The notes under the pieces: model-generated
What the model saw: the letters and a program-made list of their open reading frames with translations, nothing else
Database searches by the model: none
Told to the model about the DNA's origin: nothing
Translations under genes and position numbers: made by a program
Shown: positions 1 through 64,000 of the stretch, one piece after another
Layout: the number at the start of each line of letters is the position of its first letter
How positions within the stretch are numbered: position 1 is the first letter of the stretch
NCBI RefSeq assembly: GCF_003259695.1
Contig: NZ_PZJH01000001.1
Coordinates: 930,001-994,000, forward strand
DNA: 64,000 nucleotides
Direction: 5' to 3'
Source: Macrococcus epidermidis
GTDB lineage: Bacteria; Bacillota; Bacilli; Staphylococcales; Staphylococcaceae

Positions 1-194
1 TCGCCAAGTTCTATACCACCAGTATCAATGATATTGAATTCATGTGTTAACCATTCACCACTTGAATATATTCTATCTCTCGTAATCCCCGGCGTATCTT
101 CTACGATTGAGACACGCTCTCCTATAATCCTATTGAAGATTGTAGATTTGCCGACATTCGCTCGGCCTACAATCGCTATTGTTGGTTTTGTCAA
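1..194 (-). CDS. der: GTPase Der (EngA), N-terminal part only
   Basis: Ribosome-assembly GTPase needed for 50S maturation. Only the first 64 codons lie in the window; the gene runs off the left edge. The start is a TTG at 194, preceded by an AGGAAG ribosome-binding site. Visible are the first G1/P-loop (GRANVGKST), the switch I region (DTPGITRD) and the start of G3 (DTGG), which match the first of the two GTPase domains of Der. The P-loop has Ala where staphylococcal Der usually has Pro. The downstream direction (minus strand) leaves the window, so nothing can be said about domain 2 or the KH domain. Confidence 0.93.
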
Positions 195-261
195 TTTTGT
201 TCTTCCTCTCAAATAATATCTGTTCTATTTTAACACAGAAAGTGTGTTTATCAAATCGATA

Positions 262-308
262 TAAAAAATGCCGATATGCATACAGTATTATCTGTATACA
301 TATCGACA
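262..308 (-). terminator. rho-independent terminator of rpsA
   Basis: A 17-bp stem (269-285 with 292-308) around a 6-nt loop is fully paired on the minus strand when two G-U pairs are allowed, and is followed there by TTTTTTAT. The same hairpin on the plus strand has mismatches, so it serves the minus-strand rpsA transcript. It separates rpsA from der. Confidence 0.85.
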
Positions 309-321
309 TGTAAAAACTAAA

Positions 322-1482
322 TTATAAATTTAAACCTTTAAATTTATCTCCGAAAACATCACCTAAAGTTGGTGCGTCTTCATCCGTTGTAGTTTGATTA
401 TTTAAATAAGAAGTATCAAAGTCTTCAGTTTGTTCTTCAGTTGCTTTAATTGATAATCCAATACGTTTTTCATCTTTATTAATATCTAAGATTTTAACTT
501 TAACTTTTTGACCAGCTTCTAATACTTCATTTGGATTTCCGATATGTTCATGGCTAATTTGTGAAATATGAACAAGACCTTGTAAACCTTTGTCAATCTC
601 AACAAATGCACCGAAGTTCGCTAAACGCATTACTTCACCTTCAACCACATCTCCAACTTTGAATTTTTCATCAATTGTTTCAAATGGCCCAGGTAAAGCA
701 GCTTTAATTGATAATGACACACGTTCATTTTCTGGATCAACACTTAAAATTTTAACTTTTACTTTATCACCTACTGATAATGCATCTTCTACTTTATCAA
801 TATGGTCATGTGTAATTTGAGAAATATGAACTAAACCATCTACATCGCCAATATCAACGAAAGCACCGAAATTTGTCATGCGAAGCACTTCACCTTCAAC
901 CACTGCACCTTCTTCTAGATTTTGTAGACGTTCTGATTTTAAAGCTTTGTTTTGTTCAGCTTCAATCACTTTATGATTTAAGATTACTCTATTTTTTTCT
1001 TGATCTAATTCTTCAATTTTTAATGTTAATACTTTTCCAACATAATCAGAGAAATCTTCAATATAGCTTGTAGAAATTAATGATGCCGGGATGAATCCAC
1101 GTAAACCAACATCTACAACTAATCCACCTTTAACAGCTTCTTTAACTTCAGCTTCTAAAGTTTCTCCATTCTCAAACTTTTGTTGTAAGGTTTCAAACGA
1201 TTCAGATTCATCTAATTTACGTTTAGATAAAATGTAGTGACCATCTTCTTCTTTGTCTTCAATCTTAGTCACATATGCTTCAATTTCATCGCCAACTTTT
1301 ACAACATCTTCCGCATTCTCAACGCGTAAGCTTGATAATTGACTGATTGGAATGATTCCATCATATTTAGCACCATCTAATTGTAATACAACATGTTTCT
1401 CTTCAATTGATTGAACAGTGCCTTTTACTTTGTCACCTTCATTAATTTCTAAAATCATGTTTTCGTTAAATTCTTCTGTCAT
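322..1482 (-). CDS. rpsA: 30S ribosomal protein S1 homologue (four S1 domains)
   Basis: RNA-binding protein of the S1/YpfD type. The 386 residues hold four S1 (OB-fold) repeats starting near residues 17, 106, 191 and 277. Repeats 3 and 4 are the best conserved, with NFGAFV and GLVHISQI motifs. The six-repeat proteobacterial S1 is larger, and four repeats is usual in Bacillota, where the protein may act as a translation accessory factor rather than a permanent ribosomal protein. A GGAGG ribosome-binding site lies 7 nt before the ATG. It sits between cmk and der, the order found in staphylococci, and has its own terminator. Confidence 0.93.
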   Translation of the reverse strand: MTEEFNENMILEINEGDKVKGTVQSIEEKHVVLQLDGAKYDGIIPISQLSSLRVENAEDVVKVGDEIEAYVTKIEDKEEDGHYILSKRKLDESESFETLQQKFENGETLEAEVKEAVKGGLVVDVGLRGFIPASLISTSYIEDFSDYVGKVLTLKIEELDQEKNRVILNHKVIEAEQNKALKSERLQNLEEGAVVEGEVLRMTNFGAFVDIGDVDGLVHISQITHDHIDKVEDALSVGDKVKVKILSVDPENERVSLSIKAALPGPFETIDEKFKVGDVVEGEVMRLANFGAFVEIDKGLQGLVHISQISHEHIGNPNEVLEAGQKVKVKILDINKDEKRIGLSIKATEEQTEDFDTSYLNNQTTTDEDAPTLGDVFGDKFKGLNL

Positions 1483-1563
1483 TAGGGACGCCTCCTCAAA
1501 GTTTACAGCTTATAGCTTATAATAAACTTCTTATAAATTGACGATAAAGTCAAGAAATTCGCT

Positions 1564-2250
<687 letters not shown>

Positions 2251-2295
2251 TTATTTTATCATAGTAGTTATACGTTGTATATTTGGAGGATAAAT

Positions 2296-3258
2296 ATGAA
2301 AAATATTCTTGTGATGCATACTGGTGGTACAATCAGTATGTCAGAAAATGCGGAAGGATACGTTACAACAAACGAAGTCAATCCGATGTCGAATATCCAG
2401 TTAGACGCTTATGCCAATATTACTGAAATCCACCCTTTCCAAGTGCCCTCACCACATATCACCATTCAACATATGAATGAACTTAGAAAGAAAATTATTC
2501 AGGAAATCTATAATGAGAATTATGATGGTATCGTGATCACGCATGGAACAGATACTTTAGAAGAAACTGCATATTTCCTGGACTTAACACTGAATGTAAG
2601 TATTCCGGTCATATTAACTGGTGCAATGCGCTCTTCAAATGAAATTGGATCAGATGGATTATATAATTATATTTCTGCAATAAAAGTCGCTTGTCATGAA
2701 GCAAGTCAAAATAAAGGCGTATTAGTTGTATTTAACGATGAAATTCATAGTGCCACTAACGTCACTAAAACACACACATCTAATACGAGTACCTTCCAGA
2801 GTCCAAATTACGGACCGCTCGGTATCGTCACTAAAAATAATGTTTATTTCCATCACTTACCAATATTGAATCATCCACTCGTAAAAGTAGATGAAACAAA
2901 AAAAGTTGGATTAATCAAAGCACATAGTGATCTTGATGAAGCATTACTTTCATTCTTTGTAGAGCAAAACTACGATGGTTTAGTAATCGAAGCACTCGGA
3001 CAGGGAAATTTACCGCCTTCTAGTTTAGCCGGCATCAATAAACTGATTGATGCAGAAATTCCAGTAGTACTCGTATCTCGCTGTTTTAACGGCATAGCAA
3101 GTAATACATACCACTATGAGGGTGGCGGTTATGAATTAAAAGAAAAAGGACTTATTTTTTCGAATGGATTAAACGGCCAGAAAGCAAGACTTAAACTTTT
3201 GATAGCTTTAAGCAATAATTTAGACCAGGAAGCATTAAATTCTTATTTCAGCAAATAA
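2296..3258 (+). CDS. ansA: type I L-asparaginase
   Basis: Cytoplasmic hydrolysis of asparagine to aspartate and ammonia. The 320-residue protein carries both asparaginase signatures: HTGGTIS near the N-terminus with the nucleophilic Thr, and THGTDTLEET near residue 84 with the Thr-Asp pair of the second site. No signal peptide is present, in line with the low-affinity type I enzyme. The ATG at 2296 follows TTGGAGGA with good spacing; an in-frame ATG at 2275 exists but lacks a ribosome-binding site. Divergent from cmk, convergent with ypdA. Confidence 0.93.
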   Translation: MKNILVMHTGGTISMSENAEGYVTTNEVNPMSNIQLDAYANITEIHPFQVPSPHITIQHMNELRKKIIQEIYNENYDGIVITHGTDTLEETAYFLDLTLNVSIPVILTGAMRSSNEIGSDGLYNYISAIKVACHEASQNKGVLVVFNDEIHSATNVTKTHTSNTSTFQSPNYGPLGIVTKNNVYFHHLPILNHPLVKVDETKKVGLIKAHSDLDEALLSFFVEQNYDGLVIEALGQGNLPPSSLAGINKLIDAEIPVVLVSRCFNGIASNTYHYEGGGYELKEKGLIFSNGLNGQKARLKLLIALSNNLDQEALNSYFSK

Positions 3259-3288
3259 AAATAGGACATCACTGTCCTATTTTTATTT
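3257..3288. terminator. bidirectional terminator between ansA and ypdA
   Basis: A 12-bp perfect stem (3257-3268 with 3273-3284) with a 4-nt loop has A-tracts and T-tracts on both sides, so it can end both convergent transcripts. It overlaps the stop codons of both genes. Confidence 0.85.
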
Positions 3289-4257
3289 TGACTTTTTAGT
3301 TAAAATGCTATCAACAATCATGCCACCATGAAATTTTCCATTCTCGATAAATATTGTATTGGCATCATTACCTGCTGCAATAACACCCGCTATATACAGA
3401 TTTTCGACATTTGTTTCCATTGTTGCACGATCGTAAAATGGCGCAGTGCCATATTCATTTGTCACAAGCTCAATACCCATAGATGCTAAGAATTCATAAT
3501 CCGGATGATAACCAATCATCGCAAACACTGTATCGTTTTTTATATTGATTTCACCGTCCGGCGTACTAATTGAAACTGTTGATTCATCGATGTTTGTTAC
3601 ATGACTTTCAAAATATAATTTGATTTTCTCATGATTAACAAGAGATTCATAGAGCGGTAATATCCATGGTTTTACACTTTTAGAATACGTTCTTCCTCTA
3701 TACACTGCAGTAACGCGAGCACCCGCTTTCTCAAGTTCTAGTGCAGCATCTATCGCTGAATTCTTTCCACCAATGATCAATACATCCTGATCAAAATATG
3801 GATGTGCCTCCTTAAAATAATGGTGCACTTTTGGCAGATCACTCCCTGGAACATCAAGTGTATTATGCTGTCCATAATAACCAGTCGCAACTGTAAGATA
3901 TGAACATTCATACGTTGCTCTACTCGTACTTACGATAAAACGATCATGAAGCTTTTCAACTTTGATTACCTCTTCATTCGCATGTATTGTTAAATCATGA
4001 TGCTTCACCACTTCGCGATAATATACTAACGCTTGGTTTCTTTTCGGTTTATGCTCTTCTACAATAAAGGGTACATCACCGATGCCTAACTTTTCACTTG
4101 TTGAGAAGAAAGTTTGATGTGTTGGATAATTATAGATTGCTTCAACCACATTTCCTTTTTCAATGACGATATTTTCAATGCCTGCTTTTTTCTGTTCGAT
4201 ACTTGCAGATAACCCACATGGACCTGCGCCAATAATAATACTTTCAATCTTAATCAC
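3283..4257 (-). CDS. ypdA: bacillithiol disulfide reductase YpdA (Bdr)
   Basis: FAD/NADPH oxidoreductase that reduces bacillithiol disulfide in the Bacillota thiol redox system. Two dinucleotide-binding motifs are visible: GAGPCGLSA at the N-terminus (FAD, including the conserved Cys after GP) and GGKNSAIDAAL near residue 160 (NADPH). The C-terminal YIAGVIAAGNDANTIFIENG block is highly characteristic of YpdA. Two GTG codons are possible starts, at 4266 and 4257. I prefer 4257, because GGAAGG is then 8 nt upstream and the N-terminus matches the staphylococcal protein. The BrxB bacilliredoxin at 32.2-32.6 kb belongs to the same thiol system. Confidence 0.9.
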   Translation of the reverse strand: MIKIESIIIGAGPCGLSASIEQKKAGIENIVIEKGNVVEAIYNYPTHQTFFSTSEKLGIGDVPFIVEEHKPKRNQALVYYREVVKHHDLTIHANEEVIKVEKLHDRFIVSTSRATYECSYLTVATGYYGQHNTLDVPGSDLPKVHHYFKEAHPYFDQDVLIIGGKNSAIDAALELEKAGARVTAVYRGRTYSKSVKPWILPLYESLVNHEKIKLYFESHVTNIDESTVSISTPDGEINIKNDTVFAMIGYHPDYEFLASMGIELVTNEYGTAPFYDRATMETNVENLYIAGVIAAGNDANTIFIENGKFHGGMIVDSILTKKSK

Positions 4258-4272
4258 TCGTTTCACCTTCCG

Positions 4273-4306
4273 AAAAAAAGAGACTCCGGCTAAAGAGTCC
4301 CCTTTT
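4273..4306 (-). terminator. terminator of the CBS-domain gene
   Basis: On the minus strand GGGACTC pairs with GAGTCTC (one G-U pair) and a run of seven T follows. It lies directly after the stop codon of the CBS/ACT gene and ahead of ypdA. Confidence 0.8.
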
Positions 4307-4307
4307 A

Positions 4308-4949
4308 TTAATTATCTTCCTGAATATCTAATACTTTAAATCCATTTTGTTTTAAATATTTAGTGAACTTCTTGATATTTTTATGATCTTCAACTTTAAC
4401 GATCATTCTGCGATGCATTTTGTCTGTTTCATCAAATGTTACAAACGAAATGGCATTTAATTTAAATTTAGATAAAGCTGAAGCAAGACGTTTAATACGT
4501 CCTTCTGCATCAATAGAAGTAATCGCGATACGAACACCAGGTTTACTCATACCAAATGCAGATTTAAATTGTTCCATAACATCAAAACGTGTTACAACAC
4601 CTAAAAATTCTTTGCGGTCATTAATAATACTCAAAATCGGAAAATCCTGTAATGTTAAGAATGATTCTTCAAAGAAAGTTGTGTCATTCACACTATATTC
4701 ATCTAAAGTAAGAATTTCTCCTATTTTAGTTTGTTCCATAAATTCATCACGTAATTTTGGTGTTTTCATAAAGAAGAAATGTCTAAATATATCATATCGC
4801 GTTGCTGTACCCATATATTTCCCTTCTTCTACTACAGGCATTCCATCAATTCCATGATGTTCTAATTTATCCAAAACACTTTTAATCGTATCATTTGGAT
4901 TTGCTACGTAACATTTTTCTTTCGGAATCATAATCGTTTTTAAATACAT
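4308..4949 (-). CDS. AcuB-like protein with two CBS domains and a C-terminal ACT-like region
   Basis: Small cytoplasmic protein of 213 residues. Residues about 6-125 form a CBS pair (each repeat ends in a GMPVVEEGKYMGTATRYD-type block), a module that usually senses adenine nucleotides. The remainder (AFGMSKPGVRIAITSIDAEG onward) looks like an ACT domain. This length and domain order match Bacillus AcuB; a link to c-di-AMP-binding CBS proteins is also possible but cannot be shown. The ribosome-binding site AAGGGGATGGA precedes the ATG. It lies between ebpS and ypdA and has its own terminator. Ligand and target are unknown. Confidence 0.75.
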   Translation of the reverse strand: MYLKTIMIPKEKCYVANPNDTIKSVLDKLEHHGIDGMPVVEEGKYMGTATRYDIFRHFFFMKTPKLRDEFMEQTKIGEILTLDEYSVNDTTFFEESFLTLQDFPILSIINDRKEFLGVVTRFDVMEQFKSAFGMSKPGVRIAITSIDAEGRIKRLASALSKFKLNAISFVTFDETDKMHRRMIVKVEDHKNIKKFTKYLKQNGFKVLDIQEDN

Positions 4950-4972
4950 AAATCCATCCCCTTTGTATATAG

Positions 4973-6148
4973 TTATTCTGGTATTACTAAAGTTTGACCT
5001 GCAGAAAGATTGTTACCAGAAATGCCGTTTGCTCTTCTGATTTTCTCAACGTTTTCCGGAGATCCACTTCCATAATATTTAATTGCTATACGATATAAAT
5101 TTTCTTTTGCACCAACAACATGTGATGCACCGCCATTTGTTCCCGTATTATTTGAAGAAGTATTATCAGCATTGTTATTTGTAGTTGAATTACTATTGTT
5201 TGTTGATGCATCGTTATTGTTTGTTGTTGCTGCATTATTATTAGTTGATGTATTGCTATCATTTGAATTTGCAGCAGTATCTTCAGTACTTTCATTCTCT
5301 GCGACTGCACTTTCTGTCGTAGCATCTTCCGTCGTTTTATTATTTTCTTCTGCCACTTTTTCTTCTGATGCTTTTTCTTCTGTTGATTTAGTTGCTGCAG
5401 TTTTATCTTTATTTTCTTTACCTTTGTTAACAACAACTTCTTCTGTTTTAGGTTTACCTTCATCCTGATTATTAATAAAGTTACTTAATAAGAAAATAAT
5501 CGGTATCAATAATAATATCGCTGCAAGAAACGGTAGATACTTCTTCATTCCATTACCATCATCTTCTTTTTTGTCTTCAATCTCTTTATGGTCATGCTGC
5601 TTTTTATTAGCTGATGTTGCAGCTGCGACAGTACCTGTTGCACCCGCACCAACTACCGCTGCACCTGCAGCAGCTTTTTTCTTCTTATTATTAGATTCTT
5701 TTTGTGATACTTCCTTTTCTGTCTGTTGCTGAGCTGTATTTTTATTGCCATGAATTCCACTTTTATTTGAAGCAACATTTCCAACTACGCTTCCGCCAAC
5801 ACCTGTAGCTGATGCGATAATTGAGCGGTCTCTTTTTTTATTTTCTTTAACCGCTTCTCCATTAGTTTCAACAGCATCTCTATCTGTCTGCGCATCGTAA
5901 GTTACTTTTTCATCGGGTTGAATTGATTTTTCACGATTTTTTCGTTCCTGCGAACGATTTCTTCTTGAAGCCCCGCGTGGTGGAAATATTTCATTTGATT
6001 CAGTTTTTTTGACTTGTTCACTATCCACTTTATCTTCATTAACTGCTTCATTTTCAACAGCTTGATCTTGGTCTGACAATTCTTGTCTTTCTCGTTCAAT
6101 TTTCTGTTTACTTTTTTCAAATTCATCTTTGAAATTATCTCTTGACAC
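4973..6148 (-). CDS. ebpS: EbpS-type cell-surface protein with LysM domain
   Basis: Membrane-anchored surface protein homologous to staphylococcal elastin-binding protein EbpS. It has a highly charged N-terminal half containing the FPPR motif, one transmembrane helix near residues 204-225, a long Glu/Lys- then Asn/Ser/Thr-rich linker, and a C-terminal LysM domain (about 346-391, [20 protein letters not shown]) that should bind peptidoglycan. The LysM block is almost identical to the S. aureus one while the rest is low complexity. The GTG at 6148 gives [10 protein letters not shown], which resembles the S. aureus N-terminus; a GTG at 6157 is an alternative. Whether it binds elastin is not shown. 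Confidence 0.88.
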
Positions 6149-6210
6149 AATATCCACCCACTTAATTAATATTTTAATAATACATATTTATTATAGACAA
6201 AATATGTTGC

Positions 6211-7638
6211 TTAAGTAAAGACATATAAATCATTAAACAGTTGATTTAGAAGCGTTTTTCCGAACTTTTTTTGAACATGATAACTTTGCTGTTCAAAGGA
6301 GATTTTAACTTGTTCATTGCATTGCGCACAACTTTTACACTTTAATATATTATCATGCTCCATACTTTTTAAATCTCTTACATTTTGTTTGTTTAAACTG
6401 GATTGATTTAATTTTTGTGTGAAACAGTTTTTTTCATTAATGTATTCAATCATTTGTGTCAATGCTGTTCGCTTCATATACTGGTGTTGCCTAATTTTTC
6501 GTATTATTTCTTCTCTGTTATACTTTGCTGAAAGTATATTCATTAATTCCTGCTTTTCCTCAGTTAGTGCTGCACCTTGAAAATATAAATCTATCTCAGT
6601 ATGCGTCAATTCATTTAATTCATTAAGACGGTATGGAAGGATCTCATCATTTGGACTATATAATAATATAGATTGTGATAATTCACCATCTCTCCCTCCT
6701 CTACCTATCTCCTGAATAAACTGAAAAATAGATTTAGGCATATGATAATGTATTACTGTTCTAATATTTGATTTGTTAACACCCATACCAAATGCATTCG
6801 TCGCACAAATCACCTGTATTTCATCATTCATAAAGCGTTGTTGTACTGACATTCTTTCTTCATATTGCATATCTGCATGATAGCGTTCTACCATTATACC
6901 TTGTTCTAAAAGATATCTATACACGTATTCAACTTGTTTCTTTGAAGAAAAATAAATAACAGTTGCAGCAGATGCTTTTAAAGTTTCTAAAATAAGGGAC
7001 AGTTTGTCTGCATCATCATTTGTATTTACTACGGATAAAAAGATATTCTCTCTTTCCGTTAAATAATCCATTACTGTTAATTCTCTTTTAATAACGTGCT
7101 GAATATCATATATCACTTGATCATTTGCAGTGGCGGTTAATGCAATAACCTGTGCATCATAATAAGACACAATTTCATCAATCATCAAATAATGGGGGCG
7201 GAATTCATACCCCCATTCAGAGATACAATGTGCCTCATCTATTACAATTGCTTCGCAACGATAGTGCTTTAAATAATTCAGACCATTTGTAACCAGCCAT
7301 TCAGGTGAACAATATATAAAATCATATGTCTCAATACGAGATAGTAATAATTGTTTGTCCATATCATCTAACTGACTATGTATACAGCATGCTTTGATCT
7401 TTTTTTGTTTAAGCTGCATAACCTGATCTTCCATTAATGCAATTAATGGCGATATGACTATGGTCTTTTTATTATTTACCAGCATCGGCAATTGGAAAGT
7501 TAGAGATTTCCCAGAACCTGTCGGAAGAAGCGCTAATACATCATGTCCCTCAAGAATCTTTTGAACAATTTCAATTTGATTTTCTCGTAAGCTTTCTATA
7601 CCAAAAGTTTCTTGTAAAATTTTATTGATTGCATTCAT
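6211..7638 (-). CDS. recQ: RecQ-family ATP-dependent DNA helicase (short form)
   Basis: 3'-5' superfamily 2 helicase for recombination and fork repair. Helicase motifs are in order: motif 0 (SLRENQ), Walker A (LLPTGSGKS), DEAH (VIDEAHCISEWG), motif III (ALTATA) and motif VI (QEIGRGGRDG). A RecQ-type zinc region follows, with one Cys and then CKSCAQC. At 475 residues it lacks the HRDC domain of longer RecQ, like Bacillus RecS. The start at 7638 overlaps the ypbB stop codon by 4 nt (ATGA) and has GGAG 8 nt upstream, which points to translational coupling with ypbB. Confidence 0.9.
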   Translation of the reverse strand: MNAINKILQETFGIESLRENQIEIVQKILEGHDVLALLPTGSGKSLTFQLPMLVNNKKTIVISPLIALMEDQVMQLKQKKIKACCIHSQLDDMDKQLLLSRIETYDFIYCSPEWLVTNGLNYLKHYRCEAIVIDEAHCISEWGYEFRPHYLMIDEIVSYYDAQVIALTATANDQVIYDIQHVIKRELTVMDYLTERENIFLSVVNTNDDADKLSLILETLKASAATVIYFSSKKQVEYVYRYLLEQGIMVERYHADMQYEERMSVQQRFMNDEIQVICATNAFGMGVNKSNIRTVIHYHMPKSIFQFIQEIGRGGRDGELSQSILLYSPNDEILPYRLNELNELTHTEIDLYFQGAALTEEKQELMNILSAKYNREEIIRKIRQHQYMKRTALTQMIEYINEKNCFTQKLNQSSLNKQNVRDLKSMEHDNILKCKSCAQCNEQVKISFEQQSYHVQKKFGKTLLNQLFNDLYVFT

Positions 7639-8588
7639 TTGCATTGCTCCATTTTATATTTTACGATTGCGATTTTTAGTTTGAAATAATCCTTTATCGG
7701 CGAAATTTCATACAATGTCTTTAGTTTCCCGTATCGATTGTTTTCGATAATTTCTTTGATGGTTATATATTCTTGTTCTGATAGATGATTTGAAATATCC
7801 AGAGGATAGTCTTTAATCAATATTTCAATAATATGATCCTGTATCGTATGTATTCTTACTGATTTATTTCGCTGAATCATATCTATTGAGTCGCCATTAA
7901 TTAATCGCTGATACGTATCACTCGTATTGATATGCAGTGGCGTTCTGACATATAAATAACTTAATAACTTATATTCACGCGTCTTAAATGCATGAAGCAT
8001 CAAATTCTTTTCGGTGATCATTTGAGATTTTATCTCATCAATACTTAAGTTAAATTGTTTAGATAATTGTTCATAACTATCAGGTCTTATTTGATGACCA
8101 TGCAGAAAATGTATAAAATAACAGCTACCAGTTGATTTAAAGATATACTGCGATAAATCATCAACTTCCTGGGCTAACTGAATAAATTGATCTTCTTTTT
8201 TAATTTTCGTAAATAGTTGCTTAACATGTTGTTGTATAAATAAACGATTTGAACTTGGTAAATAGTCTGAAGAATGATAGAGATATTCTGAAACTGTTTG
8301 AAGCAATAATACAAATGAAGAAAAAGATAGCTCACTTGCATAGTAAAAATATGGATATAGTTTGAGATTATTATTAAGACTGATATTTTCCTCACTATCA
8401 TTACGAACGAGTCGAGTGACAGCCTCAAATGAAACATTTGGATACAATTCATAAACTGGTAATAAATCCTGCATCACTGCGTCGAAATAAGTTTGCTGAG
8501 TTCTTGCACCAATTAATAATTTCCATAAACTTTTAACTGATTTGTCTGGTAAGTAATGCGACTTTATATAACGATTAATCGATTTCAT
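7635..8588 (-). CDS. ypbB: YpbB-like helix-turn-helix protein
   Basis: Conserved protein of Bacilli encoded immediately upstream of the RecQ-like helicase. It has 317 residues and no transmembrane segment. The middle part (about 165-235, with LSKQFNLSIDEIKSQMITEK) resembles a helicase-associated helix-turn-helix. The C-terminus overlaps the recQ start by 4 nt, so the two proteins are probably made together and may act together. The family has no firmly established function. An AGGGTGA ribosome-binding site precedes the ATG. Divergent from fer. Confidence 0.75.
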   Translation of the reverse strand: MKSINRYIKSHYLPDKSVKSLWKLLIGARTQQTYFDAVMQDLLPVYELYPNVSFEAVTRLVRNDSEENISLNNNLKLYPYFYYASELSFSSFVLLLQTVSEYLYHSSDYLPSSNRLFIQQHVKQLFTKIKKEDQFIQLAQEVDDLSQYIFKSTGSCYFIHFLHGHQIRPDSYEQLSKQFNLSIDEIKSQMITEKNLMLHAFKTREYKLLSYLYVRTPLHINTSDTYQRLINGDSIDMIQRNKSVRIHTIQDHIIEILIKDYPLDISNHLSEQEYITIKEIIENNRYGKLKTLYEISPIKDYFKLKIAIVKYKMEQCK

Positions 8589-8611
8589 TTTGTCACCCTG
8601 AAATATTTTTG

Positions 8612-8640
8612 TTGAAAATGTGCTTAACTATCACTAAAAT
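8612..8640 (+). promoter_or_regulatory. sigma-A promoter of fer
   Basis: TTGAAA at 8612-8617 and TAAAAT at 8635-8640 are separated by exactly 17 nt, about 54 nt before the fer start. Confidence 0.65.
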
Positions 8641-8666
8641 AGTTATGTATGTTATAACTAGTGTAG

Positions 8667-8945
<279 letters not shown>

Positions 8946-8952
8946 TAATATT

Positions 8953-8995
8953 AAAAAGCTTGAAGTTCAAATCGAACTTCAAGCTTTTTTGTCAA
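8953..8995. terminator. bidirectional terminator between fer and ribU
   Basis: A 16-bp perfect stem (8953-8968 with 8974-8989) and a 5-nt loop, flanked by A and T runs, sits between the convergent genes fer and ribU. Confidence 0.88.
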
Positions 8996-9018
8996 GTTAT
9001 GTTTTATGCGATTAATGA

Positions 9019-9582
9019 TTACTCATTAATTTTCATCTGTTTTTTAAGTAACGGTACTAAAGGTCTAACAATAATATAGAATAGAATTGTCAGTAATAAT
9101 CCTTTAATAATATTAAAAGGAATAATACCAGCTGTTACGATAACCTGAATGTTCTTGACAACATCATTCAAATTCATAATCATGCCATACATTGGTAATA
9201 ACACGAAATAGTTCAGAATACTCATCACAATCGTCATTACGATTGTAGCACTGATAAATGCTGGTATTATCTTATTAAATCTTCCTTTTGTAATAACATA
9301 CAGTATTATGATAAACGACGTCCCTGCTAAAAAGTTAGCAACAGGACCAACAGGATCAGTCATATTCATTACGAAGTTAAGTATGTTCTTAATGAACTCA
9401 ATTAGTACTGCACCAACAGGTCCAACAGTAAAAAGTGCAATAATTGCCGGTAAATCACTGATGTCAATCGTTAAATACGGTGGTAAGAAAGGTACTGGTA
9501 CTTTTAAAAACATCAGTATGAATGCAATTGCACTTAATAAACTGATCAGTATCAGACTTCTAGTTCTATTCAATTTTGTCAT
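9019..9582 (-). CDS. ribU: riboflavin transporter RibU, ECF S component
   Basis: Membrane substrate-binding subunit of an energy-coupling-factor importer for riboflavin; the EcfA/A'/T module is not in the window. The 187-residue protein has about five to six hydrophobic segments and the N-terminal pattern of the family (LISLLSAIAFILMFLKVPVPF, then the Pro-rich loop before DISDLPAI). Assignment is supported by the FMN riboswitch directly upstream. The ATG follows AAGGAG. Confidence 0.92.
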   Translation of the reverse strand: MTKLNRTRSLILISLLSAIAFILMFLKVPVPFLPPYLTIDISDLPAIIALFTVGPVGAVLIEFIKNILNFVMNMTDPVGPVANFLAGTSFIIILYVITKGRFNKIIPAFISATIVMTIVMSILNYFVLLPMYGMIMNLNDVVKNIQVIVTAGIIPFNIIKGLLLTILFYIIVRPLVPLLKKQMKINE

Positions 9583-9644
9583 AAATTCTCCTTACTTCAT
9601 CTTTGAATCAGGAGGACAAATTAACTTGACGAAACTCTGACCTC

Positions 9645-9757
9645 CATCTTCTCCCATCCAGACTGTACTGTCGGCTTTGGAATTACACCAAATCAGCTGC
9701 ATAATGCAGGTCGCGGGCTTTTACCGCCGGCTCGGAATTTCACCGACCCCGAAGATG
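9645..9757 (-). ncRNA. FMN riboswitch (RFN element)
   Basis: Read on the minus strand the segment has the conserved RFN blocks in order: P1 CATCTTC (9757-9751), CGGGGTCGGTGAAATTCC, CCGGCGGT, AGCCCGCGA, GATTTGGTGTAATTCC, AAAGCCGACAGT, TGGATGGGAGAAGATG closing P1 with GAAGATG (9651-9645). It should bind FMN and repress ribU. No terminator with a T-tract follows. Instead CCTCC (minus strand, 9615-9611) can pair either with GGAGG just after P1 (9645-9641) or with AGGAG of the ribU ribosome-binding site (within 9588-9593), so control is probably translational. Confidence 0.95.
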
Positions 9758-9786
9758 AATGTGTATTTTGGCTATTGCCATAAATC

Positions 9787-9795
9787 ATTGTACCA
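9787..9795 (-). promoter_or_regulatory. extended -10 promoter of the ribU leader
   Basis: On the minus strand TGGTACAAT matches the TGnTATAAT extended -10 form, about 30 nt upstream of the riboswitch aptamer and just past the srrB stop codon. Confidence 0.5.
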
Positions 9796-9797
9796 AA

Positions 9798-11546
9798 CTA
9801 CTGCTCCGTGTCAACTAACGGAATTGAAATCGTGAATGTTGTGCCAATACCCTGCTCACTTTCAACATTAATTTCGCCATGATGTTTTTCAATGATAGCT
9901 TTTACGATAAATAAACCTAAACCAGTACCGTGCTTACCGCGTGTTCTTGCCTGATCTACTTTATAAAATCTTTCAAATATATGATTGATATGTTCTTTAG
10001 CGATACCGACACCCGTATCAGATATTTGGATATACAGGTTGCTAGAATCATTATATGTTGAAATTTTTATAGTGTCTCCACTCTTTGTATAACGCATTGC
10101 ATTATCCAGAAGGTTTGTAATAACCTGGAATATCTTATCATAATCAATTGCTACCTCTTTTGTATGCTGTAAATCTAATTGTAATGTTGTTTTATGTTCA
10201 ATAGCACTCTGCTTAAAGTTCTGAATATTTTTTTCAAGTAAAGGCGAAATATCCATCATTTCTTTATTTAACGTTGTTTCTCCGGCATCAATACGCGCAA
10301 CATTTATTAATTCATTAACCAATCTGTTTAATCGTTTAGATTCATCGAGAATAATATTTAAAAATTCATCAACATCATCTTTTTCGACCACAATACCATC
10401 TAATATTGCCTCAGTATACCCTTGTAACATTTGAATTGGTGTACGTAATTCATGAGAAACATTTGCGATAAACTGCTGTTTCATCATATCTATCTTTTTC
10501 TCTTCACTCATATCACGAATAATTACGACAGCACCATTATTTTGTCCCTGTGTCGTATTTTTGACGGGTGAGATGATGAGTACATAATGCTTATTAAACG
10601 TAGAAATTTCATGATATATTGTTTCATCAGATTGCATTACCTGATTCACGAGTTTACTTAATACATCTGTGTCTTCTTGTGAAATATCATCTAAAAATTT
10701 CTCTGCCATCGGATTTTCCAGCTGTTTTTCAAGATCCATATTAAAGCTTAAAACGCCGTCTTCCATTGCATTGATTAAGCGATCTCTTAAATTACGTTCC
10801 TGTGAAATTTTACTGATATTTAATGTAATCTCCTGTTCCATCTTATTAAACGCAAGTGCTAATTCACCAATCTCATCTCTGGAATATACAGCTATTTTAT
10901 TATTACGCTCACCTCTTGCGAGATTAAAAGCAGCTGACTTTAATTGTAACAATGGTTTTGTAATCTTATTGGATAAGAAAAATGCAAAGATTGTAGTGAG
11001 TATCAGTAATAACATAGCCACGATAAAAATAATGAAAGTAATATAATTTTGTGCATCATCCATAGAATTAGCATCTTGATAAATAAATATACCGCTATCT
11101 TCATGATTAAAAGCTTGAGAAGGATAGCCAATCAGAATAAACTCATGTCTATTATCCTGATAATTTACTTTAATATCCTTGACGACATATTCATCTTTAA
11201 CAAAAACTTTATCGAATGCATCATTTTCCTTGATTTCATCGACCATTAATTGTTTTAACGGATCTTCATATGTAACATCTAAATCAGATTTATTCTGAAC
11301 AATAATAATGCCGGCAGGATTTTCTATTAATTCTTTCACATAAGTTAATGCATCACTTTGATCGTGATGACTCGTTAATACGAGTTCGGCTTTCTCAGCT
11401 TGCTGCTTTAGCGTATGTCCTGACTCGCTCTTCAAATAAGAATTAAAGAAACCCATTAAAGAGACAGATAATATAATTAAAACTGCAGTCACTATAAACA
11501 AAATAGTTAACCACAGTTTAATTACTACGCTATTAAAATAGCGCAT
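9798..11546 (-). CDS. srrB: sensor histidine kinase SrrB (ResE type)
   Basis: Membrane kinase of the SrrAB/ResDE respiratory two-component system, which responds to oxygen limitation, menaquinone state and NO. The order is: transmembrane helix about 10-32, extracellular sensor to about 165, second helix about 168-188, HAMP about 190-243, PAS-like region about 250-345, HisKA with phosphorylated His365 in FIANVSHELRTP, and HATPase with N box NLLDNAMRY and G1 DTGVGIA. Length 582 is normal. The ATG overlaps the srrA stop (TAATG), so expression is coupled. Confidence 0.94.
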   Translation of the reverse strand: MRYFNSVVIKLWLTILFIVTAVLIILSVSLMGFFNSYLKSESGHTLKQQAEKAELVLTSHHDQSDALTYVKELIENPAGIIIVQNKSDLDVTYEDPLKQLMVDEIKENDAFDKVFVKDEYVVKDIKVNYQDNRHEFILIGYPSQAFNHEDSGIFIYQDANSMDDAQNYITFIIFIVAMLLLILTTIFAFFLSNKITKPLLQLKSAAFNLARGERNNKIAVYSRDEIGELALAFNKMEQEITLNISKISQERNLRDRLINAMEDGVLSFNMDLEKQLENPMAEKFLDDISQEDTDVLSKLVNQVMQSDETIYHEISTFNKHYVLIISPVKNTTQGQNNGAVVIIRDMSEEKKIDMMKQQFIANVSHELRTPIQMLQGYTEAILDGIVVEKDDVDEFLNIILDESKRLNRLVNELINVARIDAGETTLNKEMMDISPLLEKNIQNFKQSAIEHKTTLQLDLQHTKEVAIDYDKIFQVITNLLDNAMRYTKSGDTIKISTYNDSSNLYIQISDTGVGIAKEHINHIFERFYKVDQARTRGKHGTGLGLFIVKAIIEKHHGEINVESEQGIGTTFTISIPLVDTEQ

Positions 11547-12253
11547 TATTCTTTCACCTCAAACTTATAGCCAACACCCCATACCGTGTGGATCATATCA
11601 GCAGCTTTTGGTGAAACTTTATTTAATTTTTCACGAAGACGTTTTACATGTGTATCTACTGTACGTAAATCTCCATAAAACTCATAATGCCAAACATCTT
11701 TCAGTAATTGTTCACGGTCGAAAACTTTATCTGGACTTTTAGCTAAAAATAATAGTAATTCATATTCTTTTGGTGTCAAATTAACTTCCTGATTTTCAGC
11801 CATAACACGATGTGCATCATTATCAATCACTAAAGAATCAAATACAATTAAGTCTTTCGCATGTGAATCCTGCTTTAAATACATTGTCGGTTGAGCACGA
11901 CGTAAAATTGCTTTTACACGTAATACTACTTCACGTGGTGAGAAAGGTTTAACGATATAATCATCGGCGCCAATTTCAAAACCTTCAACGCGATTATGCT
12001 CTTCACCTTTTGCCGTGAGCATAATAATCGGTGTCGTTTTTTCTTCTCGTATTCTCCTGCACACTTCAATACCATCTATTCCTGGCAGCATAATATCAAG
12101 TAATATACAATGGAAATTCTGATTCAAAGCAAGTTCTAATGCTGCTTCGCCATCACTTGCTTCAACTGTCTCAAAACCTTCACGCTCGAGATACATTTTA
12201 GCTAGTTTTCTGATTCTGTCTTCATCATCAACGATCAATATCGTTTGTTTCAT
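11546..12253 (-). CDS. srrA: response regulator SrrA (ResD type)
   Basis: OmpR-family regulator of respiratory and anaerobic genes, partner of SrrB. The receiver domain has the acidic triad DDE near residue 9, phosphoacceptor Asp53 in LLDIMLPG, and Lys in VKPF. The winged-helix DNA-binding domain contains LTPKEYELL and VDTHVKRLREK. It is 235 residues, like ResD. It lies 18 nt downstream of ccsB and overlaps srrB by one base. This is the last part of a res-srr operon in the Bacillus order resA-B-C-D-E. Confidence 0.95.
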   Translation of the reverse strand: MKQTILIVDDEDRIRKLAKMYLEREGFETVEASDGEAALELALNQNFHCILLDIMLPGIDGIEVCRRIREEKTTPIIMLTAKGEEHNRVEGFEIGADDYIVKPFSPREVVLRVKAILRRAQPTMYLKQDSHAKDLIVFDSLVIDNDAHRVMAENQEVNLTPKEYELLLFLAKSPDKVFDREQLLKDVWHYEFYGDLRTVDTHVKRLREKLNKVSPKAADMIHTVWGVGYKFEVKE

Positions 12254-12271
12254 ATCGATTACTCCTTTAAT

Positions 12272-13480
12272 TTAAGCGTATGAGTGTAGACCTGCAATAA
12301 TAAGATTGACTGCAATGACATTGAATAAAATGATTGCCATACCTACCACAGCAAGCCAGGCACTTTTCTTACCTTCCCAACCTCTTCCTAAACGCAGATG
12401 CAGGAAGATAGCATAGAATAAGAATGTAATTAAAGCCCAAACCTCTTTAGGGTCCCAACCCCAGAATCTACTCCAGGCAATTTGTGCCCAAATACTTGCA
12501 AATAATAAACCACCTAATGCAAATAATGGGAATCCAATAATTACTGATCTATAACAAATTTCATCCATCAACTGGAGTGATACTTTATTCGTTAATGGTT
12601 TAACTACAGCAAATAATGTTTTTCTTAACACTAATCTTAACAGTCCATATAATATTGTACCAATGATAACAGACCAAACTACTGTATTTAACTTTTGTGC
12701 ATTTATTACTGGCGGTAATTCAATACCCGTATTGAATCTTTTAACTTCTTTGTAATCTTGTTTTGTCCCTTTAATTTTTTCAACAGGAATACTATCTTTA
12801 AATGTTACTAATCCTGGCAAATGATATTCAGCGATTGTCTTATTATCATTTTTATCATAATAATAATAATCTTCCTGATAATGAACGATACCTTTCATTA
12901 CGATTGTCGTTAAAATGAAAGCTATCACAAGTGTAATGAAATACATTACAACCTCTAACCAGAAAGCATCTTTTGATTTTTCATTCGCATCAACATAACG
13001 TAATAAGTATATTAAACCTGCTACTGAGCTTACAGATAAAATACCATAACTGATTGTCACTGTAATTACATGAATTGCCAGCCAGTTACTTTGTAATGCC
13101 GGAATAAGTGGTGATACATCACGCGAGAACATACTGGCATAGACAATGACAAGCATTGCAATCGGTAATGAGAATAACGCTAGTATAGGTGTATGATATA
13201 AGAAATATAGTACTAAAAATCCACCGACCATCATGATACCGAACATCGTCAGGAATTCGTACATATTACTTACCGGGGCATGACCTGCAGCAATCCATCG
13301 TGTAACAAAATAGACGAGTTGCATAATAAATCCTATAATCGTTAAGGTTACTGCAATTTTTTCACTTTTCTTCGATTTCGCTTTAATACTTGCTGAGAAT
13401 GGTAATATCGCGATTAAATATAAAATAAATGCAGCATACAATGAAGTACTACTGATATTTAATAAAGCTTCACTATTCAT
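12272..13480 (-). CDS. ccsB: cytochrome c biogenesis protein CcsB/ResC
   Basis: Polytopic membrane protein of system II cytochrome c maturation. With ResB it exports haem and attaches it to apocytochromes outside the membrane. The C-terminal part has the haem-handling WWD-type signature (WGWDPKEVWALITF) and conserved His residues. About eight hydrophobic segments are seen, with an extracytoplasmic Lys/Tyr-rich insert near residues 205-265. The ATG at 13480 follows GGAGGAAGAAA and overlaps the resB stop by 8 nt. Staphylococcus generally lacks c-type cytochromes, so this gene is informative about the host. Confidence 0.92.
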   Translation of the reverse strand: MNSEALLNISSTSLYAAFILYLIAILPFSASIKAKSKKSEKIAVTLTIIGFIMQLVYFVTRWIAAGHAPVSNMYEFLTMFGIMMVGGFLVLYFLYHTPILALFSLPIAMLVIVYASMFSRDVSPLIPALQSNWLAIHVITVTISYGILSVSSVAGLIYLLRYVDANEKSKDAFWLEVVMYFITLVIAFILTTIVMKGIVHYQEDYYYYDKNDNKTIAEYHLPGLVTFKDSIPVEKIKGTKQDYKEVKRFNTGIELPPVINAQKLNTVVWSVIIGTILYGLLRLVLRKTLFAVVKPLTNKVSLQLMDEICYRSVIIGFPLFALGGLLFASIWAQIAWSRFWGWDPKEVWALITFLFYAIFLHLRLGRGWEGKKSAWLAVVGMAIILFNVIAVNLIIAGLHSYA

Positions 13481-15110
13481 TTTCTTCCTCCGTATCCGCA
13501 TATTTATCGTTAACTTTCGGTAAATTGAAAGGTTCTAACATACTGTTAATGTCTTTAGAATACCCATAATAATTTCTATTTGTATGTGCTGCTAATTTAA
13601 ATCCATCTTTCGTTTCAATCCAGATACGACGGTGGTGAATATAAGATCCAATGGCAAGACCTATTAAAAATATTGAAAAACCAATAAATAGAATAGGTAA
13701 CGTTAAATCTTTCTTTACTGTTAAATAAGTAATCGTTTTATTCGTCGCACTCACAAATTTAACTGCATATTGATTATTTTTAGTAATGTCTTGTGAAGAA
13801 CGAATTTTAAGTAAACTATATTCAGGTTTCTTATTTTTATCTTCTACACCAAAGACAAAAGCTGGATTGTTCGGTATTGGCGAACTTGTTAATAAAGTTC
13901 CGTTATCCGCAATACCGTTGAAATCTGGAGCATAGTTTTTCAGACTCACTGTTAAATCTTTACTTACTTTGTATTGTTTGTCCGGATTATCAAGTGCAAC
14001 TTCAAATGTTTTACCGATAGGTTTGCCTGTCTTGATGTCTTCAACTTTAAACGTCATTGTTTTAAGTTGAGACTGATCGAAACTATTTTGATATAACGCA
14101 AAATTTGCAAATTTAACCGGATGGTTCACTTTGACACTATCATCTTTAATTTGTGCTAATTTTGGTTCAGCACCGACAACTGATTTATCAGCTTTATTCT
14201 CATAGATGGTAACTTGAGATTCGTAATTTTTAGCAATTTTGTTCATTCTGGAATCCGCAGCTTTACCATTAATATTTGAAATAGATTCTGCATCGTATTG
14301 TTCAAAAATAAATTTATTGTTTTTTATATAATACGTATTTTCAGTTCCAGGTATACTCTTCGTTTCACCTTCTGCAACACCAACAAATTCATCCACGTAA
14401 AATGCTGGAATAAAACGAAGCATAGCACCGGCTAACAAAATGATTAGCCCAGTATGATTAATATAAGGACCATAACGGCTTAAACGGCCTTTTTCAGCTA
14501 ATATTGCTGTGCCATCTGTTCTAACTTTGTATTTTCTCTGCGCTAAAGCATTTACAAGAGCCGCCTGATCAACTGTCGTCGGTACATCTAGTGTCAACCT
14601 CTGACGATTAAAGTACGTTGGATGTTTCTTCACCGTCTGACGCGTAAGCGATTTATGTAATGGAATGCCTCGGTCTATACTTGCAGCAATAATTGAAAAT
14701 GCTACAAGCGCAAGTAGTATTAAATACCACCAAGATGTATATAGGTTATCTAATCCAAGTTTATAATAGATATATCCTAAAGTACCGTATTTATCTTTAT
14801 AAAAAGTTGATGGATCTTCACCTACCGGAATAAAATATTCCTGAGGAAACATTGTCCCTAGTGCTGATGCTAAAACTGTTAATACAAGTAATATCACACC
14901 AACTTTAACCGAGCTGAAAAAAATCCATACTTTATCTAACAATGTTTTATTCTTTGTCTTACTTCTCACTGCCTGACCGTCATAACGCATGACATCTGTT
15001 GTTTTCTTTTTATCATAGCTGTCATTGATCAATCGGCCGCAGTTTTGACATAACTGAGTACCAGGAGGGTTAACATGACCACAAACACATTTAATCGATT
15101 GTTCCTGCAT
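13473..15110 (-). CDS. resB: cytochrome c biogenesis protein ResB
   Basis: Membrane partner of CcsB in the haem lyase complex. After an N-terminal zinc-ribbon-like segment with two Cys pairs (CVCGH and CQNCGR), there are transmembrane helices near residues 68-90, 130-150 and 218-238, a large extracytoplasmic domain of roughly 230 residues, and a last helix near 465-485. The N-terminal ribbon is an addition seen in some Bacilli. The ATG at 15110 is chosen because GGAGG is 6 nt away; the ATG at 15116 directly abuts it. The resA stop lies 13 nt upstream. Confidence 0.9.
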   Translation of the reverse strand: MQEQSIKCVCGHVNPPGTQLCQNCGRLINDSYDKKKTTDVMRYDGQAVRSKTKNKTLLDKVWIFFSSVKVGVILLVLTVLASALGTMFPQEYFIPVGEDPSTFYKDKYGTLGYIYYKLGLDNLYTSWWYLILLALVAFSIIAASIDRGIPLHKSLTRQTVKKHPTYFNRQRLTLDVPTTVDQAALVNALAQRKYKVRTDGTAILAEKGRLSRYGPYINHTGLIILLAGAMLRFIPAFYVDEFVGVAEGETKSIPGTENTYYIKNNKFIFEQYDAESISNINGKAADSRMNKIAKNYESQVTIYENKADKSVVGAEPKLAQIKDDSVKVNHPVKFANFALYQNSFDQSQLKTMTFKVEDIKTGKPIGKTFEVALDNPDKQYKVSKDLTVSLKNYAPDFNGIADNGTLLTSSPIPNNPAFVFGVEDKNKKPEYSLLKIRSSQDITKNNQYAVKFVSATNKTITYLTVKKDLTLPILFIGFSIFLIGLAIGSYIHHRRIWIETKDGFKLAAHTNRNYYGYSKDINSMLEPFNLPKVNDKYADTEEENE

Positions 15111-15123
15111 CGTCATCCTCCTT

Positions 15124-15654
15124 TTATGGTTTTACCATTTCCATATATTTCTGAATATCTTGTTTTGACATTTGACCTTTATGGTGTGCAACGATCTTCC
15201 CATCTTTATCAATGATATACGTATTCGGTAAATCATTCGCATTATATGCTTCCATAACATCACCATTATCTAAACCAACTGGTAAAGTTACTTCTTCGTC
15301 TAAAGCACTGAAGAACTGTTTAATTTGTTGTGGACTGTTCTTAACGTGAATCGTTAATACTTCAACATCTTGATTTTTGTACACATTATGTGCACGGTTT
15401 AAATCCGGCATTTCTTCTAAACAAGGTTCACACCAAGTCCCCCAGAAATTAAGTACTAGTCCTTTACCACGATAATCTTTTAAATTTACTTTATCGCCAT
15501 CTAATGTTTTCAATTCAAATACTGGCGCATCATCACCTATTTTCACAACTTTTTCGCCATCTTTCGTTACAGAAACATAGATGATAAAAATTATTGCGAG
15601 TAAAATAAAGAAAGTCACTATATATTGAATCCATTTTTTTTGCTGTTTCGCCAT
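15124..15654 (-). CDS. resA: thiol-disulfide oxidoreductase ResA
   Basis: Membrane-tethered thioredoxin-like protein that reduces the CXXCH disulfide of apocytochrome c before haem attachment. It has an N-terminal signal anchor (about 9-28) and a thioredoxin fold with active site WCEPC (Cys75 and Cys78), the same CEPC motif as Bacillus ResA, plus a cis-Pro segment (NDLPNTYIID). Length 176 is typical. First gene of the resABC-srrAB operon, with an extended -10 promoter 36 nt upstream. Confidence 0.93.
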   Translation of the reverse strand: MAKQQKKWIQYIVTFFILLAIIFIIYVSVTKDGEKVVKIGDDAPVFELKTLDGDKVNLKDYRGKGLVLNFWGTWCEPCLEEMPDLNRAHNVYKNQDVEVLTIHVKNSPQQIKQFFSALDEEVTLPVGLDNGDVMEAYNANDLPNTYIIDKDGKIVAHHKGQMSKQDIQKYMEMVKP

Positions 15655-15689
15655 GCTTAACCCCTTCTCTATTCAAAATGTCACATTAC

Positions 15690-15698
15690 ATTATATCA
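15690..15698 (-). promoter_or_regulatory. extended -10 promoter of the res-srr operon
   Basis: TGATATAAT on the minus strand is a perfect TGnTATAAT element, 36 nt before the resA start. No good -35 is seen at 17 nt, which is common for extended -10 promoters. Confidence 0.55.
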
Positions 15699-15734
15699 TT
15701 TACGCAATGATTATCTGTGGCAACTATGTGAATT

Positions 15735-16472
15735 TTATGATTTATTCAAACTCATATTACGTAATGTTTTGACTTCATGAGGTGTAAGTTCTCTAGCATC
15801 TCCTGCATTTAATCCTTTAAGTGTTAACGGTCCGTATTCAATACGAGATAATTTCACAACCTCATGACCGAAATGAGCAAACATACGTCGCACTTGGCGA
15901 TTACGTCCTTCATGAATTGTTATTTCTACTAAAGTAGTATCCTTTAATTTGTCCTGGGACTTCACTTTCACAATTGCTGGAGCCGTCTTTCCGTCTTCAA
16001 GCATAATACCACGTTCTAATTCTTTAACTTGTTCTCTTAACAGAAATCCTTTTAATTTAGCAACATATTTTTTCTTCATCTTGTATTTCGGATGGGTCAT
16101 CTGATTGGCAAAATCACCATCGTTTGTCAGTAATAATAAACCACTTGTCTCATAATCAAGACGACCAACAGGAAATATTCTTAAGTCCAGCTGCGGAAAA
16201 TAGTCAGTTACAACTGTTCGACCTTTATCATCAGAGACACTCGTAATCACACCTGTTGGTTTGTGGAACAATAAATATATCTTTTCTGGATTTTCTAAAG
16301 GAATGCCTTCTACTTCTACACGGTCTTTTGAACTTACCTTTGTACCAAGTTCAGTTACAGTCTCGCCATTAACGGTAACTTTACCTTCTGTAATCAAAAT
16401 TTCTGCTTTACGACGTGAAGTCACACCACTTTTAGCGATGACTTTTTGTAATCTTTCTAATTGTTCTCCCAT
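15735..16472 (-). CDS. rluB: 23S rRNA pseudouridine synthase RluB
   Basis: Modifies uridine in the peptidyl-transferase region of 23S rRNA. An N-terminal S4 RNA-binding domain (LQKVIAKSGVTSRRKAE) is followed by the RsuA/RluB catalytic domain with the active-site Asp in GRLDYETSGLLLLTNDG and the C-terminal GRNRQVRRM motif. The ATG at 16472 begins one base after the scpB stop (TAATATG), so it is translationally coupled to scpB. Earlier in-frame Met codons overlap scpB and lack spacing from the GAGG. Confidence 0.92.
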   Translation of the reverse strand: MGEQLERLQKVIAKSGVTSRRKAEILITEGKVTVNGETVTELGTKVSSKDRVEVEGIPLENPEKIYLLFHKPTGVITSVSDDKGRTVVTDYFPQLDLRIFPVGRLDYETSGLLLLTNDGDFANQMTHPKYKMKKKYVAKLKGFLLREQVKELERGIMLEDGKTAPAIVKVKSQDKLKDTTLVEITIHEGRNRQVRRMFAHFGHEVVKLSRIEYGPLTLKGLNAGDARELTPHEVKTLRNMSLNKS

Positions 16473-16473
16473 A

Positions 16474-17019
16474 TTATTCATCCTCTTCATTTAAATTTTT
16501 AAAGAATAATTCCATTTCACTTGCATCACTTGTCATCATCTCATCTCTCGGTAAATCATCTAAAGATGTAAGACCAAATGTCATCAGGAAGAATTCAGTC
16601 GTTGCTAATTGTCTTGCACGCTCACCATGTACTTCTGTACTTTTTACCAGACCTCTCTCAATCAATGTTTTTACAGGTCCATCACTATTCACACCACGCA
16701 TCATTTCAATATCATGACGCGTTACAGGTTGATTATATGCAATTATTGCTAAAGTTTCGAGTGAAGCCTGCGTTAATTTCTTTTCATTTGTAGCAGTAAC
16801 CAGATCTTCCAGGTAAGGATTTAAAGTCTCATTGGTCATCAGAAAGTATTTTGATCCTAACTTTTGTATTTCAAAAATTTCATGATTATACGCACTTACA
16901 ATATCAGATAATTGTATTGGTGTAAGTTCCATAATCTCTGCAAGTTGTTCAATTTCAACACCTTCATCACCTACTGCATATAATAGTCCTAGTATGACAT
17001 TAATTTTTTCATTCGACAT
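16474..17019 (-). CDS. scpB: segregation and condensation protein B
   Basis: Winged-helix partner of ScpA in the SMC-ScpAB condensin complex. The 181-residue protein has two winged-helix halves, with the family blocks ILGLLYAVGDEGVE and SLETLAIIAYNQPVTR. The ATG at 17019 has AGAGGAAA upstream and overlaps the scpA stop codon by 11 nt. Confidence 0.94.
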   Translation of the reverse strand: MSNEKINVILGLLYAVGDEGVEIEQLAEIMELTPIQLSDIVSAYNHEIFEIQKLGSKYFLMTNETLNPYLEDLVTATNEKKLTQASLETLAIIAYNQPVTRHDIEMMRGVNSDGPVKTLIERGLVKSTEVHGERARQLATTEFFLMTFGLTSLDDLPRDEMMTSDASEMELFFKNLNEEDE

Positions 17020-17734
17020 AGTTTTTTCCTCTTTCAATCTCAATTTCACCAAAATCATTAGATTGATAAACATTGATCTTATTATTTTTTATAAGTTCCA
17101 GAATGGCCAGAAACAAAGTTACAACCTGTGTTTTTGTTTCAGAAAATGAAACAAAATCATCAAAAGTAATTTTCTTTTTTTGAGATAATGCATGTGTCAC
17201 TGTCTCAATCGCTTCTTCCATGGAGTAAGTATCTCGGGCTACACTAACAGATTCACTGGCAATCTTTTTACGACGTTGCTTTGCTTTCTGATATGCAGTG
17301 ATTAAATCGGTAAGTTCAATGTGTATCGGTGTTTGTTTTGCATTCTCGAAATGGGACAAATCATTGCTACGTTTGACAAAATATTTTTCATGTGACTCTT
17401 TTTTCGTTTTTAAAATATCAGCATATAAACGGTAATTTTGATATTCTAATAATTGTCGCATCAAATCTTCACGTGGATCTTCGATGATTTCACTTTCATC
17501 TACATTTGTATCGGGTAATAATGTTTTACTCTTGATTCTTAATAACTCACTTGCCATTACTAAATAATCACCATGTTGATTAATATCTAGATCGTCAACA
17601 TTTTTGATATAATTAATATATTGTTCAGTTAAAACTTTCATCGATATATCATAAATATCTATTTCATATTTCTGAATGAGATGAAGGAGTAAGTCTAACG
17701 GACCTTCAAATGAAGCTAATTTTACTTCGTACAT
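17009..17734 (-). CDS. scpA: segregation and condensation protein A
   Basis: Kleisin subunit that bridges the SMC heads in chromosome condensation. The N-terminal SMC-neck-binding block (FEGPLDLLLHLIQKYEIDIY) and the C-terminal winged helix (VSFSETKTQVVTLFLAILEL) are clear, and the 241 residues are the usual length. It starts the scpA-scpB-rluB operon and diverges from a DUF309 gene only 29 bp away. Confidence 0.95.
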   Translation of the reverse strand: MYEVKLASFEGPLDLLLHLIQKYEIDIYDISMKVLTEQYINYIKNVDDLDINQHGDYLVMASELLRIKSKTLLPDTNVDESEIIEDPREDLMRQLLEYQNYRLYADILKTKKESHEKYFVKRSNDLSHFENAKQTPIHIELTDLITAYQKAKQRRKKIASESVSVARDTYSMEEAIETVTHALSQKKKITFDDFVSFSETKTQVVTLFLAILELIKNNKINVYQSNDFGEIEIERGKNYVE

Positions 17735-17763
17735 ATATTCACCTTACTTCTGGAGGATTTCTT

Positions 17764-18273
17764 ATGCATGCATTATTCAAACAAGCATTTTCTGATTATA
17801 TTATTCAATTTCATGTGCATCGGGATTATTTTGAATGTCATGAAATTATGGAGGATGCCTGGAAACAAAAATCACCTTTCACTAAACAGGATCCTGAAGT
17901 GGCACTTATAATGCTCGCAACTGCCATGTATCATTTAAGACGTCAAAATAAACGTGGTGCCACTACATTAATCAAAAAAACGATACTGTTACTTGAAATG
18001 AATTCAAACTTCTTATCTGAATATCTCAATATTTCTGTTTTAATAGAGCAATTATCTGCTATTCAACAGAATTTAACTTATCAACCTATCACACTGCCTG
18101 TTATTGATGCAATAGATACAAATTATTACTGCGAACCTACACAAGCAATCATTCATAAGCATAAACTGCGTGATAGATCTGAAGTCATTCATGCGAGACA
18201 ACTTGCTTTAAACGATAAATATCCAGTACAGGATACCCCAAATGATACACATCAAAGCGATAAAACCAAATAA
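17764..18273 (+). CDS. DUF309 family protein
   Basis: Small cytoplasmic alpha-helical protein of 169 residues. It carries the DUF309 signature around residues 19-31 (DYFECHEIMEDAWK), whose His and acidic residues are conserved and could be catalytic or metal-binding. No function is established for the family. A homologue often sits next to scpAB in Bacilli. The ATG at 17764 follows TGGAGGA. The 3' end overlaps the convergent small gene at 18208-18426 by 66 bp. Confidence 0.75.
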   Translation: MHALFKQAFSDYIIQFHVHRDYFECHEIMEDAWKQKSPFTKQDPEVALIMLATAMYHLRRQNKRGATTLIKKTILLLEMNSNFLSEYLNISVLIEQLSAIQQNLTYQPITLPVIDAIDTNYYCEPTQAIIHKHKLRDRSEVIHARQLALNDKYPVQDTPNDTHQSDKTK

Positions 18274-18426
18274 TATCCAGTTATTTTTATTTTGCTTTGG
18301 ATCATTTTCCTGATTAATCTGAGTATTAATTTCATGCGTGTCTTTTGGCGCAAAAACTTGTTTTTTTCTATCATTTTCTGATTTATGTTTCTCTTGATTT
18401 CTTTGAATTTGTCTTTGTTTACTCAT
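18208..18426 (-). CDS. small membrane protein, 72 aa
   Basis: Unrecognised protein with a very polar Lys/Gln/Asn-rich N-terminal half (about 48 residues) and one C-terminal transmembrane helix (WILFGFIALMCIIWGILYWI). An AAGGAGAAAAT ribosome-binding site and a start only 9 nt after the xerD stop support a real gene co-transcribed with xerD. It overlaps the 3' end of the convergent DUF309 gene by 66 bp. Confidence 0.65.
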   Translation of the reverse strand: MSKQRQIQRNQEKHKSENDRKKQVFAPKDTHEINTQINQENDPKQNKNNWILFGFIALMCIIWGILYWIFIV

Positions 18427-18435
18427 ATTTTCTCC

Positions 18436-19323
18436 TTATGCTCTAGGATGTGTATTTTTATACACTTCCCTTATTTGTTTCTTACTGATATGGGTATATA
18501 GTTGTGTTGTTGAAATATCTGCATGACCTAACATTTCCTGAACAGCACGTAAATCTGCACCATTTTCTAAAAGATGTGTTGCAAAAGAATGGCGTAATGT
18601 ATGTGGCGTTAATTTTTTGTCAATACCTGCTTCAACTTTAATTTGGCGCATTATCTTCCAGAAACCTTGTCGTGTAAGTCGTTTTCCATGAAAATTTAGA
18701 AATAGACTGTCTGTCATTTCTTTTTTGAGCATCTTATAGCGCGTAGACTGGATATACGTCTCCAACAATTTAATCATGTTATCTCCAATAGGAATAATAC
18801 GTTCTTTATTACCTTTACCGAACACACGAACAAATCCCATGATTGTATTCACATCATCTACGTTTAAATTTATTAGCTCTGATACACGCATACCAGTAGC
18901 ATATAACAGTTCAAGCATTGCCTGGTCACGCTTTCCGGTAAGCTTTGATGTATCTGGTGTCGATAAAAATTTATCAACCTCTTCTATAGAAAGAATATCA
19001 GGTAGATTACGTTCATATTTTGGTGCTTCAAGAATAACAGTAGGATCTTTAACCGCATATTTTTCTCTCAAAGCAAACTGATGAAATCCTCTAATAGTCG
19101 CTGAAACGCGAGCTAACGTTTTTGCAGATTTGCCCTGATCTTTTAAATAACCTAAAAATAATGTGATCGTATATCGATCGATGTTATCAATATTACCGAT
19201 TTTCTCTTCTTCTAAAAAAGCCTGATAATGATTTAAATCTCTACGATAGGCTGCTATCGTATTCTTACTCAATCCCTTTTCGATCATTATAAAATGTAGA
19301 AATTCGTCTATTATTGTTTGCAT
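18436..19323 (-). CDS. xerD: site-specific tyrosine recombinase XerD
   Basis: Resolves chromosome dimers at dif together with XerC. The N-terminal SAM-like core-binding domain (residues 1-90, KGLSKNTIAAYRRDL) is followed by the catalytic domain with Arg in GMRVSELI, HTLRHSFATHLL and LGHADISTTQLYTH, whose last Tyr is the nucleophile. Length 295 is typical. It lies between fur and scpAB, the standard staphylococcal position, so it is the chromosomal XerD and not a mobile integrase. Confidence 0.94.
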   Translation of the reverse strand: MQTIIDEFLHFIMIEKGLSKNTIAAYRRDLNHYQAFLEEEKIGNIDNIDRYTITLFLGYLKDQGKSAKTLARVSATIRGFHQFALREKYAVKDPTVILEAPKYERNLPDILSIEEVDKFLSTPDTSKLTGKRDQAMLELLYATGMRVSELINLNVDDVNTIMGFVRVFGKGNKERIIPIGDNMIKLLETYIQSTRYKMLKKEMTDSLFLNFHGKRLTRQGFWKIMRQIKVEAGIDKKLTPHTLRHSFATHLLENGADLRAVQEMLGHADISTTQLYTHISKKQIREVYKNTHPRA

Positions 19324-19373
19324 ATCAACACCTCAACTCCTAGTTTACCATAATAATTATATAATCAACTAAA

Positions 19374-19408
19374 AATATAAAAAAATACAGATGAAATTAT
19401 CATCTGCA
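19374..19408 (-). terminator. terminator of fur
   Basis: On the minus strand TGCAGATGA pairs with TCATCTGTA around a 5-nt loop and is followed by seven T. It lies just past the fur stop codon and before xerD. Confidence 0.8.
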
Positions 19409-19415
19409 TTTCAAT

Positions 19416-19895
19416 TTATTCTGTTATTTTTTTATCAAGGTCTTCAGGTTGAACGCCTTTTTCAGTACATTTTTTACAAATACCATGGAAAGTTAAACGA
19501 TGATCCATTATTAAGAAATGATAATCCGATTCTACTTTCTTTTCAACTTCATCCAGTAAATCTTCTTCTATTTCATCCACGTCTCCACAACTCATACATA
19601 CAAGATGATGGTGAAAGTGTTTTGCACCTTCTTTTCTTAAATCAAAACGTGCAACGCCATCTCCAAAATTAATCTTATCAACAATCTTCAATTCAGCTAA
19701 TAATTCTAAAGTACGATATACAGTTGCGAGACCAATTTCAGGTGCACGTTCCTTTACTTTTAGGAAAACATCTTCTGCACTCAAATGATCAGCTTCATTT
19801 TCTAATAATACGGTCACTGTCGCTTCCCTTTGAGGGGTTAATTTATAAGAAGCATCATGTAATTGCTCCTTTATTCTATTGATTCTCTCCTGCAT
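19416..19895 (-). CDS. fur: ferric uptake regulator Fur
   Basis: Fe(II)-dependent repressor of iron acquisition genes. The 159-residue protein has the winged helix (YKLTPQREATV; LATVYRTLELL), the regulatory metal ligands in HFHHHL, and two CXXC pairs (CMSC and CKKC) that hold structural zinc. The sequence follows staphylococcal Fur closely. The ATG at 19895 has AGGAG 8 nt upstream; a GTG three codons earlier lies too close to it. A 17-bp-spaced promoter and a PerR-like box lie upstream. Confidence 0.93.
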   Translation of the reverse strand: MQERINRIKEQLHDASYKLTPQREATVTVLLENEADHLSAEDVFLKVKERAPEIGLATVYRTLELLAELKIVDKINFGDGVARFDLRKEGAKHFHHHLVCMSCGDVDEIEEDLLDEVEKKVESDYHFLIMDHRLTFHGICKKCTEKGVQPEDLDKKITE

Positions 19896-19930
19896 TACTA
19901 ACACTCCTAAAGGTTACGATTGATATATAT

Positions 19931-19991
19931 AAAATATCAGTAATTGAGAATTAAAGCAAGAAAAATAATGCCTTTTTTAGAATTATTATAA
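19931..19991 (-). promoter_or_regulatory. fur promoter with a PerR-box-like operator
   Basis: On the minus strand TTGCTT (19959-19954) and TATTTT (19936-19931) have a 17-nt spacer. About 18 bases upstream, at 19977-19991, the plus strand reads TTAGAATTATTATAA, which differs at one base from the PerR box TTATAATTATTATAA as known from Bacillus and S. aureus. PerR control of fur is known in S. aureus; here it is inferred from the site alone. Confidence 0.55.
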
Positions 19992-19998
19992 TCTAATA

Positions 19999-20532
19999 TT
20001 ATTTCATTGATAATAGCAAATATTGAATTGCTATTATCGTCTTCGCATCTTTAATCTTACCTGATTTTATCCAGTTATTAGCCTCTTCTATTGTTAACCA
20101 GTGTTTCAATACAAATTCATCTTCATCCGCTTCAAGGTTATGAGATTCTATAAGTTCACCAGCTTCAAATAGTGAAATGAACTCATTACAAAATCCGGGT
20201 GAAACATAAAACTCATTAACCAGTTCCATCGTCTTTGAAGTATAACCAGTTTCCTCTTCTAGTTCACGCAGTGCAGTATCACGTCTTGCTTCACCTGGGT
20301 CAACTTTACCAGCAGGGATCTCGATTAAATTTTCTTCAGGTGCTTTTCTGAATTGCTCTACAAGTAGTAATTTATTTTGTTTCATCGCAATCACTGCAAC
20401 TGCGCCTGGGTGCAGTACAACTTCCCTTGTACTTTCCTTACCATTGGGTAATTCAACCTGGTGTCTCTCGACAGTCAACACCTTACCGTCTAGTATCGTT
20501 TCTTTTGATCGTGTGCGTTCTGTTAGATCCAT
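19999..20532 (-). CDS. nudF: ADP-ribose pyrophosphatase (Nudix)
   Basis: Hydrolyses ADP-ribose to AMP and ribose 5-phosphate. The Nudix box is complete (GKVDPGEARRDTALRELEEE followed by TGY), and the N-terminal part has the NudF-type VLHPGAVAVIAM and LVEQFRKA segments. Length 177 is usual. AAAGGAGAG precedes the ATG. In staphylococci nudF also lies just upstream of fur. Confidence 0.9.
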   Translation of the reverse strand: MDLTERTRSKETILDGKVLTVERHQVELPNGKESTREVVLHPGAVAVIAMKQNKLLLVEQFRKAPEENLIEIPAGKVDPGEARRDTALRELEEETGYTSKTMELVNEFYVSPGFCNEFISLFEAGELIESHNLEADEDEFVLKHWLTIEEANNWIKSGKIKDAKTIIAIQYLLLSMK

Positions 20533-20596
20533 ATTAATACACTCTCCTTTTTGTACATGTTAAACTATATTTATTATAACGAATGGAGGGAAAGAC

Positions 20597-21514
20597 ATGA
20601 AATTTAATACTACAAAAAGTGGCATAAAGTTTTCTGAACTGGGACTCGGTGCGATGAATCTCCCTCAGGATGCACTTGACAGTCAATATATTCTTGATCA
20701 GGCAGTGGATTTAGGTGTTACGTACATTGACACTGCTGACCTGTATCAAAAAGGACAGAACGAAAAAAATATCGGCCATTTCATTAAACATTCTAAAAAG
20801 CGTGATCAGATCACTTTAGCGTCAAAAGTGGGTAATCGATTTAATATGTTAAATGATGAAGTTGTGTGGGATCCTTCTAAAGTTCATATTACACAAAGCA
20901 TTCATGAAAGTCTGAAACGTCTTGAAACGGATTATTTAGATTTATATATGCTGCATGGCGGTATGATTGAAGATAATAAGGATGAAACCATCGAAACATT
21001 TGAACAACTAAAAAAAGATGGTCTTATTCGTGCATACGGCATTAGTTCTATTCGACCAAATGTCATCGATTATTATTTAAAGCATAGTAATATTGATACG
21101 ATCATGATGCAGTTTAACCTAATTGACAATCGTCCTACTGATTTAATTGAATCTATACAATCAATAGACGTGCAAGTTTTGACTCGTGGACCATTGATGA
21201 AAGGTTTATTAACTGAAAAATATGATGAAATATTAGAGAAAAAATTTGAATCAGGTATTTTAGGATTAACTCAGGAAGAATTAAGACAAAGTCTTGATGC
21301 AGCTACTACAATTGCGCCGTTACAACAGGCTGTATATCAATATTTAACTTCATACCCTGTTGCTTCAATTGTAAATGGCGCATCGAGTGTTGATCAGTTG
21401 CAGGCAAATGTTAAAGCATATGATACTTCAATTAAACATCCCATTGACAAACAAAAGCTTAACAAAATAGTTGAGGCATTCAAAAACTTACACTACGAGG
21501 ATCATTTATTATGA
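20597..21514 (+). CDS. aldo/keto reductase (YqkF-like)
   Basis: NADPH-dependent oxidoreductase with a TIM-barrel fold. The AKR catalytic tetrad can be traced: Asp and Tyr in YIDTADLYQKG, Lys in ASKVG, and His in LYMLHGG. The substrate is unknown. GGAGGGAAAGAC precedes the ATG. Its stop overlaps the start of the hydrolase gene by 4 nt (ATGA), so the two form an operon. The pair sits next to nudF as in staphylococci. Confidence 0.85.
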   Translation: MKFNTTKSGIKFSELGLGAMNLPQDALDSQYILDQAVDLGVTYIDTADLYQKGQNEKNIGHFIKHSKKRDQITLASKVGNRFNMLNDEVVWDPSKVHITQSIHESLKRLETDYLDLYMLHGGMIEDNKDETIETFEQLKKDGLIRAYGISSIRPNVIDYYLKHSNIDTIMMQFNLIDNRPTDLIESIQSIDVQVLTRGPLMKGLLTEKYDEILEKKFESGILGLTQEELRQSLDAATTIAPLQQAVYQYLTSYPVASIVNGASSVDQLQANVKAYDTSIKHPIDKQKLNKIVEAFKNLHYEDHLL

Positions 21515-22500
21515 ACAATAAACTACTAACAAGAACGTTACTCGGTGTATCACTCGCATCAGGTATTACTTCTAGCATCGTTGGATTGGTCGCTTCAAAC
21601 TATGTCTTAAATTTTAAATTGCGTGACGTTGAAGTCATACGTCGACGTGAAATTAAAGCGAAACGATTAGATGTTGAAGCATTTAACGCAAAGCAACCGC
21701 TTAACGTTACTATCCCTTCACGCAATGGCTACAACTTAAGTGCTACTGTTGTAAAGCCATATGAACATAAGCACTGGATGGTATTCTGTCATGGTGTAAC
21801 TGAAAATAAAATTACGAGCATAAAATATCTAAATATGTTTAATGAGCTAGGATTTAATGGTATTATCTTTGATCATCGCAGACATGGGGAAAGTGGTGGT
21901 AATCACAGCACATATGGCTATTACGAAAAGACAGATTTAGAATCTGTTATTGCATTTTTAAAAGAACAATATGGTTATGATATTACTTTCGGTGTCCATG
22001 GTGAATCAATGGGTGCAGTTACAACATTACTTTATGCTGGAGAATTAGCGAATGAAGCAGCATTCTATGTTTCAGATTGTGCATTTTCTAATTTTGCTCG
22101 ATTATTGACACAAATCATAGAACAGAAATCATCATTTGGAAGTGGCTTTGTATTATCAGCCTTAAATCAGGTACTGAAAATGAGAACACATTTTTCACTG
22201 AAACAAGTATCACCGATAGATGTCATCCAAAATGTTGAGCAGCCTATCTTGTTTATCCATTCTAAACCAGATGTATTTATTCCTTATACGCACTCTGTCG
22301 ATCTTTATAATAAGAAACGTGGCCCTAAGATGCGCTGGTACCCAGAACATGGCGGACACGCTGCAAGTTATAACGTTAATCCAATTTCATATAAGAACAA
22401 AGTGGAACATTTCTTAACAACATTTGACTTATTGCCACCGAAAAATGACAATACGCACATTAAAGCGAATGAAAAACATAAAATAAAAAAGAAGAAATAA
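21511..22500 (+). CDS. membrane-anchored alpha/beta hydrolase
   Basis: Serine hydrolase of 329 residues with an N-terminal signal anchor (about 7-32) and a Lys-rich C-terminus. The alpha/beta-hydrolase elements are the HGVTENK oxyanion region, DHRRHGESGG, nucleophile elbow GESMG, an acid in HSKPDVFIP and the His in EHGGHAAS. The substrate cannot be told. Coupled to the aldo/keto reductase by a 4-nt overlap. Confidence 0.85.
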   Translation: MNNKLLTRTLLGVSLASGITSSIVGLVASNYVLNFKLRDVEVIRRREIKAKRLDVEAFNAKQPLNVTIPSRNGYNLSATVVKPYEHKHWMVFCHGVTENKITSIKYLNMFNELGFNGIIFDHRRHGESGGNHSTYGYYEKTDLESVIAFLKEQYGYDITFGVHGESMGAVTTLLYAGELANEAAFYVSDCAFSNFARLLTQIIEQKSSFGSGFVLSALNQVLKMRTHFSLKQVSPIDVIQNVEQPILFIHSKPDVFIPYTHSVDLYNKKRGPKMRWYPEHGGHAASYNVNPISYKNKVEHFLTTFDLLPPKNDNTHIKANEKHKIKKKK

Positions 22501-22528
22501 TAATGACATAACAAAAAAATAAAGATAA

Positions 22529-22567
22529 AATAACAAGTGTAGCTTACACCTGTTATTTTTTTGTCAT
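22529..22567. terminator. bidirectional terminator between the hydrolase and SDR genes
   Basis: AATAACA(A/G)GTGTA pairs with TACAC(C/T)TGTTATT; on the minus strand the stem is complete with one G-U pair. T-runs lie on both sides. It overlaps the SDR stop codon. Confidence 0.75.
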
Positions 22568-23308
22568 AAAATATCTTTTAAATATTTTTTCAAATCTTCT
22601 TGGCGCAAGTGCGTAAGCCTTTAGACCAGAATCCATCCAAACTGGTAGATTAAGTTCTGCTTTTTTATCAATCATTGCATTTACTATTTGCTTACTTAAC
22701 TGATCGACATCTAGTTGTACCTGCTCTGCTAACTGATTCATTGGTTTACCCTTATTTGCCTTCTGAATAAATTGTGTATTTACTGGTCCCGTATTAACAG
22801 TTAAAAAATGAATATGACTTTGTTCCAGTCGTAATGCGTTCATTACCTGATTTATTCCTGATTTTGAAGCGGCGTATATAGCACCAAATGGCGTCGTTAC
22901 TTTGCCAGAAAGACTACCAATCGTAACAACCATGCCTCCTGGATTCATTTTATGTAGAACATGTTTCGTAAGAATAACGGTCTGCGTTAAATTGACATGT
23001 ATCATATCTGCAATAACTTCGTCACTTTGATCAATTAATGATCCGTATTCTGCAAATCCAGCGCAATTGATTAGATAATCAAATGATCCTTGCCCATCAA
23101 TCCATTTTAAAAATTGTTCGTACTCATCATCGTTAACCAAATCTACTCTGTGCACCACCAGATTATCATACTTATTTTTTAGAACATCTAGTTGTTCTAT
23201 ACGTCTTCCAACAGCAGTTACATGGACGCCACGCGATAATAAAATCTCTGTTAACTTCAAACCTACACCACTTGTAGCACCTGTAATCAATGCATTTTTT
23301 CCAATCAA
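22553..23308 (-). CDS. short-chain dehydrogenase/reductase
   Basis: Classical SDR oxidoreductase of 251 residues. Visible are the cofactor motif TGATSGVG, the NCAG motif, catalytic Ser in TIGSLSG and the YAASK active-site Tyr and Lys. An Arg in VGRR suggests NADPH preference. The substrate is unknown. I choose a TTG start at 23308 (MIGKNALITG), because AAGGGTGG lies 8 nt upstream; the GTG at 23320 has no room for a ribosome-binding site. Confidence 0.83.
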   Translation of the reverse strand: MIGKNALITGATSGVGLKLTEILLSRGVHVTAVGRRIEQLDVLKNKYDNLVVHRVDLVNDDEYEQFLKWIDGQGSFDYLINCAGFAEYGSLIDQSDEVIADMIHVNLTQTVILTKHVLHKMNPGGMVVTIGSLSGKVTTPFGAIYAASKSGINQVMNALRLEQSHIHFLTVNTGPVNTQFIQKANKGKPMNQLAEQVQLDVDQLSKQIVNAMIDKKAELNLPVWMDSGLKAYALAPRRFEKIFKRYFMTKK

Positions 23309-23353
23309 TATGTATACCACCCTTTTATTTTAACAATTTATTTTGTGTCAAAA

Positions 23354-23382
23354 TTGTGTTTTATCCACTACAATCTTATAAT
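23354..23382 (+). promoter_or_regulatory. sigma-A promoter of proC
   Basis: TTGTGT (23354-23359) and TATAAT (23377-23382) are 17 nt apart, 32 nt upstream of the proC ATG. Confidence 0.65.
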
Positions 23383-23414
23383 AATACTAACAAAGATTCC
23401 AGGAGGCATGTGAC

Positions 23415-24218
23415 ATGAAAATCGTATTTTACGGCTCAGGTAATATGGCGAGCGCAATTTTTACAGGCTTGATAGAAAGTAATACAGTAAAAGGTGAAGA
23501 TATATACTTAACAAATAGAAGTGACATTGAAGAATTAAAAAGATTAAACAGTACATTAAATACACAATATAGCTATGACGATGTTGAATTATTATCAAAT
23601 GCTGATTTTGTATTTTTAGCTGTTAAGCCTCATGACTTTGATTCGCTTGTTGAGCGTATTCAACCTCATCATAATGCACACAATAAATTTGTTTCTATGA
23701 TGGCTGGTGTACCAATAAATCAAATCAAGACAAAGCTTCAGACATCAAATCCAGTTGCACGTATCATGCCGAATACAAATGCGCATGTACAGCAGTCAGT
23801 GACTGGTATATCTTTCTCTGATAATTTTGAAGAAAGTGATAAACAGCTTTTATTTGATTTACTTGATGCTTTTGGTACTTCAATTGAAGTTGAAGAAGAT
23901 TCATTACATGATGTTACTGCAATTACAGGTAGTGGCCCTGCATTTTTATACTATATGTATGAACAGTATATCAATGCAGCTAATCAACTTGGCTTATCAC
24001 ATGAAGACACTGATATTGCGGTACGTAAATTGATTATCGGTACAGCAAGAATGCTTGAAAATAGTGAACTGTCTCTTGATCAGTTACGTGAAAATATCAC
24101 TTCAAAGGGTGGTACAACGAAGGCAGGACTGGATGCCTTAGCGAAACATCCTATCGAAGCAATTTTTGTAGATTGCTTGAACGAAGCTTTAAATCGCAGT
24201 AAAGAATTAGGAAAATAA
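23415..24218 (+). CDS. proC: pyrroline-5-carboxylate reductase
   Basis: Last step of proline biosynthesis, NAD(P)H reduction of pyrroline-5-carboxylate. The Rossmann motif YGSGNMASA, the MPNTNAHV segment and the C-terminal family signature (TGSGPAFLYYM then TSKGGTTKAGLDAL) are all present in 267 residues. AGGAGGCATGTGAC precedes the ATG. Confidence 0.94.
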   Translation: MKIVFYGSGNMASAIFTGLIESNTVKGEDIYLTNRSDIEELKRLNSTLNTQYSYDDVELLSNADFVFLAVKPHDFDSLVERIQPHHNAHNKFVSMMAGVPINQIKTKLQTSNPVARIMPNTNAHVQQSVTGISFSDNFEESDKQLLFDLLDAFGTSIEVEEDSLHDVTAITGSGPAFLYYMYEQYINAANQLGLSHEDTDIAVRKLIIGTARMLENSELSLDQLRENITSKGGTTKAGLDALAKHPIEAIFVDCLNEALNRSKELGK

Positions 24219-24234
24219 ATATAGGGATACATAT

Positions 24235-24276
24235 AAATAATGCGCGCTCAGATAATTGAGTGCGCATTATTTATAT
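24235..24276. terminator. bidirectional terminator between proC and rnz
   Basis: A 16-bp stem (24235-24250 with 24257-24272, one G-U pair) with a 6-nt loop is GC-rich at its centre and flanked by A/T runs. It lies between convergent genes. Confidence 0.82.
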
Positions 24277-25191
24277 TTCAAAACTATCAAAGTCCTTCAC
24301 AATTTCAAATACCATATCCGGATATTTATGCTGTATTACATCTTTCAATAATGCAATATCCTGTAAATCATAACGATTACTCACATGATTGATCAATACT
24401 TTTTTTGCATGCGATTGTGCAACAAGTTTTGCTATGTCATCAATATGACTATGGTAATATTTATGACTCAAATCCAGGTCACCCTCTAAATATGTACTTT
24501 CATGTACGATAACATCTGCATTTTTTGCCAGAGCTATTTCTGCTTCACATGGCATTGTGTCACCAAATATCGTAATAATCTTACCAGGTTTATTTGGATT
24601 TCGGTAGTTTTTCGTTTCATAAATGATACCATCTACCTCAACGAATTCCTGCATTTTAAACTGTTGATAAATTGGACCCGGCTGAATGCCTGCTTCAATC
24701 AACTTATCCGAGATTAAATTACCCTCTGTGTCCGGAAACTGGATACGATATCCAAATGAATCTATACCATGTTTTAACATTCCTACATTCACCTTTATCT
24801 GATTGATATATAAGACGTCTCCATCAGCAATTTCGATGATTTCAAGCGGATAATTCAAGTGAGAACCTGAAATTAACAGTGTCGTTTCGATGTATGCTTT
24901 AATTCCTTTTGGACCAAATACTTTTAAAGGTTTATTTTCTCCACCTTGAAAGCTTCTTGACGTCAGAAGACCCGGTAATCCAAAAATATGATCGCCATGC
25001 AGATGTGTAATAAAGATATGATCCAATTTTCCAAGTTTAATATTTGTATGTAATATCTGATGTTGACAAGCTTCACCCGCATCAAATAACCAGAACGTAT
25101 TATTTAACGGTGCAAGAGAAAGTATGATCGTTTGTGTATTTCTTTCTTTAGTTGGTAAACCTGCACTTGTCCCTAAAAAAGTTATTTTCAT
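24271..25191 (-). CDS. rnz: ribonuclease Z
   Basis: Zn-dependent endonuclease that removes the 3' trailer from tRNA precursors lacking encoded CCA. It has the metallo-beta-lactamase motif THLHGDHIFGL, the flexible-arm region (residues about 155-205), and later ligands in GDTMPC, HESTY and HSHIDD. Length 306 matches the short bacterial form. AGGTGG precedes the ATG. Confidence 0.93.
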   Translation of the reverse strand: MKITFLGTSAGLPTKERNTQTIILSLAPLNNTFWLFDAGEACQHQILHTNIKLGKLDHIFITHLHGDHIFGLPGLLTSRSFQGGENKPLKVFGPKGIKAYIETTLLISGSHLNYPLEIIEIADGDVLYINQIKVNVGMLKHGIDSFGYRIQFPDTEGNLISDKLIEAGIQPGPIYQQFKMQEFVEVDGIIYETKNYRNPNKPGKIITIFGDTMPCEAEIALAKNADVIVHESTYLEGDLDLSHKYYHSHIDDIAKLVAQSHAKKVLINHVSNRYDLQDIALLKDVIQHKYPDMVFEIVKDFDSFEI

Positions 25192-25299
25192 TTTTCTACC
25201 ACCTTTTATTTCATCACGTCATTATAGCATGTTTTAATTGTTTTTTTAGGCATTGTATGAAAAAATAAAATAGACTTTAATAGAATCGAGGTATTTATT

Positions 25300-26778
25300 T
25301 TGGATATTGAAAAGCAAAATATTCCCTGTTTAATAACAATTTTCGGTGCAACAGGTGATTTAAGTCACCGCAAGTTATTCCCATCGTTATTCCACCTTTA
25401 TCAGCAAGATAACTTGAATGAGCATGTTGCAATCATTGGTATTGGACGACGTGACTGGACGAATGAAAAATTCAGAGCTGAAATTAAATCATCTATCGAA
25501 AAATTTGTTAAAGATACACATAAAATCGATGAATTTATGGAACATGTTTATTACCAGTCTCATGACGTTAATAATAAAGAAAGTTATGACGCGCTGCTGA
25601 CACTCTCTGAATCTTTAGATGCACAATATAACTTAAATGGTAACCGTCTATTCTATTTAGCAATGGCACCAGAATTTTTTGGTACTGTATCAGATTTCTT
25701 AAAATCTAGCGGACTGACAAAAACAAAAGGATTTAAACGCTTAATTATTGAAAAACCTTTCGGTAAAGATCTTGCTTCTGCTGAAAAACTAAATAATCAG
25801 CTAAGAAAATCATTTAAAGAAGAGGAAATTTATCGAATTGACCATTATCTTGGTAAAGATATGGTGCAAAACATCGAAGTAATTCGATTTAGCAATGCAA
25901 TGTTTGAACCGTTATGGAATAATAAATATATCTCAAATATTCAAGTCACTTCTTCAGAAATTTTAGGTGTTGAAGACCGTGGTGGCTATTACGATAATAG
26001 TGGCGCTTTAAAAGATATGGTACAAAATCACATGTTACAAATTGTTTCACTTCTTGCAATGGAGCCTCCTATTTCATTATCATCTGAAGATATTCGGAAT
26101 GAAAAAGTAAAGGCACTTCGTTCTATCCGTAAAATTCAGCCTGAACACGTAAGAAGCTATTTCGTTCGAGGACAATATGATGTCGGTGAAATAAACGGCG
26201 AAAAAGTAAAACGATATCGTGATGAAGAAAATGTAAATCCAGAAAGTAATACACCTACATTTGTTGCTGCTAAAGTTATGCTCGATAACTTTAGATGGGC
26301 AGGTGTGCCCTTCTACATTCGTACAGGTAAACGTATGAAGGAAAAAGAAATACGTGTGGTTGTTGAATTTAAAGAGATGCCGATGAATCTTTATTATCAA
26401 AAGGATAATCAGCTAGATTCCAATTTACTTGTTATTAATATTCAACCAAATGAAGGTATTGAACTACATTTAAATGCACGTAAATATATCGAAGGTATCG
26501 ATACTGAACCAGTTAAATTATCATATGCGATGACGACACAAGATAAGATGAATACAGTCGACGCATATGAAGGATTAATTTATGACTGTCTAAAAGGCGA
26601 TGCCACTAACTTTACACACTGGGAAGAATTAAAGGCAACATGGAGTTATGTGGATACTGTTGCTGATTACTGGGATGCACATCCTGCTCCATTCCCAAAT
26701 TATCAGGCTGGATCTAACGGCCCTGTAAAAAGCGATTTGTTATTAAGTCGAGATAATTTCCACTGGTGGGACGTTTAA
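25300..26778 (+). CDS. zwf: glucose-6-phosphate 1-dehydrogenase
   Basis: First step of the oxidative pentose phosphate pathway, supplying NADPH. Dinucleotide motif GATGDLSHRKL at the N-terminus, IIEKPFGKDL, and active-site RIDHYLGKDMVQN are clear in 492 residues. The start is a TTG with GAGG 8 nt upstream. It works together with gnd, found 3 kb away on the other strand, a linkage also seen in staphylococci. Confidence 0.95.
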   Translation: MDIEKQNIPCLITIFGATGDLSHRKLFPSLFHLYQQDNLNEHVAIIGIGRRDWTNEKFRAEIKSSIEKFVKDTHKIDEFMEHVYYQSHDVNNKESYDALLTLSESLDAQYNLNGNRLFYLAMAPEFFGTVSDFLKSSGLTKTKGFKRLIIEKPFGKDLASAEKLNNQLRKSFKEEEIYRIDHYLGKDMVQNIEVIRFSNAMFEPLWNNKYISNIQVTSSEILGVEDRGGYYDNSGALKDMVQNHMLQIVSLLAMEPPISLSSEDIRNEKVKALRSIRKIQPEHVRSYFVRGQYDVGEINGEKVKRYRDEENVNPESNTPTFVAAKVMLDNFRWAGVPFYIRTGKRMKEKEIRVVVEFKEMPMNLYYQKDNQLDSNLLVINIQPNEGIELHLNARKYIEGIDTEPVKLSYAMTTQDKMNTVDAYEGLIYDCLKGDATNFTHWEELKATWSYVDTVADYWDAHPAPFPNYQAGSNGPVKSDLLLSRDNFHWWDV

Positions 26779-26791
26779 TATTTAAATCAAT

Positions 26792-26830
26792 AAAAACCTT
26801 TGAATCATAATGATTCAAAGGTTTTTATTG
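26792..26830 (+). terminator. terminator of zwf
   Basis: AAAAACCTTTGAATCAT pairs perfectly with ATGATTCAAAGGTTTTT and is followed by TATTG. Confidence 0.85.
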
Positions 26831-26857
26831 TGCCATAATTGTGTTAATATTTGAATT

Positions 26858-27493
26858 ATGAATAAATTTATACAATCATCATTTGAACTTTACTCAGAGC
26901 AGGATTTTGATACATTGCTCAATATAAAGACTAAACCTTATCTTGAAACTTTTACAAATCATCATTCTAATCGTTATGAACCAACGATTTATCGTGATTT
27001 ATTATCATTATTTAACATGATTAAAGAAGACTTAACTGAAGATGCATTGTTAGTAGATTTTGGCTCTGGATTAATGCGCGTTCCAATCTTCACTAACTAT
27101 GTATTCAAAATAAAAACGATAGGCATTGAATTGAATAAGCAGCTATACTTAAAAAGCCTTGAAAACATTAAAAATTATAACTTATTGCATCATCAAGAAA
27201 ATGATGTTCATGCTCAAAATATTAATGCATTACAGTATCAATTTAGTGGTGAAGAGACACATTTATTTTTCTTTAACCCATTTTCAGTGTTCGTATTTCA
27301 AAAAGTGATGGAAAACTTAATGACATCATCTATAGAAAAATGTGATATCATTCTTTATTATGCAAAACCAGAATATGAAGTATATTTACAGGATATCATT
27401 CATTTCAATCTAAAATATCATATACCTTTGCAACAAATAAATAATGATCCATCAGAAAAAATAAATATTTATGAATACACGAAATCTATTTAA
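26858..27493 (+). CDS. class I SAM-dependent methyltransferase-like protein
   Basis: A 211-residue soluble protein. Residues 66-80 (LLVDFGSGLMRVPIF) look like SAM-binding motif I, followed by an acidic residue at the end of strand 2 (GIELNK), and FFNPFSVFVF may be motif IV. The substrate is not recognisable. No Shine-Dalgarno sequence precedes the ATG, which lies only about 30 nt from the zwf terminator; TAATAT at 26845-26850 would place transcription start almost at the ATG. It is followed by an AraC-type regulator 27 nt downstream, so the two may be co-transcribed. Confidence 0.65.
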   Translation: MNKFIQSSFELYSEQDFDTLLNIKTKPYLETFTNHHSNRYEPTIYRDLLSLFNMIKEDLTEDALLVDFGSGLMRVPIFTNYVFKIKTIGIELNKQLYLKSLENIKNYNLLHHQENDVHAQNINALQYQFSGEETHLFFFNPFSVFVFQKVMENLMTSSIEKCDIILYYAKPEYEVYLQDIIHFNLKYHIPLQQINNDPSEKINIYEYTKSI

Positions 27494-27519
27494 AACATAC
27501 TTTAAGGAAGATGTGAATT

Positions 27520-28356
27520 ATGAATAATATTGACTTAATGCAGAAAACAATCGTATATATTGAAGATCATTTATTCGAACCATTTAAATATGAAACAATC
27601 GGAACATATTTAAATGAAAATCCAATGCATATAAATCAAACATTTACTATGATTACCGGCATGAATTTAGAAGAATATATATATCATCGTAAAATGACCG
27701 AGGCCGCTAAAAAGTTGTTAAATGGTAATTACCGTCTTGTGGATATCGCCAATCAGTTTGGTTTTTCAACTGCACACGAATTTAGTACTGCATTTAGCAA
27801 TCACCATCAAATTTCACCGATTCAGGTTAGAACTAACCCTGAACAATTAAGAATGGTAGAACGACTCTACATTCAGCTTTCTGTAACGACGAAGCCTCCG
27901 ATGCCTTATAAAATACAGACGATGGATAGTTTCAGAATTGTAGGCATACAAGAAATCGTTTCATTTAATGAATTAGGTAATCATTTTCTAGTGCCGGATA
28001 TTGTCTATGAGTTAAAAGAAAAGGAAGAAATTAAATCATTATTATCATTTAGCTCAGACAAAAATATTTATGTAGTTGTTCAGCCTAATCCAAATGATAT
28101 AGAAATATTTGTAGGTGTAAAGTCAGAACGTACTTTTGATTATGAAAGTAAACAAATCTATAACGGTGATTACGCTAAATTTGAAGCTCGTGGAAAGCTT
28201 GATTATGTATTTAATGAAATTTGGCAATCTGTCGAAAAACAAGTAGACTTTAATATACACTACGAACGTAATAGTCAGTATATTTATATTTTTCCTGATG
28301 ATATGGATTTTGATAATAGTTTCAATAAAGTTGAACTTTGGATACCAACATTATAA
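27520..28356 (+). CDS. AraC-family regulator with GyrI-like effector domain
   Basis: Transcription regulator with an N-terminal AraC/XylS double helix-turn-helix (about residues 5-105, with DIANQFGFSTAHEFSTAF as the second helix-turn-helix) and a C-terminal GyrI-like ligand-binding domain (about 125-278), the order of SoxS/Rob-BmrR-like regulators. Such domains often bind hydrophobic cations or drugs; here the ligand is unknown. AAGGAAGATG lies upstream of the ATG. Follows the methyltransferase-like gene. Confidence 0.85.
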   Translation: MNNIDLMQKTIVYIEDHLFEPFKYETIGTYLNENPMHINQTFTMITGMNLEEYIYHRKMTEAAKKLLNGNYRLVDIANQFGFSTAHEFSTAFSNHHQISPIQVRTNPEQLRMVERLYIQLSVTTKPPMPYKIQTMDSFRIVGIQEIVSFNELGNHFLVPDIVYELKEKEEIKSLLSFSSDKNIYVVVQPNPNDIEIFVGVKSERTFDYESKQIYNGDYAKFEARGKLDYVFNEIWQSVEKQVDFNIHYERNSQYIYIFPDDMDFDNSFNKVELWIPTL

Positions 28357-28394
28357 AAAGCGCGCAAGACGTTTGTCTTACGCGCTTTTTGATA
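28355..28394. terminator. bidirectional terminator between the AraC gene and gnd
   Basis: AAAAAGCGCG pairs with CGCGCTTTTT and AAGAC with GTCTT around a 4-nt loop. The only irregular pair is a G-U on the minus strand. It serves both convergent genes. Confidence 0.85.
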
Positions 28395-28403
28395 TAAACA
28401 AAA

Positions 28404-29807
28404 TTATTTCCAGTCTGTATGGAATACGCCTTCCTTATCTTTACGTTCATAAGTGTGCGCACCGAAATAATCACGTTGTGCCTGAATTAAGTTTGCAGGT
28501 AAATCTTTTGATGTATAAGAATCAAAATAATTAATTGCTGCTGCAAAACTTGGTGCTGGTGTACCTGTAGTGATTGCAGTAGCTGCCACCTTACGTAAAC
28601 TCGTTTGATACTTTTCTACAACTTCTTTGAAATATGGGTCTAATAATAAGTTTTGTAAATCTGCGTTATTATCATATGCTTCTTTAATCTTTTGTAAGAA
28701 TTGTGCACGAATGATACAACCTTCACGCCAGATCATTGCTAAATCACCTAACTGTAAGTTCCAGTTATAAGCTTCACTTGCAGCTCTCATCTGTGCAAAA
28801 CCTTGTGCATAGCAACAAATTTTACTCATATATAATGCTTCACGAATTGCTTCTAAAAATTCAGCTTTATCCCCTTCGAAGTTTGTTTTATTTGAGTTGA
28901 TATTTTGACTCGCAACAATTCTTTCGTCTTTTTGACTAGAGGTGAAACGTGCAAATACACTTTCTGTGATTATTGTTAATGGCTGACCTAAGTCTAATGC
29001 GTTAATTGATGTCCATTTACCTGTTCCTTTTTGACCAGCTTTATCCATTACTTTTTCAACGAGTGGCGTACCATCTTCATCTAATTTCTTGAAGATATCA
29101 GCTGTGATTTCGATTAAGTAGCTATCTAATTCGCCTTCATTCCATGATTTAAATGTATCAGCGATTTCTTCATTTGACATAGCTAATACATTTTTCATTA
29201 AATCATAACTCTCAGCGATTAACTGCATATCTGCATATTCAATACCGTTGTGTACCATTTTAACGTAATGACCGGCACCATCTGGACCAATATAAGCAAC
29301 ACATGGTTTGCCGTCTTCAGCTTTAGCAGCAATAGATTCTAGAATAGGTCTAACAAGTTCATATGCCTCTTTTTGACCACCTGGCATAATTGAAGGGCCA
29401 TGTAATGCGCCTTCTTCACCACCTGAAACACCAGTACCGATGAAATTGAATCCTTTTTCTGAAAGATATGCATTACGACGAATCGTATCGTTGTAGTTAG
29501 TGTTACCACCATCGATTAAAATATCACCTTGATCTAATAATGGAATCAAGCTTTCGATTGTTGCATCTGTTGCTTCCCCAGCTTTAACCATCATCATGAT
29601 TTTACGTGGCTTTTCAAGGCTATTTACGAATTCTTCGAGAGAGTATGTTGGGAAAATATTTTTACCAACTGATTCTTTCATCATCTCTTCAGTTTTTTCC
29701 TTTGAACGGTTAAATACTGAAACAGTATTTCCGCGTGATTCTATATTCCACGCTAAATTTTTACCCATTACGGCTAAACCGATTACACCTATTTGTTGTT
29801 TACTCAT
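28404..29807 (-). CDS. gnd: 6-phosphogluconate dehydrogenase (decarboxylating)
   Basis: Third step of the oxidative pentose phosphate pathway, giving ribulose 5-phosphate, CO2 and NADPH. NADP-binding [23 protein letters not shown], the catalytic Lys in [11 protein letters not shown], and the C-terminal YFGAHTYER are all diagnostic. Length 467 is normal. AGAGGTA precedes the ATG. Confidence 0.96.
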
Positions 29808-29867
29808 AATATACCTCTTTCAAATGAATTTTCATGATTATTATAGCACATGTCTATATTGTTTTAA

Positions 29868-30971
29868 CTAAACAAGCTTAATGATTTCAATTACTTGTTC
29901 TGTTAATTTATTTAATTCATCAATCGGCATCTTTTCATTTACCGTATGAATATCCTGATAGCCGACAGCTAATACAACAGTTGGAACAAACTTGTTAATA
30001 AAGTTAGCATCACTACCCCCACCGTTAGATACAACTTCTGGTGTTCTACCAACACGTTCAGCTGCTTGACTTGCAATCTCGATAACCTTGCTTGTTTTTT
30101 CAACATTGAATGAAGGATAATTAACTTTAACCTCAACATCAGCTTTACCACCAAGTTCTGCTGCAGCAGTTAGGATCGCTTCTTTCATGTGTGCAACTTG
30201 TGCTTCCATTTTACTATCAACTAAACTACGCGCTTCAGCAACAATATAACATTTTTCAGCGACGATATTTGTTCTTGAACCACCTTCAATCGTACCTATA
30301 TTAGCAGTCGTTTCTGCATCTATTCTACCTAGTTTCATATTACTGATTGCACGTGAAGCAATGTTTATCGCACTCACGCCGTTTTCTGGGGCCACACCTG
30401 CATGTGCCGTAACACCTGTAATTTCAATGTTAAGCGTTGCGTTTGTTGGCGCCTGGTTTACAATTGTACCAACTTTACCACCAGCATCCAATGCATAGCC
30501 AAGTTTCGCATCAAATTTAGAACCATCTAATACACTAGCACCTATTAAATGAGATTCTTCTCCAACAGAAATAACAACTTCAATATCACCATGTGGGATT
30601 TGTTCTTCATTAATCGTTCGAATTGCTTCAATCATTGCAGCAATCCCCGCTTTATCATCTGCACCAAGAATCGTAGAACCATCTGTATGAATGACATTAT
30701 CTGTAATAATCGGGTTTATGCCATTACCAGGTGTAACAGTATCCATATGACAAGATAGCAAGATTGTCTCCTGATCTGTTGTCCCTTTTAATTTCATAAT
30801 CAGATTGCCCGCACCAAAACCTGTTTTGCTTTGTGTATCATCTTCAGTGACTTCAAAGCCAAGCTCTTCATATAAAGTTTTTAAATGATTTGCAATCTCA
30901 CGTTCATTACCACTCTCGCTATCAATCTTTACAAGTTCAATAAAAGTATCCACTAATCTTTGCTGGTTCAT
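29868..30971 (-). CDS. PepT-like M20 family peptidase
   Basis: Zn-dependent aminopeptidase of the M20 family, close to Bacillus YqjE and the staphylococcal peptidase T-like protein. Metal-site segments are visible: SCHMDTVTPG, GADDKAGIAA, and GEESHLIG with the catalytic Glu, followed by the dimerisation domain (about 180-290). The 367 residues are shorter than classical PepT. The ATG at 30971 has GAGGAG 8 nt upstream. Probably a di- or tripeptidase; exact specificity is unproven. Confidence 0.85.
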   Translation of the reverse strand: MNQQRLVDTFIELVKIDSESGNEREIANHLKTLYEELGFEVTEDDTQSKTGFGAGNLIMKLKGTTDQETILLSCHMDTVTPGNGINPIITDNVIHTDGSTILGADDKAGIAAMIEAIRTINEEQIPHGDIEVVISVGEESHLIGASVLDGSKFDAKLGYALDAGGKVGTIVNQAPTNATLNIEITGVTAHAGVAPENGVSAINIASRAISNMKLGRIDAETTANIGTIEGGSRTNIVAEKCYIVAEARSLVDSKMEAQVAHMKEAILTAAAELGGKADVEVKVNYPSFNVEKTSKVIEIASQAAERVGRTPEVVSNGGGSDANFINKFVPTVVLAVGYQDIHTVNEKMPIDELNKLTEQVIEIIKLV

Positions 30972-31097
30972 TGACAACACTCCTCAAAATATTATTTATA
31001 TTTATCGTACCAAACAACTGTTCATCAATAAAGGATAAGACGTAAAATCAATTATTTGATATAATAAATAAAACGCACTTATGAAAGGAAGTACAGA

Positions 31098-31199
31098 ATG
31101 AATAACAAAACAGCACGCAAAGTCTTTATCATCGTCTTACTTGTATTAATTGTTGCAGCTTTAGTACTTAGCGCTGTATTACCATATCTTAATATGTAA
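31098..31199 (+). CDS. 33-aa single-pass membrane peptide, Prli42/DUF4044-like
   Basis: Short gene with a good AAAGGAAG ribosome-binding site. The peptide has a basic N-terminus (MNNKTARK) and one transmembrane helix (residues about 9-28) ending in LPYLNM. Charge pattern and length resemble Prli42, the membrane peptide described as linked to the Listeria stressosome, but the sequence is too short for certainty. It stands between a PepT-like gene and a transporter, has its own terminator, and diverges from the peptidase gene. Confidence 0.6.
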   Translation: MNNKTARKVFIIVLLVLIVAALVLSAVLPYLNM

Positions 31200-31230
31200 A
31201 AAACTGAGAATAATTTCTCAACGTTTTTTA
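31198..31230. terminator. terminator after the 33-aa gene
   Basis: TGAGAA pairs with TTCTCA around TAAT. The outer part AAAAAC/GTTTTT pairs after a 2-nt bulge, and T6 follows. It overlaps the stop codon of the convergent transporter gene and may serve both. Confidence 0.65.
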
Positions 31231-32196
31231 GTACATCTTTAAAGAACCAAATTTAGATTTAATCATTAAATAACTTTCAATCTCTTTTAGCAGCTGGATT
31301 GCAGCTGAACGAGATTTTAATCGCTCATGTGAATCCGGTAATGGATAATTATCAAGATCCAGCATTATCTCATATAAATCATGTAATCTTATTGCAGTAA
31401 AATTATTACTTGTAATATTATTTGATAGATCCTCTAATAATCCGCTACACTGCATATGTAGCTTATCTTTACAGCTTATATCATTGATCAGATGTGTCAT
31501 GCGTGCCAAAAGTTCAAGTTGAGATTCACGCATATCAAAATAATGATAATACGAATTATCATTACGTGAAAAATGATTCTCGACTTCCATATAGGCAAGT
31601 GACTTTGCACGTTCAATCGTTTCATGCAGCTTATCAATATCATTTGTGTTCAATACAATTTCAGGATGCTTTAACGCATCGCTCAATCGGCTGACAATAA
31701 CCTGAAATTCCATCTCTATCGCACGTTTATAACCATTTAATGCATTGTTGTGATTCGGCATATAAAGATTTAAAATTAAAGCGATGCCCATACCTACACA
31801 AAGTAATAGAAATTCATTAACAGCTAATGCCCAGTCGATATGACCTGAATTAAAGCAATGTAGAATGATAACGATACTTGTGACAACACCTTCTTGTATA
31901 CCGAACATTACTGTAACAGGAATAAACAGTAAGACGAGAATACCGAGGACAACCGGATTAAAGCCTAAATTCATAAAGAAAATATATGAAAACAAAATAC
32001 CAAGCAAGCACGAGAAAAATCTCGCACTTGCAGCTTCTAAAGATTTAACTTTTGTATTCTTCACACAAAGAACGACTAAAATAGCAGCAGATGAGAAATT
32101 CTCGAGACCCATCATCTTACAGATGATTACGCCGAGAGACATACCGAAAGCAGTCTTAATCGTACGCGAACCAATCTTATAAGGCTTAATCTTCAT
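31228..32196 (-). CDS. aromatic acid exporter family (FUSC/DUF939-like) membrane protein
   Basis: Polytopic protein of 322 residues. The first 140 residues hold four to five transmembrane helices with the family opening RTIKTAFGMSLGVIICK; the rest is a soluble helical domain. The family is related to aromatic acid efflux proteins, but no substrate is known here. The ATG at 32196 follows the brxB stop by 7 nt, with GAGGAA inside the end of brxB, so it is probably expressed with brxB. Confidence 0.75.
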   Translation of the reverse strand: MKIKPYKIGSRTIKTAFGMSLGVIICKMMGLENFSSAAILVVLCVKNTKVKSLEAASARFFSCLLGILFSYIFFMNLGFNPVVLGILVLLFIPVTVMFGIQEGVVTSIVIILHCFNSGHIDWALAVNEFLLLCVGMGIALILNLYMPNHNNALNGYKRAIEMEFQVIVSRLSDALKHPEIVLNTNDIDKLHETIERAKSLAYMEVENHFSRNDNSYYHYFDMRESQLELLARMTHLINDISCKDKLHMQCSGLLEDLSNNITSNNFTAIRLHDLYEIMLDLDNYPLPDSHERLKSRSAAIQLLKEIESYLMIKSKFGSLKMY

Positions 32197-32203
32197 GAAT
32201 GAA

Positions 32204-32641
32204 TTAACGTTCCTCACAATGCTCTTCAAATAAAGCTTGAATGTTTGTAATAACACTCATTGGATCGTGACCTTCTATTTCATGTCTTTCGATCATTTTT
32301 ACAATCTTACCATCTTTAAGTAAAGCAAATGATGGACTGCTTGGTGGATAACCTTCAAAGTAATCACGAGCTGTTTCAGTCGCTTCTTTATCCTGACCAG
32401 CAAATACAGTTACTAATTGATCAGGTAATTTATCATAATGTAATGCATGCGCAGCAGCAGGACGAGCGATACCGCCAGCACAACCACATACAGAGTTGAT
32501 CATAACAAATGTTGTACCAGGTTTATCAAACGTTTCTTTAACCGCTTCAGGCGTTGTTAACTGTTTGTAACCCGCAGTTTCGATTTCTTGACGTGCATTG
32601 TTTACGAAATCTTCCATAAACATATTAAAATTCATATCCAT
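32204..32641 (-). CDS. brxB: bacilliredoxin BrxB (YqiW/YphP family)
   Basis: Thiol oxidoreductase that removes bacillithiol from protein mixed disulfides. The conserved CGC motif (Cys52, Cys54 in SVCGCAGG) and the C-terminal GHDPMSVI block identify the family, and 145 residues is the length of Bacillus BrxB. The ATG at 32641 follows AGAGGTG. YpdA, which recycles bacillithiol disulfide, is encoded at 3.3-4.3 kb in this window, so two steps of the bacillithiol cycle are present. Confidence 0.9.
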
Positions 32642-32877
32642 TGATAAAACACCTCTTCTAAATTGATACAACTATCATAACGAATAAAGACCGTTAAATC
32701 TAGTGATTAATTCGTGAAATATTAAAAGGTGTAGATAATATATAGCTTATTGATTGCTAGAAGCGTATAACATAATATTTCATATTCGCGGTTGTTCGTT
32801 TGCTAACTTACTCAATGATATATAACAGTTGTATAATTGAAATAATCTATGATTAATTAATAAGCATCCCTATTTTA

Positions 32878-32906
32878 TTGACATACACACCGCGCTTCAT
32901 TACTAT
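32878..32906 (+). promoter_or_regulatory. sigma-A promoter of the GNAT-CHAP operon
   Basis: Consensus TTGACA (32878-32883), a 17-nt spacer and TACTAT (32901-32906), 29 nt before the ATG. The rest of the 32642-32877 gap is AT-rich and holds nothing else I recognise. Confidence 0.75.
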
Positions 32907-32934
32907 TTACAGTAATCTTAAAGGAGGTATCCTT

Positions 32935-33420
32935 ATGCCTAATACAATTCAAATCAGATCAATCCAACAAAAAGATAATCCCATCATCCATAAAATCATT
33001 CAAACGTCTCTTGAATCGTTCAACTTAGATATCCCTGGATCAGCATACTTTGACCCAGAACTAGCACAACTATCATCATATTATGGTGAACGTAAATATG
33101 CCCAATACTGGATAGCAGAGCAAAATGGAGAAGTTTTAGGTGGTGTTGGCATTGCTCCATTTAGTGAAGATGGGACGATATGTGAACTTCAAAAACTCTA
33201 TCTTTCAGAATCTTCACAAGGTAAAGGTATCTCTAAACTATTAATGGACCAGGCATTAGCATTTGCTTCACACTATTATAAGTCATGTTATTTAGAAACA
33301 ATGAGTAAGCTAGAAGTTGCATGTATACTCTATGAAAAGTATGGATTCAAATTATTAGAACAACCAATCGAAGGCAGTGACCATTCAGCAATGGATCGCT
33401 GGTATATAAAATCACTATGA
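32935..33420 (+). CDS. GNAT family N-acetyltransferase
   Basis: Acetyl-CoA-dependent acetyltransferase of 161 residues. Motif A is LQKLYLSESSQGKGISKLLM, with the Q/R-x-x-G-x-G/A loop as QGKGIS; motif B is YEKYGFKLL. The substrate is unknown. The ATG at 32935 follows a perfect AAAGGAGGT. Its stop overlaps the CHAP gene start by 4 nt (ATGA). Confidence 0.85.
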   Translation: MPNTIQIRSIQQKDNPIIHKIIQTSLESFNLDIPGSAYFDPELAQLSSYYGERKYAQYWIAEQNGEVLGGVGIAPFSEDGTICELQKLYLSESSQGKGISKLLMDQALAFASHYYKSCYLETMSKLEVACILYEKYGFKLLEQPIEGSDHSAMDRWYIKSL

Positions 33421-33899
33421 AAAGAATAATCTCATTCTTCATTATATTATTATCATTATTTCTGCTTTTTATAAATCAAGATAGGATAATCGATAACTAC
33501 AACACATTACGCATTGAACTTATGCCAGATCCGATGGCTATAAATACTTATGATAAAGGACAATGTACTTATTATGTATTTGATAAAGTAAAGAAAGACG
33601 GCAACATGATAGAACGATCCTGGCGTGATGCCAAGCACTGGGCGAAACTTGCTAAACAAGATGGATATACTGTAAACCATTCGCCACGAAAAGGTGCGTT
33701 ACTTCAATCACCAAGAGGCACGCAAGGTCATGTAGCATACATTGAACATGTATATCAAAACGGTAATGTAAAAGTTTCAGAGATGAATTATACACAGCCA
33801 TATGAAATAACAGAGCGTATTATATATAAGAAAGATCTATCGAGATATAAAATTATCCATCCAAAGATAAATCCAAAAAAAGTACTAACTGATATATAA
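33417..33899 (+). CDS. secreted or membrane-anchored CHAP-domain protein
   Basis: A 160-residue exported protein with an N-terminal hydrophobic segment (about 4-21) and a CHAP cysteine peptidase/amidase fold: catalytic Cys in GQCTYYVF, His in QGHVAYIE, and a polar residue in SEMNY. CHAP proteins usually cut peptidoglycan amide or cross-bridge bonds, so a small wall hydrolase is likely. No extra wall-binding domain is present. Coupled to the GNAT gene upstream. Confidence 0.8.
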   Translation: MKRIISFFIILLSLFLLFINQDRIIDNYNTLRIELMPDPMAINTYDKGQCTYYVFDKVKKDGNMIERSWRDAKHWAKLAKQDGYTVNHSPRKGALLQSPRGTQGHVAYIEHVYQNGNVKVSEMNYTQPYEITERIIYKKDLSRYKIIHPKINPKKVLTDI

Positions 33900-33917
33900 A
33901 CAGCTGGTACTTTTTTG
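33875..33917 (+). terminator. terminator of the GNAT-CHAP operon
   Basis: AAAAAAGTAC pairs with GTACTTTTTT around an inner CTG/CAG stem. It overlaps the end of the CHAP gene. Confidence 0.65.
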
Positions 33918-33968
33918 ATCTTATTAATACAATAAATTATTACCATTCTATAATAATAATAAGATAAT

Positions 33969-34184
33969 CTACTTTTCTTCATCAAACTCTCTTACTTTTA
34001 CATCTTTTGTCGTTTCATCTCTTAATTGAAATAACATGATAAAACAGATAACAATTAAGCTTGCTGGTATGATAAACGGTAAATAATTTAAAAACTCATT
34101 GTCGTGAATTCTTACCAAATAATAAATGAAAAACATCCAGCATGCATTTAAAAATAAAATAAATAGTTTGTCTCCAAAATTCAT
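33969..34184 (-). CDS. small two-helix membrane protein, 71 aa
   Basis: Unrecognised protein with two transmembrane helices (about 8-26 and 36-56) and a charged C-terminus (RDETTKDVKVREFDEEK). AGAGGTGG lies just before the ATG at 34184. It begins 13 nt after the stop of the signal-anchored protein gene upstream and is probably co-transcribed with it. Confidence 0.6.
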   Translation of the reverse strand: MNFGDKLFILFLNACWMFFIYYLVRIHDNEFLNYLPFIIPASLIVICFIMLFQLRDETTKDVKVREFDEEK

Positions 34185-34197
34185 ATTATCCACCTCT

Positions 34198-35112
34198 TTA
34201 TTTAATATTGACTGTTATTGAACCCACATTACCTACTTCATGTCTAATACTGTTCTTTGATGATGCTACAATTTCATTCCCTATCGTAATATCTAATTGC
34301 TGACCATCAATTTTAAGTGATTTATTAAAGGTTTGCATACGCTTTGATATTAATAAATCATCAACAACACGTGTTACCATACGCCCTCCACCACTATTGT
34401 GAATAACAGCTACCGCACCATATTGATTACCATCCATCTCATAATCAGCAATCATAACTTTAAGATTTTTAGGATTATATGGGGGCGTTAGAGTTACTAC
34501 AGCCATTTCTAATGCATTCAGACTTTCAATATATTCATTTGAAATAATATCATCTAATCTTTGTGTATTATGTATAATCTGGTCTGTAAATTTAACCGTA
34601 AGATTTGTTGCTTCATCAATCACGCCAGATTCATATTTTTCAAGTTTATCATCTTCGTTATGCCCAGCATAGAATGTCGAAACAGTATTGCCAATGACAG
34701 TTTTCTTTGTTATACCTGTCATACCTTCTTCTAATTGGATGCCTGTATCCACAATATCTAGATGATATGTTTTTGATTGCGAATTATAAATGGCATATCC
34801 AAAAGCGTAATTTTTGTTTTTGTCATTTTTATCTTTCTCACTAACAAATATAGAGTAAAATTTAGGATTTGATTGCTTATCTGGATTTACAATCATACCT
34901 TCACTCTTTGAATGAGGAAAAAGCTTTTCTTTAAAATCTTTCATCGCAGCTTCACCATTTGCATACGCGTTACTTTCCAATTGTTTAATCAGTAAGCTCT
35001 CTTTTATCGGTTTAGATTTAACTTCTTTTTTTGTAGACTCAGAATACAAGATTCCTGCTGCGATTAGAAAAATGATTATAACAGAAGTTATTACACGTTT
35101 TGTGAAAGTCAT
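34198..35112 (-). CDS. signal-anchored extracytoplasmic protein of unknown function
   Basis: Protein of 304 residues with an N-terminal signal anchor (about 5-22) and no lipobox Cys. The rest is predicted to be outside the cell, polar, with no motif I recognise; a GYAIYNSQSKTYHLDIVDTG segment recalls small CamS-like or pheromone lipoprotein folds, but the lack of Cys argues against a lipoprotein. The ATG at 35112 has AGGAGG 7 nt upstream. Likely in an operon with the 71-aa membrane protein. Confidence 0.55.
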   Translation of the reverse strand: MTFTKRVITSVIIIFLIAAGILYSESTKKEVKSKPIKESLLIKQLESNAYANGEAAMKDFKEKLFPHSKSEGMIVNPDKQSNPKFYSIFVSEKDKNDKNKNYAFGYAIYNSQSKTYHLDIVDTGIQLEEGMTGITKKTVIGNTVSTFYAGHNEDDKLEKYESGVIDEATNLTVKFTDQIIHNTQRLDDIISNEYIESLNALEMAVVTLTPPYNPKNLKVMIADYEMDGNQYGAVAVIHNSGGGRMVTRVVDDLLISKRMQTFNKSLKIDGQQLDITIGNEIVASSKNSIRHEVGNVGSITVNIK

Positions 35113-35204
35113 CTTCATCCCTCCTCGTATTTTAAATTGATATTACCATAGTTTAACACTTAATTACATATATTATATAATTAACTTAATATGACAGTAA
35201 ATAT

Positions 35205-35237
35205 ATAAAAAAATCTATCCAAAACTATGGATAGATT
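35205..35237 (-). terminator. orphan terminator downstream of the decayed DJ-1/PfpI copy
   Basis: AATCTATCCA pairs perfectly with TGGATAGATT around a 6-nt loop, and on the minus strand seven T follow. The only thing upstream of it on that strand is the pseudogene remnant at 35266-35341, so it is probably its former terminator; it could now end the GNAT transcript from 35456-36010. Confidence 0.7.
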
Positions 35238-35265
35238 GTAATATATATATTCTTTCGTAAAATAA

Positions 35266-35341
35266 TTACTGAATTGCATTCCAGACTTTCTTAGCCACGC
35301 CTTATGGCGATTGTGGATTTTGTCCGGTTATTATTTTTATA
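35266..35341 (-). pseudogene. 3'-end remnant of a second DJ-1/PfpI (Hsp31-like) gene
   Basis: On the minus strand the segment reads ITGQNPQSP-stop-GVAKKVWNAIQ-stop. The intact gene at 36156-36827 ends ITGQNPQSPKIVAKKVWSAIK. About 25 codons are recognisable, with an in-frame TAA where the intact copy has Lys. Nothing of the N-terminal part is left. The remainder of the 35113-35455 gap has no other recognisable content apart from the terminator. Confidence 0.8.
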
Positions 35342-35455
35342 TTATTATCATAAAACACCTTAATTGAAATGATTAGAGTATTAAATATTATTACTTTGAT
35401 ATTCATACTTTAATTACACTACGAATTTGAACATACTTTCCAAAAAGTACGATTG

Positions 35456-36010
35456 TTATAATTCTTTAATCATTAATGTATCTTCATCTCTAACAGCAAT
35501 TGGTTTAAATCCAATATTTTTATATAATTGTTGTGCATAATTTCCATTCGTAACACTTAATGAAATTCCATTAACATTATTATTTTTTAATAAATAAATT
35601 AATTGTTCCATAAGAACTTTTCCTAAACCTTGTTTTCGAAAATCTGGTAATATCGAAATATTTAATTCAACAAAATCATCCTTATAGAACCCATAACTTT
35701 TATCAGTTTCATTAAATTGTCTACACCATGCTAATCCTATTACTCTATTATTTATTACTGCTGCCATAGTATAATCATCTTTTCTTCCAAAATCTTCATA
35801 ATACTTTAATAATTCTTTTTTATCTACGATTGATTTATTAGGTTTTTTACTCCCTTCAGGTACATAAATTGCATGGTACAAAAATTCTTTTATAATGGAA
35901 TATTCTTTTTTATCTAAAGATCGTATCCAAACTTCAGGTACATCTTTTTCCATTTTTGTATATTCTAGAATCTTCTCTGCATCTTTTACTTCAACCGATC
36001 GTATTATCAT
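35456..36010 (-). CDS. GNAT family N-acetyltransferase
   Basis: Acetyltransferase of 184 residues. Motif A is VELNISILPDFRKQGLGKVL with the RKQGLG acetyl-CoA loop; motif B is YKNIGFKPI. Substrate unknown. AGAGGTGAG precedes the ATG. It lies between the intact DJ-1/PfpI gene and the remnant of a second copy, so it may have arrived or been trapped during the duplication. Confidence 0.82.
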   Translation of the reverse strand: MIIRSVEVKDAEKILEYTKMEKDVPEVWIRSLDKKEYSIIKEFLYHAIYVPEGSKKPNKSIVDKKELLKYYEDFGRKDDYTMAAVINNRVIGLAWCRQFNETDKSYGFYKDDFVELNISILPDFRKQGLGKVLMEQLIYLLKNNNVNGISLSVTNGNYAQQLYKNIGFKPIAVRDEDTLMIKEL

Positions 36011-36094
36011 AATCTCACCTCTCTAAATTTTTTTATAATTATATCACTTTAAATTAATAATATTCTAAAAAAAAATTATAAAAAAGTTAAACTC

Positions 36095-36132
36095 CATAAA
36101 AAACAAACCATCCAAATATAGACAGTCTGTTT
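36095..36132 (-). terminator. terminator of the DJ-1/PfpI gene
   Basis: On the minus strand a 12-bp stem with three G-U pairs (36132-36121 with 36112-36101) encloses an 8-nt loop and is followed by TTTTTTAT. Confidence 0.65.
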
Positions 36133-36155
36133 ACATAATATTGTTATATTAGAAT

Positions 36156-36827
36156 TTACTTAATTGCACTCCAAACTTTCTTCGCAACAATTTTAGGTGA
36201 TTGTGGATTTTGTCCAGTAATGATATTACCATCCTGAACGACTTTCGAAGCCATCGGTAATACCGCTTTTTTATAATTCGCACCCTTCTTCTTAAGCTCA
36301 TCTTCTAATAGAAATGGTACTTTATTAGTCTTTCTTACTATCTGTTCTTCTAGATTAGAGAATCCGGTTAACTCTGTATCTTTCAAACGATTGTCCTCAA
36401 AGTTCAGTAAAGCTGCTGCACCATGACATACAGATGATATCACTTTCTTTTCTTTATCTATTTCTTTAAGAATTCGAGAAATATCTTCGTTATCAACGAA
36501 ATCAAACACAGTACCATGTCCACCAGTAAAGTAAACTGCGTCGTAATCACTTACATCCTCTTCATGTATAGACTTTGTATTATCTAATAATTTCATAAAC
36601 TCAGGATCTTCCATGTAATTCTTAGTCTTATAATCTAACATCAAAGTACTCACGCTAAATGGATCAATCGGTACTTTACCACCATTAACACTGTATAAAT
36701 CTATCTCAACGTCTTTGTCTTTAAAATAATCATAAAAATGAACAAGCTCACCTAACCATAAACCTGTTTTTTCCTCTAAACCTTTATAATGATCTGTATT
36801 TGTATTTATAATCATAATTTTTTTCAT
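36156..36827 (-). CDS. DJ-1/PfpI family protein (Hsp31-like)
   Basis: Class I glutamine-amidotransferase-like protein of 223 residues. The nucleophile elbow is SSVCHGAAALL with the catalytic Cys-His pair, and a conserved Glu lies in LEEKTGLWLGE. Length and the N-terminal TNTDHYKG segment are like Hsp31-type glyoxalase III/chaperone proteins rather than short PfpI. It could detoxify methylglyoxal or act on glycated proteins. A decayed second 3' end lies 0.8 kb away. Confidence 0.8.
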   Translation of the reverse strand: MKKIMIINTNTDHYKGLEEKTGLWLGELVHFYDYFKDKDVEIDLYSVNGGKVPIDPFSVSTLMLDYKTKNYMEDPEFMKLLDNTKSIHEEDVSDYDAVYFTGGHGTVFDFVDNEDISRILKEIDKEKKVISSVCHGAAALLNFEDNRLKDTELTGFSNLEEQIVRKTNKVPFLLEDELKKKGANYKKAVLPMASKVVQDGNIITGQNPQSPKIVAKKVWSAIK

Positions 36828-36880
36828 TTAAATTCACTCCTAAAAAATATATACATATATATACCCATATTCATATGTAA

Positions 36881-37120
36881 TTAATACTTTTTTGGTTTAT
36901 ACATATAATACAAAACAGCAAATAAAGTATAGAGAATAGCAATTGTAAAAATCATTTGTAGTATATTTATTAAAAAATTGATTAAAGGTGCTTCTGATAA
37001 ATATTCAATTCCACCATAAAAAAATGGTAAATGATCACTTAACAAAAGCGCGTAGAGAAATCCAATTAGAATGCCATATAAAAAATGCTTTAAGAGATAT
37101 TTTTCAAAAATTGAATACAT
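36881..37120 (-). CDS. small membrane protein, 79 aa
   Basis: Unrecognised protein with two hydrophobic segments (about 13-31 and 43-70) and a short basic C-terminus (YMYKPKKY). The ATG at 37120 is preceded by GGGGTG. No recognised domain. It lies upstream of the DJ-1/PfpI gene on the same strand and may share its transcript. Confidence 0.5.
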   Translation of the reverse strand: MYSIFEKYLLKHFLYGILIGFLYALLLSDHLPFFYGGIEYLSEAPLINFLINILQMIFTIAILYTLFAVLYYMYKPKKY

Positions 37121-37284
37121 AATATACACCCCTATTTTAAAATGGATAATAAGTAATTTAATACCATTATAAGTTACCATGTTAATTTAATCTATCAAAT
37201 ATTTACACTACATATCATGTTTTGACTATATTTTACATTTATGATTAAATGGTTACAAGAACTTTTAAGATCGGAGTTATAAAA

Positions 37285-38571
37285 ATGATAAACATCACCG
37301 GAAAATATACACATGCGGTTATCATGACAGATAACATTGAAGATGCTGCCAGGAATAGAGTTCAGAATATGACGAACCTTGATTTTCTATCTGGTACTAA
37401 TATTGTGATGATGCCTGATGTACATGAGGGAAAAGGTTGTGCGATTGGTACATCTATTCTAATGAACAAATCTAATGCCAAGATTCCACCTGCATTTATC
37501 GGTGTGGATATTGGTTGTGGGATGATGAGTTATCCATTAGGTAAACTTGATAATATTAACTTTCCTGAACTTGATCTGTATATAACTGATAATATTTCAA
37601 CATATCCAAGAACCGATGAACTTAAGCATCCTGTATTTAATAATATACCTCAAGAAATTACAGATATTATTTTAGATAATTTAAAAGAAATTCAAACATC
37701 TTTACTATTTCAAAATGTAAATATGATTCAATTAATCAATTCAGTCGGAACTTTAGGCGGCGGTAATCATTTTGTTGAGATTGGAAAGAACAAATCTGAT
37801 GAATATTACCTTACGATTCATTCTGGTAGCCGCTTCTTAGGGGCTAAAATAGAAAAACACTATCAGGATTTAGCTAGAGAGAGTCATAAAAATATTGATG
37901 TTACTCCTATTATCAATGTTCTAAAGGAACAAGATAAACATCATGCTATTCAATCGATGATAAAATTTGTAAAACAACTGAATCAGGAAAATCATTATGA
38001 TGAAGAAGTTAGCTATCTTAAAGGTGAAAGTTTATTGCATTACATTAATGATATGACAGCTGCTTGCCGCTTCGCAGAAACGAGTCGTTTAATGATGACA
38101 GCCGTTATCCTCAATTACTTTGGAATACAGATGGACAATGCAAAAATCATAAATTCACCTCATAATTTTATAGAGGTAAAAGATAAAGACTATTTAATTC
38201 GTAAAGGTGCATGTGATGCGAGTCTTGATAGAGATGTTGTTATTCCAATCAATATGCGTGATGGCATCATCATCGGAAAAGGTAAAGGCAATCCAGAATG
38301 GAATTATTCTGCGCCACACGGTGCAGGACGCGTATTATCTCGTTCAAAAGCTAAACAGACGCTCAACTTAGAAACATTTGAAAAGCAAATGGAAGGGATA
38401 TATAGCAGTACGGTTGTGGAGGATACTTTAGATGAAGCACCTGATGCATATAAACCGATTAATGAGATAATTAAACATATTCATGACTCAGTTGAAATTA
38501 TTGACATCATTAAACCAGTATATAATCATAAAGGTATTGAAACACCTAAATGGTGGCAGAAGAAGAAGTAA
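37285..38571 (+). CDS. rtcB: RNA ligase RtcB
   Basis: GTP-dependent ligase that joins RNA 3'-phosphate or 2',3'-cyclic phosphate to a 5'-OH end. Conserved elements: DVHEGKGCAIGT, GVDIGCGM with the Mn-binding Cys, LGGGNHFVEI, HSGSR, and HGAGR with the guanylylated His. The 428 residues are near the usual length. The ATG at 37285 follows GGAG. No RtcA cyclase, RtcR regulator or archease gene is nearby, so it acts alone here, perhaps in RNA damage or tRNA repair. Confidence 0.92.
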   Translation: MINITGKYTHAVIMTDNIEDAARNRVQNMTNLDFLSGTNIVMMPDVHEGKGCAIGTSILMNKSNAKIPPAFIGVDIGCGMMSYPLGKLDNINFPELDLYITDNISTYPRTDELKHPVFNNIPQEITDIILDNLKEIQTSLLFQNVNMIQLINSVGTLGGGNHFVEIGKNKSDEYYLTIHSGSRFLGAKIEKHYQDLARESHKNIDVTPIINVLKEQDKHHAIQSMIKFVKQLNQENHYDEEVSYLKGESLLHYINDMTAACRFAETSRLMMTAVILNYFGIQMDNAKIINSPHNFIEVKDKDYLIRKGACDASLDRDVVIPINMRDGIIIGKGKGNPEWNYSAPHGAGRVLSRSKAKQTLNLETFEKQMEGIYSSTVVEDTLDEAPDAYKPINEIIKHIHDSVEIIDIIKPVYNHKGIETPKWWQKKK

Positions 38572-38834
38572 ATACTTATTTAGGAGATGTTATTATCAAA
38601 TATTTAAGCTATAACAATCCAAATTTAGATAAAATGAATTTAGTATCCCCTGTTCTTTCACTCATTATCTCACTTGCATTCGTCTTAGTTAATATTCGTA
38701 CACTAAGCATACGCGATGAATTATGGGTCAAAATTGTAGTTACTATTTCGCTAATAATCTTTGTAGCTTTTACAATTGTCAATATAATAACGATCTATCT
38801 CATTATTAAAAGAAAAAGTATTAATAAAAAATAA
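38550..38834 (+). CDS. small two-helix membrane protein downstream of rtcB
   Basis: Up to 94 residues with two transmembrane helices (about 33-51 and 61-84) and a basic C-terminus. The first ATG overlaps the rtcB end by 22 nt and has no ribosome-binding site, so the true start may be a later codon near GGAG at 38583. Function unknown; probably co-transcribed with rtcB. Confidence 0.5.
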   Translation: MVAEEEVNTYLGDVIIKYLSYNNPNLDKMNLVSPVLSLIISLAFVLVNIRTLSIRDELWVKIVVTISLIIFVAFTIVNIITIYLIIKRKSINKK

Positions 38835-38870
38835 AGTAAGTGTCAATCAATCGACACTTACTTTATTTTT
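38827..38870. terminator. bidirectional terminator between the rtcB operon and the fusB-like gene
   Basis: A 17-bp stem (AAATAAAGTAAGTGTC with GACACTTACTTTATTT) around an 8-nt loop, with A/T runs on both sides. It overlaps the stop codons of the convergent genes. Confidence 0.85.
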
Positions 38871-39487
38871 TGTATGAAATGATATAATTTTTCGATGTCA
38901 TCTAAATGTTGATTACACACATTGCTATCATGACAAATATAGTCACCCTTTTTAGTATATGTTCCGTCACTATTCGCTTTTGTCTTATTTAAGAATAATG
39001 AAACATCAGATTCATGGTGACAAATCGAACAAAATCCCTTCACTTTAGTTGGAGCTAATTCCCCGTATATACTTTGAAAAGCACCTTTACTATCTTTATA
39101 GACAATATACTTTCGATTTGCAGAATGGTCATTCCATCCGAGATAGCTCATCATCTGAAGATCATATTGATCATTTGGTGGTGTCTTTAATTTCTTTACC
39201 TTTTTGAATAACTTCTCTACTTGTTTAGCGGAAGGCATTTCAAAAGGTTCAACAAACTGTTTCATTTCTGAAAGAATCATAGTAGCTTTCGTCTTGGAAA
39301 GCCGAATATCATCAAGTTGAGTAATATACTCACTTGCATCTATACCATTCACAATGTAAATCGCTCTAATTTCGTCTAATATAATATTTTTTTGTGCTTT
39401 ATTCGTCGTTGGATCATTTGTTTTATAAATCTTAAGTAACTGATTCACATTATTCATAACTTGCGCAAATTCATATGCTTTTATCAT
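38858..39487 (-). CDS. FusB-family elongation factor G-binding protein (fusidic acid resistance type)
   Basis: Close in plan to staphylococcal FusB/FusC/FusD: two domains, the C-terminal one with a four-Cys zinc site (Cys153, Cys156, Cys185, Cys191). Family-specific blocks include PFEMPSAKQVEKLFKKVKKL, GWNDHSANRKYI, VKGFCSIC and SDGTYTKKGDYIC. These proteins bind EF-G and release it from ribosomes stalled by fusidic acid. It has 209 residues, similar to FusB. It has its own extended -10 promoter and GAGG site, and no leader peptide is apparent. Resistance itself is inferred. Confidence 0.88.
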   Translation of the reverse strand: MIKAYEFAQVMNNVNQLLKIYKTNDPTTNKAQKNIILDEIRAIYIVNGIDASEYITQLDDIRLSKTKATMILSEMKQFVEPFEMPSAKQVEKLFKKVKKLKTPPNDQYDLQMMSYLGWNDHSANRKYIVYKDSKGAFQSIYGELAPTKVKGFCSICHHESDVSLFLNKTKANSDGTYTKKGDYICHDSNVCNQHLDDIEKLYHFIQKIK

Positions 39488-39515
39488 TATATCTATACCT
39501 CACTTTAATGATTTG

Positions 39516-39524
39516 AGTATAGCA
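39516..39524 (-). promoter_or_regulatory. extended -10 promoter of the fusB-like gene
   Basis: TGCTATACT on the minus strand fits TGnTATAAT with one change, about 29 nt before the ATG. The 41-bp repeat array begins about 45 bp upstream of it. Confidence 0.5.
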
Positions 39525-39567
39525 TAAATATAAAAATGATAGTAAAAATTAAAGTTGATGTGAGCAT

Positions 39568-39799
39568 CTCCAATTTCGATAAGAAATGTTAGTTCGAAAT
39601 TGGGGTTTCACCAATTTCAGATTGAATCTGTCTGCCGAATTTGGGATTCTACCAATTTAATAACGAAATTGTGAGACGAATTTGGGATTTTACCAATTTC
39701 AGATTGGATTTTCCTGCCGAAATTGGGGTTTCACCAATTTCAAATTAAATTTGTCTGTCGAAATTGGGGGTTCTACCAATTTCAATCTCCTACTTCACA
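39568..39799. repeat. 41-bp tandem repeat array, five units plus a partial unit
   Basis: Units start at 39595, 39636, 39677, 39718 and 39759, exactly 41 bp apart; 39568-39594 looks like the end of a sixth, diverged unit. Each unit begins CGAAATTGGGGTTTCACCAA (or close to it) and continues with a less conserved AT-rich half. GAAATTGG and CCAATTTC inside each unit form an 8-bp stem with a 7-8-nt loop, perfect in units 1, 4 and 5 and with one mismatch in units 2 and 3. The array lies between the membrane-protein gene (39790) and the fusB-like gene and has no long open frame. The last unit overlaps the stop of the upstream gene. Confidence 0.9.
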
Positions 39800-40092
39800 T
39801 AAAAAGCAATTCCGAAAATAATAATCGAAATAATAATTCTAACTATAATATGAGATAAATGAAAATCTTTTATCATTAAGCCATGTATTATCGCTAAACC
39901 GCAAAATAATACCAATGATGTCGCTAATAGAATAAGATTTAAAGTCGGATAAACTGAAAATATCATTAAAATTGAATTTAACGCGAACAAAAGATACATG
40001 AAACTAAATCCACTATTTAACAGAGCTCCTACCGAAGCAATAATTGTCAGTAATGCATATATCAGTACTAAAATGATTAACATTATCATCAT
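39790..40092 (-). CDS. four-helix membrane protein, 100 aa
   Basis: Unrecognised, almost wholly hydrophobic protein with four transmembrane helices. Its start overlaps the merR stop by 4 nt (ATGA), with GGAG 5 nt away, so it is the partner gene in a MerR-controlled operon. It could be the effector the regulator controls, but no transporter signature is visible. Confidence 0.65.
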   Translation of the reverse strand: MMIMLIILVLIYALLTIIASVGALLNSGFSFMYLLFALNSILMIFSVYPTLNLILLATSLVLFCGLAIIHGLMIKDFHLSHIIVRIIISIIIFGIAFYVK

Positions 40093-40463
40093 TTAATCTC
40101 CTTCAATTTATTATTCATATTGTTTAATAGCTTTGCAGCAATTTCTAATTCATTTTTAATTCGGTCTATCTCTTCAATTTTTCTATTAATGAGATCTTTT
40201 AACAAAGATAAATCATCTTGTGGCATATTGTAAATCTCATCCATCGAATTAAATTTATTATCATATTCAATAAAAATTTTAATCTCCATAAGGCTAAATC
40301 TTGCTGTTTTTAAAATTTGAATACTTTTTAAACGTAATATATCTTTTTCTGAATAAATTCTAACTTTATTAATTATTGCTGGAGATATTAATCCCATCTT
40401 TTCATAATAACGAATTGTATCTTTGCTTAAGTCTACGGTTTTACTTAATTCTCCTATCTTCAT
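40089..40463 (-). CDS. MerR-family transcriptional regulator
   Basis: Regulator of 124 residues: N-terminal winged helix (MKIGELSKTVDLSKDTIRYY; EKMGLISP) and a C-terminal coiled coil for dimerisation (about 80-120). There is no Cys-rich metal loop, so metal sensing is unlikely; the C-terminal part is too short for a GyrI-like drug domain. The ATG at 40463 follows AAGGAGGCG. Its promoter has the 19-bp spacer typical of MerR targets with a palindrome inside, so it controls itself and the downstream membrane protein. Confidence 0.85.
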   Translation of the reverse strand: MKIGELSKTVDLSKDTIRYYEKMGLISPAIINKVRIYSEKDILRLKSIQILKTARFSLMEIKIFIEYDNKFNSMDEIYNMPQDDLSLLKDLINRKIEEIDRIKNELEIAAKLLNNMNNKLKEIK

Positions 40464-40483
40464 ATATTCGCCTCCTTTTCTAA

Positions 40484-40514
40484 ACAATAATTGATGGAGT
40501 TAACTCCATGTCAA
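40484..40514 (-). promoter_or_regulatory. MerR-type promoter with 19-bp spacer and operator palindrome
   Basis: On the minus strand consensus TTGACA (40514-40509) and TATTGT (40489-40484) are 19 nt apart. The perfect 16-bp palindrome ATGGAGTTAACTCCAT (40494-40509) fills the spacer. This is the layout on which MerR regulators untwist DNA to activate transcription. Confidence 0.8.
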
Positions 40515-40599
40515 TCAACTTTAAAAATATATTGTAATTTTCACAATTATCTTATATATTATATCTAATAATAAAAAATAGCATTGATGAGAAGATTTA

Positions 40600-40828
40600 A
40601 TTCATAAAATAGAGAGCTTCGGTAGCTGAAAAGAAGTAACGAATTAAAGGATGACTCTAAGCTTCGCAAAGAAAGTTTGTATGAGTAGATTGCGACGTGC
40701 CCAGCGTTAATGGATTAAAGTTATTAACTTTATGAGGTATATTATGTGAGTAATATACGAACTTAGGTGGTACCACGAATATTATATATCGTCCTAATCG
40801 CATTTTTGCGATTGGGACTTTTTTTATG
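40600..40828 (+). ncRNA. T-box leader of metS
   Basis: The canonical T-box AGGTGGTACCACG is at 40765-40777, followed by a terminator (GTCCTAATCGCA with TGCGATTGGGAC and T7, 40791-40828). Upstream, TAGAG (40610-40614) can pair with CTCTA (40655-40659), leaving GGATGA in the loop; ATG at 40651-40653 followed by A is the likely specifier codon, fitting the Met-tRNA synthetase downstream. Stem I would be short. Uncharged tRNA-Met should bind and prevent termination. Confidence 0.88.
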
Positions 40829-40850
40829 GAATTTAAGGGGGAGATTTAGA

Positions 40851-42488
40851 ATGACAGTATTTATTGGAGGAGCATGGCCGTATGCAAATGGTTCTTTGCA
40901 CATTGGTCATATCGCAGCACTATTACCTGGAGACATTATTGCAAGATATTACAGACAGACTGGTGAAGAAGTATTATATGTGTCTGGAAGTGATTGTAAC
41001 GGAACACCTATTGCACTACGTGCCAAACAAGAAGGAAAGACCACTCGAGATATTGCTGATACTTATCATCAGGAATTTCAACATTGCTTTACACGATTAG
41101 GGTTTACTTATGATTTATATACTAGAACAGACTCAAACGAACATCATGAAGGTGTAAAGTCATTATTCTTAAAATTATATGGTAATGATATGCTTTATCA
41201 AAAAACGATAGAGCAAGCGTATTGTGAACATGATAAGCAGTTTTTACCTGATCGATTGGTTGAAGGTGAATGTCCTAATTGTGGCGCAAAAGCACGTGGT
41301 GATCAATGTGATCAATGTTCAGCAATACTCGATCCACTAGATTTAATCAATAAGCGTTGTAAATTGTGTGGTAACGAACCGGTAATAAGAGAAACAAATC
41401 ATTTATATTACAAATTTAGTAGTCTTCAGGAACAACTTGAAAAGTATTTTAAAGAAACGAGCACGAAATATCACTGGCGTCAAAATGCATTGGCACTAAC
41501 TGAAAGATATTTAAAAGAAGGTATTCCTGATCGTTCTGTGACACGTGATTTACCTAATGGTGTGGATGTGCCAATCAAAGGATTTGAAGATAAAAAGATA
41601 TATGTCTGGATTGAAGCAGTAGCTGGATATTTAACGGCATCAGAAGCATGGGGAAAAATAAATAATCAGGATTACCAACAATTTTGGATGAAAGGAACAA
41701 AATCTTATTATATTCATGGGAAAGACAATATTCCGTTTCACACTGTAATTTGGCCATCAATTCTAATGGGCGCAAATATTGATGGATTACCACAATCAAT
41801 CGTATCAAGTGAATATATGACTTTGGAAAAACGAAAAATATCAACCAGCCAAAATTGGGCAGTCTGGATACCGGATTTAATAGAACGATATCACCCTGAT
41901 ACGATTCGCTATTTCTTTACAATCAATGCACCAGAATCTCGAGATGCAGATTTTTCTTTTAGAGAATTTATATATAGTCATAACAGTGAACTTCTTGGTG
42001 CATTTGGTAATCTCGTTAATAGAACATTTAAATTCATTGAAAAATCATATGATTTAGAAGTCCCTCAAACTGAAATTGATAAAGGTATTAAAAATGAATC
42101 ACATTCACTTTATCAAAAAGTTGGGCATTTAATAGAAGCAACTAAAATTAAAGAAGCGTTAGAATTAATATTTGAATTTATAAGAACATGTAATAAATAC
42201 TTTGACGAACAACAGCCATGGATTACATTTAAAAAAGTAAAAGAAAAATGTGATGAAACTTTAGCTACATGTGTATTTATTATTCAAAATTTAAGTCAAT
42301 TATTGAATCCCTTCCTCCCATTTAGTGCAGAAAAACTAAAAGATATGCTGGGAATAGAAACATTAGAATGGTATGTAATCGAGGATTTACCAAAAAGACT
42401 TGCATCTGTTTCACCATTATATGAACGAATAGATGTTAAGCAAATCGATGAAGAAATAGAAAGATTAAATAACAAAAATATGAACTAA
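40851..42488 (+). CDS. metS: methionyl-tRNA synthetase, form without C-terminal tRNA-binding extension
   Basis: Charges tRNA-Met. Class I motif HIGH (residues 17-20), a connective-peptide zinc region with two knuckles ([13 protein letters not shown], then CKLCG after an insert), KMSKS-like KRKIST, and the anticodon-binding helical domain (about 390-530). At 545 residues it lacks the EMAP-like dimerisation domain of the main staphylococcal and Bacillus MetRS. The two-knuckle type and missing domain suggest a second, divergent MetRS of the kind that resists MetRS inhibitors. The ATG at 40851 follows AAGGGGGAG; frames starting inside the T-box leader are rejected. Confidence 0.88.
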
Positions 42489-42556
42489 TGTTTGCGAAAA
42501 TTACCAAAACTATAATTTGACAGAGTATAGTGGTAATTATGATACTAATTTTTAAG

Positions 42557-42612
42557 AATAGTCACCGTATAAATGAATCTCAAGTGGAGTGTTCTCAGCA
42601 CCCCACTTTTTT
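42557..42612 (+). repeat. decayed copy of the 3' module of a type I toxin-antitoxin locus, with hairpin
   Basis: The segment TAGTCACCGT...GAATCT.CAAG.GGAGTGTT followed by a hairpin (AGTGG and GTG with CAC and CCACT) and T6 corresponds position by position to 44354-44405. The toxin part is not recognisable here. The hairpin now can terminate metS; mazF ends at its 3' edge. Confidence 0.7.
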
Positions 42613-42946
42613 ATTGATTTGTCGGTAATATACAAGCTGAAACAATCGTACAAATTTTGTTCAAGAATTCATCGCTTACCTTCTCAATTGTTTTATATTC
42701 TCTAGCATTTAAATCAATTGTCTTTGGATGTTGACATAATATTTTACCTTTAGTTACTAAGTTGTCTTCTAGATTAATATGCAAAGGAAAAGAATTTGAC
42801 GTTGAAGAAATAGGACATAAAATTACTAAATTTGTGAATTCATTAAAATCTTTATTACTTATTACTAATGCAGGACGGTATCCAGCTTGTTCCTTACCTT
42901 TTGTAGGATTAAGATCTAGCTTGATGATATTACCCTGCTCTACCAT
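42611..42946 (-). CDS. mazF: MazF/PemK-family mRNA interferase toxin
   Basis: Ribosome-independent endoribonuclease toxin of 111 residues. The family N-terminal block is complete: VEQGNIIKLDLNPTKG then GYRPALVIS, with the conserved Arg. A Thr/Ser segment CPISSTSNSFP follows where the catalytic Thr is expected. Its start overlaps the mazE stop by 7 nt. This is an E. coli ChpA-like pair separate from the sigB-linked staphylococcal mazEF. Confidence 0.88.
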   Translation of the reverse strand: MVEQGNIIKLDLNPTKGKEQAGYRPALVISNKDFNEFTNLVILCPISSTSNSFPLHINLEDNLVTKGKILCQHPKTIDLNAREYKTIEKVSDEFLNKICTIVSACILPTNQ

Positions 42947-43182
42947 ACTTCATTACCTCTAGGTTTACCCCAATCAAATTCGCTTGGCTTATTTTCTGTT
43001 TCATAGCTTTCAAATAATTCTCTTATTAATGAGACATTTTGCTGCTGCTTTGTTAAAATAATTTTTTCATCTTGCATTGTTAAATCAAATTTTTGATTTT
43101 TATCAAGATTCATTTCATTTACTATTGATTTTGGTATTCTTATGCCTTGACTGTTACCCCATCGTTGTAGAGATACCTGCAT
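42940..43182 (-). CDS. mazE: MazE/AbrB-type antitoxin
   Basis: Antitoxin of 80 residues with an N-terminal swapped-hairpin (AbrB/MazE) DNA-binding domain (VSLQRWGNSQGIRIPKSIV) and an acidic C-terminus (YETENKPSEFDWGKPRG) that should bind and block MazF. The ATG at 43182 has GAGGTG upstream. An inverted repeat lies in the promoter region. Confidence 0.88.
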   Translation of the reverse strand: MQVSLQRWGNSQGIRIPKSIVNEMNLDKNQKFDLTMQDEKIILTKQQQNVSLIRELFESYETENKPSEFDWGKPRGNEVW

Positions 43183-43200
43183 TTTATTCACCTCTTATAA

Positions 43201-43221
43201 AGTATATACATAGTATATACT
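43201..43221 (-). promoter_or_regulatory. operator of mazEF
   Basis: AGTATATAC-ATA-GTATATACT is a perfect 9-3-9 inverted repeat, 19 nt before the mazE start, and includes TATACT as a possible -10. MazE-type antitoxins repress their own operons at such sites; binding here is inferred. Confidence 0.6.
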
Positions 43222-43261
43222 GAAAGATATTTTTTGTCACTTATTACACTACGAAATAATT

Positions 43262-43660
43262 CTATAAATCTTTCCAATAAAAGTATTGTCCAATATCTCC
43301 GTAACAATTATCTATGTTAAACAATAATTTATAGCCATGTTTTTCATAAAATATTGGTGCTTGAAATGAAAAAGTATTAAGATACACATGCTTTAATCCT
43401 TCACTTCTACCTTTTTCCTCTACATAGGTTAATAATTTTGTGCCTAATCCATGTTTTCTATATGATTCATCAACAAATAAAAATTCAATCTCAATTGTAG
43501 AAAAAGTTGATTCCCCCACAATACCAGCAATAACTTTACCGTTATCTTCGATATTAAAATTAAATGGCTTTCTATCTCCCCAATTGGGTTCATTATATTC
43601 TTTTATCTTCTGATGAATATATTCATTTGTAGCTTGTGAACTTTCATTTATTTCAAACAT
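43262..43660 (-). CDS. GNAT family N-acetyltransferase
   Basis: Acetyltransferase of 132 residues: motif A IEIEFLFVDESYRKHGLGTK with the RKHGLG loop, motif B FYEKHGYKL, ending in YFYWKDL. Its start overlaps the stop of the upstream hypothetical gene by one base, so the two form a unit. Substrate unknown. Similar small GNAT proteins exist as aminoglycoside or peptide acetyltransferases, but nothing here decides. Confidence 0.8.
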   Translation of the reverse strand: MFEINESSQATNEYIHQKIKEYNEPNWGDRKPFNFNIEDNGKVIAGIVGESTFSTIEIEFLFVDESYRKHGLGTKLLTYVEEKGRSEGLKHVYLNTFSFQAPIFYEKHGYKLLFNIDNCYGDIGQYFYWKDL

Positions 43661-44127
43661 TAATCTACCTCAATTATTTTTTTGATTATTTTTTCTATCG
43701 ACTTTAATTCATATATTGAAATGTCTTTTTGAATATATAGCTCAATTACTTGTTTCATATCATCTCTAAGTTTTATCAACTTTTTAACCATTTCAGTTTT
43801 ATTATCAATCAATGCGATTTCTGATTCAATCCCAGGAGAAGTTATTTTATAGCATTCACCTATTGGAGAAATTGAAATTAATGGATTGAACTCATCTTCA
43901 ACTTCCATAGTATGATATTGAAATTCATCATTACTTCTTCCATTCAACCAATCATTCAATTGTAACCAGAATTCTATAATGGCAATATCTTCATCAAAAT
44001 AAATAGTATTATTGTATTTGATTTTCAAATTTGCATCCAATGCCATAAAGTTTCCAGGTTTCGCACGTTCTTCAACTGAAAGTTGGTCCATAGGACTTTC
44101 TACTAAATGAAAATCAAAGTTTAACAT
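43660..44127 (-). CDS. conserved hypothetical protein, 155 aa
   Basis: Soluble protein with no motif I can name. The N-terminal two thirds look like beta-strand (FHLVESPMDQLSVEERAKPG; YFDEDIAIIEFWLQLNDWL) and the last third is helical (MVKKLIKLRDDMKQVIELYI). This pattern resembles small immunity-type or DUF proteins of accessory regions. GAGGGT precedes the ATG. Coupled to the GNAT gene by a 1-nt overlap. Confidence 0.6.
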   Translation of the reverse strand: MLNFDFHLVESPMDQLSVEERAKPGNFMALDANLKIKYNNTIYFDEDIAIIEFWLQLNDWLNGRSNDEFQYHTMEVEDEFNPLISISPIGECYKITSPGIESEIALIDNKTEMVKKLIKLRDDMKQVIELYIQKDISIYELKSIEKIIKKIIEVD

Positions 44128-44209
44128 TATTGTACCCTCGTTTCTTGTTAAAGAGATTATTTCTAAAAATACCTTGCCTATTTAGTTCAATAACTTTTTT
44201 AATCAGAAC

Positions 44210-44296
44210 GTATGTTATGAAGCATTGATATTTGCACTACTTTTTGCAGATATCATGCTGCGTGTCATAGAAGTCAGTAAAAACGATAAAAAATAA
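44210..44296 (+). pseudogene. candidate type I toxin (holin-like membrane peptide), start codon unclear
   Basis: The frame reads V-C-Y-E-A-L then a hydrophobic stretch IFALLFADIMLRVIEV and ends SKNDKK. YEAL, one membrane helix and a basic KxxKK tail are the hallmarks of the short holin-like toxins (TxpA/BsrG/SprG-like group) of Bacillota type I systems. Where ATG is expected, one residue before Cys, there is GTA, and no ribosome-binding site is visible. A TTG at 44225 could start a 23-residue form. It is therefore either decayed or unusual. Confidence 0.5.
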
Positions 44297-44327
44297 CCAC
44301 TCATAAGCTTTGATCGAACTGAGTGGT
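44282..44327 (-). terminator. hairpin of the putative antisense antitoxin RNA
   Basis: ACCACTCA (44296-44303) and TGAGTGGT (44320-44327) form a perfect 8-bp stem. On the minus strand it is followed by TATTTTTT, giving a terminator that would end an antisense RNA overlapping the toxin 3' end. Confidence 0.6.
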
Positions 44328-44378
44328 AGTGGTTTTTGAACTACTATAAAGGCTAGTCACCGTCTGAACGAATCTACA

Positions 44379-44405
44379 AGGGGAGTGTTGCTACACTCCT
44401 CTTTT
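44379..44405 (+). terminator. terminator of the candidate toxin transcript
   Basis: GGGGAGTGT pairs with ACACTCCTC (one G-U) around a 4-nt loop and TTTT follows. It belongs to the conserved TAGTCACCG module shared with 42557-42612. Beyond the toxin, hairpins and module, the 44128-44479 gap shows nothing else. Confidence 0.7.
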
Positions 44406-44479
44406 CATTTACATATTAATATGAACTAAATGATAAATCAAAAGATTTAAATCCTGTTGACATGTAAAAGGAAATTCTA

Positions 44480-44905
44480 TCAATAACTAAATGTAGTGTT
44501 TTCATGAATCACATTAATTTGAGGGTATTTTTGATATAGTATTTCTTTATAATATTTTTCAATATATTTATCTTTATATTCATTTGTCTGATATTCTATG
44601 TTACCATCTGAATCTGGATTAAATTTAAAATTAGACATATCAATATCAAGAAACTCAAAAAGTTGTGTCGATCCTTTTTCAACTGCCAAATGATGTGCCA
44701 ACCCCTCAATATCAGAAATTAATTCTTCATTACTGAACAAACTATCTTTTGGGATATCTGTAATTGTTAAAATATAAATTTCATTTTCTTCAAATATAAA
44801 AACTTCTAAAAATGTATTCATATATTCTGTACCTTCAAATACATTACCAGGATACATATACCATCGTTCTAAATTAGCAAGTCTTAAATTTCTTGTAAGA
44901 GTCAT
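44480..44905 (-). CDS. hypothetical protein, 141 aa
   Basis: Unrecognised soluble acidic protein with no membrane segment and no motif I can assign. An alternating strand pattern in the middle (TFLEVFIFEENEIYILTITD) suggests a small beta-rich fold. GAGG lies 13 nt before the ATG, a rather long spacing, so expression may be weak. It stands alone between the type I locus and the nucleoside phosphorylase. Confidence 0.5.
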   Translation of the reverse strand: MTLTRNLRLANLERWYMYPGNVFEGTEYMNTFLEVFIFEENEIYILTITDIPKDSLFSNEELISDIEGLAHHLAVEKGSTQLFEFLDIDMSNFKFNPDSDGNIEYQTNEYKDKYIEKYYKEILYQKYPQINVIHENTTFSY

Positions 44906-45030
44906 AATATTCTACCAACCTCATCTGATTAATATTCATTTCTTTAGCCTTCCTATTTAATTTTTATTTTCCATCCATCTTAATTTATCCTAATCGAACA
45001 ACTATAGGATTTATTTTTTGTAAGCATATC

Positions 45031-45071
45031 ATCCAAAATATAAGTTACGAAATTAAACTTATATTTTGGAT
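45031..45071. repeat. perfect 16-bp inverted repeat
   Basis: ATCCAAAATATAAGTT and its exact complement enclose a 9-nt loop. Neither side has a T-tract, so it is not an ordinary terminator. It lies in the intergenic region 44906-45158, which otherwise holds nothing I recognise. Confidence 0.8.
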
Positions 45072-45158
45072 CTTTCATCTTAATAATCTATCAATTCAAA
45101 ATCGCATTCAACTTTGTTTTTTATAACTAAACGTTAGCACTACTATAATTAATTCTAT

Positions 45159-45908
45159 CTATATGCTTTTTGCTATCTCCAAACCTATAAAGAATTTATC
45201 CATATTATGATTTGCGTCATTTAAGCCGTCAACATTGTATTCATTTTCTGCAAGTACATCACCCGTTACCAAAAAGTTATAGAGTTCAAATCCATGGAAG
45301 TCACTAACAGCTTGAACACCTGCAAGTTCCATTTCGACTGCAATACATCCATCGTTTTTGCGCACTTCAACATTATTTTTAGTTTCTCTCAACATAGCAT
45401 CAGTTGTCCATACCTTACCTTGCACATAGGGTAATTCTAATAAATCAAATATTTCAGCTACTTTGTTACTATTATTAATTTCAATATAATCATTTGCTTT
45501 TGCATAATGATAAGACATACCTTCATCTCGATAACTTTCCGTTGGAATCACAAATTTATTATTAGTCTTTTCTTTATCTAAACTACCTGCAGAACCTGAC
45601 ATTATAAACTGAGTAGCACCTGTTAACCAGTTAGCTTCTATACAAAATTGAGCCGCTAATGTTGATCCAATACCACTTAAATAAAACCCAATATCTTTGC
45701 CTTCATGAGTAAATTTATATATTGGATAACTACCGTTACAAGCATGGATCTCAGCAATTTTTTCACATTTATATATATCAAAAATATTGTTATAAATATT
45801 TTTCGATAGAATAATCATACATACATCTATAATCTTTTTCTGATCCCCATAAAAACTTTTCAAATTAACAATCGGTTCCGAATTATTATCGAAAGCATCT
45901 ATTATCAT
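45159..45908 (-). CDS. nucleoside phosphorylase (PNP/UDP family)
   Basis: Cleaves nucleosides with phosphate. The 249-residue protein has the family SGSAGSL phosphate-site region, GIGSTLAAQ, and VEMELAGVQAV with the ribose-binding Met-Glu pair, near the expected distances. Base preference (purine or uridine) cannot be told. GAGGTGA precedes the ATG. The acidic LNDANHNMDKF C-terminus resembles uridine phosphorylase-like proteins of accessory regions. It has no partner gene nearby. Confidence 0.8.
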   Translation of the reverse strand: MIIDAFDNNSEPIVNLKSFYGDQKKIIDVCMIILSKNIYNNIFDIYKCEKIAEIHACNGSYPIYKFTHEGKDIGFYLSGIGSTLAAQFCIEANWLTGATQFIMSGSAGSLDKEKTNNKFVIPTESYRDEGMSYHYAKANDYIEINNSNKVAEIFDLLELPYVQGKVWTTDAMLRETKNNVEVRKNDGCIAVEMELAGVQAVSDFHGFELYNFLVTGDVLAENEYNVDGLNDANHNMDKFFIGLEIAKSI

Positions 45909-46228
45909 AAAATCACCTCATATTTTTTCAAAAGTATATCAATAATTCCTGATAAGAAAAATAGACAAATTTATGATTTTGTCCACCTATTGTATTTAAA
46001 ATTACTAGAGAATCATATCGATTAAAAGATCATAAAAAATGAAAAATCCCTAGATACACGAGAGACTTACATTAAACCGCTAAAAAATGACATTTTCAAA
46101 TCTACATTTTTTTACATTTTATAACCGATATTGACAGAGGTAACAAAATAGAAATTTTTGCAACTAATTAAAACATTGTCTACTGATTATCTTTTTAATG
46201 ATAAATTAACTATAAGGAGGAACCTGAT
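45909..46228. other. 320-bp intergenic region between divergent genes
   Basis: AT-rich and without a plausible open frame. It must hold the promoters of the nucleoside phosphorylase and of the LytTR operon. TTGACA occurs at 46131-46136 but without a good -10 at 17 nt. No repeat, terminator or RNA motif is evident. Confidence 0.6.
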
Positions 46229-46663
46229 ATGAAATTTAATGTAAACTTTAATAATCATCTTAATAAGGATGTTATCCATTTAGAAAGTCACGAAATTAAC
46301 AAAAAATTTGTAAATGATTTGATTAATATTTTTGAGACTAAAATTACATTGATTGATATTAAATCTAATAAATCTATAAAAGTATCAGTAAATCAAATCG
46401 AATCTATTGAATCTTTTTCTCATTTGTCCAAAGTAAATTTAGTTGATAATTCACTATTTTATATCAAAGGTAGGATTAAAGAATTTAGTTATTTTACCCA
46501 ATATAAAATAGTTAAAATTAATAATAGTCAGTTGTTTAATTTAAGTCATATCAACCAAATCTCTTCAGATAAGGCATCACGATTGTTAATAATAAGTAAT
46601 TCTAATAAGAAATATATTGTCAGCAGATACTATTCACGAGAAATTAAGGAGATGTTATTATGA
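46229..46663 (+). CDS. LytTR-domain DNA-binding protein
   Basis: Protein of 144 residues whose C-terminal two thirds (about 40-144) have the beta-rich pattern of a LytTR domain: ITLIDIKSNKSIKVSVNQIESIES, then the YKIVKINNSQLFNLSHINQI recognition region. It has no receiver domain. AAGGAGGAA precedes the ATG. It overlaps the next gene, a DUF3021-like membrane protein, by 4 nt. This is the make-up of LytTR regulatory systems, in which the membrane protein restrains the regulator. Confidence 0.75.
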   Translation: MKFNVNFNNHLNKDVIHLESHEINKKFVNDLINIFETKITLIDIKSNKSIKVSVNQIESIESFSHLSKVNLVDNSLFYIKGRIKEFSYFTQYKIVKINNSQLFNLSHINQISSDKASRLLIISNSNKKYIVSRYYSREIKEMLL

Positions 46664-47073
46664 TTAAAGAATTAATACAAAACTTCTTTCAAACTTCATT
46701 TCTTAGCTTGATTTGGTTAATGACTATTACATCTTTGTTCAATACAGATATCACAGTTCATTATAATTACTTCTGGAGACTGATTTTAATTTCTATATTA
46801 TTTGGACTTACTTTTGGTGTTCTATATCCATATTTATGGAAGTATTCAACTACTAAATCTAATTTTAATGTTTTTGTTTGTTCAACTGATAATACATTCA
46901 TTATTTTATGTTCTATTTATCTGTATTCTAGTCGTTTGTTTACTCAAGTTTATCCATTTATATATGCAATTGTAGTAATAAATTTGATTTTACATTATGT
47001 AATCTTCAAGTTATATTCAGATTATTTAAATCAAAAATATATTATGGAAATTCAAAATAGAAAAAGGTTATAA
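46660..47073 (+). CDS. DUF3021-like four-helix membrane protein
   Basis: Protein of 137 residues with four transmembrane helices (about 12-29, 38-60, 72-92, 96-118) and a basic C-terminal tail. Size, topology and coupling to a LytTR gene (4-nt ATGA overlap) fit DUF3021. Its likely job is to hold the LytTR protein inactive at the membrane until a signal arrives; the signal is unknown. Confidence 0.7.
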   Translation: MIKELIQNFFQTSFLSLIWLMTITSLFNTDITVHYNYFWRLILISILFGLTFGVLYPYLWKYSTTKSNFNVFVCSTDNTFIILCSIYLYSSRLFTQVYPFIYAIVVINLILHYVIFKLYSDYLNQKYIMEIQNRKRL

Positions 47074-47111
47074 TTATTGAATTATTTACTTTGAATGTGA
47101 TAAATAAAATA

Positions 47112-47143
47112 AGCAAAGGAGTAATAATAGATACTCCTTTGCT
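47112..47143. terminator. hairpin between the LytTR operon and the DUF2089 operon
   Basis: AGCAAAGGAGTA pairs perfectly with TACTCCTTTGCT around an 8-nt loop. The minus-strand side continues TTATTTTATTTAT, so it probably ends the DUF2089 operon and perhaps both. Confidence 0.65.
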
Positions 47144-47196
47144 ACTAATAATTTTAATTATTTTAAAAATAAATTACGAATTAAAAATTTGTGAAA

Positions 47197-47481
47197 CTAT
47201 AAATCTTTACTTTTCATTTTATCCAATTCTAAAACTTTTTTTCTATGATATTCCTTTCTTGCAGAATTATATTGACCTGCTAGAACAACCATACCAATTA
47301 CATACAATACTAAAACCACCCATAAAGGCCATTGATTGTCATTCATATAAAAGGATATTGCATATACTGTACAAATAAGCGGAACAACTAGTCCTAACCA
47401 TTTAAATTTTGTTGAAGATAATATATATTGAGCACCACAAATTGAAGCAAATATTAAAATTCGTATTATATAATCTACCAT
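47197..47481 (-). CDS. small membrane protein paired with DUF2089
   Basis: Protein of 94 residues with three hydrophobic segments (about 4-22, 28-46, 51-70) and a basic helical tail ending KMKSKDL. It is a paralogue of the protein at 47939-48220 (shared GAQ.-LSS, .WLGL, and KMK-(S/T)-(K/R)-DL). The ATG at 47481 begins one base after the DUF2089 stop and has AAGGAG, so the two are coupled. Function unknown. Confidence 0.75.
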   Translation of the reverse strand: MVDYIIRILIFASICGAQYILSSTKFKWLGLVVPLICTVYAISFYMNDNQWPLWVVLVLYVIGMVVLAGQYNSARKEYHRKKVLELDKMKSKDL

Positions 47482-47482
47482 A

Positions 47483-47779
47483 CTAATTCTCCTTTTCACT
47501 ATTATAAAGACTTATCAATTTCTTAGCTTCTTCCAAACTAATCTTTTCGTCGATTGCTAGCGATTTAATGTAACTCACAAGTCCAGAATTGTCTTCTTTA
47601 GATGCTATTTCTATTTTCTGTATTAAACTATTCAACCTAATTCTTACTGTTGGATAAGATACATCATACATCTTTGCAATACTTTTTAATGATCCTGATT
47701 CAAGAACAAAATTCTTCATAAATTCAATGTCTTCTTTATCTAATTTTAATAACCATTCTGGAATCTCATTTCTATCCAT
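47483..47779 (-). CDS. DUF2089 family putative regulator
   Basis: Protein of 98 residues with the DUF2089 pattern (PEWLLKLDKEDIEFMKNFVL and SLKSIAKMYDVSYPTVRIRL). The second block is a helix-turn-helix like that of sigma-factor region 4, so it should bind DNA. AGGAGGTA precedes the ATG. Encoded with one small membrane protein and divergent from a paralogue of that protein, which suggests it controls the shared intergenic promoters. Confidence 0.8.
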   Translation of the reverse strand: MDRNEIPEWLLKLDKEDIEFMKNFVLESGSLKSIAKMYDVSYPTVRIRLNSLIQKIEIASKEDNSGLVSYIKSLAIDEKISLEEAKKLISLYNSEKEN

Positions 47780-47938
47780 AAGCTACCTCCTATATTTATT
47801 TTAATATTTTATTCACTATTATTCAATAATAAAGTCACTTTATTTTTAATATTATTAATAATAACTTTAACTTTATTAAAAAATGATGTATTATAAATTA
47901 TGAAGAACAATACAATACTATTTTAAAGGAGTAATTTT

Positions 47939-48220
47939 ATGGTAGATACAGTAGAATTATTAATTCTGATTGCTATATTATTTGGTGCACAAAAATATTT
48001 ATCATCATTAGAATCTGGATGGCTAGGTTTAATTACACCAATGATTTTCATCCTTTATATGTTTATTAAATATTTTTATTTTAATCAATATGTTGAATAT
48101 TTTTGGTTTAAATTATTAATTGGTAATTTTATATTAATATCTAATTACTATTTGGGCCAAGAAAAGAAAAAGGAGCGTCATAAAAGAGAACTTGAAAAAA
48201 TGAAAACAAGAGATTTATAA
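47939..48220 (+). CDS. small membrane protein, paralogue of 47197-47481
   Basis: Protein of 93 residues with three hydrophobic segments and the same tail, LEKMKTRDL. It matches the paralogue in GAQKYLSS and GWLGLITP. AAAGGAG precedes the ATG. Transcribed away from the DUF2089 operon across 159 bp of very AT-rich DNA containing repeated AATAAAGT/ACTTTATT words. Function unknown. Confidence 0.72.
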   Translation: MVDTVELLILIAILFGAQKYLSSLESGWLGLITPMIFILYMFIKYFYFNQYVEYFWFKLLIGNFILISNYYLGQEKKKERHKRELEKMKTRDL

Positions 48221-48286
48221 ATTTTTATTGTACATTAAATTGAAAATTTTAATGTTTCTATATCAATGTCTGTAGGAGGAAATAAA

Positions 48287-49462
48287 ATGAAACGTATTAC
48301 AGTAGTGGATAGTTTGCGAGGGTTTAGCTTAATCGGAATTCTTCTTGCTAATTTATTAATTTTCCAGTTTGGGAATTATGGAGCAAGTTATCCTGATTTT
48401 TATCATCTTGATAGCTTCAGCAAAATTTTATTGTTTATTGATAATGTATTTATCCACGGAAGTTTTATGCCAATCTTTGCTTTATTATTTGGATTTGGTT
48501 TAGTCAAGATGAGTGATAGTCTGGTAAAACGTGCACTCCCAGTTAAACGTGCACTTATTAGACGTGGTATTATGTTATTTATTTTTGGTATTTTACATGC
48601 CACATATTTGTTTTCCGGTGATATTTTATATCTTTACGGTACAATCACGTTAGTTTTATTCTGGTTAACGAGACGTTCAGTTCGTACGATGATTGTTTCT
48701 ATTTTTATAAGTATTATTTTATGTTTGAGCATTTTATTTATTAACCAGGAAACCGTTGCATATTTATCAGATATGCCCATCTCAAATACATTGACTGATG
48801 CTCAAAAAGATTATTTAACTCAAGAAAAAATTGTCAATTCTACAGGCTCAATTAGTGATAGAAATGATTTCTTTACTTATTATGAAGATCCATTTTTAAA
48901 TATGGATGATCAAATATTTTCATTAATAACAATCATGATTTTATTTTATATTCCATTTTTCATTATTGGTATGATTTTTGCGCGTAATCATTTCTTTGAA
49001 ACAACTAAAACGAAAGCAAAGAAGATATTAATTTATTTAATACCTATATTTTTAATAGTTAAAGCTTTATTTGTAATATATCCTAATAATGAAACAATCA
49101 GTTTATTATTTTTACCGGCAGTCTATGGTTTAAGTTTCAGTTATATTGCGTTGTTTTATCATTTATATCATCGTTATCCAGCAGCCAGATTGTTTAAAGG
49201 ATTTGAAGCTGTCGGTAAACTTTCTCTTACAAATTATATTGGTCAATCTATTTTCCATGGTTTTATTTATTATAGTCATGGTTTCGCTAGATTTGGTGAC
49301 AGCAACTTTGTCTTGTCTATTATTATTGCTTTACTGTTCTTTACATTTCAAATAGTCGCAAGCAGTATCTATTTAAGATACTTTAAATATGGTCCACTTG
49401 AATATATCATTCGTGTCATTACTTACTGGTCCTTTAATCCTAAGAAAAAATTACAAAATTAA
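48287..49462 (+). CDS. DUF418 family membrane protein
   Basis: Polytopic protein of 391 residues with about ten transmembrane helices. The opening RITVVDSLRGFSLIGILLAN and the C-terminal GKLSLTNYIGQSIFHGFIYY block are DUF418 signatures, a family related to membrane acyltransferases (YeiB-like). Activity and substrate are unknown. The ATG at 48287 follows GTAGGAGGA. It may be read through from the small membrane gene 66 nt upstream. Confidence 0.85.
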   Translation: MKRITVVDSLRGFSLIGILLANLLIFQFGNYGASYPDFYHLDSFSKILLFIDNVFIHGSFMPIFALLFGFGLVKMSDSLVKRALPVKRALIRRGIMLFIFGILHATYLFSGDILYLYGTITLVLFWLTRRSVRTMIVSIFISIILCLSILFINQETVAYLSDMPISNTLTDAQKDYLTQEKIVNSTGSISDRNDFFTYYEDPFLNMDDQIFSLITIMILFYIPFFIIGMIFARNHFFETTKTKAKKILIYLIPIFLIVKALFVIYPNNETISLLFLPAVYGLSFSYIALFYHLYHRYPAARLFKGFEAVGKLSLTNYIGQSIFHGFIYYSHGFARFGDSNFVLSIIIALLFFTFQIVASSIYLRYFKYGPLEYIIRVITYWSFNPKKKLQN

Positions 49463-49486
49463 TATTCATGTTTGTTTTTATTATAG

Positions 49487-49525
49487 AAATAGGCATGCTC
49501 ATTATCGAGCATGCCTATTTTTTAT
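49487..49525. terminator. bidirectional terminator between the DUF418 gene and bcd
   Basis: A 13-bp perfect stem (AATAGGCATGCTC with GAGCATGCCTATT) with a 6-nt loop and T6, between convergent genes. Confidence 0.88.
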
Positions 49526-50622
49526 ACTCTACGTCTAGAGATCAAAGAATGTTCATTTAAACTAAATGTACTACGTACACGCATCATTTGATCAATACGC
49601 TCTTCTGCTAAACGTTCAGCTGCTAATGCTGTAGAAATGTTATCACGTTTCGCGATTTCAAATACTTTATCCATTTGATCGTATATTTCATTAACTTTCT
49701 TTGTTGCACGATCTTCGTTATAGCCATTTAATTCATCAGCTACATTAATTACCCCACCAGAATTCACGACAAAGTCAGGTGCATAGATGATGCCACGTTC
49801 CTGCAACATCGCTGCATGTTTTTCCATGTCTTTCAACTGGTTATTAGATGATCCACATACTGCTTTAACTTTCAATTGTGGAATTGTGTCATCATTAAGA
49901 ATCGCACCTAATGCACATGGTGCAAAGATATCCGCTTCTACACCGTAAATTTCATCAGGCTTCACTGCTGTTGCACCAAAGTCATTTACTGCTCTATCAA
50001 TTGATTCCTGGAAGATATCCGTAACGATTAATTTCGCACCTTCTTCATGTAAATATTTACATAAAGTATAAGATACATTTCCTACCCCTTGTACAGAAAT
50101 TGTCTTACCTGCTAAACTATCATCACCGAATGCTTCTTTCGCCGTACGTTTCATCGCACGATATACCCCTAATGCTGTCATTGGACTAGGATTTCCACTA
50201 GATCCGTAGCTTTCTGATAATCCTACGACAAAGTCAGTTTCTTCATGCATAATATCCATATCAGTAACTGTTGTACCTACGTCTTCAGCTGTAATATAAC
50301 GTCCGTTTAAACTTTGAATATAACGGCCTAATGCTCTAAATAAAGCTTCTGATTTATCTTTTTTTGGGTCCCCGATAACAACTGTTTTCGCGCCACCTAA
50401 ATTAAGTCCTGCTGCTGCATTTTTATATGTCATTCCACGTGCTAAACGTAATGCATCTTCAATTGCTTCTTCTTCTGTTTCATATGGCCACATTCTGCAT
50501 CCACCTAATGCAGGGCCAAGTGTTGAATCATGAATCGCGATAATCGCTTTTAATCCACTTGCATTATCCTGGCAGAATACAACTTGCTCATAGTCATATT
50601 GTTCTAAAGTCTTAAAAATCAT
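49522..50622 (-). CDS. bcd: branched-chain amino acid (leucine) dehydrogenase
   Basis: NAD-dependent oxidative deamination of Leu, Val and Ile. Glu/Leu/Phe/Val dehydrogenase family: catalytic segment [13 protein letters not shown] and [14 protein letters not shown] (active Lys), NAD motif [12 protein letters not shown], and CGSSNNQL. Length 366 matches Bacillus Bcd. AAGGGG precedes the ATG at 50622. In Bacillus it lies in the bkd operon close to yqzF and spo0A; here the neighbours remain but ptb, buk and bkd genes are not adjacent. A cre-like site lies about 175 bp upstream. Confidence 0.93.
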
Positions 50623-50794
50623 TTTATTTCCCCTTTTCATAAAATAATTATTAGATTAACACTTCCTATTTTACATTAAATATTATGTTTATAAAACAAA
50701 AATATTCATTTTTAAATTTATTTCTGTATATTTTAGTTCGATTTCCGATATATTATTATTATATTCTATTGAATATTTATGTACTTCAACAAAC

Positions 50795-50807
50795 TAAAGC
50801 GCTTACA
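50795..50807 (-). promoter_or_regulatory. cre-like CcpA site upstream of bcd
   Basis: TGTAAGCGCTTTA on the minus strand follows the catabolite-responsive element core (TGnAAnCGnw) and differs at the 3' edge. It is the only notable element in the very AT-rich 50641-50939 gap besides the yqzF promoter. Confidence 0.45.
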
Positions 50808-50911
50808 ACATGCTATTTAGACGTATTTTAGATTCTTTATTTATTCATCATTTTTATCTGTTATTATATTTATATAATAATTTATTTATTATTAATATTA
50901 TGATGTTTTTT

Positions 50912-50920
50912 TGTTATAAT
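50912..50920 (+). promoter_or_regulatory. extended -10 promoter of yqzF
   Basis: TGTTATAAT is a perfect extended -10 (TGnTATAAT), 19 nt before the ATG at 50940. Confidence 0.6.
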
Positions 50921-50939
50921 GCTATTGGTAGGTGAATTT

Positions 50940-51191
50940 ATGAAAAAGATGATTGCACTTCTTGTATTAGTTATTCCAATTTACTTTGCAGGTTTAGGTA
51001 TCAAATGGATGAGAGATGCTGTTTTTGGTATTCTTGTCCCAGAACTCCATTTTATTTGGCTGCAATTTTTAATTGGATTTATCTTAATGGTACTTGGTGT
51101 TAGTTTTGTAGGAGGCTATATTCTGCATATCGAAAAGAAAAGTAAACGTGCACAAGAAAAATTTTATAAAAAACAAGAGAATCAATCCTAA
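50940..51191 (+). CDS. yqzF: DUF2627 family membrane protein (YqzF-like)
   Basis: Protein of 83 residues with two transmembrane helices (about 4-22 and 36-58) and the motif GIKWMRDAVFGIL, as in Bacillus YqzF, which lies at the same position between yqiK and the bcd cluster. Function unknown. The ATG at 50940 follows GGTAGGTG. Confidence 0.78.
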   Translation: MKKMIALLVLVIPIYFAGLGIKWMRDAVFGILVPELHFIWLQFLIGFILMVLGVSFVGGYILHIEKKSKRAQEKFYKKQENQS

Positions 51192-51214
51192 TAATGGATG
51201 ATTCTCTTGTTTTT
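51171..51214. terminator. bidirectional terminator between yqzF and the glycerophosphodiesterase gene
   Basis: AAACAAGAGAATCA pairs with TGATTCTCTTGTTT, T6 follows on the plus strand, and the inner part continues TCC/GGA with one bulged base. It includes the yqzF stop codon. Confidence 0.8.
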
Positions 51215-51224
51215 TATATTTTAA

Positions 51225-51959
51225 TCAATGTTGTTTTAACAAATAATCATTTTTTAGTTTAACCGCTACTTCTACTTCATCTGTTATAATGGCATCGATT
51301 TCTTCTTCCAGCCAATACTGTATTTCTTTTGCGCGATTAACGGTATAAACACGGGCTGGTAAATTATATCGTACTACTTCTTGTCTTTTCGCGTCGTTCA
51401 TATAACTTTTTCCGTAAGGATGCACTGATTTAATACCATGTGACTCCATATATATCCACGGCTCTCCTAATTCTTTATTCGTAAGTAATGCTGTGTCATA
51501 GCTCGAATCAATCTTTTCTATGTACAATAAACTTTCAAGATTAAAGCTTGATATAATAATACGCTCTTTCATGTCATATTGACTTAATAGTTTAATGAGT
51601 GTTTCTTCAAGGACACCTTCCGTAACACATTTTATTTCAATATTTAACGTCATATCGGTTGTAATGATCCAGTCCATCACTTCTTTTAACGTCGGTACTT
51701 GTTCATCAGTTACTTTAAATAAACCATTCTTATTACGTGCAATTTTGATTTCATCTAATGTTAATTGATTGACATGACCTTTTTGATTGGTAGTACGATT
51801 TAAGGTTGGATCATGGATGACAATAATTTCATTATCGACAGTCATATGAATATCAAGCTCTATACCATCTGCACCATGTTCATAGGCTTTTTTAAAGCTT
51901 AGCATCGTATTTTCTGGATAAAGTGCTGCATACCCTCTATGTCCAATTATTTTAGTCAT
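51225..51959 (-). CDS. glycerophosphodiester phosphodiesterase (YqiK-like)
   Basis: Hydrolyses glycerophosphodiesters to glycerol 3-phosphate and an alcohol. The GDPD signature is complete: GHRGYAALYPENT, IELDIHMTVDNEIIVIHDPT, and EIKC. It has no signal peptide, so it acts inside the cell, like Bacillus YqiK. The ATG at 51959 has GGAGG and overlaps the spo0A stop by 8 nt, so it belongs to the recN-spo0A transcript. Confidence 0.88.
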   Translation of the reverse strand: MTKIIGHRGYAALYPENTMLSFKKAYEHGADGIELDIHMTVDNEIIVIHDPTLNRTTNQKGHVNQLTLDEIKIARNKNGLFKVTDEQVPTLKEVMDWIITTDMTLNIEIKCVTEGVLEETLIKLLSQYDMKERIIISSFNLESLLYIEKIDSSYDTALLTNKELGEPWIYMESHGIKSVHPYGKSYMNDAKRQEVVRYNLPARVYTVNRAKEIQYWLEEEIDAIITDEVEVAVKLKNDYLLKQH

Positions 51960-52644
51960 GATAATCCTCCATAAGGTAATCAATCAGTTCGCCACTCGTC
52001 GGTCGATTTAATTTGCCACGTTTGTTAAAGACTTCCTGTAAACCGTTATCCCATGCTCTTTCAATTGCATGTCGAATAGAACGTTCTACATTCGCGTTCT
52101 TTACATTGTTTCTCTCTGCAATCTTTGGATATAAATCAATTGTTAAATGTACTTTCTTTGCTCGTTCCTGCTCGCTTCTGGCAGATAATATTTCAATGGC
52201 ATCCTGTATATATCGCGTACCTTTATGTTTTTCTTTAAATCCTAACTGTTCTAATTTATTTTGTCTGAGGACAGATTCATCAATATTACAGATCTGACAA
52301 ATACGATTGACAAAATTATCAAAATTAATCGGCTTTAAAATGAAATAATCAGCTCCGGAATCCATTGCTTCTGACAGCACAGAATCTTTTCCAAACGCAC
52401 TTAAACAAATAATTTTAAAAGGATGATTCGTTGGAATATGCTCTTTTAACAGCGTAATTCCATCGATATGAGGCAATATCAGGTCAAGTAACAGTAAATC
52501 AAATTCAATATCATTGATCATATTAAGGGCATCCTTACCGTTATGACACATTCCGACGACCTGCAAATTATGTTTTTCCAGATGTGTTTTTATTGTTACT
52601 GCGAGTTCTCGTGAATCTTCAATAATCGCAACTTTAAGTACCAT
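51952..52644 (-). CDS. spo0A: Spo0A-family response regulator
   Basis: Two-domain regulator homologous to the master regulator of sporulation. The receiver (1-120) has Glu9-Asp10, phosphoacceptor Asp54 (LLLDLILPH), Ser82 (LSAFG) and Lys104 (LKPI). The C-terminal domain has the Spo0A-specific LYPKIAERNNVKNANVERSI recognition helix region, then RHAIERAWDNG and PTSGELIDYL. At 230 residues it is shorter than Bacillus Spo0A through a short linker and C-terminus. It begins 16 nt after recN, with spoIVB absent. No sporulation gene lies in the window, so its targets must be other processes. Confidence 0.9.
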   Translation of the reverse strand: MVLKVAIIEDSRELAVTIKTHLEKHNLQVVGMCHNGKDALNMINDIEFDLLLLDLILPHIDGITLLKEHIPTNHPFKIICLSAFGKDSVLSEAMDSGADYFILKPINFDNFVNRICQICNIDESVLRQNKLEQLGFKEKHKGTRYIQDAIEILSARSEQERAKKVHLTIDLYPKIAERNNVKNANVERSIRHAIERAWDNGLQEVFNKRGKLNRPTSGELIDYLMEDYHD

Positions 52645-52660
52645 ACTTCTTCATCCTTTT

Positions 52661-54328
52661 TTACTTCTTATTTTGATTGATTAATTCAGCTGCATGTTCT
52701 AATGTGAGTGGTGTCACTTCAACACCTGAGATCATTCTTGCAACTTCTTTTATGCGTGATTCTCCATCGAGTTCAGTTACTCTTGTAGTCGTCCTGTCAT
52801 CTTGTTCTTTTTTCTCGATATAAAGATGATGATCACTAATTGCAGCAACTTGTGGCAAATGTGAGATACAGATAACCTGTATATGTTGTGAAATATCATA
52901 CATTTTCTCAGCCATTTTTTGAGCGACTTTCCCAGAAACACCTGTATCTACTTCGTCGAATAAAATTGCTGTCTTGCCTTTAGATTCTGCAAATATACTT
53001 TTTAACGCAAGCATCATACGACTTAGTTCTCCACCGGATGCTATTTTCTCAAGTGGTTTCAATGGTTCACCTTTATTTGGACTAATCATAAATTCTAAAG
53101 ATTCAATACCAGTTGCAGTTGGTTCTGTCTTTGTAAATGCCATTTCAAAGTTTGCACTTTTCATCTCTAAATTATGAATTTCATCCAAAATTTCATTGCG
53201 CAGTGTTTGAGCTACTCTACGTCTTGCTTTGCTTAAATCATTACCTAGTGATAAAAGTTTTGACTTTGTCTGTTGTATTTCGTTCATCAATTGAGTAGTG
53301 GATTCTTCAATATTTTCAATCGTATTAATTTCTTTTTCTAACTCATCAATAAAAGGTATCAGTTCATTAAGAGGTTTTCCATACTTACGTTCCAGAAATT
53401 GTATTTCATTCATACGCGTCTCTAACTGATTAAGTTCATTCTCATCATATTCATTTTGAGTCATTGCATCATGTAATGCATGTTTCGCATCATCTAATAT
53501 ATAATATAGTCCTTCAGAGTCTTCTAATGTCTTACTAAACTTGTTCGGAATAATTTCATCCACTTCTTTAAGTGATGCATTAAATTCAAATAGTAAATCT
53601 AATATTTGATTCTCTTCGCTTAATAGATTGACTGATTTCGTTAAAGCATCATTAAGTTTCTCATAATTCTGCAGTCGATTAATTTCTTCTGTTAACGTTT
53701 CTTTTTCTGAGGCGATTAATTTCTTCTCACTTAATTCTTTATGCTGATATTTTATTAAATCTAACCGTTGTAACAATTCTTCATCTTTTTGCTGTAAGTT
53801 TTTCAGTTCATTCGTTTTCTCAACATATTGTTTAAATGTTGTCTTGTACTCCGATAGTAATGTATCATAATTACCTTTTGCATAATCATCTAATAATGTC
53901 AGATGATATTTTGGTTTTAATAGTGTCTGTGTTTCGTGTTGGCCATGAATATCCAAAAGCTCTTGCATGATACTTTTTAATTCTGTTAATGTTACGGTCT
54001 GATTATTGATCTTACATATGCTTTTACCCGTCTTTAAAATTTCACGTTTAACCAACATAAAATCATCTAATGGAATATCTTTTTCAATGAGCATATCCTT
54101 TACACGAGGATTATGGTCTATATCAAATATACCTTCAACAATCGCCTTATTCTCACCATGACGCACTAAATTCTGACTTGCACGCATTCCGATAAGTTGT
54201 CCGATTGCATCGATAATGATTGATTTACCTGCACCAGTTTCTCCACTAAGTACTGTTAAACCATCTTTTAATTCAATTTCTAATGCTTCGATTATTGCAA
54301 ACTGTTTAATAGATAACGACAAAAGCAT
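52661..54328 (-). CDS. recN: DNA repair protein RecN
   Basis: SMC-like ATPase acting early in double-strand break repair. Walker A SGETGAGKS near residue 30, two long coiled coils (about 150-370), signature GGELSRMMLA, Walker B ILFDEVDTGVSG. Length 555 is normal. It lies 14 nt after argR, as in most Bacilli. Confidence 0.95.
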   Translation of the reverse strand: MLLSLSIKQFAIIEALEIELKDGLTVLSGETGAGKSIIIDAIGQLIGMRASQNLVRHGENKAIVEGIFDIDHNPRVKDMLIEKDIPLDDFMLVKREILKTGKSICKINNQTVTLTELKSIMQELLDIHGQHETQTLLKPKYHLTLLDDYAKGNYDTLLSEYKTTFKQYVEKTNELKNLQQKDEELLQRLDLIKYQHKELSEKKLIASEKETLTEEINRLQNYEKLNDALTKSVNLLSEENQILDLLFEFNASLKEVDEIIPNKFSKTLEDSEGLYYILDDAKHALHDAMTQNEYDENELNQLETRMNEIQFLERKYGKPLNELIPFIDELEKEINTIENIEESTTQLMNEIQQTKSKLLSLGNDLSKARRRVAQTLRNEILDEIHNLEMKSANFEMAFTKTEPTATGIESLEFMISPNKGEPLKPLEKIASGGELSRMMLALKSIFAESKGKTAILFDEVDTGVSGKVAQKMAEKMYDISQHIQVICISHLPQVAAISDHHLYIEKKEQDDRTTTRVTELDGESRIKEVARMISGVEVTPLTLEHAAELINQNKK

Positions 54329-54342
54329 ATAAAATCCCCCAA

Positions 54343-54795
54343 TTAAAGCATGTTAAAAATACGTTCAGTAATCACTTCTCCTGCTTTTTTATCTTTACAG
54401 ATTAATAGACAAGTATCATCCCCACAAATCGTACCGATGACTTCTTCCCATTCTAACTGATCTAAAATAGCACCGATTGACTGTGCATTTCCAGGTAAAG
54501 TTTTTAAGATAAGTAAATTGTCAGCACTATCCAATTTAACAAATGAATCCATTAAATAGCGTCCTAATTTATCAAGTGGATGGTATTTTCTATCTCGAGG
54601 TAATGAGTAGATATATTGGCCACTAGGTGTGGGTACTTTAATTAATTGTAATTCTTTTATATCTCTAGAAATAGTTGCTTGTGTTACATTTAAATTATAT
54701 TCATTTAATTTCTCAACAAGATCTTCCTGTGTTTCTATTTGTTGATTGGAGATGATCTCTCTGATTTTAATTTGTCGGATGGTTTTATTCGCCAT
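54343..54795 (-). CDS. argR: arginine repressor ArgR/AhrC
   Basis: Arginine-responsive hexameric repressor and activator of arginine metabolism. Winged helix with [18 protein letters not shown]-terminal Arg-binding segment [13 protein letters not shown] with the GDDT motif. It has 150 residues when started at the ATG at 54795, which has AAGGGGG upstream; earlier in-frame starts would be unusually long. Two AT-rich palindromes upstream may be its own operators. Confidence 0.92.
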
Positions 54796-54814
54796 ACCTA
54801 CGCCCCCTTGTTCC

Positions 54815-54860
54815 TGTATAATTATACAAATTATTTTAGCATACATACAATTTATTGTAT
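54815..54860 (-). promoter_or_regulatory. possible ArgR operator region
   Basis: TGTATAATTATACA (54815-54828) is a perfect 14-bp palindrome, and ATACAATTTATTGTAT (54845-54860) is a near-perfect one 16 bp further upstream. Paired AT-rich palindromes are what ArgR uses, but the match to the known ARG box is loose. Confidence 0.4.
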
Positions 54861-54866
54861 ACGAAA

Positions 54867-54893
54867 AAACCACCGAATTTCCCCCGGTGGTTT
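54867..54893 (-). terminator. terminator of the dxs-tlyA transcript
   Basis: On the minus strand AAACCACCG and CGGTGGTTT form a 9-bp stem followed by T runs. It overlaps the tlyA stop and separates it from argR. Confidence 0.8.
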
Positions 54894-55725
54894 AATCATT
54901 TAATATGTTAAATGCTTGTTCTACAATCATTGCTGTTGATTGTGACTGATTTTTATCAAAGGTAACATCGTTAATAATTTTATCATTATCAGTAATAACT
55001 TGACCATGTAATAAATATTCAATATTTCCTTTTTGACCTGTAATTGGTGAAAAGGTAATACCATTGACTTGAATATTCAGTTTCTTACATAGCTGAATCA
55101 TTTCATCTAATACTCGGATATGTTCATCTTTATCGTGAACAATTCCTTTATCAACAAATTCATATCTTGCTTCAAATTGAGGCTTAATGAGTGCAATAAT
55201 TGTAGCTCCGGGTTCTACTATTTCAACAAGTTTATTGAGAATCATCGATAAAGAAATAAAACTTACGTCTATCGTAATAAAATTCGGTAAAGGATCAAAC
55301 TGTACTTTCGTCACATATCTAAAATTTGTCTGTTCCATCACTGTAACTTTATCATGAATGCGTAAACGATAGTCTAATTGATTCGTACCGACATCCAAAG
55401 CATATGAATGACGAGCGCCATTTTGTAATGCACAGTCTGTAAATCCACCAGTTGAAGATCCGATATCAAGATGAATGACATCAATTAAATTTAAATCAAA
55501 ATAGTCAATTGCTTTTTCAAGCTTATATCCACCACGACTTACATATTTTTTTCGGTTATCTTTCACGCGGATTTTTGCAGTTATAGGATTAATTTTCTCA
55601 CCTGCAGTGTCAATGCGGATATTATCATTAAAAATGAGCCCTGCCATGACAGCACGCATAGCGGCATCTTTTGTTTCATAATAGTCATGTTCAACGAGCC
55701 AATCATCAATTCTAATTTTTTTCAT
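54892..55725 (-). CDS. tlyA: TlyA family rRNA methyltransferase (YqxC)
   Basis: Likely 2'-O-ribose methyltransferase of rRNA. N-terminal S4 domain ([20 protein letters not shown]) and a FtsJ-like SAM domain with [33 protein letters not shown] and [10 protein letters not shown]. Often annotated as hemolysin A, but the sequence points to an RNA enzyme. It overlaps the dxs end by 14 nt and is expressed with it. Confidence 0.88.
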
Positions 55726-57598
55726 ATTTACGCTTCAGTGATTGTTTTATTTCATTGATAATATTCGCCTTTGAAATTCCGATATCATTCAGCAATAATT
55801 CTACATCACCATGTTCAATATATTCATCGTCAATACCGATTCGTTTAATATCTATATACTGATGTTTATCATTGAAGTAATTGACGATTAATGATCCAAA
55901 ACCACCACTCAACATTGACTCTTCAACTGTAATTATCGCTTTATCTTCCTGTGCAATCTTATCCAGATAGTCTGTATCCAGTGGTTTAATAAATCGAGCA
56001 TTAACCACCTCAATAGTGATACCTTCTTTTAATAGTTCATCACGCACTTCTTCAATAAGTTGTAATGTCGGTCCGAAACCTAGTACTGCGACATCCTCAC
56101 CATCATGAAGTGTTTCCCATTTACCATAGGGTATGGGTTGCAAATTATCATCAACCTCTACACCAATACCATTACCTCTTGGATAACGTATCGCAATAGG
56201 TCCTGAGTATTCATAAAATGCACTATGCAGCATATGACGTGCTTCATTCTCATCTTTTGGCATCATAATTGTAATATTTGGCATATGACTTAAGAATGGT
56301 ATATCAAAGACACCTTGATGTGTTTCACCATCTGCACCAACAAGACCTGAACGGTCAATACCAAATACAACATGTAAGTTTTGACGATCAACGTCATGTA
56401 ACATTTGATCATAAGCACGTTGTAAAAATGTTGAATAAATTGCAACATAAGGTTTCATGCCATTCGCAGCTAGTCCAGCCGCCATCGTCACTGCATGCTG
56501 TTCTGCAATACCAACGTCAAAGAATTGATCCGGTAATTCTGCCTGAAACCTCGTCAACTTACTTCCTACAGGCATCGCTGGCGTAATTGCAACAATATGT
56601 TTATCATTTTCTGCAAAACTTTGTACCGTGTCACTGAAGATTTGACTCCATGCGGGTGCTTTTGAGCTACCTTTTACCTGTTCACCAGTTTCTAGTTTAT
56701 ATGGTCCTAATCCATGCCAAGTCCCTATTTTATCGTTCTCAGCAGGTCGATAACCTTTACCTTTTTTAGTAATAACATGAACGATAACCGGACCATTAAT
56801 ACGTTTAGATGTCTCAAAAGCTTCTTTAAGATCATTAAAATTATGCCCGTCTACCGGCCCGACATATTTAATGCCAAGTTCTTCAAAGAATACACCTGTA
56901 ACAACAAGATATTTCAGACTATCTTTAATGCGATCAGCTGAATCTCTTAACTTATGACCACCCGGTAATTTACTCAAGAAACCATCAATATCAACTTTTG
57001 CTCGATTATAATTTTGATTTGTACGTAATCGACCGAACATATTGTGCATTGCACCAACATTTGGTGCTATACTCATCTCGTTGTCGTTTAAGACAATCGT
57101 CATATCTGTTTTATCATGGCCGATATGATTTAATGCTTCTAGTGCCATACCACCCGTTAAAGCTCCGTCACCGATAATCGGCACGACATCATAATCTTCA
57201 CCTAGAATATCACGCGCTTTCGCCATTCCAATTGCTGCTGATAATGACGTTGAAGAATGACCTGCTTCCCATACATCATGTGGACTTTCATTTAGTTTTG
57301 GAAATCCACTTAAACCTTTGTATTGGCGTAAAGTATCAAATTTCTCTCCACGGCCAGTTAAAATTTTATGAATATATGCCTGATGCCCTACATCAAAGAT
57401 AAGTTTATCCTGTGGACTGTTAAAACTTCTATGCATAGAGATTGTTAATTCTACAACACCTAAATTTGCCCCGATATGTCCCCCGGTAATTGCACATTTC
57501 TCTATAAGAAACTGACGAATATCGCTACTTAATTCAACTAACTCATCATCTGTTAAATTTTTAATAAACGATGGATCTTTTATTTTCGATACATCCAT
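55712..57598 (-). CDS. dxs: 1-deoxy-D-xylulose-5-phosphate synthase
   Basis: Thiamine diphosphate enzyme joining pyruvate and glyceraldehyde 3-phosphate, first step of the MEP isoprenoid route. Thiamine diphosphate motif [25 protein letters not shown]-type N-terminus ([14 protein letters not shown]), [13 protein letters not shown], and the transketolase C-terminal part with [10 protein letters not shown]. Length 628 is normal. Staphylococci use the mevalonate pathway and lack dxs here. An AGGTGGGA site precedes the ATG, and it has its own extended -10 promoter after the ispA terminator. Confidence 0.95.
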
Positions 57599-57638
57599 GA
57601 ATTCCCACCTACATCTCTCTTACTTTAATATGTTTCCT

Positions 57639-57647
57639 ATTATATCA
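57639..57647 (-). promoter_or_regulatory. extended -10 promoter of dxs
   Basis: TGATATAAT on the minus strand is a perfect extended -10, 40 nt before the dxs start and downstream of the ispA terminator. The same 9 bases form the resA promoter. Confidence 0.6.
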
Positions 57648-57670
57648 TTGTTTACGAATGCATGAAAAAT

Positions 57671-57694
57671 AAAAAAAGCCCTGCAAAGGCTTTT
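57671..57694 (-). terminator. terminator of the ispA operon
   Basis: AAAAGCC and GGCTTTT form a stem around a 7-nt loop; T7 follows on the minus strand. It overlaps the ispA stop. Confidence 0.75.
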
Positions 57695-58553
57695 ATTTGT
57701 TTCTATTGACAATAAAATCAATTAATTCTATAAGCGGCGCTTTGTTTAAAGTAATATTGCCAACAATTTCTACCGTCTCATTATAGATTTCATTTAGTCT
57801 TTGTTTAGATACTTCTAGACCAATTAGAGAGACGTATGTGCTTTTTGCATTTTCTACATCACTTCCAACAGCTTTTCCGATTGACTCGAAATCACCTTCT
57901 ACATCTAAAATATCATCTTTTATCTGAAACATTAATCCAATATTTCTTCCTACTTTATCTAGTGACGACAGAAGATCATCTTTCTGTTCCAGAATAATAC
58001 CAGCAGCATAGATAGATGCGTGAATTAAATCTCCTGTTTTATGATGGTGAATGGTCTCTAAAGTCATCATATCAATTGATTTATTTTCGCTCTCCATATC
58101 AAGCATCTGTCCTGCGACCATACCTTTTGACCCGGCAGCATCTGATAATAACGTTAGCAGTTTTATTTTAGTTACGTCTGAATAATTGCTTGATATTATT
58201 TGATGGAAACTATCAGTTAATAATGCATCTCCTGCTAATATCGCAGTCGCCTCACCGTACACTTTATGATTTGTGAGCTTACCTCTACGATAATCATCAT
58301 CATCCATTGCTGGAAGATCATCATGAATCAATGAATAAGTATGTATCATTTCAACCGCCAAGCCAAATGCTAATCCATCATTAGGATTACCACCTAGACT
58401 CTCAAGCGTAGTCATTAACAGTAACGGACGTACACGTTTACCACCCGCTTTAAGCGAATAGACTATCGAATCATTTAATTGTGAAGACACAGCTTTTTCT
58501 TGATAGAGTTTATCGATTGCATCATTAATCGTATCAATATATGCCTTATTCAT
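57693..58553 (-). CDS. ispA: polyprenyl (farnesyl) diphosphate synthase
   Basis: Condenses isopentenyl diphosphate with allylic diphosphates. First Asp-rich motif DDLPAMDDDD, second QIKDDILD, plus GGKRVRP. Small residues before the first motif fit a short-chain (C15) product. 286 residues from the ATG at 58553, which overlaps the xseB stop by 8 nt. With dxs next door, two isoprenoid genes are adjacent. Confidence 0.93.
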   Translation of the reverse strand: MNKAYIDTINDAIDKLYQEKAVSSQLNDSIVYSLKAGGKRVRPLLLMTTLESLGGNPNDGLAFGLAVEMIHTYSLIHDDLPAMDDDDYRRGKLTNHKVYGEATAILAGDALLTDSFHQIISSNYSDVTKIKLLTLLSDAAGSKGMVAGQMLDMESENKSIDMMTLETIHHHKTGDLIHASIYAAGIILEQKDDLLSSLDKVGRNIGLMFQIKDDILDVEGDFESIGKAVGSDVENAKSTYVSLIGLEVSKQRLNEIYNETVEIVGNITLNKAPLIELIDFIVNRNK

Positions 58554-58740
58554 TAGTATCTGCCTCTTGAAGCTTTGCAATTTTCTCCTCTGCTTCTTTC
58601 AGTTTATCCTGACATGCTTTAGATAATTTCACACCTGCTTCATAAAGTTCTATCGATTTTTCAAGAGACACATTTTCATTATCAAGTTGTTTAACTATCG
58701 TTTCTAATTCATTCATCATCGTTTCAAAATCTTTAGCCAT
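58546..58740 (-). CDS. xseB: exodeoxyribonuclease VII small subunit
   Basis: Small helical subunit (64 residues) of exonuclease VII, family pattern FETMMNELETIVKQLDN...SLEKSIELYEAGVKL. The ATG at 58740 follows AGGGGTG. It overlaps ispA and follows xseA by 15 nt. Confidence 0.93.
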   Translation of the reverse strand: MAKDFETMMNELETIVKQLDNENVSLEKSIELYEAGVKLSKACQDKLKEAEEKIAKLQEADTNE

Positions 58741-58755
58741 GAAAGACACCCCTAG

Positions 58756-60081
58756 TTATTTCTTTTCAATTATTTCACTGATTAGCTTACCATCCTTGAT
58801 TTCAACTTCTAACATATCACCAATGTTAACATCATCTACAGAACGCACAATCAAATCATTATGACGTGTAATACTATATCCTCGTAATAATGTTTCTGTT
58901 GGACTTAAGCTGCTGAGCAGTGCCAATCGAGATTGAAATGCTGTTTGTTTCATTGACATCATATATTGAATTGTTCTATTCATTTGAAGATGTTTATTCT
59001 CAATATCTTTTTGAAGTTGACTGACTTTATCCTGTAAAGTTTTAGGCGTAATAAATTGTGTCAATGTTGATGTACGATGCTTTTGTTGTTGCAGCATCGT
59101 ATTCACCAGGTACTTCATATTATTCTGAATTTCATCGATTCGCTGAACCTTTTGTTCAACAAGCATATATGGATTCTTAAAAATATAATAATTCTCAAGC
59201 TGATTTAAGTGCTGCATTTGATGTCGTAATATATTGTTCATTTTATGATTCATGAATTCACGTGCTTTATTAATCTGCGCATCTAATTCACGGACGTCTG
59301 GCGTTGCAAGAACGGCCGCTCCAGTAGGCGTTGGTGCACGTAAATCTGCTACAAAATCTGATAATGTTGTATCCGTTTCATGTCCTACTGCTGAGATGAT
59401 TGGTGTGCGTGCATTATAGATGGCTTCAACAACAATGGATTCGTTAAAAGCCCATAAATCTTCGATTGATCCTCCACCACGTCCAAGAATAATTACATCA
59501 GCATCGATAGCATCTGCCTGTTCAATATTTTTTACGATATCTTCTTTAGCACCTGCACCTTGTACAAGTGTTGATATATACGTTACTTCTGCTAGAGGAT
59601 ATCGATTATTTAAAGTAGTACGTATATCCTGTACAGCCGCTCCTGTACTTGCTGTAAGAACTGCAATATGTTTCGGATATTTTGGTAAAGCCTGTTTATG
59701 TTCTCTATTAAAATATCCTTTTTCCTGAAACTCTTTTTTAAGTTGTTCAAATTTCTCATATAATAACCCAATACCATCAAGCGTCATCGTATTAACATAC
59801 AATTGATAGTTGCCTCGTGCTTCATAGGATGAAACGCGACCGGTAATAAGTACACTATCTCCCTCTTTAGGAGTAAAAGATAATTTACTGGCATCACGAC
59901 TAAACATCATACATTGAATAATGGCACCATTATCTTTTAATGCAAAATAATGATGTCCACTGGAATGACGCTTATAATTTGAAAGTTCACCTTTAATATA
60001 GACCTCCTGTAAATAAGGGTCTCTATCAAACTTTACTTTTATATATTTACTTAACGCACTTACCGTTAAATACTTTTCCAT
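58756..60081 (-). CDS. xseA: exodeoxyribonuclease VII large subunit
   Basis: Single-strand-specific exonuclease subunit with N-terminal OB fold (about 1-100), catalytic domain (GRGGGSIEDLWAFN and SAVGHETDTTLSDFVADLRA), and a long C-terminal coiled coil. Length 441 is usual. It starts 7 nt after the nusB stop; GTGATG before the ATG is a weak ribosome-binding site, so coupling to nusB is likely. Bacillus has folD between nusB and xseA; it is absent here. Confidence 0.94.
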   Translation of the reverse strand: MEKYLTVSALSKYIKVKFDRDPYLQEVYIKGELSNYKRHSSGHHYFALKDNGAIIQCMMFSRDASKLSFTPKEGDSVLITGRVSSYEARGNYQLYVNTMTLDGIGLLYEKFEQLKKEFQEKGYFNREHKQALPKYPKHIAVLTASTGAAVQDIRTTLNNRYPLAEVTYISTLVQGAGAKEDIVKNIEQADAIDADVIILGRGGGSIEDLWAFNESIVVEAIYNARTPIISAVGHETDTTLSDFVADLRAPTPTGAAVLATPDVRELDAQINKAREFMNHKMNNILRHQMQHLNQLENYYIFKNPYMLVEQKVQRIDEIQNNMKYLVNTMLQQQKHRTSTLTQFITPKTLQDKVSQLQKDIENKHLQMNRTIQYMMSMKQTAFQSRLALLSSLSPTETLLRGYSITRHNDLIVRSVDDVNIGDMLEVEIKDGKLISEIIEKK

Positions 60082-60088
60082 ATCATCA

Positions 60089-60481
60089 CTACGCTTTATT
60101 TTTTATTATTTCACTTAAAATACCGTTGATAAATTTATAGCTGTCATCATCACTATAAGTTTTCGCTAAATTTACCGCTTCATTGACAACTACTTTTTCA
60201 GGTGCATCAGTGTATAGCAATTCATAAGTACTCATTCTTAATATGATACGATCTATCTTATTGATACGGTCAAGCGTCCATTGTTTAAGATGCGGTGATA
60301 TATTACCATCGATTTCTGTTTCCTGAGCTTTCACACCACGAACGATTGATTCACAAAATTCATCCTTTAGAGGCGGTTCAATAATAAATGCTGTTGCTTC
60401 TTCAATTGTAATATCATGTTCTTTTGTTTCTAATTGAAATAATATTTGTACTGCATGTTGTCTTGATTCTGTTCTTGACAT
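60089..60481 (-). CDS. nusB: transcription antitermination factor NusB
   Basis: RNA-binding factor for rRNA antitermination, acting with NusE/S10. All-helical, 130 residues; family blocks [13 protein letters not shown] and [25 protein letters not shown]. The ATG at 60481 has GAAGGAG, which follows immediately on the T-tract of a hairpin. Confidence 0.93.
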
Positions 60482-60493
60482 ATGTTTCTCCTT

Positions 60494-60525
60494 CAAAAAT
60501 TTAGAGGATGCAAGCATCCTCTAAA
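60494..60525 (-). terminator. terminator or attenuator between yqhY and nusB
   Basis: TTTAGAGGATGC and GCATCCTCTAAA form a perfect 12-bp stem, followed on the minus strand by TTTTTG and then directly by the nusB ribosome-binding site. It would end part of the accBC-yqhY transcripts before nusB. Confidence 0.75.
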
Positions 60526-60873
60526 TTAATTTTCTTTAAATTTTACATTAATGATATGCACATTGATTTGTTTCGGACTAATCGCAGTCATATTACCTAA
60601 TGCATTTTTTATAGATTGCTGTACTTGTGTTGCCGTCTTAGAAATTTTTGTACCATAGTCGAAAGCACAGTATGCATCGATAATGATATCTTCACCCTTA
60701 ACTTCCACGTTAACACCTTTTTGATTTTTAACGCCTAATTTATCGAGAGATTTGTTCTTTTGAACAAGTGATACACCTTTGACTTCAGATACGGCGATTG
60801 ATGCGATGACTTCAATTACACTCGGTGCAATTTCAACTGTACCTAAATTGCCTTTTTTATTTGTTTCAATCAT
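60526..60873 (-). CDS. yqhY: Asp23/Gls24 family protein (YqhY)
   Basis: Small alkaline-shock-type protein of 115 residues, pattern GTVEIAPSVIEVIASIAVSEVKGV and VNVEVKGEDIIIDAYCAFDYG. In Bacillus YqhY is linked to acetyl-CoA carboxylase control, and here too it directly follows accBC. GGGAGGCA precedes the ATG. Confidence 0.88.
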   Translation of the reverse strand: MIETNKKGNLGTVEIAPSVIEVIASIAVSEVKGVSLVQKNKSLDKLGVKNQKGVNVEVKGEDIIIDAYCAFDYGTKISKTATQVQQSIKNALGNMTAISPKQINVHIINVKFKEN

Positions 60874-60938
60874 TGATATATGCCTCCCATCTCATATTAA
60901 TACTATAACATGTTTTAAGTATAATATTAAATGCAAAA

Positions 60939-60966
60939 TAAAAAAACGCATAAGCGCTTTTTTATG
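60939..60966 (-). terminator. terminator of accBC
   Basis: On the minus strand AAAAAGCGC and GCGTTTTT pair with one bulged G around TTAT, followed by T7. It overlaps the accC stop. Confidence 0.65.
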
Positions 60967-62308
60967 AAAGTATTTCATTTTGTTCTAAAAACTTCGTACT
61001 ATATTTATTAGATTTAAAAATATCATTTTCCATTAATGCAAGATGGAAAGGTATCGTCGTATCCACACCGGTTACAACAAATTCATCTAGTGCACGTTTC
61101 GCGCACTCAATCGCTTCAGCGCGTGTTGGTTGATGTACGATTAATTTGGCCACCATCGAATCATAAAAAGGTGGGATTTTATAGTTCGTATAACACGCTG
61201 AATCTATTCTTACACCGTACCCACCTGGCACAACATATTGTGTAATTTGACCTGGAGATGGCATAAAATTCTTATAAGGATTTTCTGCATTAATTCTAAG
61301 TTCAATGGCATGTCCTGACATCTTAACATCATCCTGTTGTATTGTGAGTCTTTCCCCTGCGGCAATTTTTATCTGCCATTTCACCAGATCAATGCCTGTC
61401 ACCATTTCAGTAACTGGATGTTCAACCTGAATACGTGTATTCATTTCCATAAAGTAAAATGCTTTCGTTGCTAGATCATAGATAAATTCAACCGTACCAG
61501 CACCTTCATAGTTTACAGCTTCAGCTGCACGCACTGCTGCCTGACCCATTGCCGTTCTTGTCGTGTCATCTAGAATCGGTGAAGGTGATTCTTCTACAAG
61601 TTTTTGCATACGACGCTGAATGGTACAATCTCGCTCTCCGAGATGTATTACATTACCGTATTGATCGGCTAATATTTGGATTTCAACATGACGAAATTCT
61701 TCAATAAATTTCTCTAAATATAACCCTGGATTACCGAAAGCTGTAGCAGCTTCTTGTTCAGTCATCATATAACCATTGCGGAGTTCTTCATCATTTCTTG
61801 CTACACGAATCCCTTTTCCACCGCCACCAGCAGTCGCTTTTAAGATAACCGGATAACCCATATGATTCGCAAGTGTCAATGCATCTTCAACACTTTCTAA
61901 TAATCCGTCACTGCCAGGAACAACCGGAACATCAGCTTTTATCATTTCTTTCTTGGCTACGTCTTTGATACCCATTTTAGAAATAGAATAGTGGCTCGGT
62001 CCAATAAATTTAATTTGACATGCTTCGCACATTTCTGCAAAATTTGCGTTCTCAGCTAAAAAACCATATCCAGGATGAATACCATCGCAACCTGTAGAGC
62101 TTGCGATCATTAAAATATTCGGAATATTTAAATACGAATCTTTCGATTGTTTCGGTCCGATACAATAAGCTTCATCAGCAATTTGAGTATGTAAGGCATC
62201 ACGGTCTGCCTCTGAATAGACAGCTACTGACTGTATATTTAACTCTTTTAACGCACGAATGATTCTTACTGCTATCTCGCCACGATTTGCGACTAATACT
62301 TTCTTCAT
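60962..62308 (-). CDS. accC: acetyl-CoA carboxylase, biotin carboxylase subunit
   Basis: Carboxylates the biotin on AccB using ATP and bicarbonate for fatty acid synthesis. ATP-grasp enzyme of 448 residues: KATAGGGGKGIRVARN, CTIQRRMQKLVEESPSP, MEMNTRIQVEHPVTEMVTG. It begins one base after the accB stop, so they are coupled. Confidence 0.96.
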   Translation of the reverse strand: MKKVLVANRGEIAVRIIRALKELNIQSVAVYSEADRDALHTQIADEAYCIGPKQSKDSYLNIPNILMIASSTGCDGIHPGYGFLAENANFAEMCEACQIKFIGPSHYSISKMGIKDVAKKEMIKADVPVVPGSDGLLESVEDALTLANHMGYPVILKATAGGGGKGIRVARNDEELRNGYMMTEQEAATAFGNPGLYLEKFIEEFRHVEIQILADQYGNVIHLGERDCTIQRRMQKLVEESPSPILDDTTRTAMGQAAVRAAEAVNYEGAGTVEFIYDLATKAFYFMEMNTRIQVEHPVTEMVTGIDLVKWQIKIAAGERLTIQQDDVKMSGHAIELRINAENPYKNFMPSPGQITQYVVPGGYGVRIDSACYTNYKIPPFYDSMVAKLIVHQPTRAEAIECAKRALDEFVVTGVDTTIPFHLALMENDIFKSNKYSTKFLEQNEILS

Positions 62309-62309
62309 A

Positions 62310-62789
62310 TTATTTCACCTTAAATAACGGTTGTCCGTACTCAACCATTTGTCCATCTTCAACAAGAATTTCTACAATCTCTCCTGAGATTTCAGCCTGA
62401 ATTTCATTAAATAATTTCATTGCCTCCAGAATACATACTGTACTGTCAGCATTGACTTTATCACCGACACTCACGTATGGTGCACTTTCAGGTGAAGGTG
62501 ATTTATAGAATGTTCCGACCATTGGTGCGTTAATCGTCTTGCTAGTATCTATATGTTCTGCCTGTGTTATAGCGTTTGTTTGAGGTTGAGATTGTGTTTG
62601 TGACTGTATTTGCTGTGTAGGCATAACTGGTGCTGATGGTACTTCATATGTTGTAGTAATTGGTGTCTGTACTATTTCTTTTTCTTTTTTGATAACAATT
62701 TTATATTCATCCTGCTCTAAATTTAATTCAGTTAATGTTTTTGATGCGTCTATTAAATCTACAAGTTTTTTAATATCTTCAAATTTCAT
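62310..62789 (-). CDS. accB: acetyl-CoA carboxylase, biotin carboxyl carrier protein
   Basis: Carrier subunit of 159 residues: N-terminal helical part, a Gln/Ser/Thr/Pro-rich linker (about 55-85, [14 protein letters not shown]), and the biotinyl domain with the biotinylated Lys in [14 protein letters not shown] precedes the ATG. A good promoter with an operator-like palindrome lies upstream. Confidence 0.95.
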
Positions 62790-62836
62790 GATGTACCCCT
62801 TTTTTTATACAAGATTTTATGACTAGTTACTAATTT

Positions 62837-62865
62837 ATTTTATCCTAGTGGTCAGACCAATACAA
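62837..62865 (-). promoter_or_regulatory. accB promoter with an operator-like palindrome
   Basis: On the minus strand TTGTAT (62865-62860), a 17-nt spacer and TAAAAT (62842-62837). The spacer begins with the perfect 11-bp palindrome TGGTCTGACCA (62849-62859), adjoining the -35, a position suited to repression. The sequence fits the TnGTnnnACnA core of GntR/FadR-type operators. Confidence 0.6.
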
Positions 62866-62902
62866 GAAAAAAATAAAAGACATGCAATATGTGCATGTCT
62901 TT
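62866..62902 (-). terminator. terminator of efp
   Basis: AAAGACATGCA pairs perfectly with TGCATGTCTTT around 5 nt; on the minus strand TATTTTTTT follows. Confidence 0.8.
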
Positions 62903-62917
62903 ATTAAAATTTATTGC

Positions 62918-63475
62918 TTATCCACGTGATACATATGAACCGTCAGTAGTATTGATAATTAATTTATCACCTTGGTTAACGAATAAAGGTACGTTTAAAG
63001 TATAACCCGTTTCAACAGTTGCTTGTTTTGTTGCCCCTTGAGCTGTATCACCTTTAATACCAGGTTCTGTTTCTGTTACTTCTAATGTTACAGTGTTAGG
63101 TAATTCAACACCTAACGTTTCTCCTTCATACATTTGGATATGAACTTCCATATTTTCTTTTAAGAATTTTAATTCGTATTCAATCGTGCTTTCTGGCAAT
63201 TCTAATTGCTCATAAGATTCATTATCCATAAATACATGTTGATCACCTGAAGCGTATAAATATTGCATACGTTTATTATCGATTTGTGCTTTACCAACTT
63301 TTTCACCAGCACGGAATGTTTTTTCCTGAATAGCACCAGTACGTAAGTTACGTAATTTCGAACGTACGAATGCAGCACCCTTACCTGGTTTTACGTGTTG
63401 GAATTCAATAACTCTCCAAATCCCGTTATCTACTTCAATTGTTAAACCTGTCTTAAAATCGTTTACTGAAATCAT
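62918..63475 (-). CDS. efp: elongation factor P
   Basis: Relieves ribosome stalling at proline runs. 185 residues, three OB-like domains; the loop [14 protein letters not shown] carries Lys32 at the tip, the residue modified in Bacillus EF-P. GGAGGAAATTTA precedes the ATG (AATTAGGAGG). It follows the Xaa-Pro peptidase gene by 24 nt. Confidence 0.96.
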
Positions 63476-63499
63476 TAAATTTCCTCCTAATTATCTTTC

Positions 63500-64000
63500 T
63501 TATAAAATAATAAGGTCTTTTGTTGAATGTGTAAAGCGCTTTAGTCCATTTTTTGTAACTAAAACATCATCTTCAATACGTACGCCACCTAAACCATCGA
63601 CATATATACCTGGTTCTAATGTTACACACATGTTTTCTTCCAGAATATGAGGTGATTTCGAAGATAACATTGGTCCCTCGTGAACTTCTAGCCCTATGCC
63701 ATGCCCTAATGAATGTCCAAATTTTTCTCCGTAACCGTAAGATTCAATCACATCTCTCGCAATTTTATCAGCTTCTATCCCTGACATACCCATCTTAATC
63801 TCATTTAATGCTTTCATCTGTGATTCTAATACGATGTTATAAATCTTTACCATTTCTTCACTAGGATCACCAACAGCAATCGTACGTGTTATGTCTGATA
63901 TGTAACCATTATATATCGCACCGTAATCAAATGTAATCATCTCACCAGACTGAATCACTTTATCACTCGCAACACCATGCGGTAATGCACCACGCAGACC
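63500..64000 (-). CDS. M24 family Xaa-Pro aminopeptidase/dipeptidase, C-terminal part
   Basis: Metallopeptidase cutting before or after proline. The last 166 residues are in the window; the gene continues past the right edge. The pita-bread metal ligands are visible: Asp in FDYGAIYNGYISDITRT, His in GHSLGHGIGLEVHEGP, Glu in TLEPGIY and Glu in GVRIEDD. Its place upstream of efp matches Bacillus YqhT. Start codon not seen. Confidence 0.92.
   Translation of the reverse strand, partial: GLRGALPHGVASDKVIQSGEMITFDYGAIYNGYISDITRTIAVGDPSEEMVKIYNIVLESQMKALNEIKMGMSGIEADKIARDVIESYGYGEKFGHSLGHGIGLEVHEGPMLSSKSPHILEENMCVTLEPGIYVDGLGGVRIEDDVLVTKNGLKRFTHSTKDLIIL

Follow-up and report, generated by a model that had tools for sequence, protein, structure and literature searches.

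A Spo0-type phosphorelay probably kept for a transition-state switch in non-sporulating Macrococcus epidermidis and its relatives

Why would a non-sporulating coccus retain spo0A? The question is raised by a locus of Macrococcus epidermidis within a stretch of 64,000 nucleotides, here called the window, in which an intact open reading frame with an ATG start adjoins recN, the conserved place of spo0A (Table 1). The encoded protein was originally predicted to combine a receiver carrying Asp54 with a Spo0A-type C-terminal domain, and profile searches bear this out. The Pfam receiver domain Response_reg scores 77.9 bits (E 8.5e-22), above its curated cut-off, and Spo0A_C scores 73.1 bits against a cut-off of 25 (E 2.1e-20); the ground for rejection named in advance, a failure of the C-terminal domain to match its family, is thus not observed. 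Asp54 is invariant in a five-sequence alignment, and the catalytic columns of the receiver are conserved in all 23 sequences that extend over them. Among solved structures, the whole protein finds its best sequence matches in Spo0A receivers, while the C-terminal part has the solved Spo0A C-domains 1FC3 and 1LQ1 as its sole solved matches and aligns with both through its recognition helix (..NVERSIRHAIERAW). A predicted model (pLDDT 84.5, pTM 0.57) also matched Spo0A receivers and added little. The protein shares 100% identity with the Spo0A of Macrococcoides goetzii CCM 4927 over the reported segment and 98% with that of M. bohemicum. No second Spo0A_C gene occurs in the genome of the window, which comprises 2.49 Mb in 31 contigs. 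The gene is an orthologue of Bacillus Spo0A.

Table 1. Features of the spo0A locus and of the further relay genes; positions refer to the window unless a genome and contig are given (G000 is the genome of the window).
Feature	Position	Strand	Basis
bcd-like leucine/amino-acid dehydrogenase gene	49522..50640	-	ORF list, profile match
yqzF-like DUF2627 gene	50919..51191	+	Pfam
glpQ/yqiK-like glycerophosphodiester phosphodiesterase (GDPD) gene	51225..51959	-	Pfam
spo0A, 230-aa response regulator	51952..52644	-	Receiver and Spo0A_C above Pfam cut-offs
Spo0A_C DNA-binding domain, residues 129-226; linker and Bacillus FGYTVSMTKA-type loop missing	51967..52260	-	Pfam and alignments
Recognition helix region KNANVERSIRHAIERAW, residues 183-199	52048..52098	-	1FC3/1LQ1 alignment, conservation; helix 183-208 in predicted model
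Receiver domain, residues 5-115; E9, D10, phospho-acceptor D54, S82, K104	52300..52632	-	Domain limits and invariant columns
recN, directly upstream of spo0A	52661..54328	-	ORF list, Pfam
Promoter-like site TATACA-17-TAAAAT, TG before -10, upstream of argR	54833..54861	-	Chance-level promoter hits in region
KinD-like orphan kinase	G000:C11:406127-407656	-	Full-length best NCBIfam match KinD
Spo0F, 122-aa stand-alone receiver	G000:C27:56297-56644		Between ywjG-like DUF2529 gene and fba
Spo0B, 160-aa protein with SPOB_a	G000:C11:1107690-1108172	-	Between rpmA and obg

Automatic annotation may nevertheless not call this protein Spo0A, since it scores 152 bits against the cut-off of 200 of TIGR02875, the NCBIfam equivalog model, and does not reach the naming threshold; the Spo0A of M. 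vitulinus likewise falls under it. We read that cut-off as governing naming rather than marking a structural trait, and the score was probably reduced by the missing linker and loop. A short linker and a shortened C-terminus had been proposed from the single sequence, and both are real: in each of the 24 genomes that carry Spo0A, the interdomain linker is absent or strongly reduced, and the FGYTVSMTKA-type loop that precedes the last helix is shorter than in Bacillus. In Bacillus, this loop region is implicated in the contact with sigma-A. Its loss, read by analogy, makes it plausible that the Spo0A studied here is specialised for repression.

The gene order recN, spo0A, yqiK-like gene, yqzF and bcd is as first described. 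Only 16 bp separate recN from spo0A, so that spoIVB is absent between them at this locus. The ATG of the glpQ-like gene overlaps the stop codon of spo0A by 8 nt, and the two genes are probably translationally coupled. Upstream, a strong terminator-like hairpin (54867-54893) precedes the promoter-like site of argR, which could possibly mark where an argR-recN-spo0A-glpQ transcript begins, although promoter hits hereabouts are no more frequent than chance predicts. Towards the bcd side of the window, a LytTR-domain gene is followed by small membrane-protein reading frames and a DUF2089/SHOCT gene (46229-47779).

The original prediction also held that only the sporulation protease gene had been lost. 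This is accurate for the locus but not for the genome, from which the sporulation sigma factors have gone too. A complete sporulation gene set had been named as a finding that would argue against a non-sporulation role, and a genome scan for sigma-factor matches found no SigF, SigE, SigG or SigK. Its five matches comprise SigB beside RsbU, RsbV and RsbW, an ECF sigma factor with its anti-sigma factor, a SigA-like match in a long frame and two weak ones, and none stands in a SigF, SigE, SigG or SigK context as far as these were examined. In the survey by Galperin (2012; PMC3533761), Macrococcus caseolyticus is listed as lacking the same sporulation genes and is described as definitely non-sporulating. 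The presence of an intact initiation pathway, described below, could be taken to indicate cryptic or conditional sporulation under conditions so far unseen, but with no candidate for any of the four sigma factors, with spoIVB absent from its place and with the losses reported there for M. caseolyticus, we regard this as extremely improbable.

A search of the whole genome for further relay components had been suggested together with the original prediction, and it recovered Spo0F, Spo0B and an orphan KinD-like kinase, as well as 0A boxes at abrB. In a genome-wide census of histidine-kinase and receiver domains, with kinase-regulator pairing read from neighbouring coordinates, three genes are unpaired: one kinase, one stand-alone receiver and Spo0A. 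The kinase finds its best NCBIfam match, over its full length, in KinD (255 bits, under the model cut-off of 775; the M. vitulinus copy reaches 231 bits). Its N-terminal region of about 200 residues is bounded by a hydrophobic stretch on either side, and the H-box HEIKNPLT is invariant among these genomes. At the six specificity positions, as used by Davidson (2018; PMC6136694), the kinases of these genomes read T-x-G-F-[DE]-[LI] versus T-x-G-F-Q-[LI] in Bacillus sporulation kinases. In the genome of the window, the kinase gene is convergent with a Trk/Ktr potassium transporter-like gene, itself located after an HtrA-like protease gene (G000:C11:398000-414000, 6727-8070).

The best solved match of the stand-alone receiver is B. 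subtilis Spo0F, and its interface residues are ENILEI versus QGILEV in Bacillus. Every Spo0A and Spo0F sequence that covers these positions retains the acidic residues, the Ser/Thr and the Lys of the receiver. The interface residues of Spo0A have drifted more than those of Spo0F and the kinase (SELTTHN versus NELLEYD in Bacillus). The B. subtilis sequences behind these comparisons and that of the loop agree with the PDB entries over the parts that are aligned to them, save for one Tyr/Ser difference in Spo0F. The third component, Spo0B, is weakly conserved. A phmmer search of solved structures returned no convincing homologue, and the assignment, made at the sequence level, rests on a SPOB_a match of 36.9 bits, on the motif [KRQ]HD..NQ.Q[LM] (in short HD..NQ.QL), invariant among these genomes, and on position, the site between rpmA and obg serving to recognise Spo0B (PMC6136694, PMC12826061).

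These genes are distributed as a set. Spo0A_C occurs in 24 of the 108 genomes of the family, spread over four genera (9, 6, 8 and 1 genomes), and in none of the 84 genomes of a fifth, Staphylococcus-like genus or of 49 further genomes of the order, where the first genus is Macrococcoides and the third includes Mammaliicoccus vitulinus, while the fifth is taken, from size and species number, to be Staphylococcus and the second Macrococcus. The statement that staphylococci lack spo0A accordingly holds for all 84 genomes of the Staphylococcus-like genus, but fails for the genus of Mammaliicoccus vitulinus, the former S. sciuri group, in which 8/8 genomes keep it. The orphan KinD-like kinase is found in exactly the 24 Spo0A-positive genomes and in 0/84 of the Staphylococcus-like genus. 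In the same 24, spo0B lies between rpmA and obg, an interval that is a bare gap of 130-170 bp in each of six Staphylococcus-genus genomes, and spo0F lies just upstream of fba, where the Staphylococcus-genus loci that were read have none. Two copies are interrupted: spo0A is split by a contig end in G005, and the spo0F frame is broken in a Mammaliicoccus-genus draft assembly (G021:C12, about 1090-1415), through either an assembly error or decay of the copy. The module of kinase, spo0F, spo0B and spo0A was probably kept in Macrococcoides, Macrococcus and Mammaliicoccus after the loss of sporulation.

Between G000 and G002, dN/dS amounts to 0.05 for spo0A, 0.12 for spo0F, 0.12 for spo0B and 0.06 for the kinase, compared with 0.03 for obg. 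Judged from these ratios, the four relay genes are under purifying selection, Spo0B evolving faster than its neighbour Obg. It could be argued that an active Spo0A receives its phosphate differently, namely directly from another kinase or from acetyl phosphate, with Spo0F and Spo0B doing something else. Many Clostridia do as a rule phosphorylate Spo0A directly (PMC6136694), and the Spo0A interface residues do differ from those of Bacillus. However, the kinase is found together with Spo0F, Spo0B and Spo0A as a set and retains the TxGF[DE]L signature of relay kinases, and Spo0F and Spo0B have no known role other than relaying to Spo0A (PMC6136694), which leaves such a route unlikely.

The most informative regulatory site lies at abrB. 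The gene, which adjoins metS and encodes a protein with an AbrB_C domain (54.7 bits), is present in 24/24 Spo0A-positive genomes and in a single genome of the 84 in the Staphylococcus-like genus, the other 83 being without it; the search query was a hybrid of the first 40 residues from the genome and a tail modelled on Bacillus, to which all AbrB identities refer. The lone copy (G066:C2, about 101237; 54% identity to the hybrid query) occurs without Spo0A and without 0A boxes, and is probably either acquired or an odd survivor. In all 23 readable genomes, the abrB promoter carries two exact TGTCGAA sequences (0A boxes) in the same orientation after the -10 element, the upstream region of the 24th Spo0A-positive genome being masked by N. 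Counted from the first base of the -35 hexamer, the first box begins at exactly 43 nt in all 23, which would place it some 8 bp inside the transcript. The distance to the second box is 20-22 bp, or 11 bp in the Mammaliicoccus genus, corresponding to two helical turns or to one. The boxes are kept at this fixed promoter position while their flanks have diverged, and a tandem TGTCGAA pair was found at 0/211 other loci. Bacillus abrB is known to be repressed by a protein that binds shortly past the start, and the arrangement here is what repression of that type would lead one to expect. We infer that Spo0A~P represses abrB through these two predicted boxes. In the Macrococcoides genomes, the promoters of spo0A, spo0F and the kinase gene have no exact 0A box, indicating that the feedback loops of Bacillus are not kept there.

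These observations also bear on the view that the stage-0 genes are a decaying relic, left over without function from a recent loss of sporulation. The disappearance of the sporulation sigma factors, the faster evolution of Spo0B relative to Obg and the one spo0F frameshift would fit such a view. Against it stand the joint retention of five genes in 24 genomes of four genera, the low dN/dS values (0.05-0.12) with phospho-acceptor residues kept, and the two exact 7-bp sites that persist in 23/23 promoters amid diverged flanks, and we consider it very unlikely.

Another question is whether abrB is the principal target. The exact 9-mer TTTGTCGAA occurs at 17, 19, 9 and 37 sites in four genomes, versus 40, 36, 36 and 28 for a reversed-pattern control; most sites are coding, and as the control differs in CpG content, no enrichment or depletion is claimed. 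Within the 64-kb window, TTTGTCRAA occurs once, below chance expectation. A site at acpP shared by the four genomes was set aside, as it falls at the start of the coding sequence, where it spells Phe-Asp-Lys and is explained by coding constraint. In Macrococcus sp. TMW 2.2395, the gene of a secreted LysM protein has one TTTGTCGAA site 227 bp upstream (G004:C47:112500-115500). In the genome of the window, a secreted cell-wall hydrolase of the NlpC/P60 type (G000:C11:126100-129108, reading frame from 1579) is preceded by two exact TTTGTCGAA sites, at distances of about 60 and 197 bp, and is a candidate second target of Spo0A. These two sites lend some weight to the possibility that Spo0A mainly controls genes other than abrB, such as those for cell-wall hydrolases or competence, and that the abrB circuit is minor. 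Yet among the TTTGTCGAA sites common to orthologous places in the four genomes, the one 53 bp upstream of abrB alone is clearly intergenic, so that we find a mainly abrB-independent role possible but on the unlikely side.

Taken together, co-occurrence, synteny, catalytic and interface residues, selection and conserved boxes suggest that the relay probably runs a stationary-phase switch. We consider it likely, with good confidence, that the gene set is a complete, streamlined Spo0 phosphorelay whose output is a transition-state switch and not sporulation. The non-sporulation role first proposed for the protein is thereby, in its stationary-phase form and not as biofilm control, strengthened by the complete phosphorelay, the purifying selection and the 0A boxes conserved at abrB. 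In the mechanism we propose, for which phosphotransfer order, signal, repression and AbrB targets are inferred, the membrane-bound KinD-like orphan kinase would sense an extracellular signal and phosphorylate Spo0F, from which the phosphoryl group would pass to Spo0B and on to Asp54 of Spo0A. Spo0A~P would then bind the two 0A boxes just downstream of the abrB -10 element and block transcription, and the lowered level of AbrB would release transition-state and stationary-phase genes. The relay module would have been kept after the loss of sporulation and discarded in Staphylococcus as a unit. A stronger version is more tentative, and somewhat doubtful as a whole: that this is a self-contained, sporulation-free relay whose main or only direct job may be the repression of abrB, that Spo0A may have become a dedicated repressor upon loss of the sigma-A contact loop, and that the module, abrB included, may have been discarded at the origin of Staphylococcus.

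If this holds true, loss of sporulation need not take with it the transition-state half of the Spo0A regulon, and these cocci, with one kinase and one visible conserved target, would offer a small natural system for studying Spo0A apart from spores. It also raises the question of which regulators replace the kinase, Spo0F, Spo0B, Spo0A and AbrB in Staphylococcus. The presence of Spo0A in Macrococcus was already published in 2012 (PMC3533761), and a survey of 2024 inferred that the order Staphylococcales has lost its spore genes completely (PMC10868615). A search of literature available without subscription, which is no proof of novelty, returned no paper that treats this relay or these abrB sites for Macrococcus or Mammaliicoccus.

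Several known systems resemble this one. The closest is the Spo0 phosphorelay of Bacillus subtilis (KinA-E, Spo0F, Spo0B, Spo0A), in which Spo0A~P represses abrB and which has the same four components in the same chromosomal positions (rpmA-spo0B-obg, ywjG-spo0F-fba, spo0A on the recN side and abrB next to metS), the same catalytic residues and the same 0A-box core. Unlike B. subtilis, the relay described here operates, if it does, without sporulation sigma factors, with one kinase instead of five, with a Spo0A devoid of the linker and FGYTVSMTKA-type loop, and without 0A boxes at the Macrococcoides spo0A and spo0F promoters. The Spo0A of M. caseolyticus is the same gene in the same genus group, in a definite non-spore-former; in the passages of the 2012 survey considered (PMC3533761), it stands nearly alone, Spo0M, SpoVB, SpoVG and Jag being the only others named, and these passages are silent on Spo0F, Spo0B, a kinase or an abrB site. 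Exiguobacterium sibiricum, described in 2008 (PMC2615787), is likewise non-sporulating and has spo0A, kinA, kinB, spo0B and a Spo0F homologue, a retained relay that was mentioned there only briefly, but this case concerns a single genome of a different family, with neither target DNA nor evidence of selection. Finally, the direct Spo0A pathway of Clostridia (PMC6136694) also joins an orphan kinase to a Spo0A output; in contrast to the present system, it does so without Spo0F and Spo0B, and its kinase interfaces read NVSAQV and SVGLQL, whereas those found here read TSGF[DE]L.
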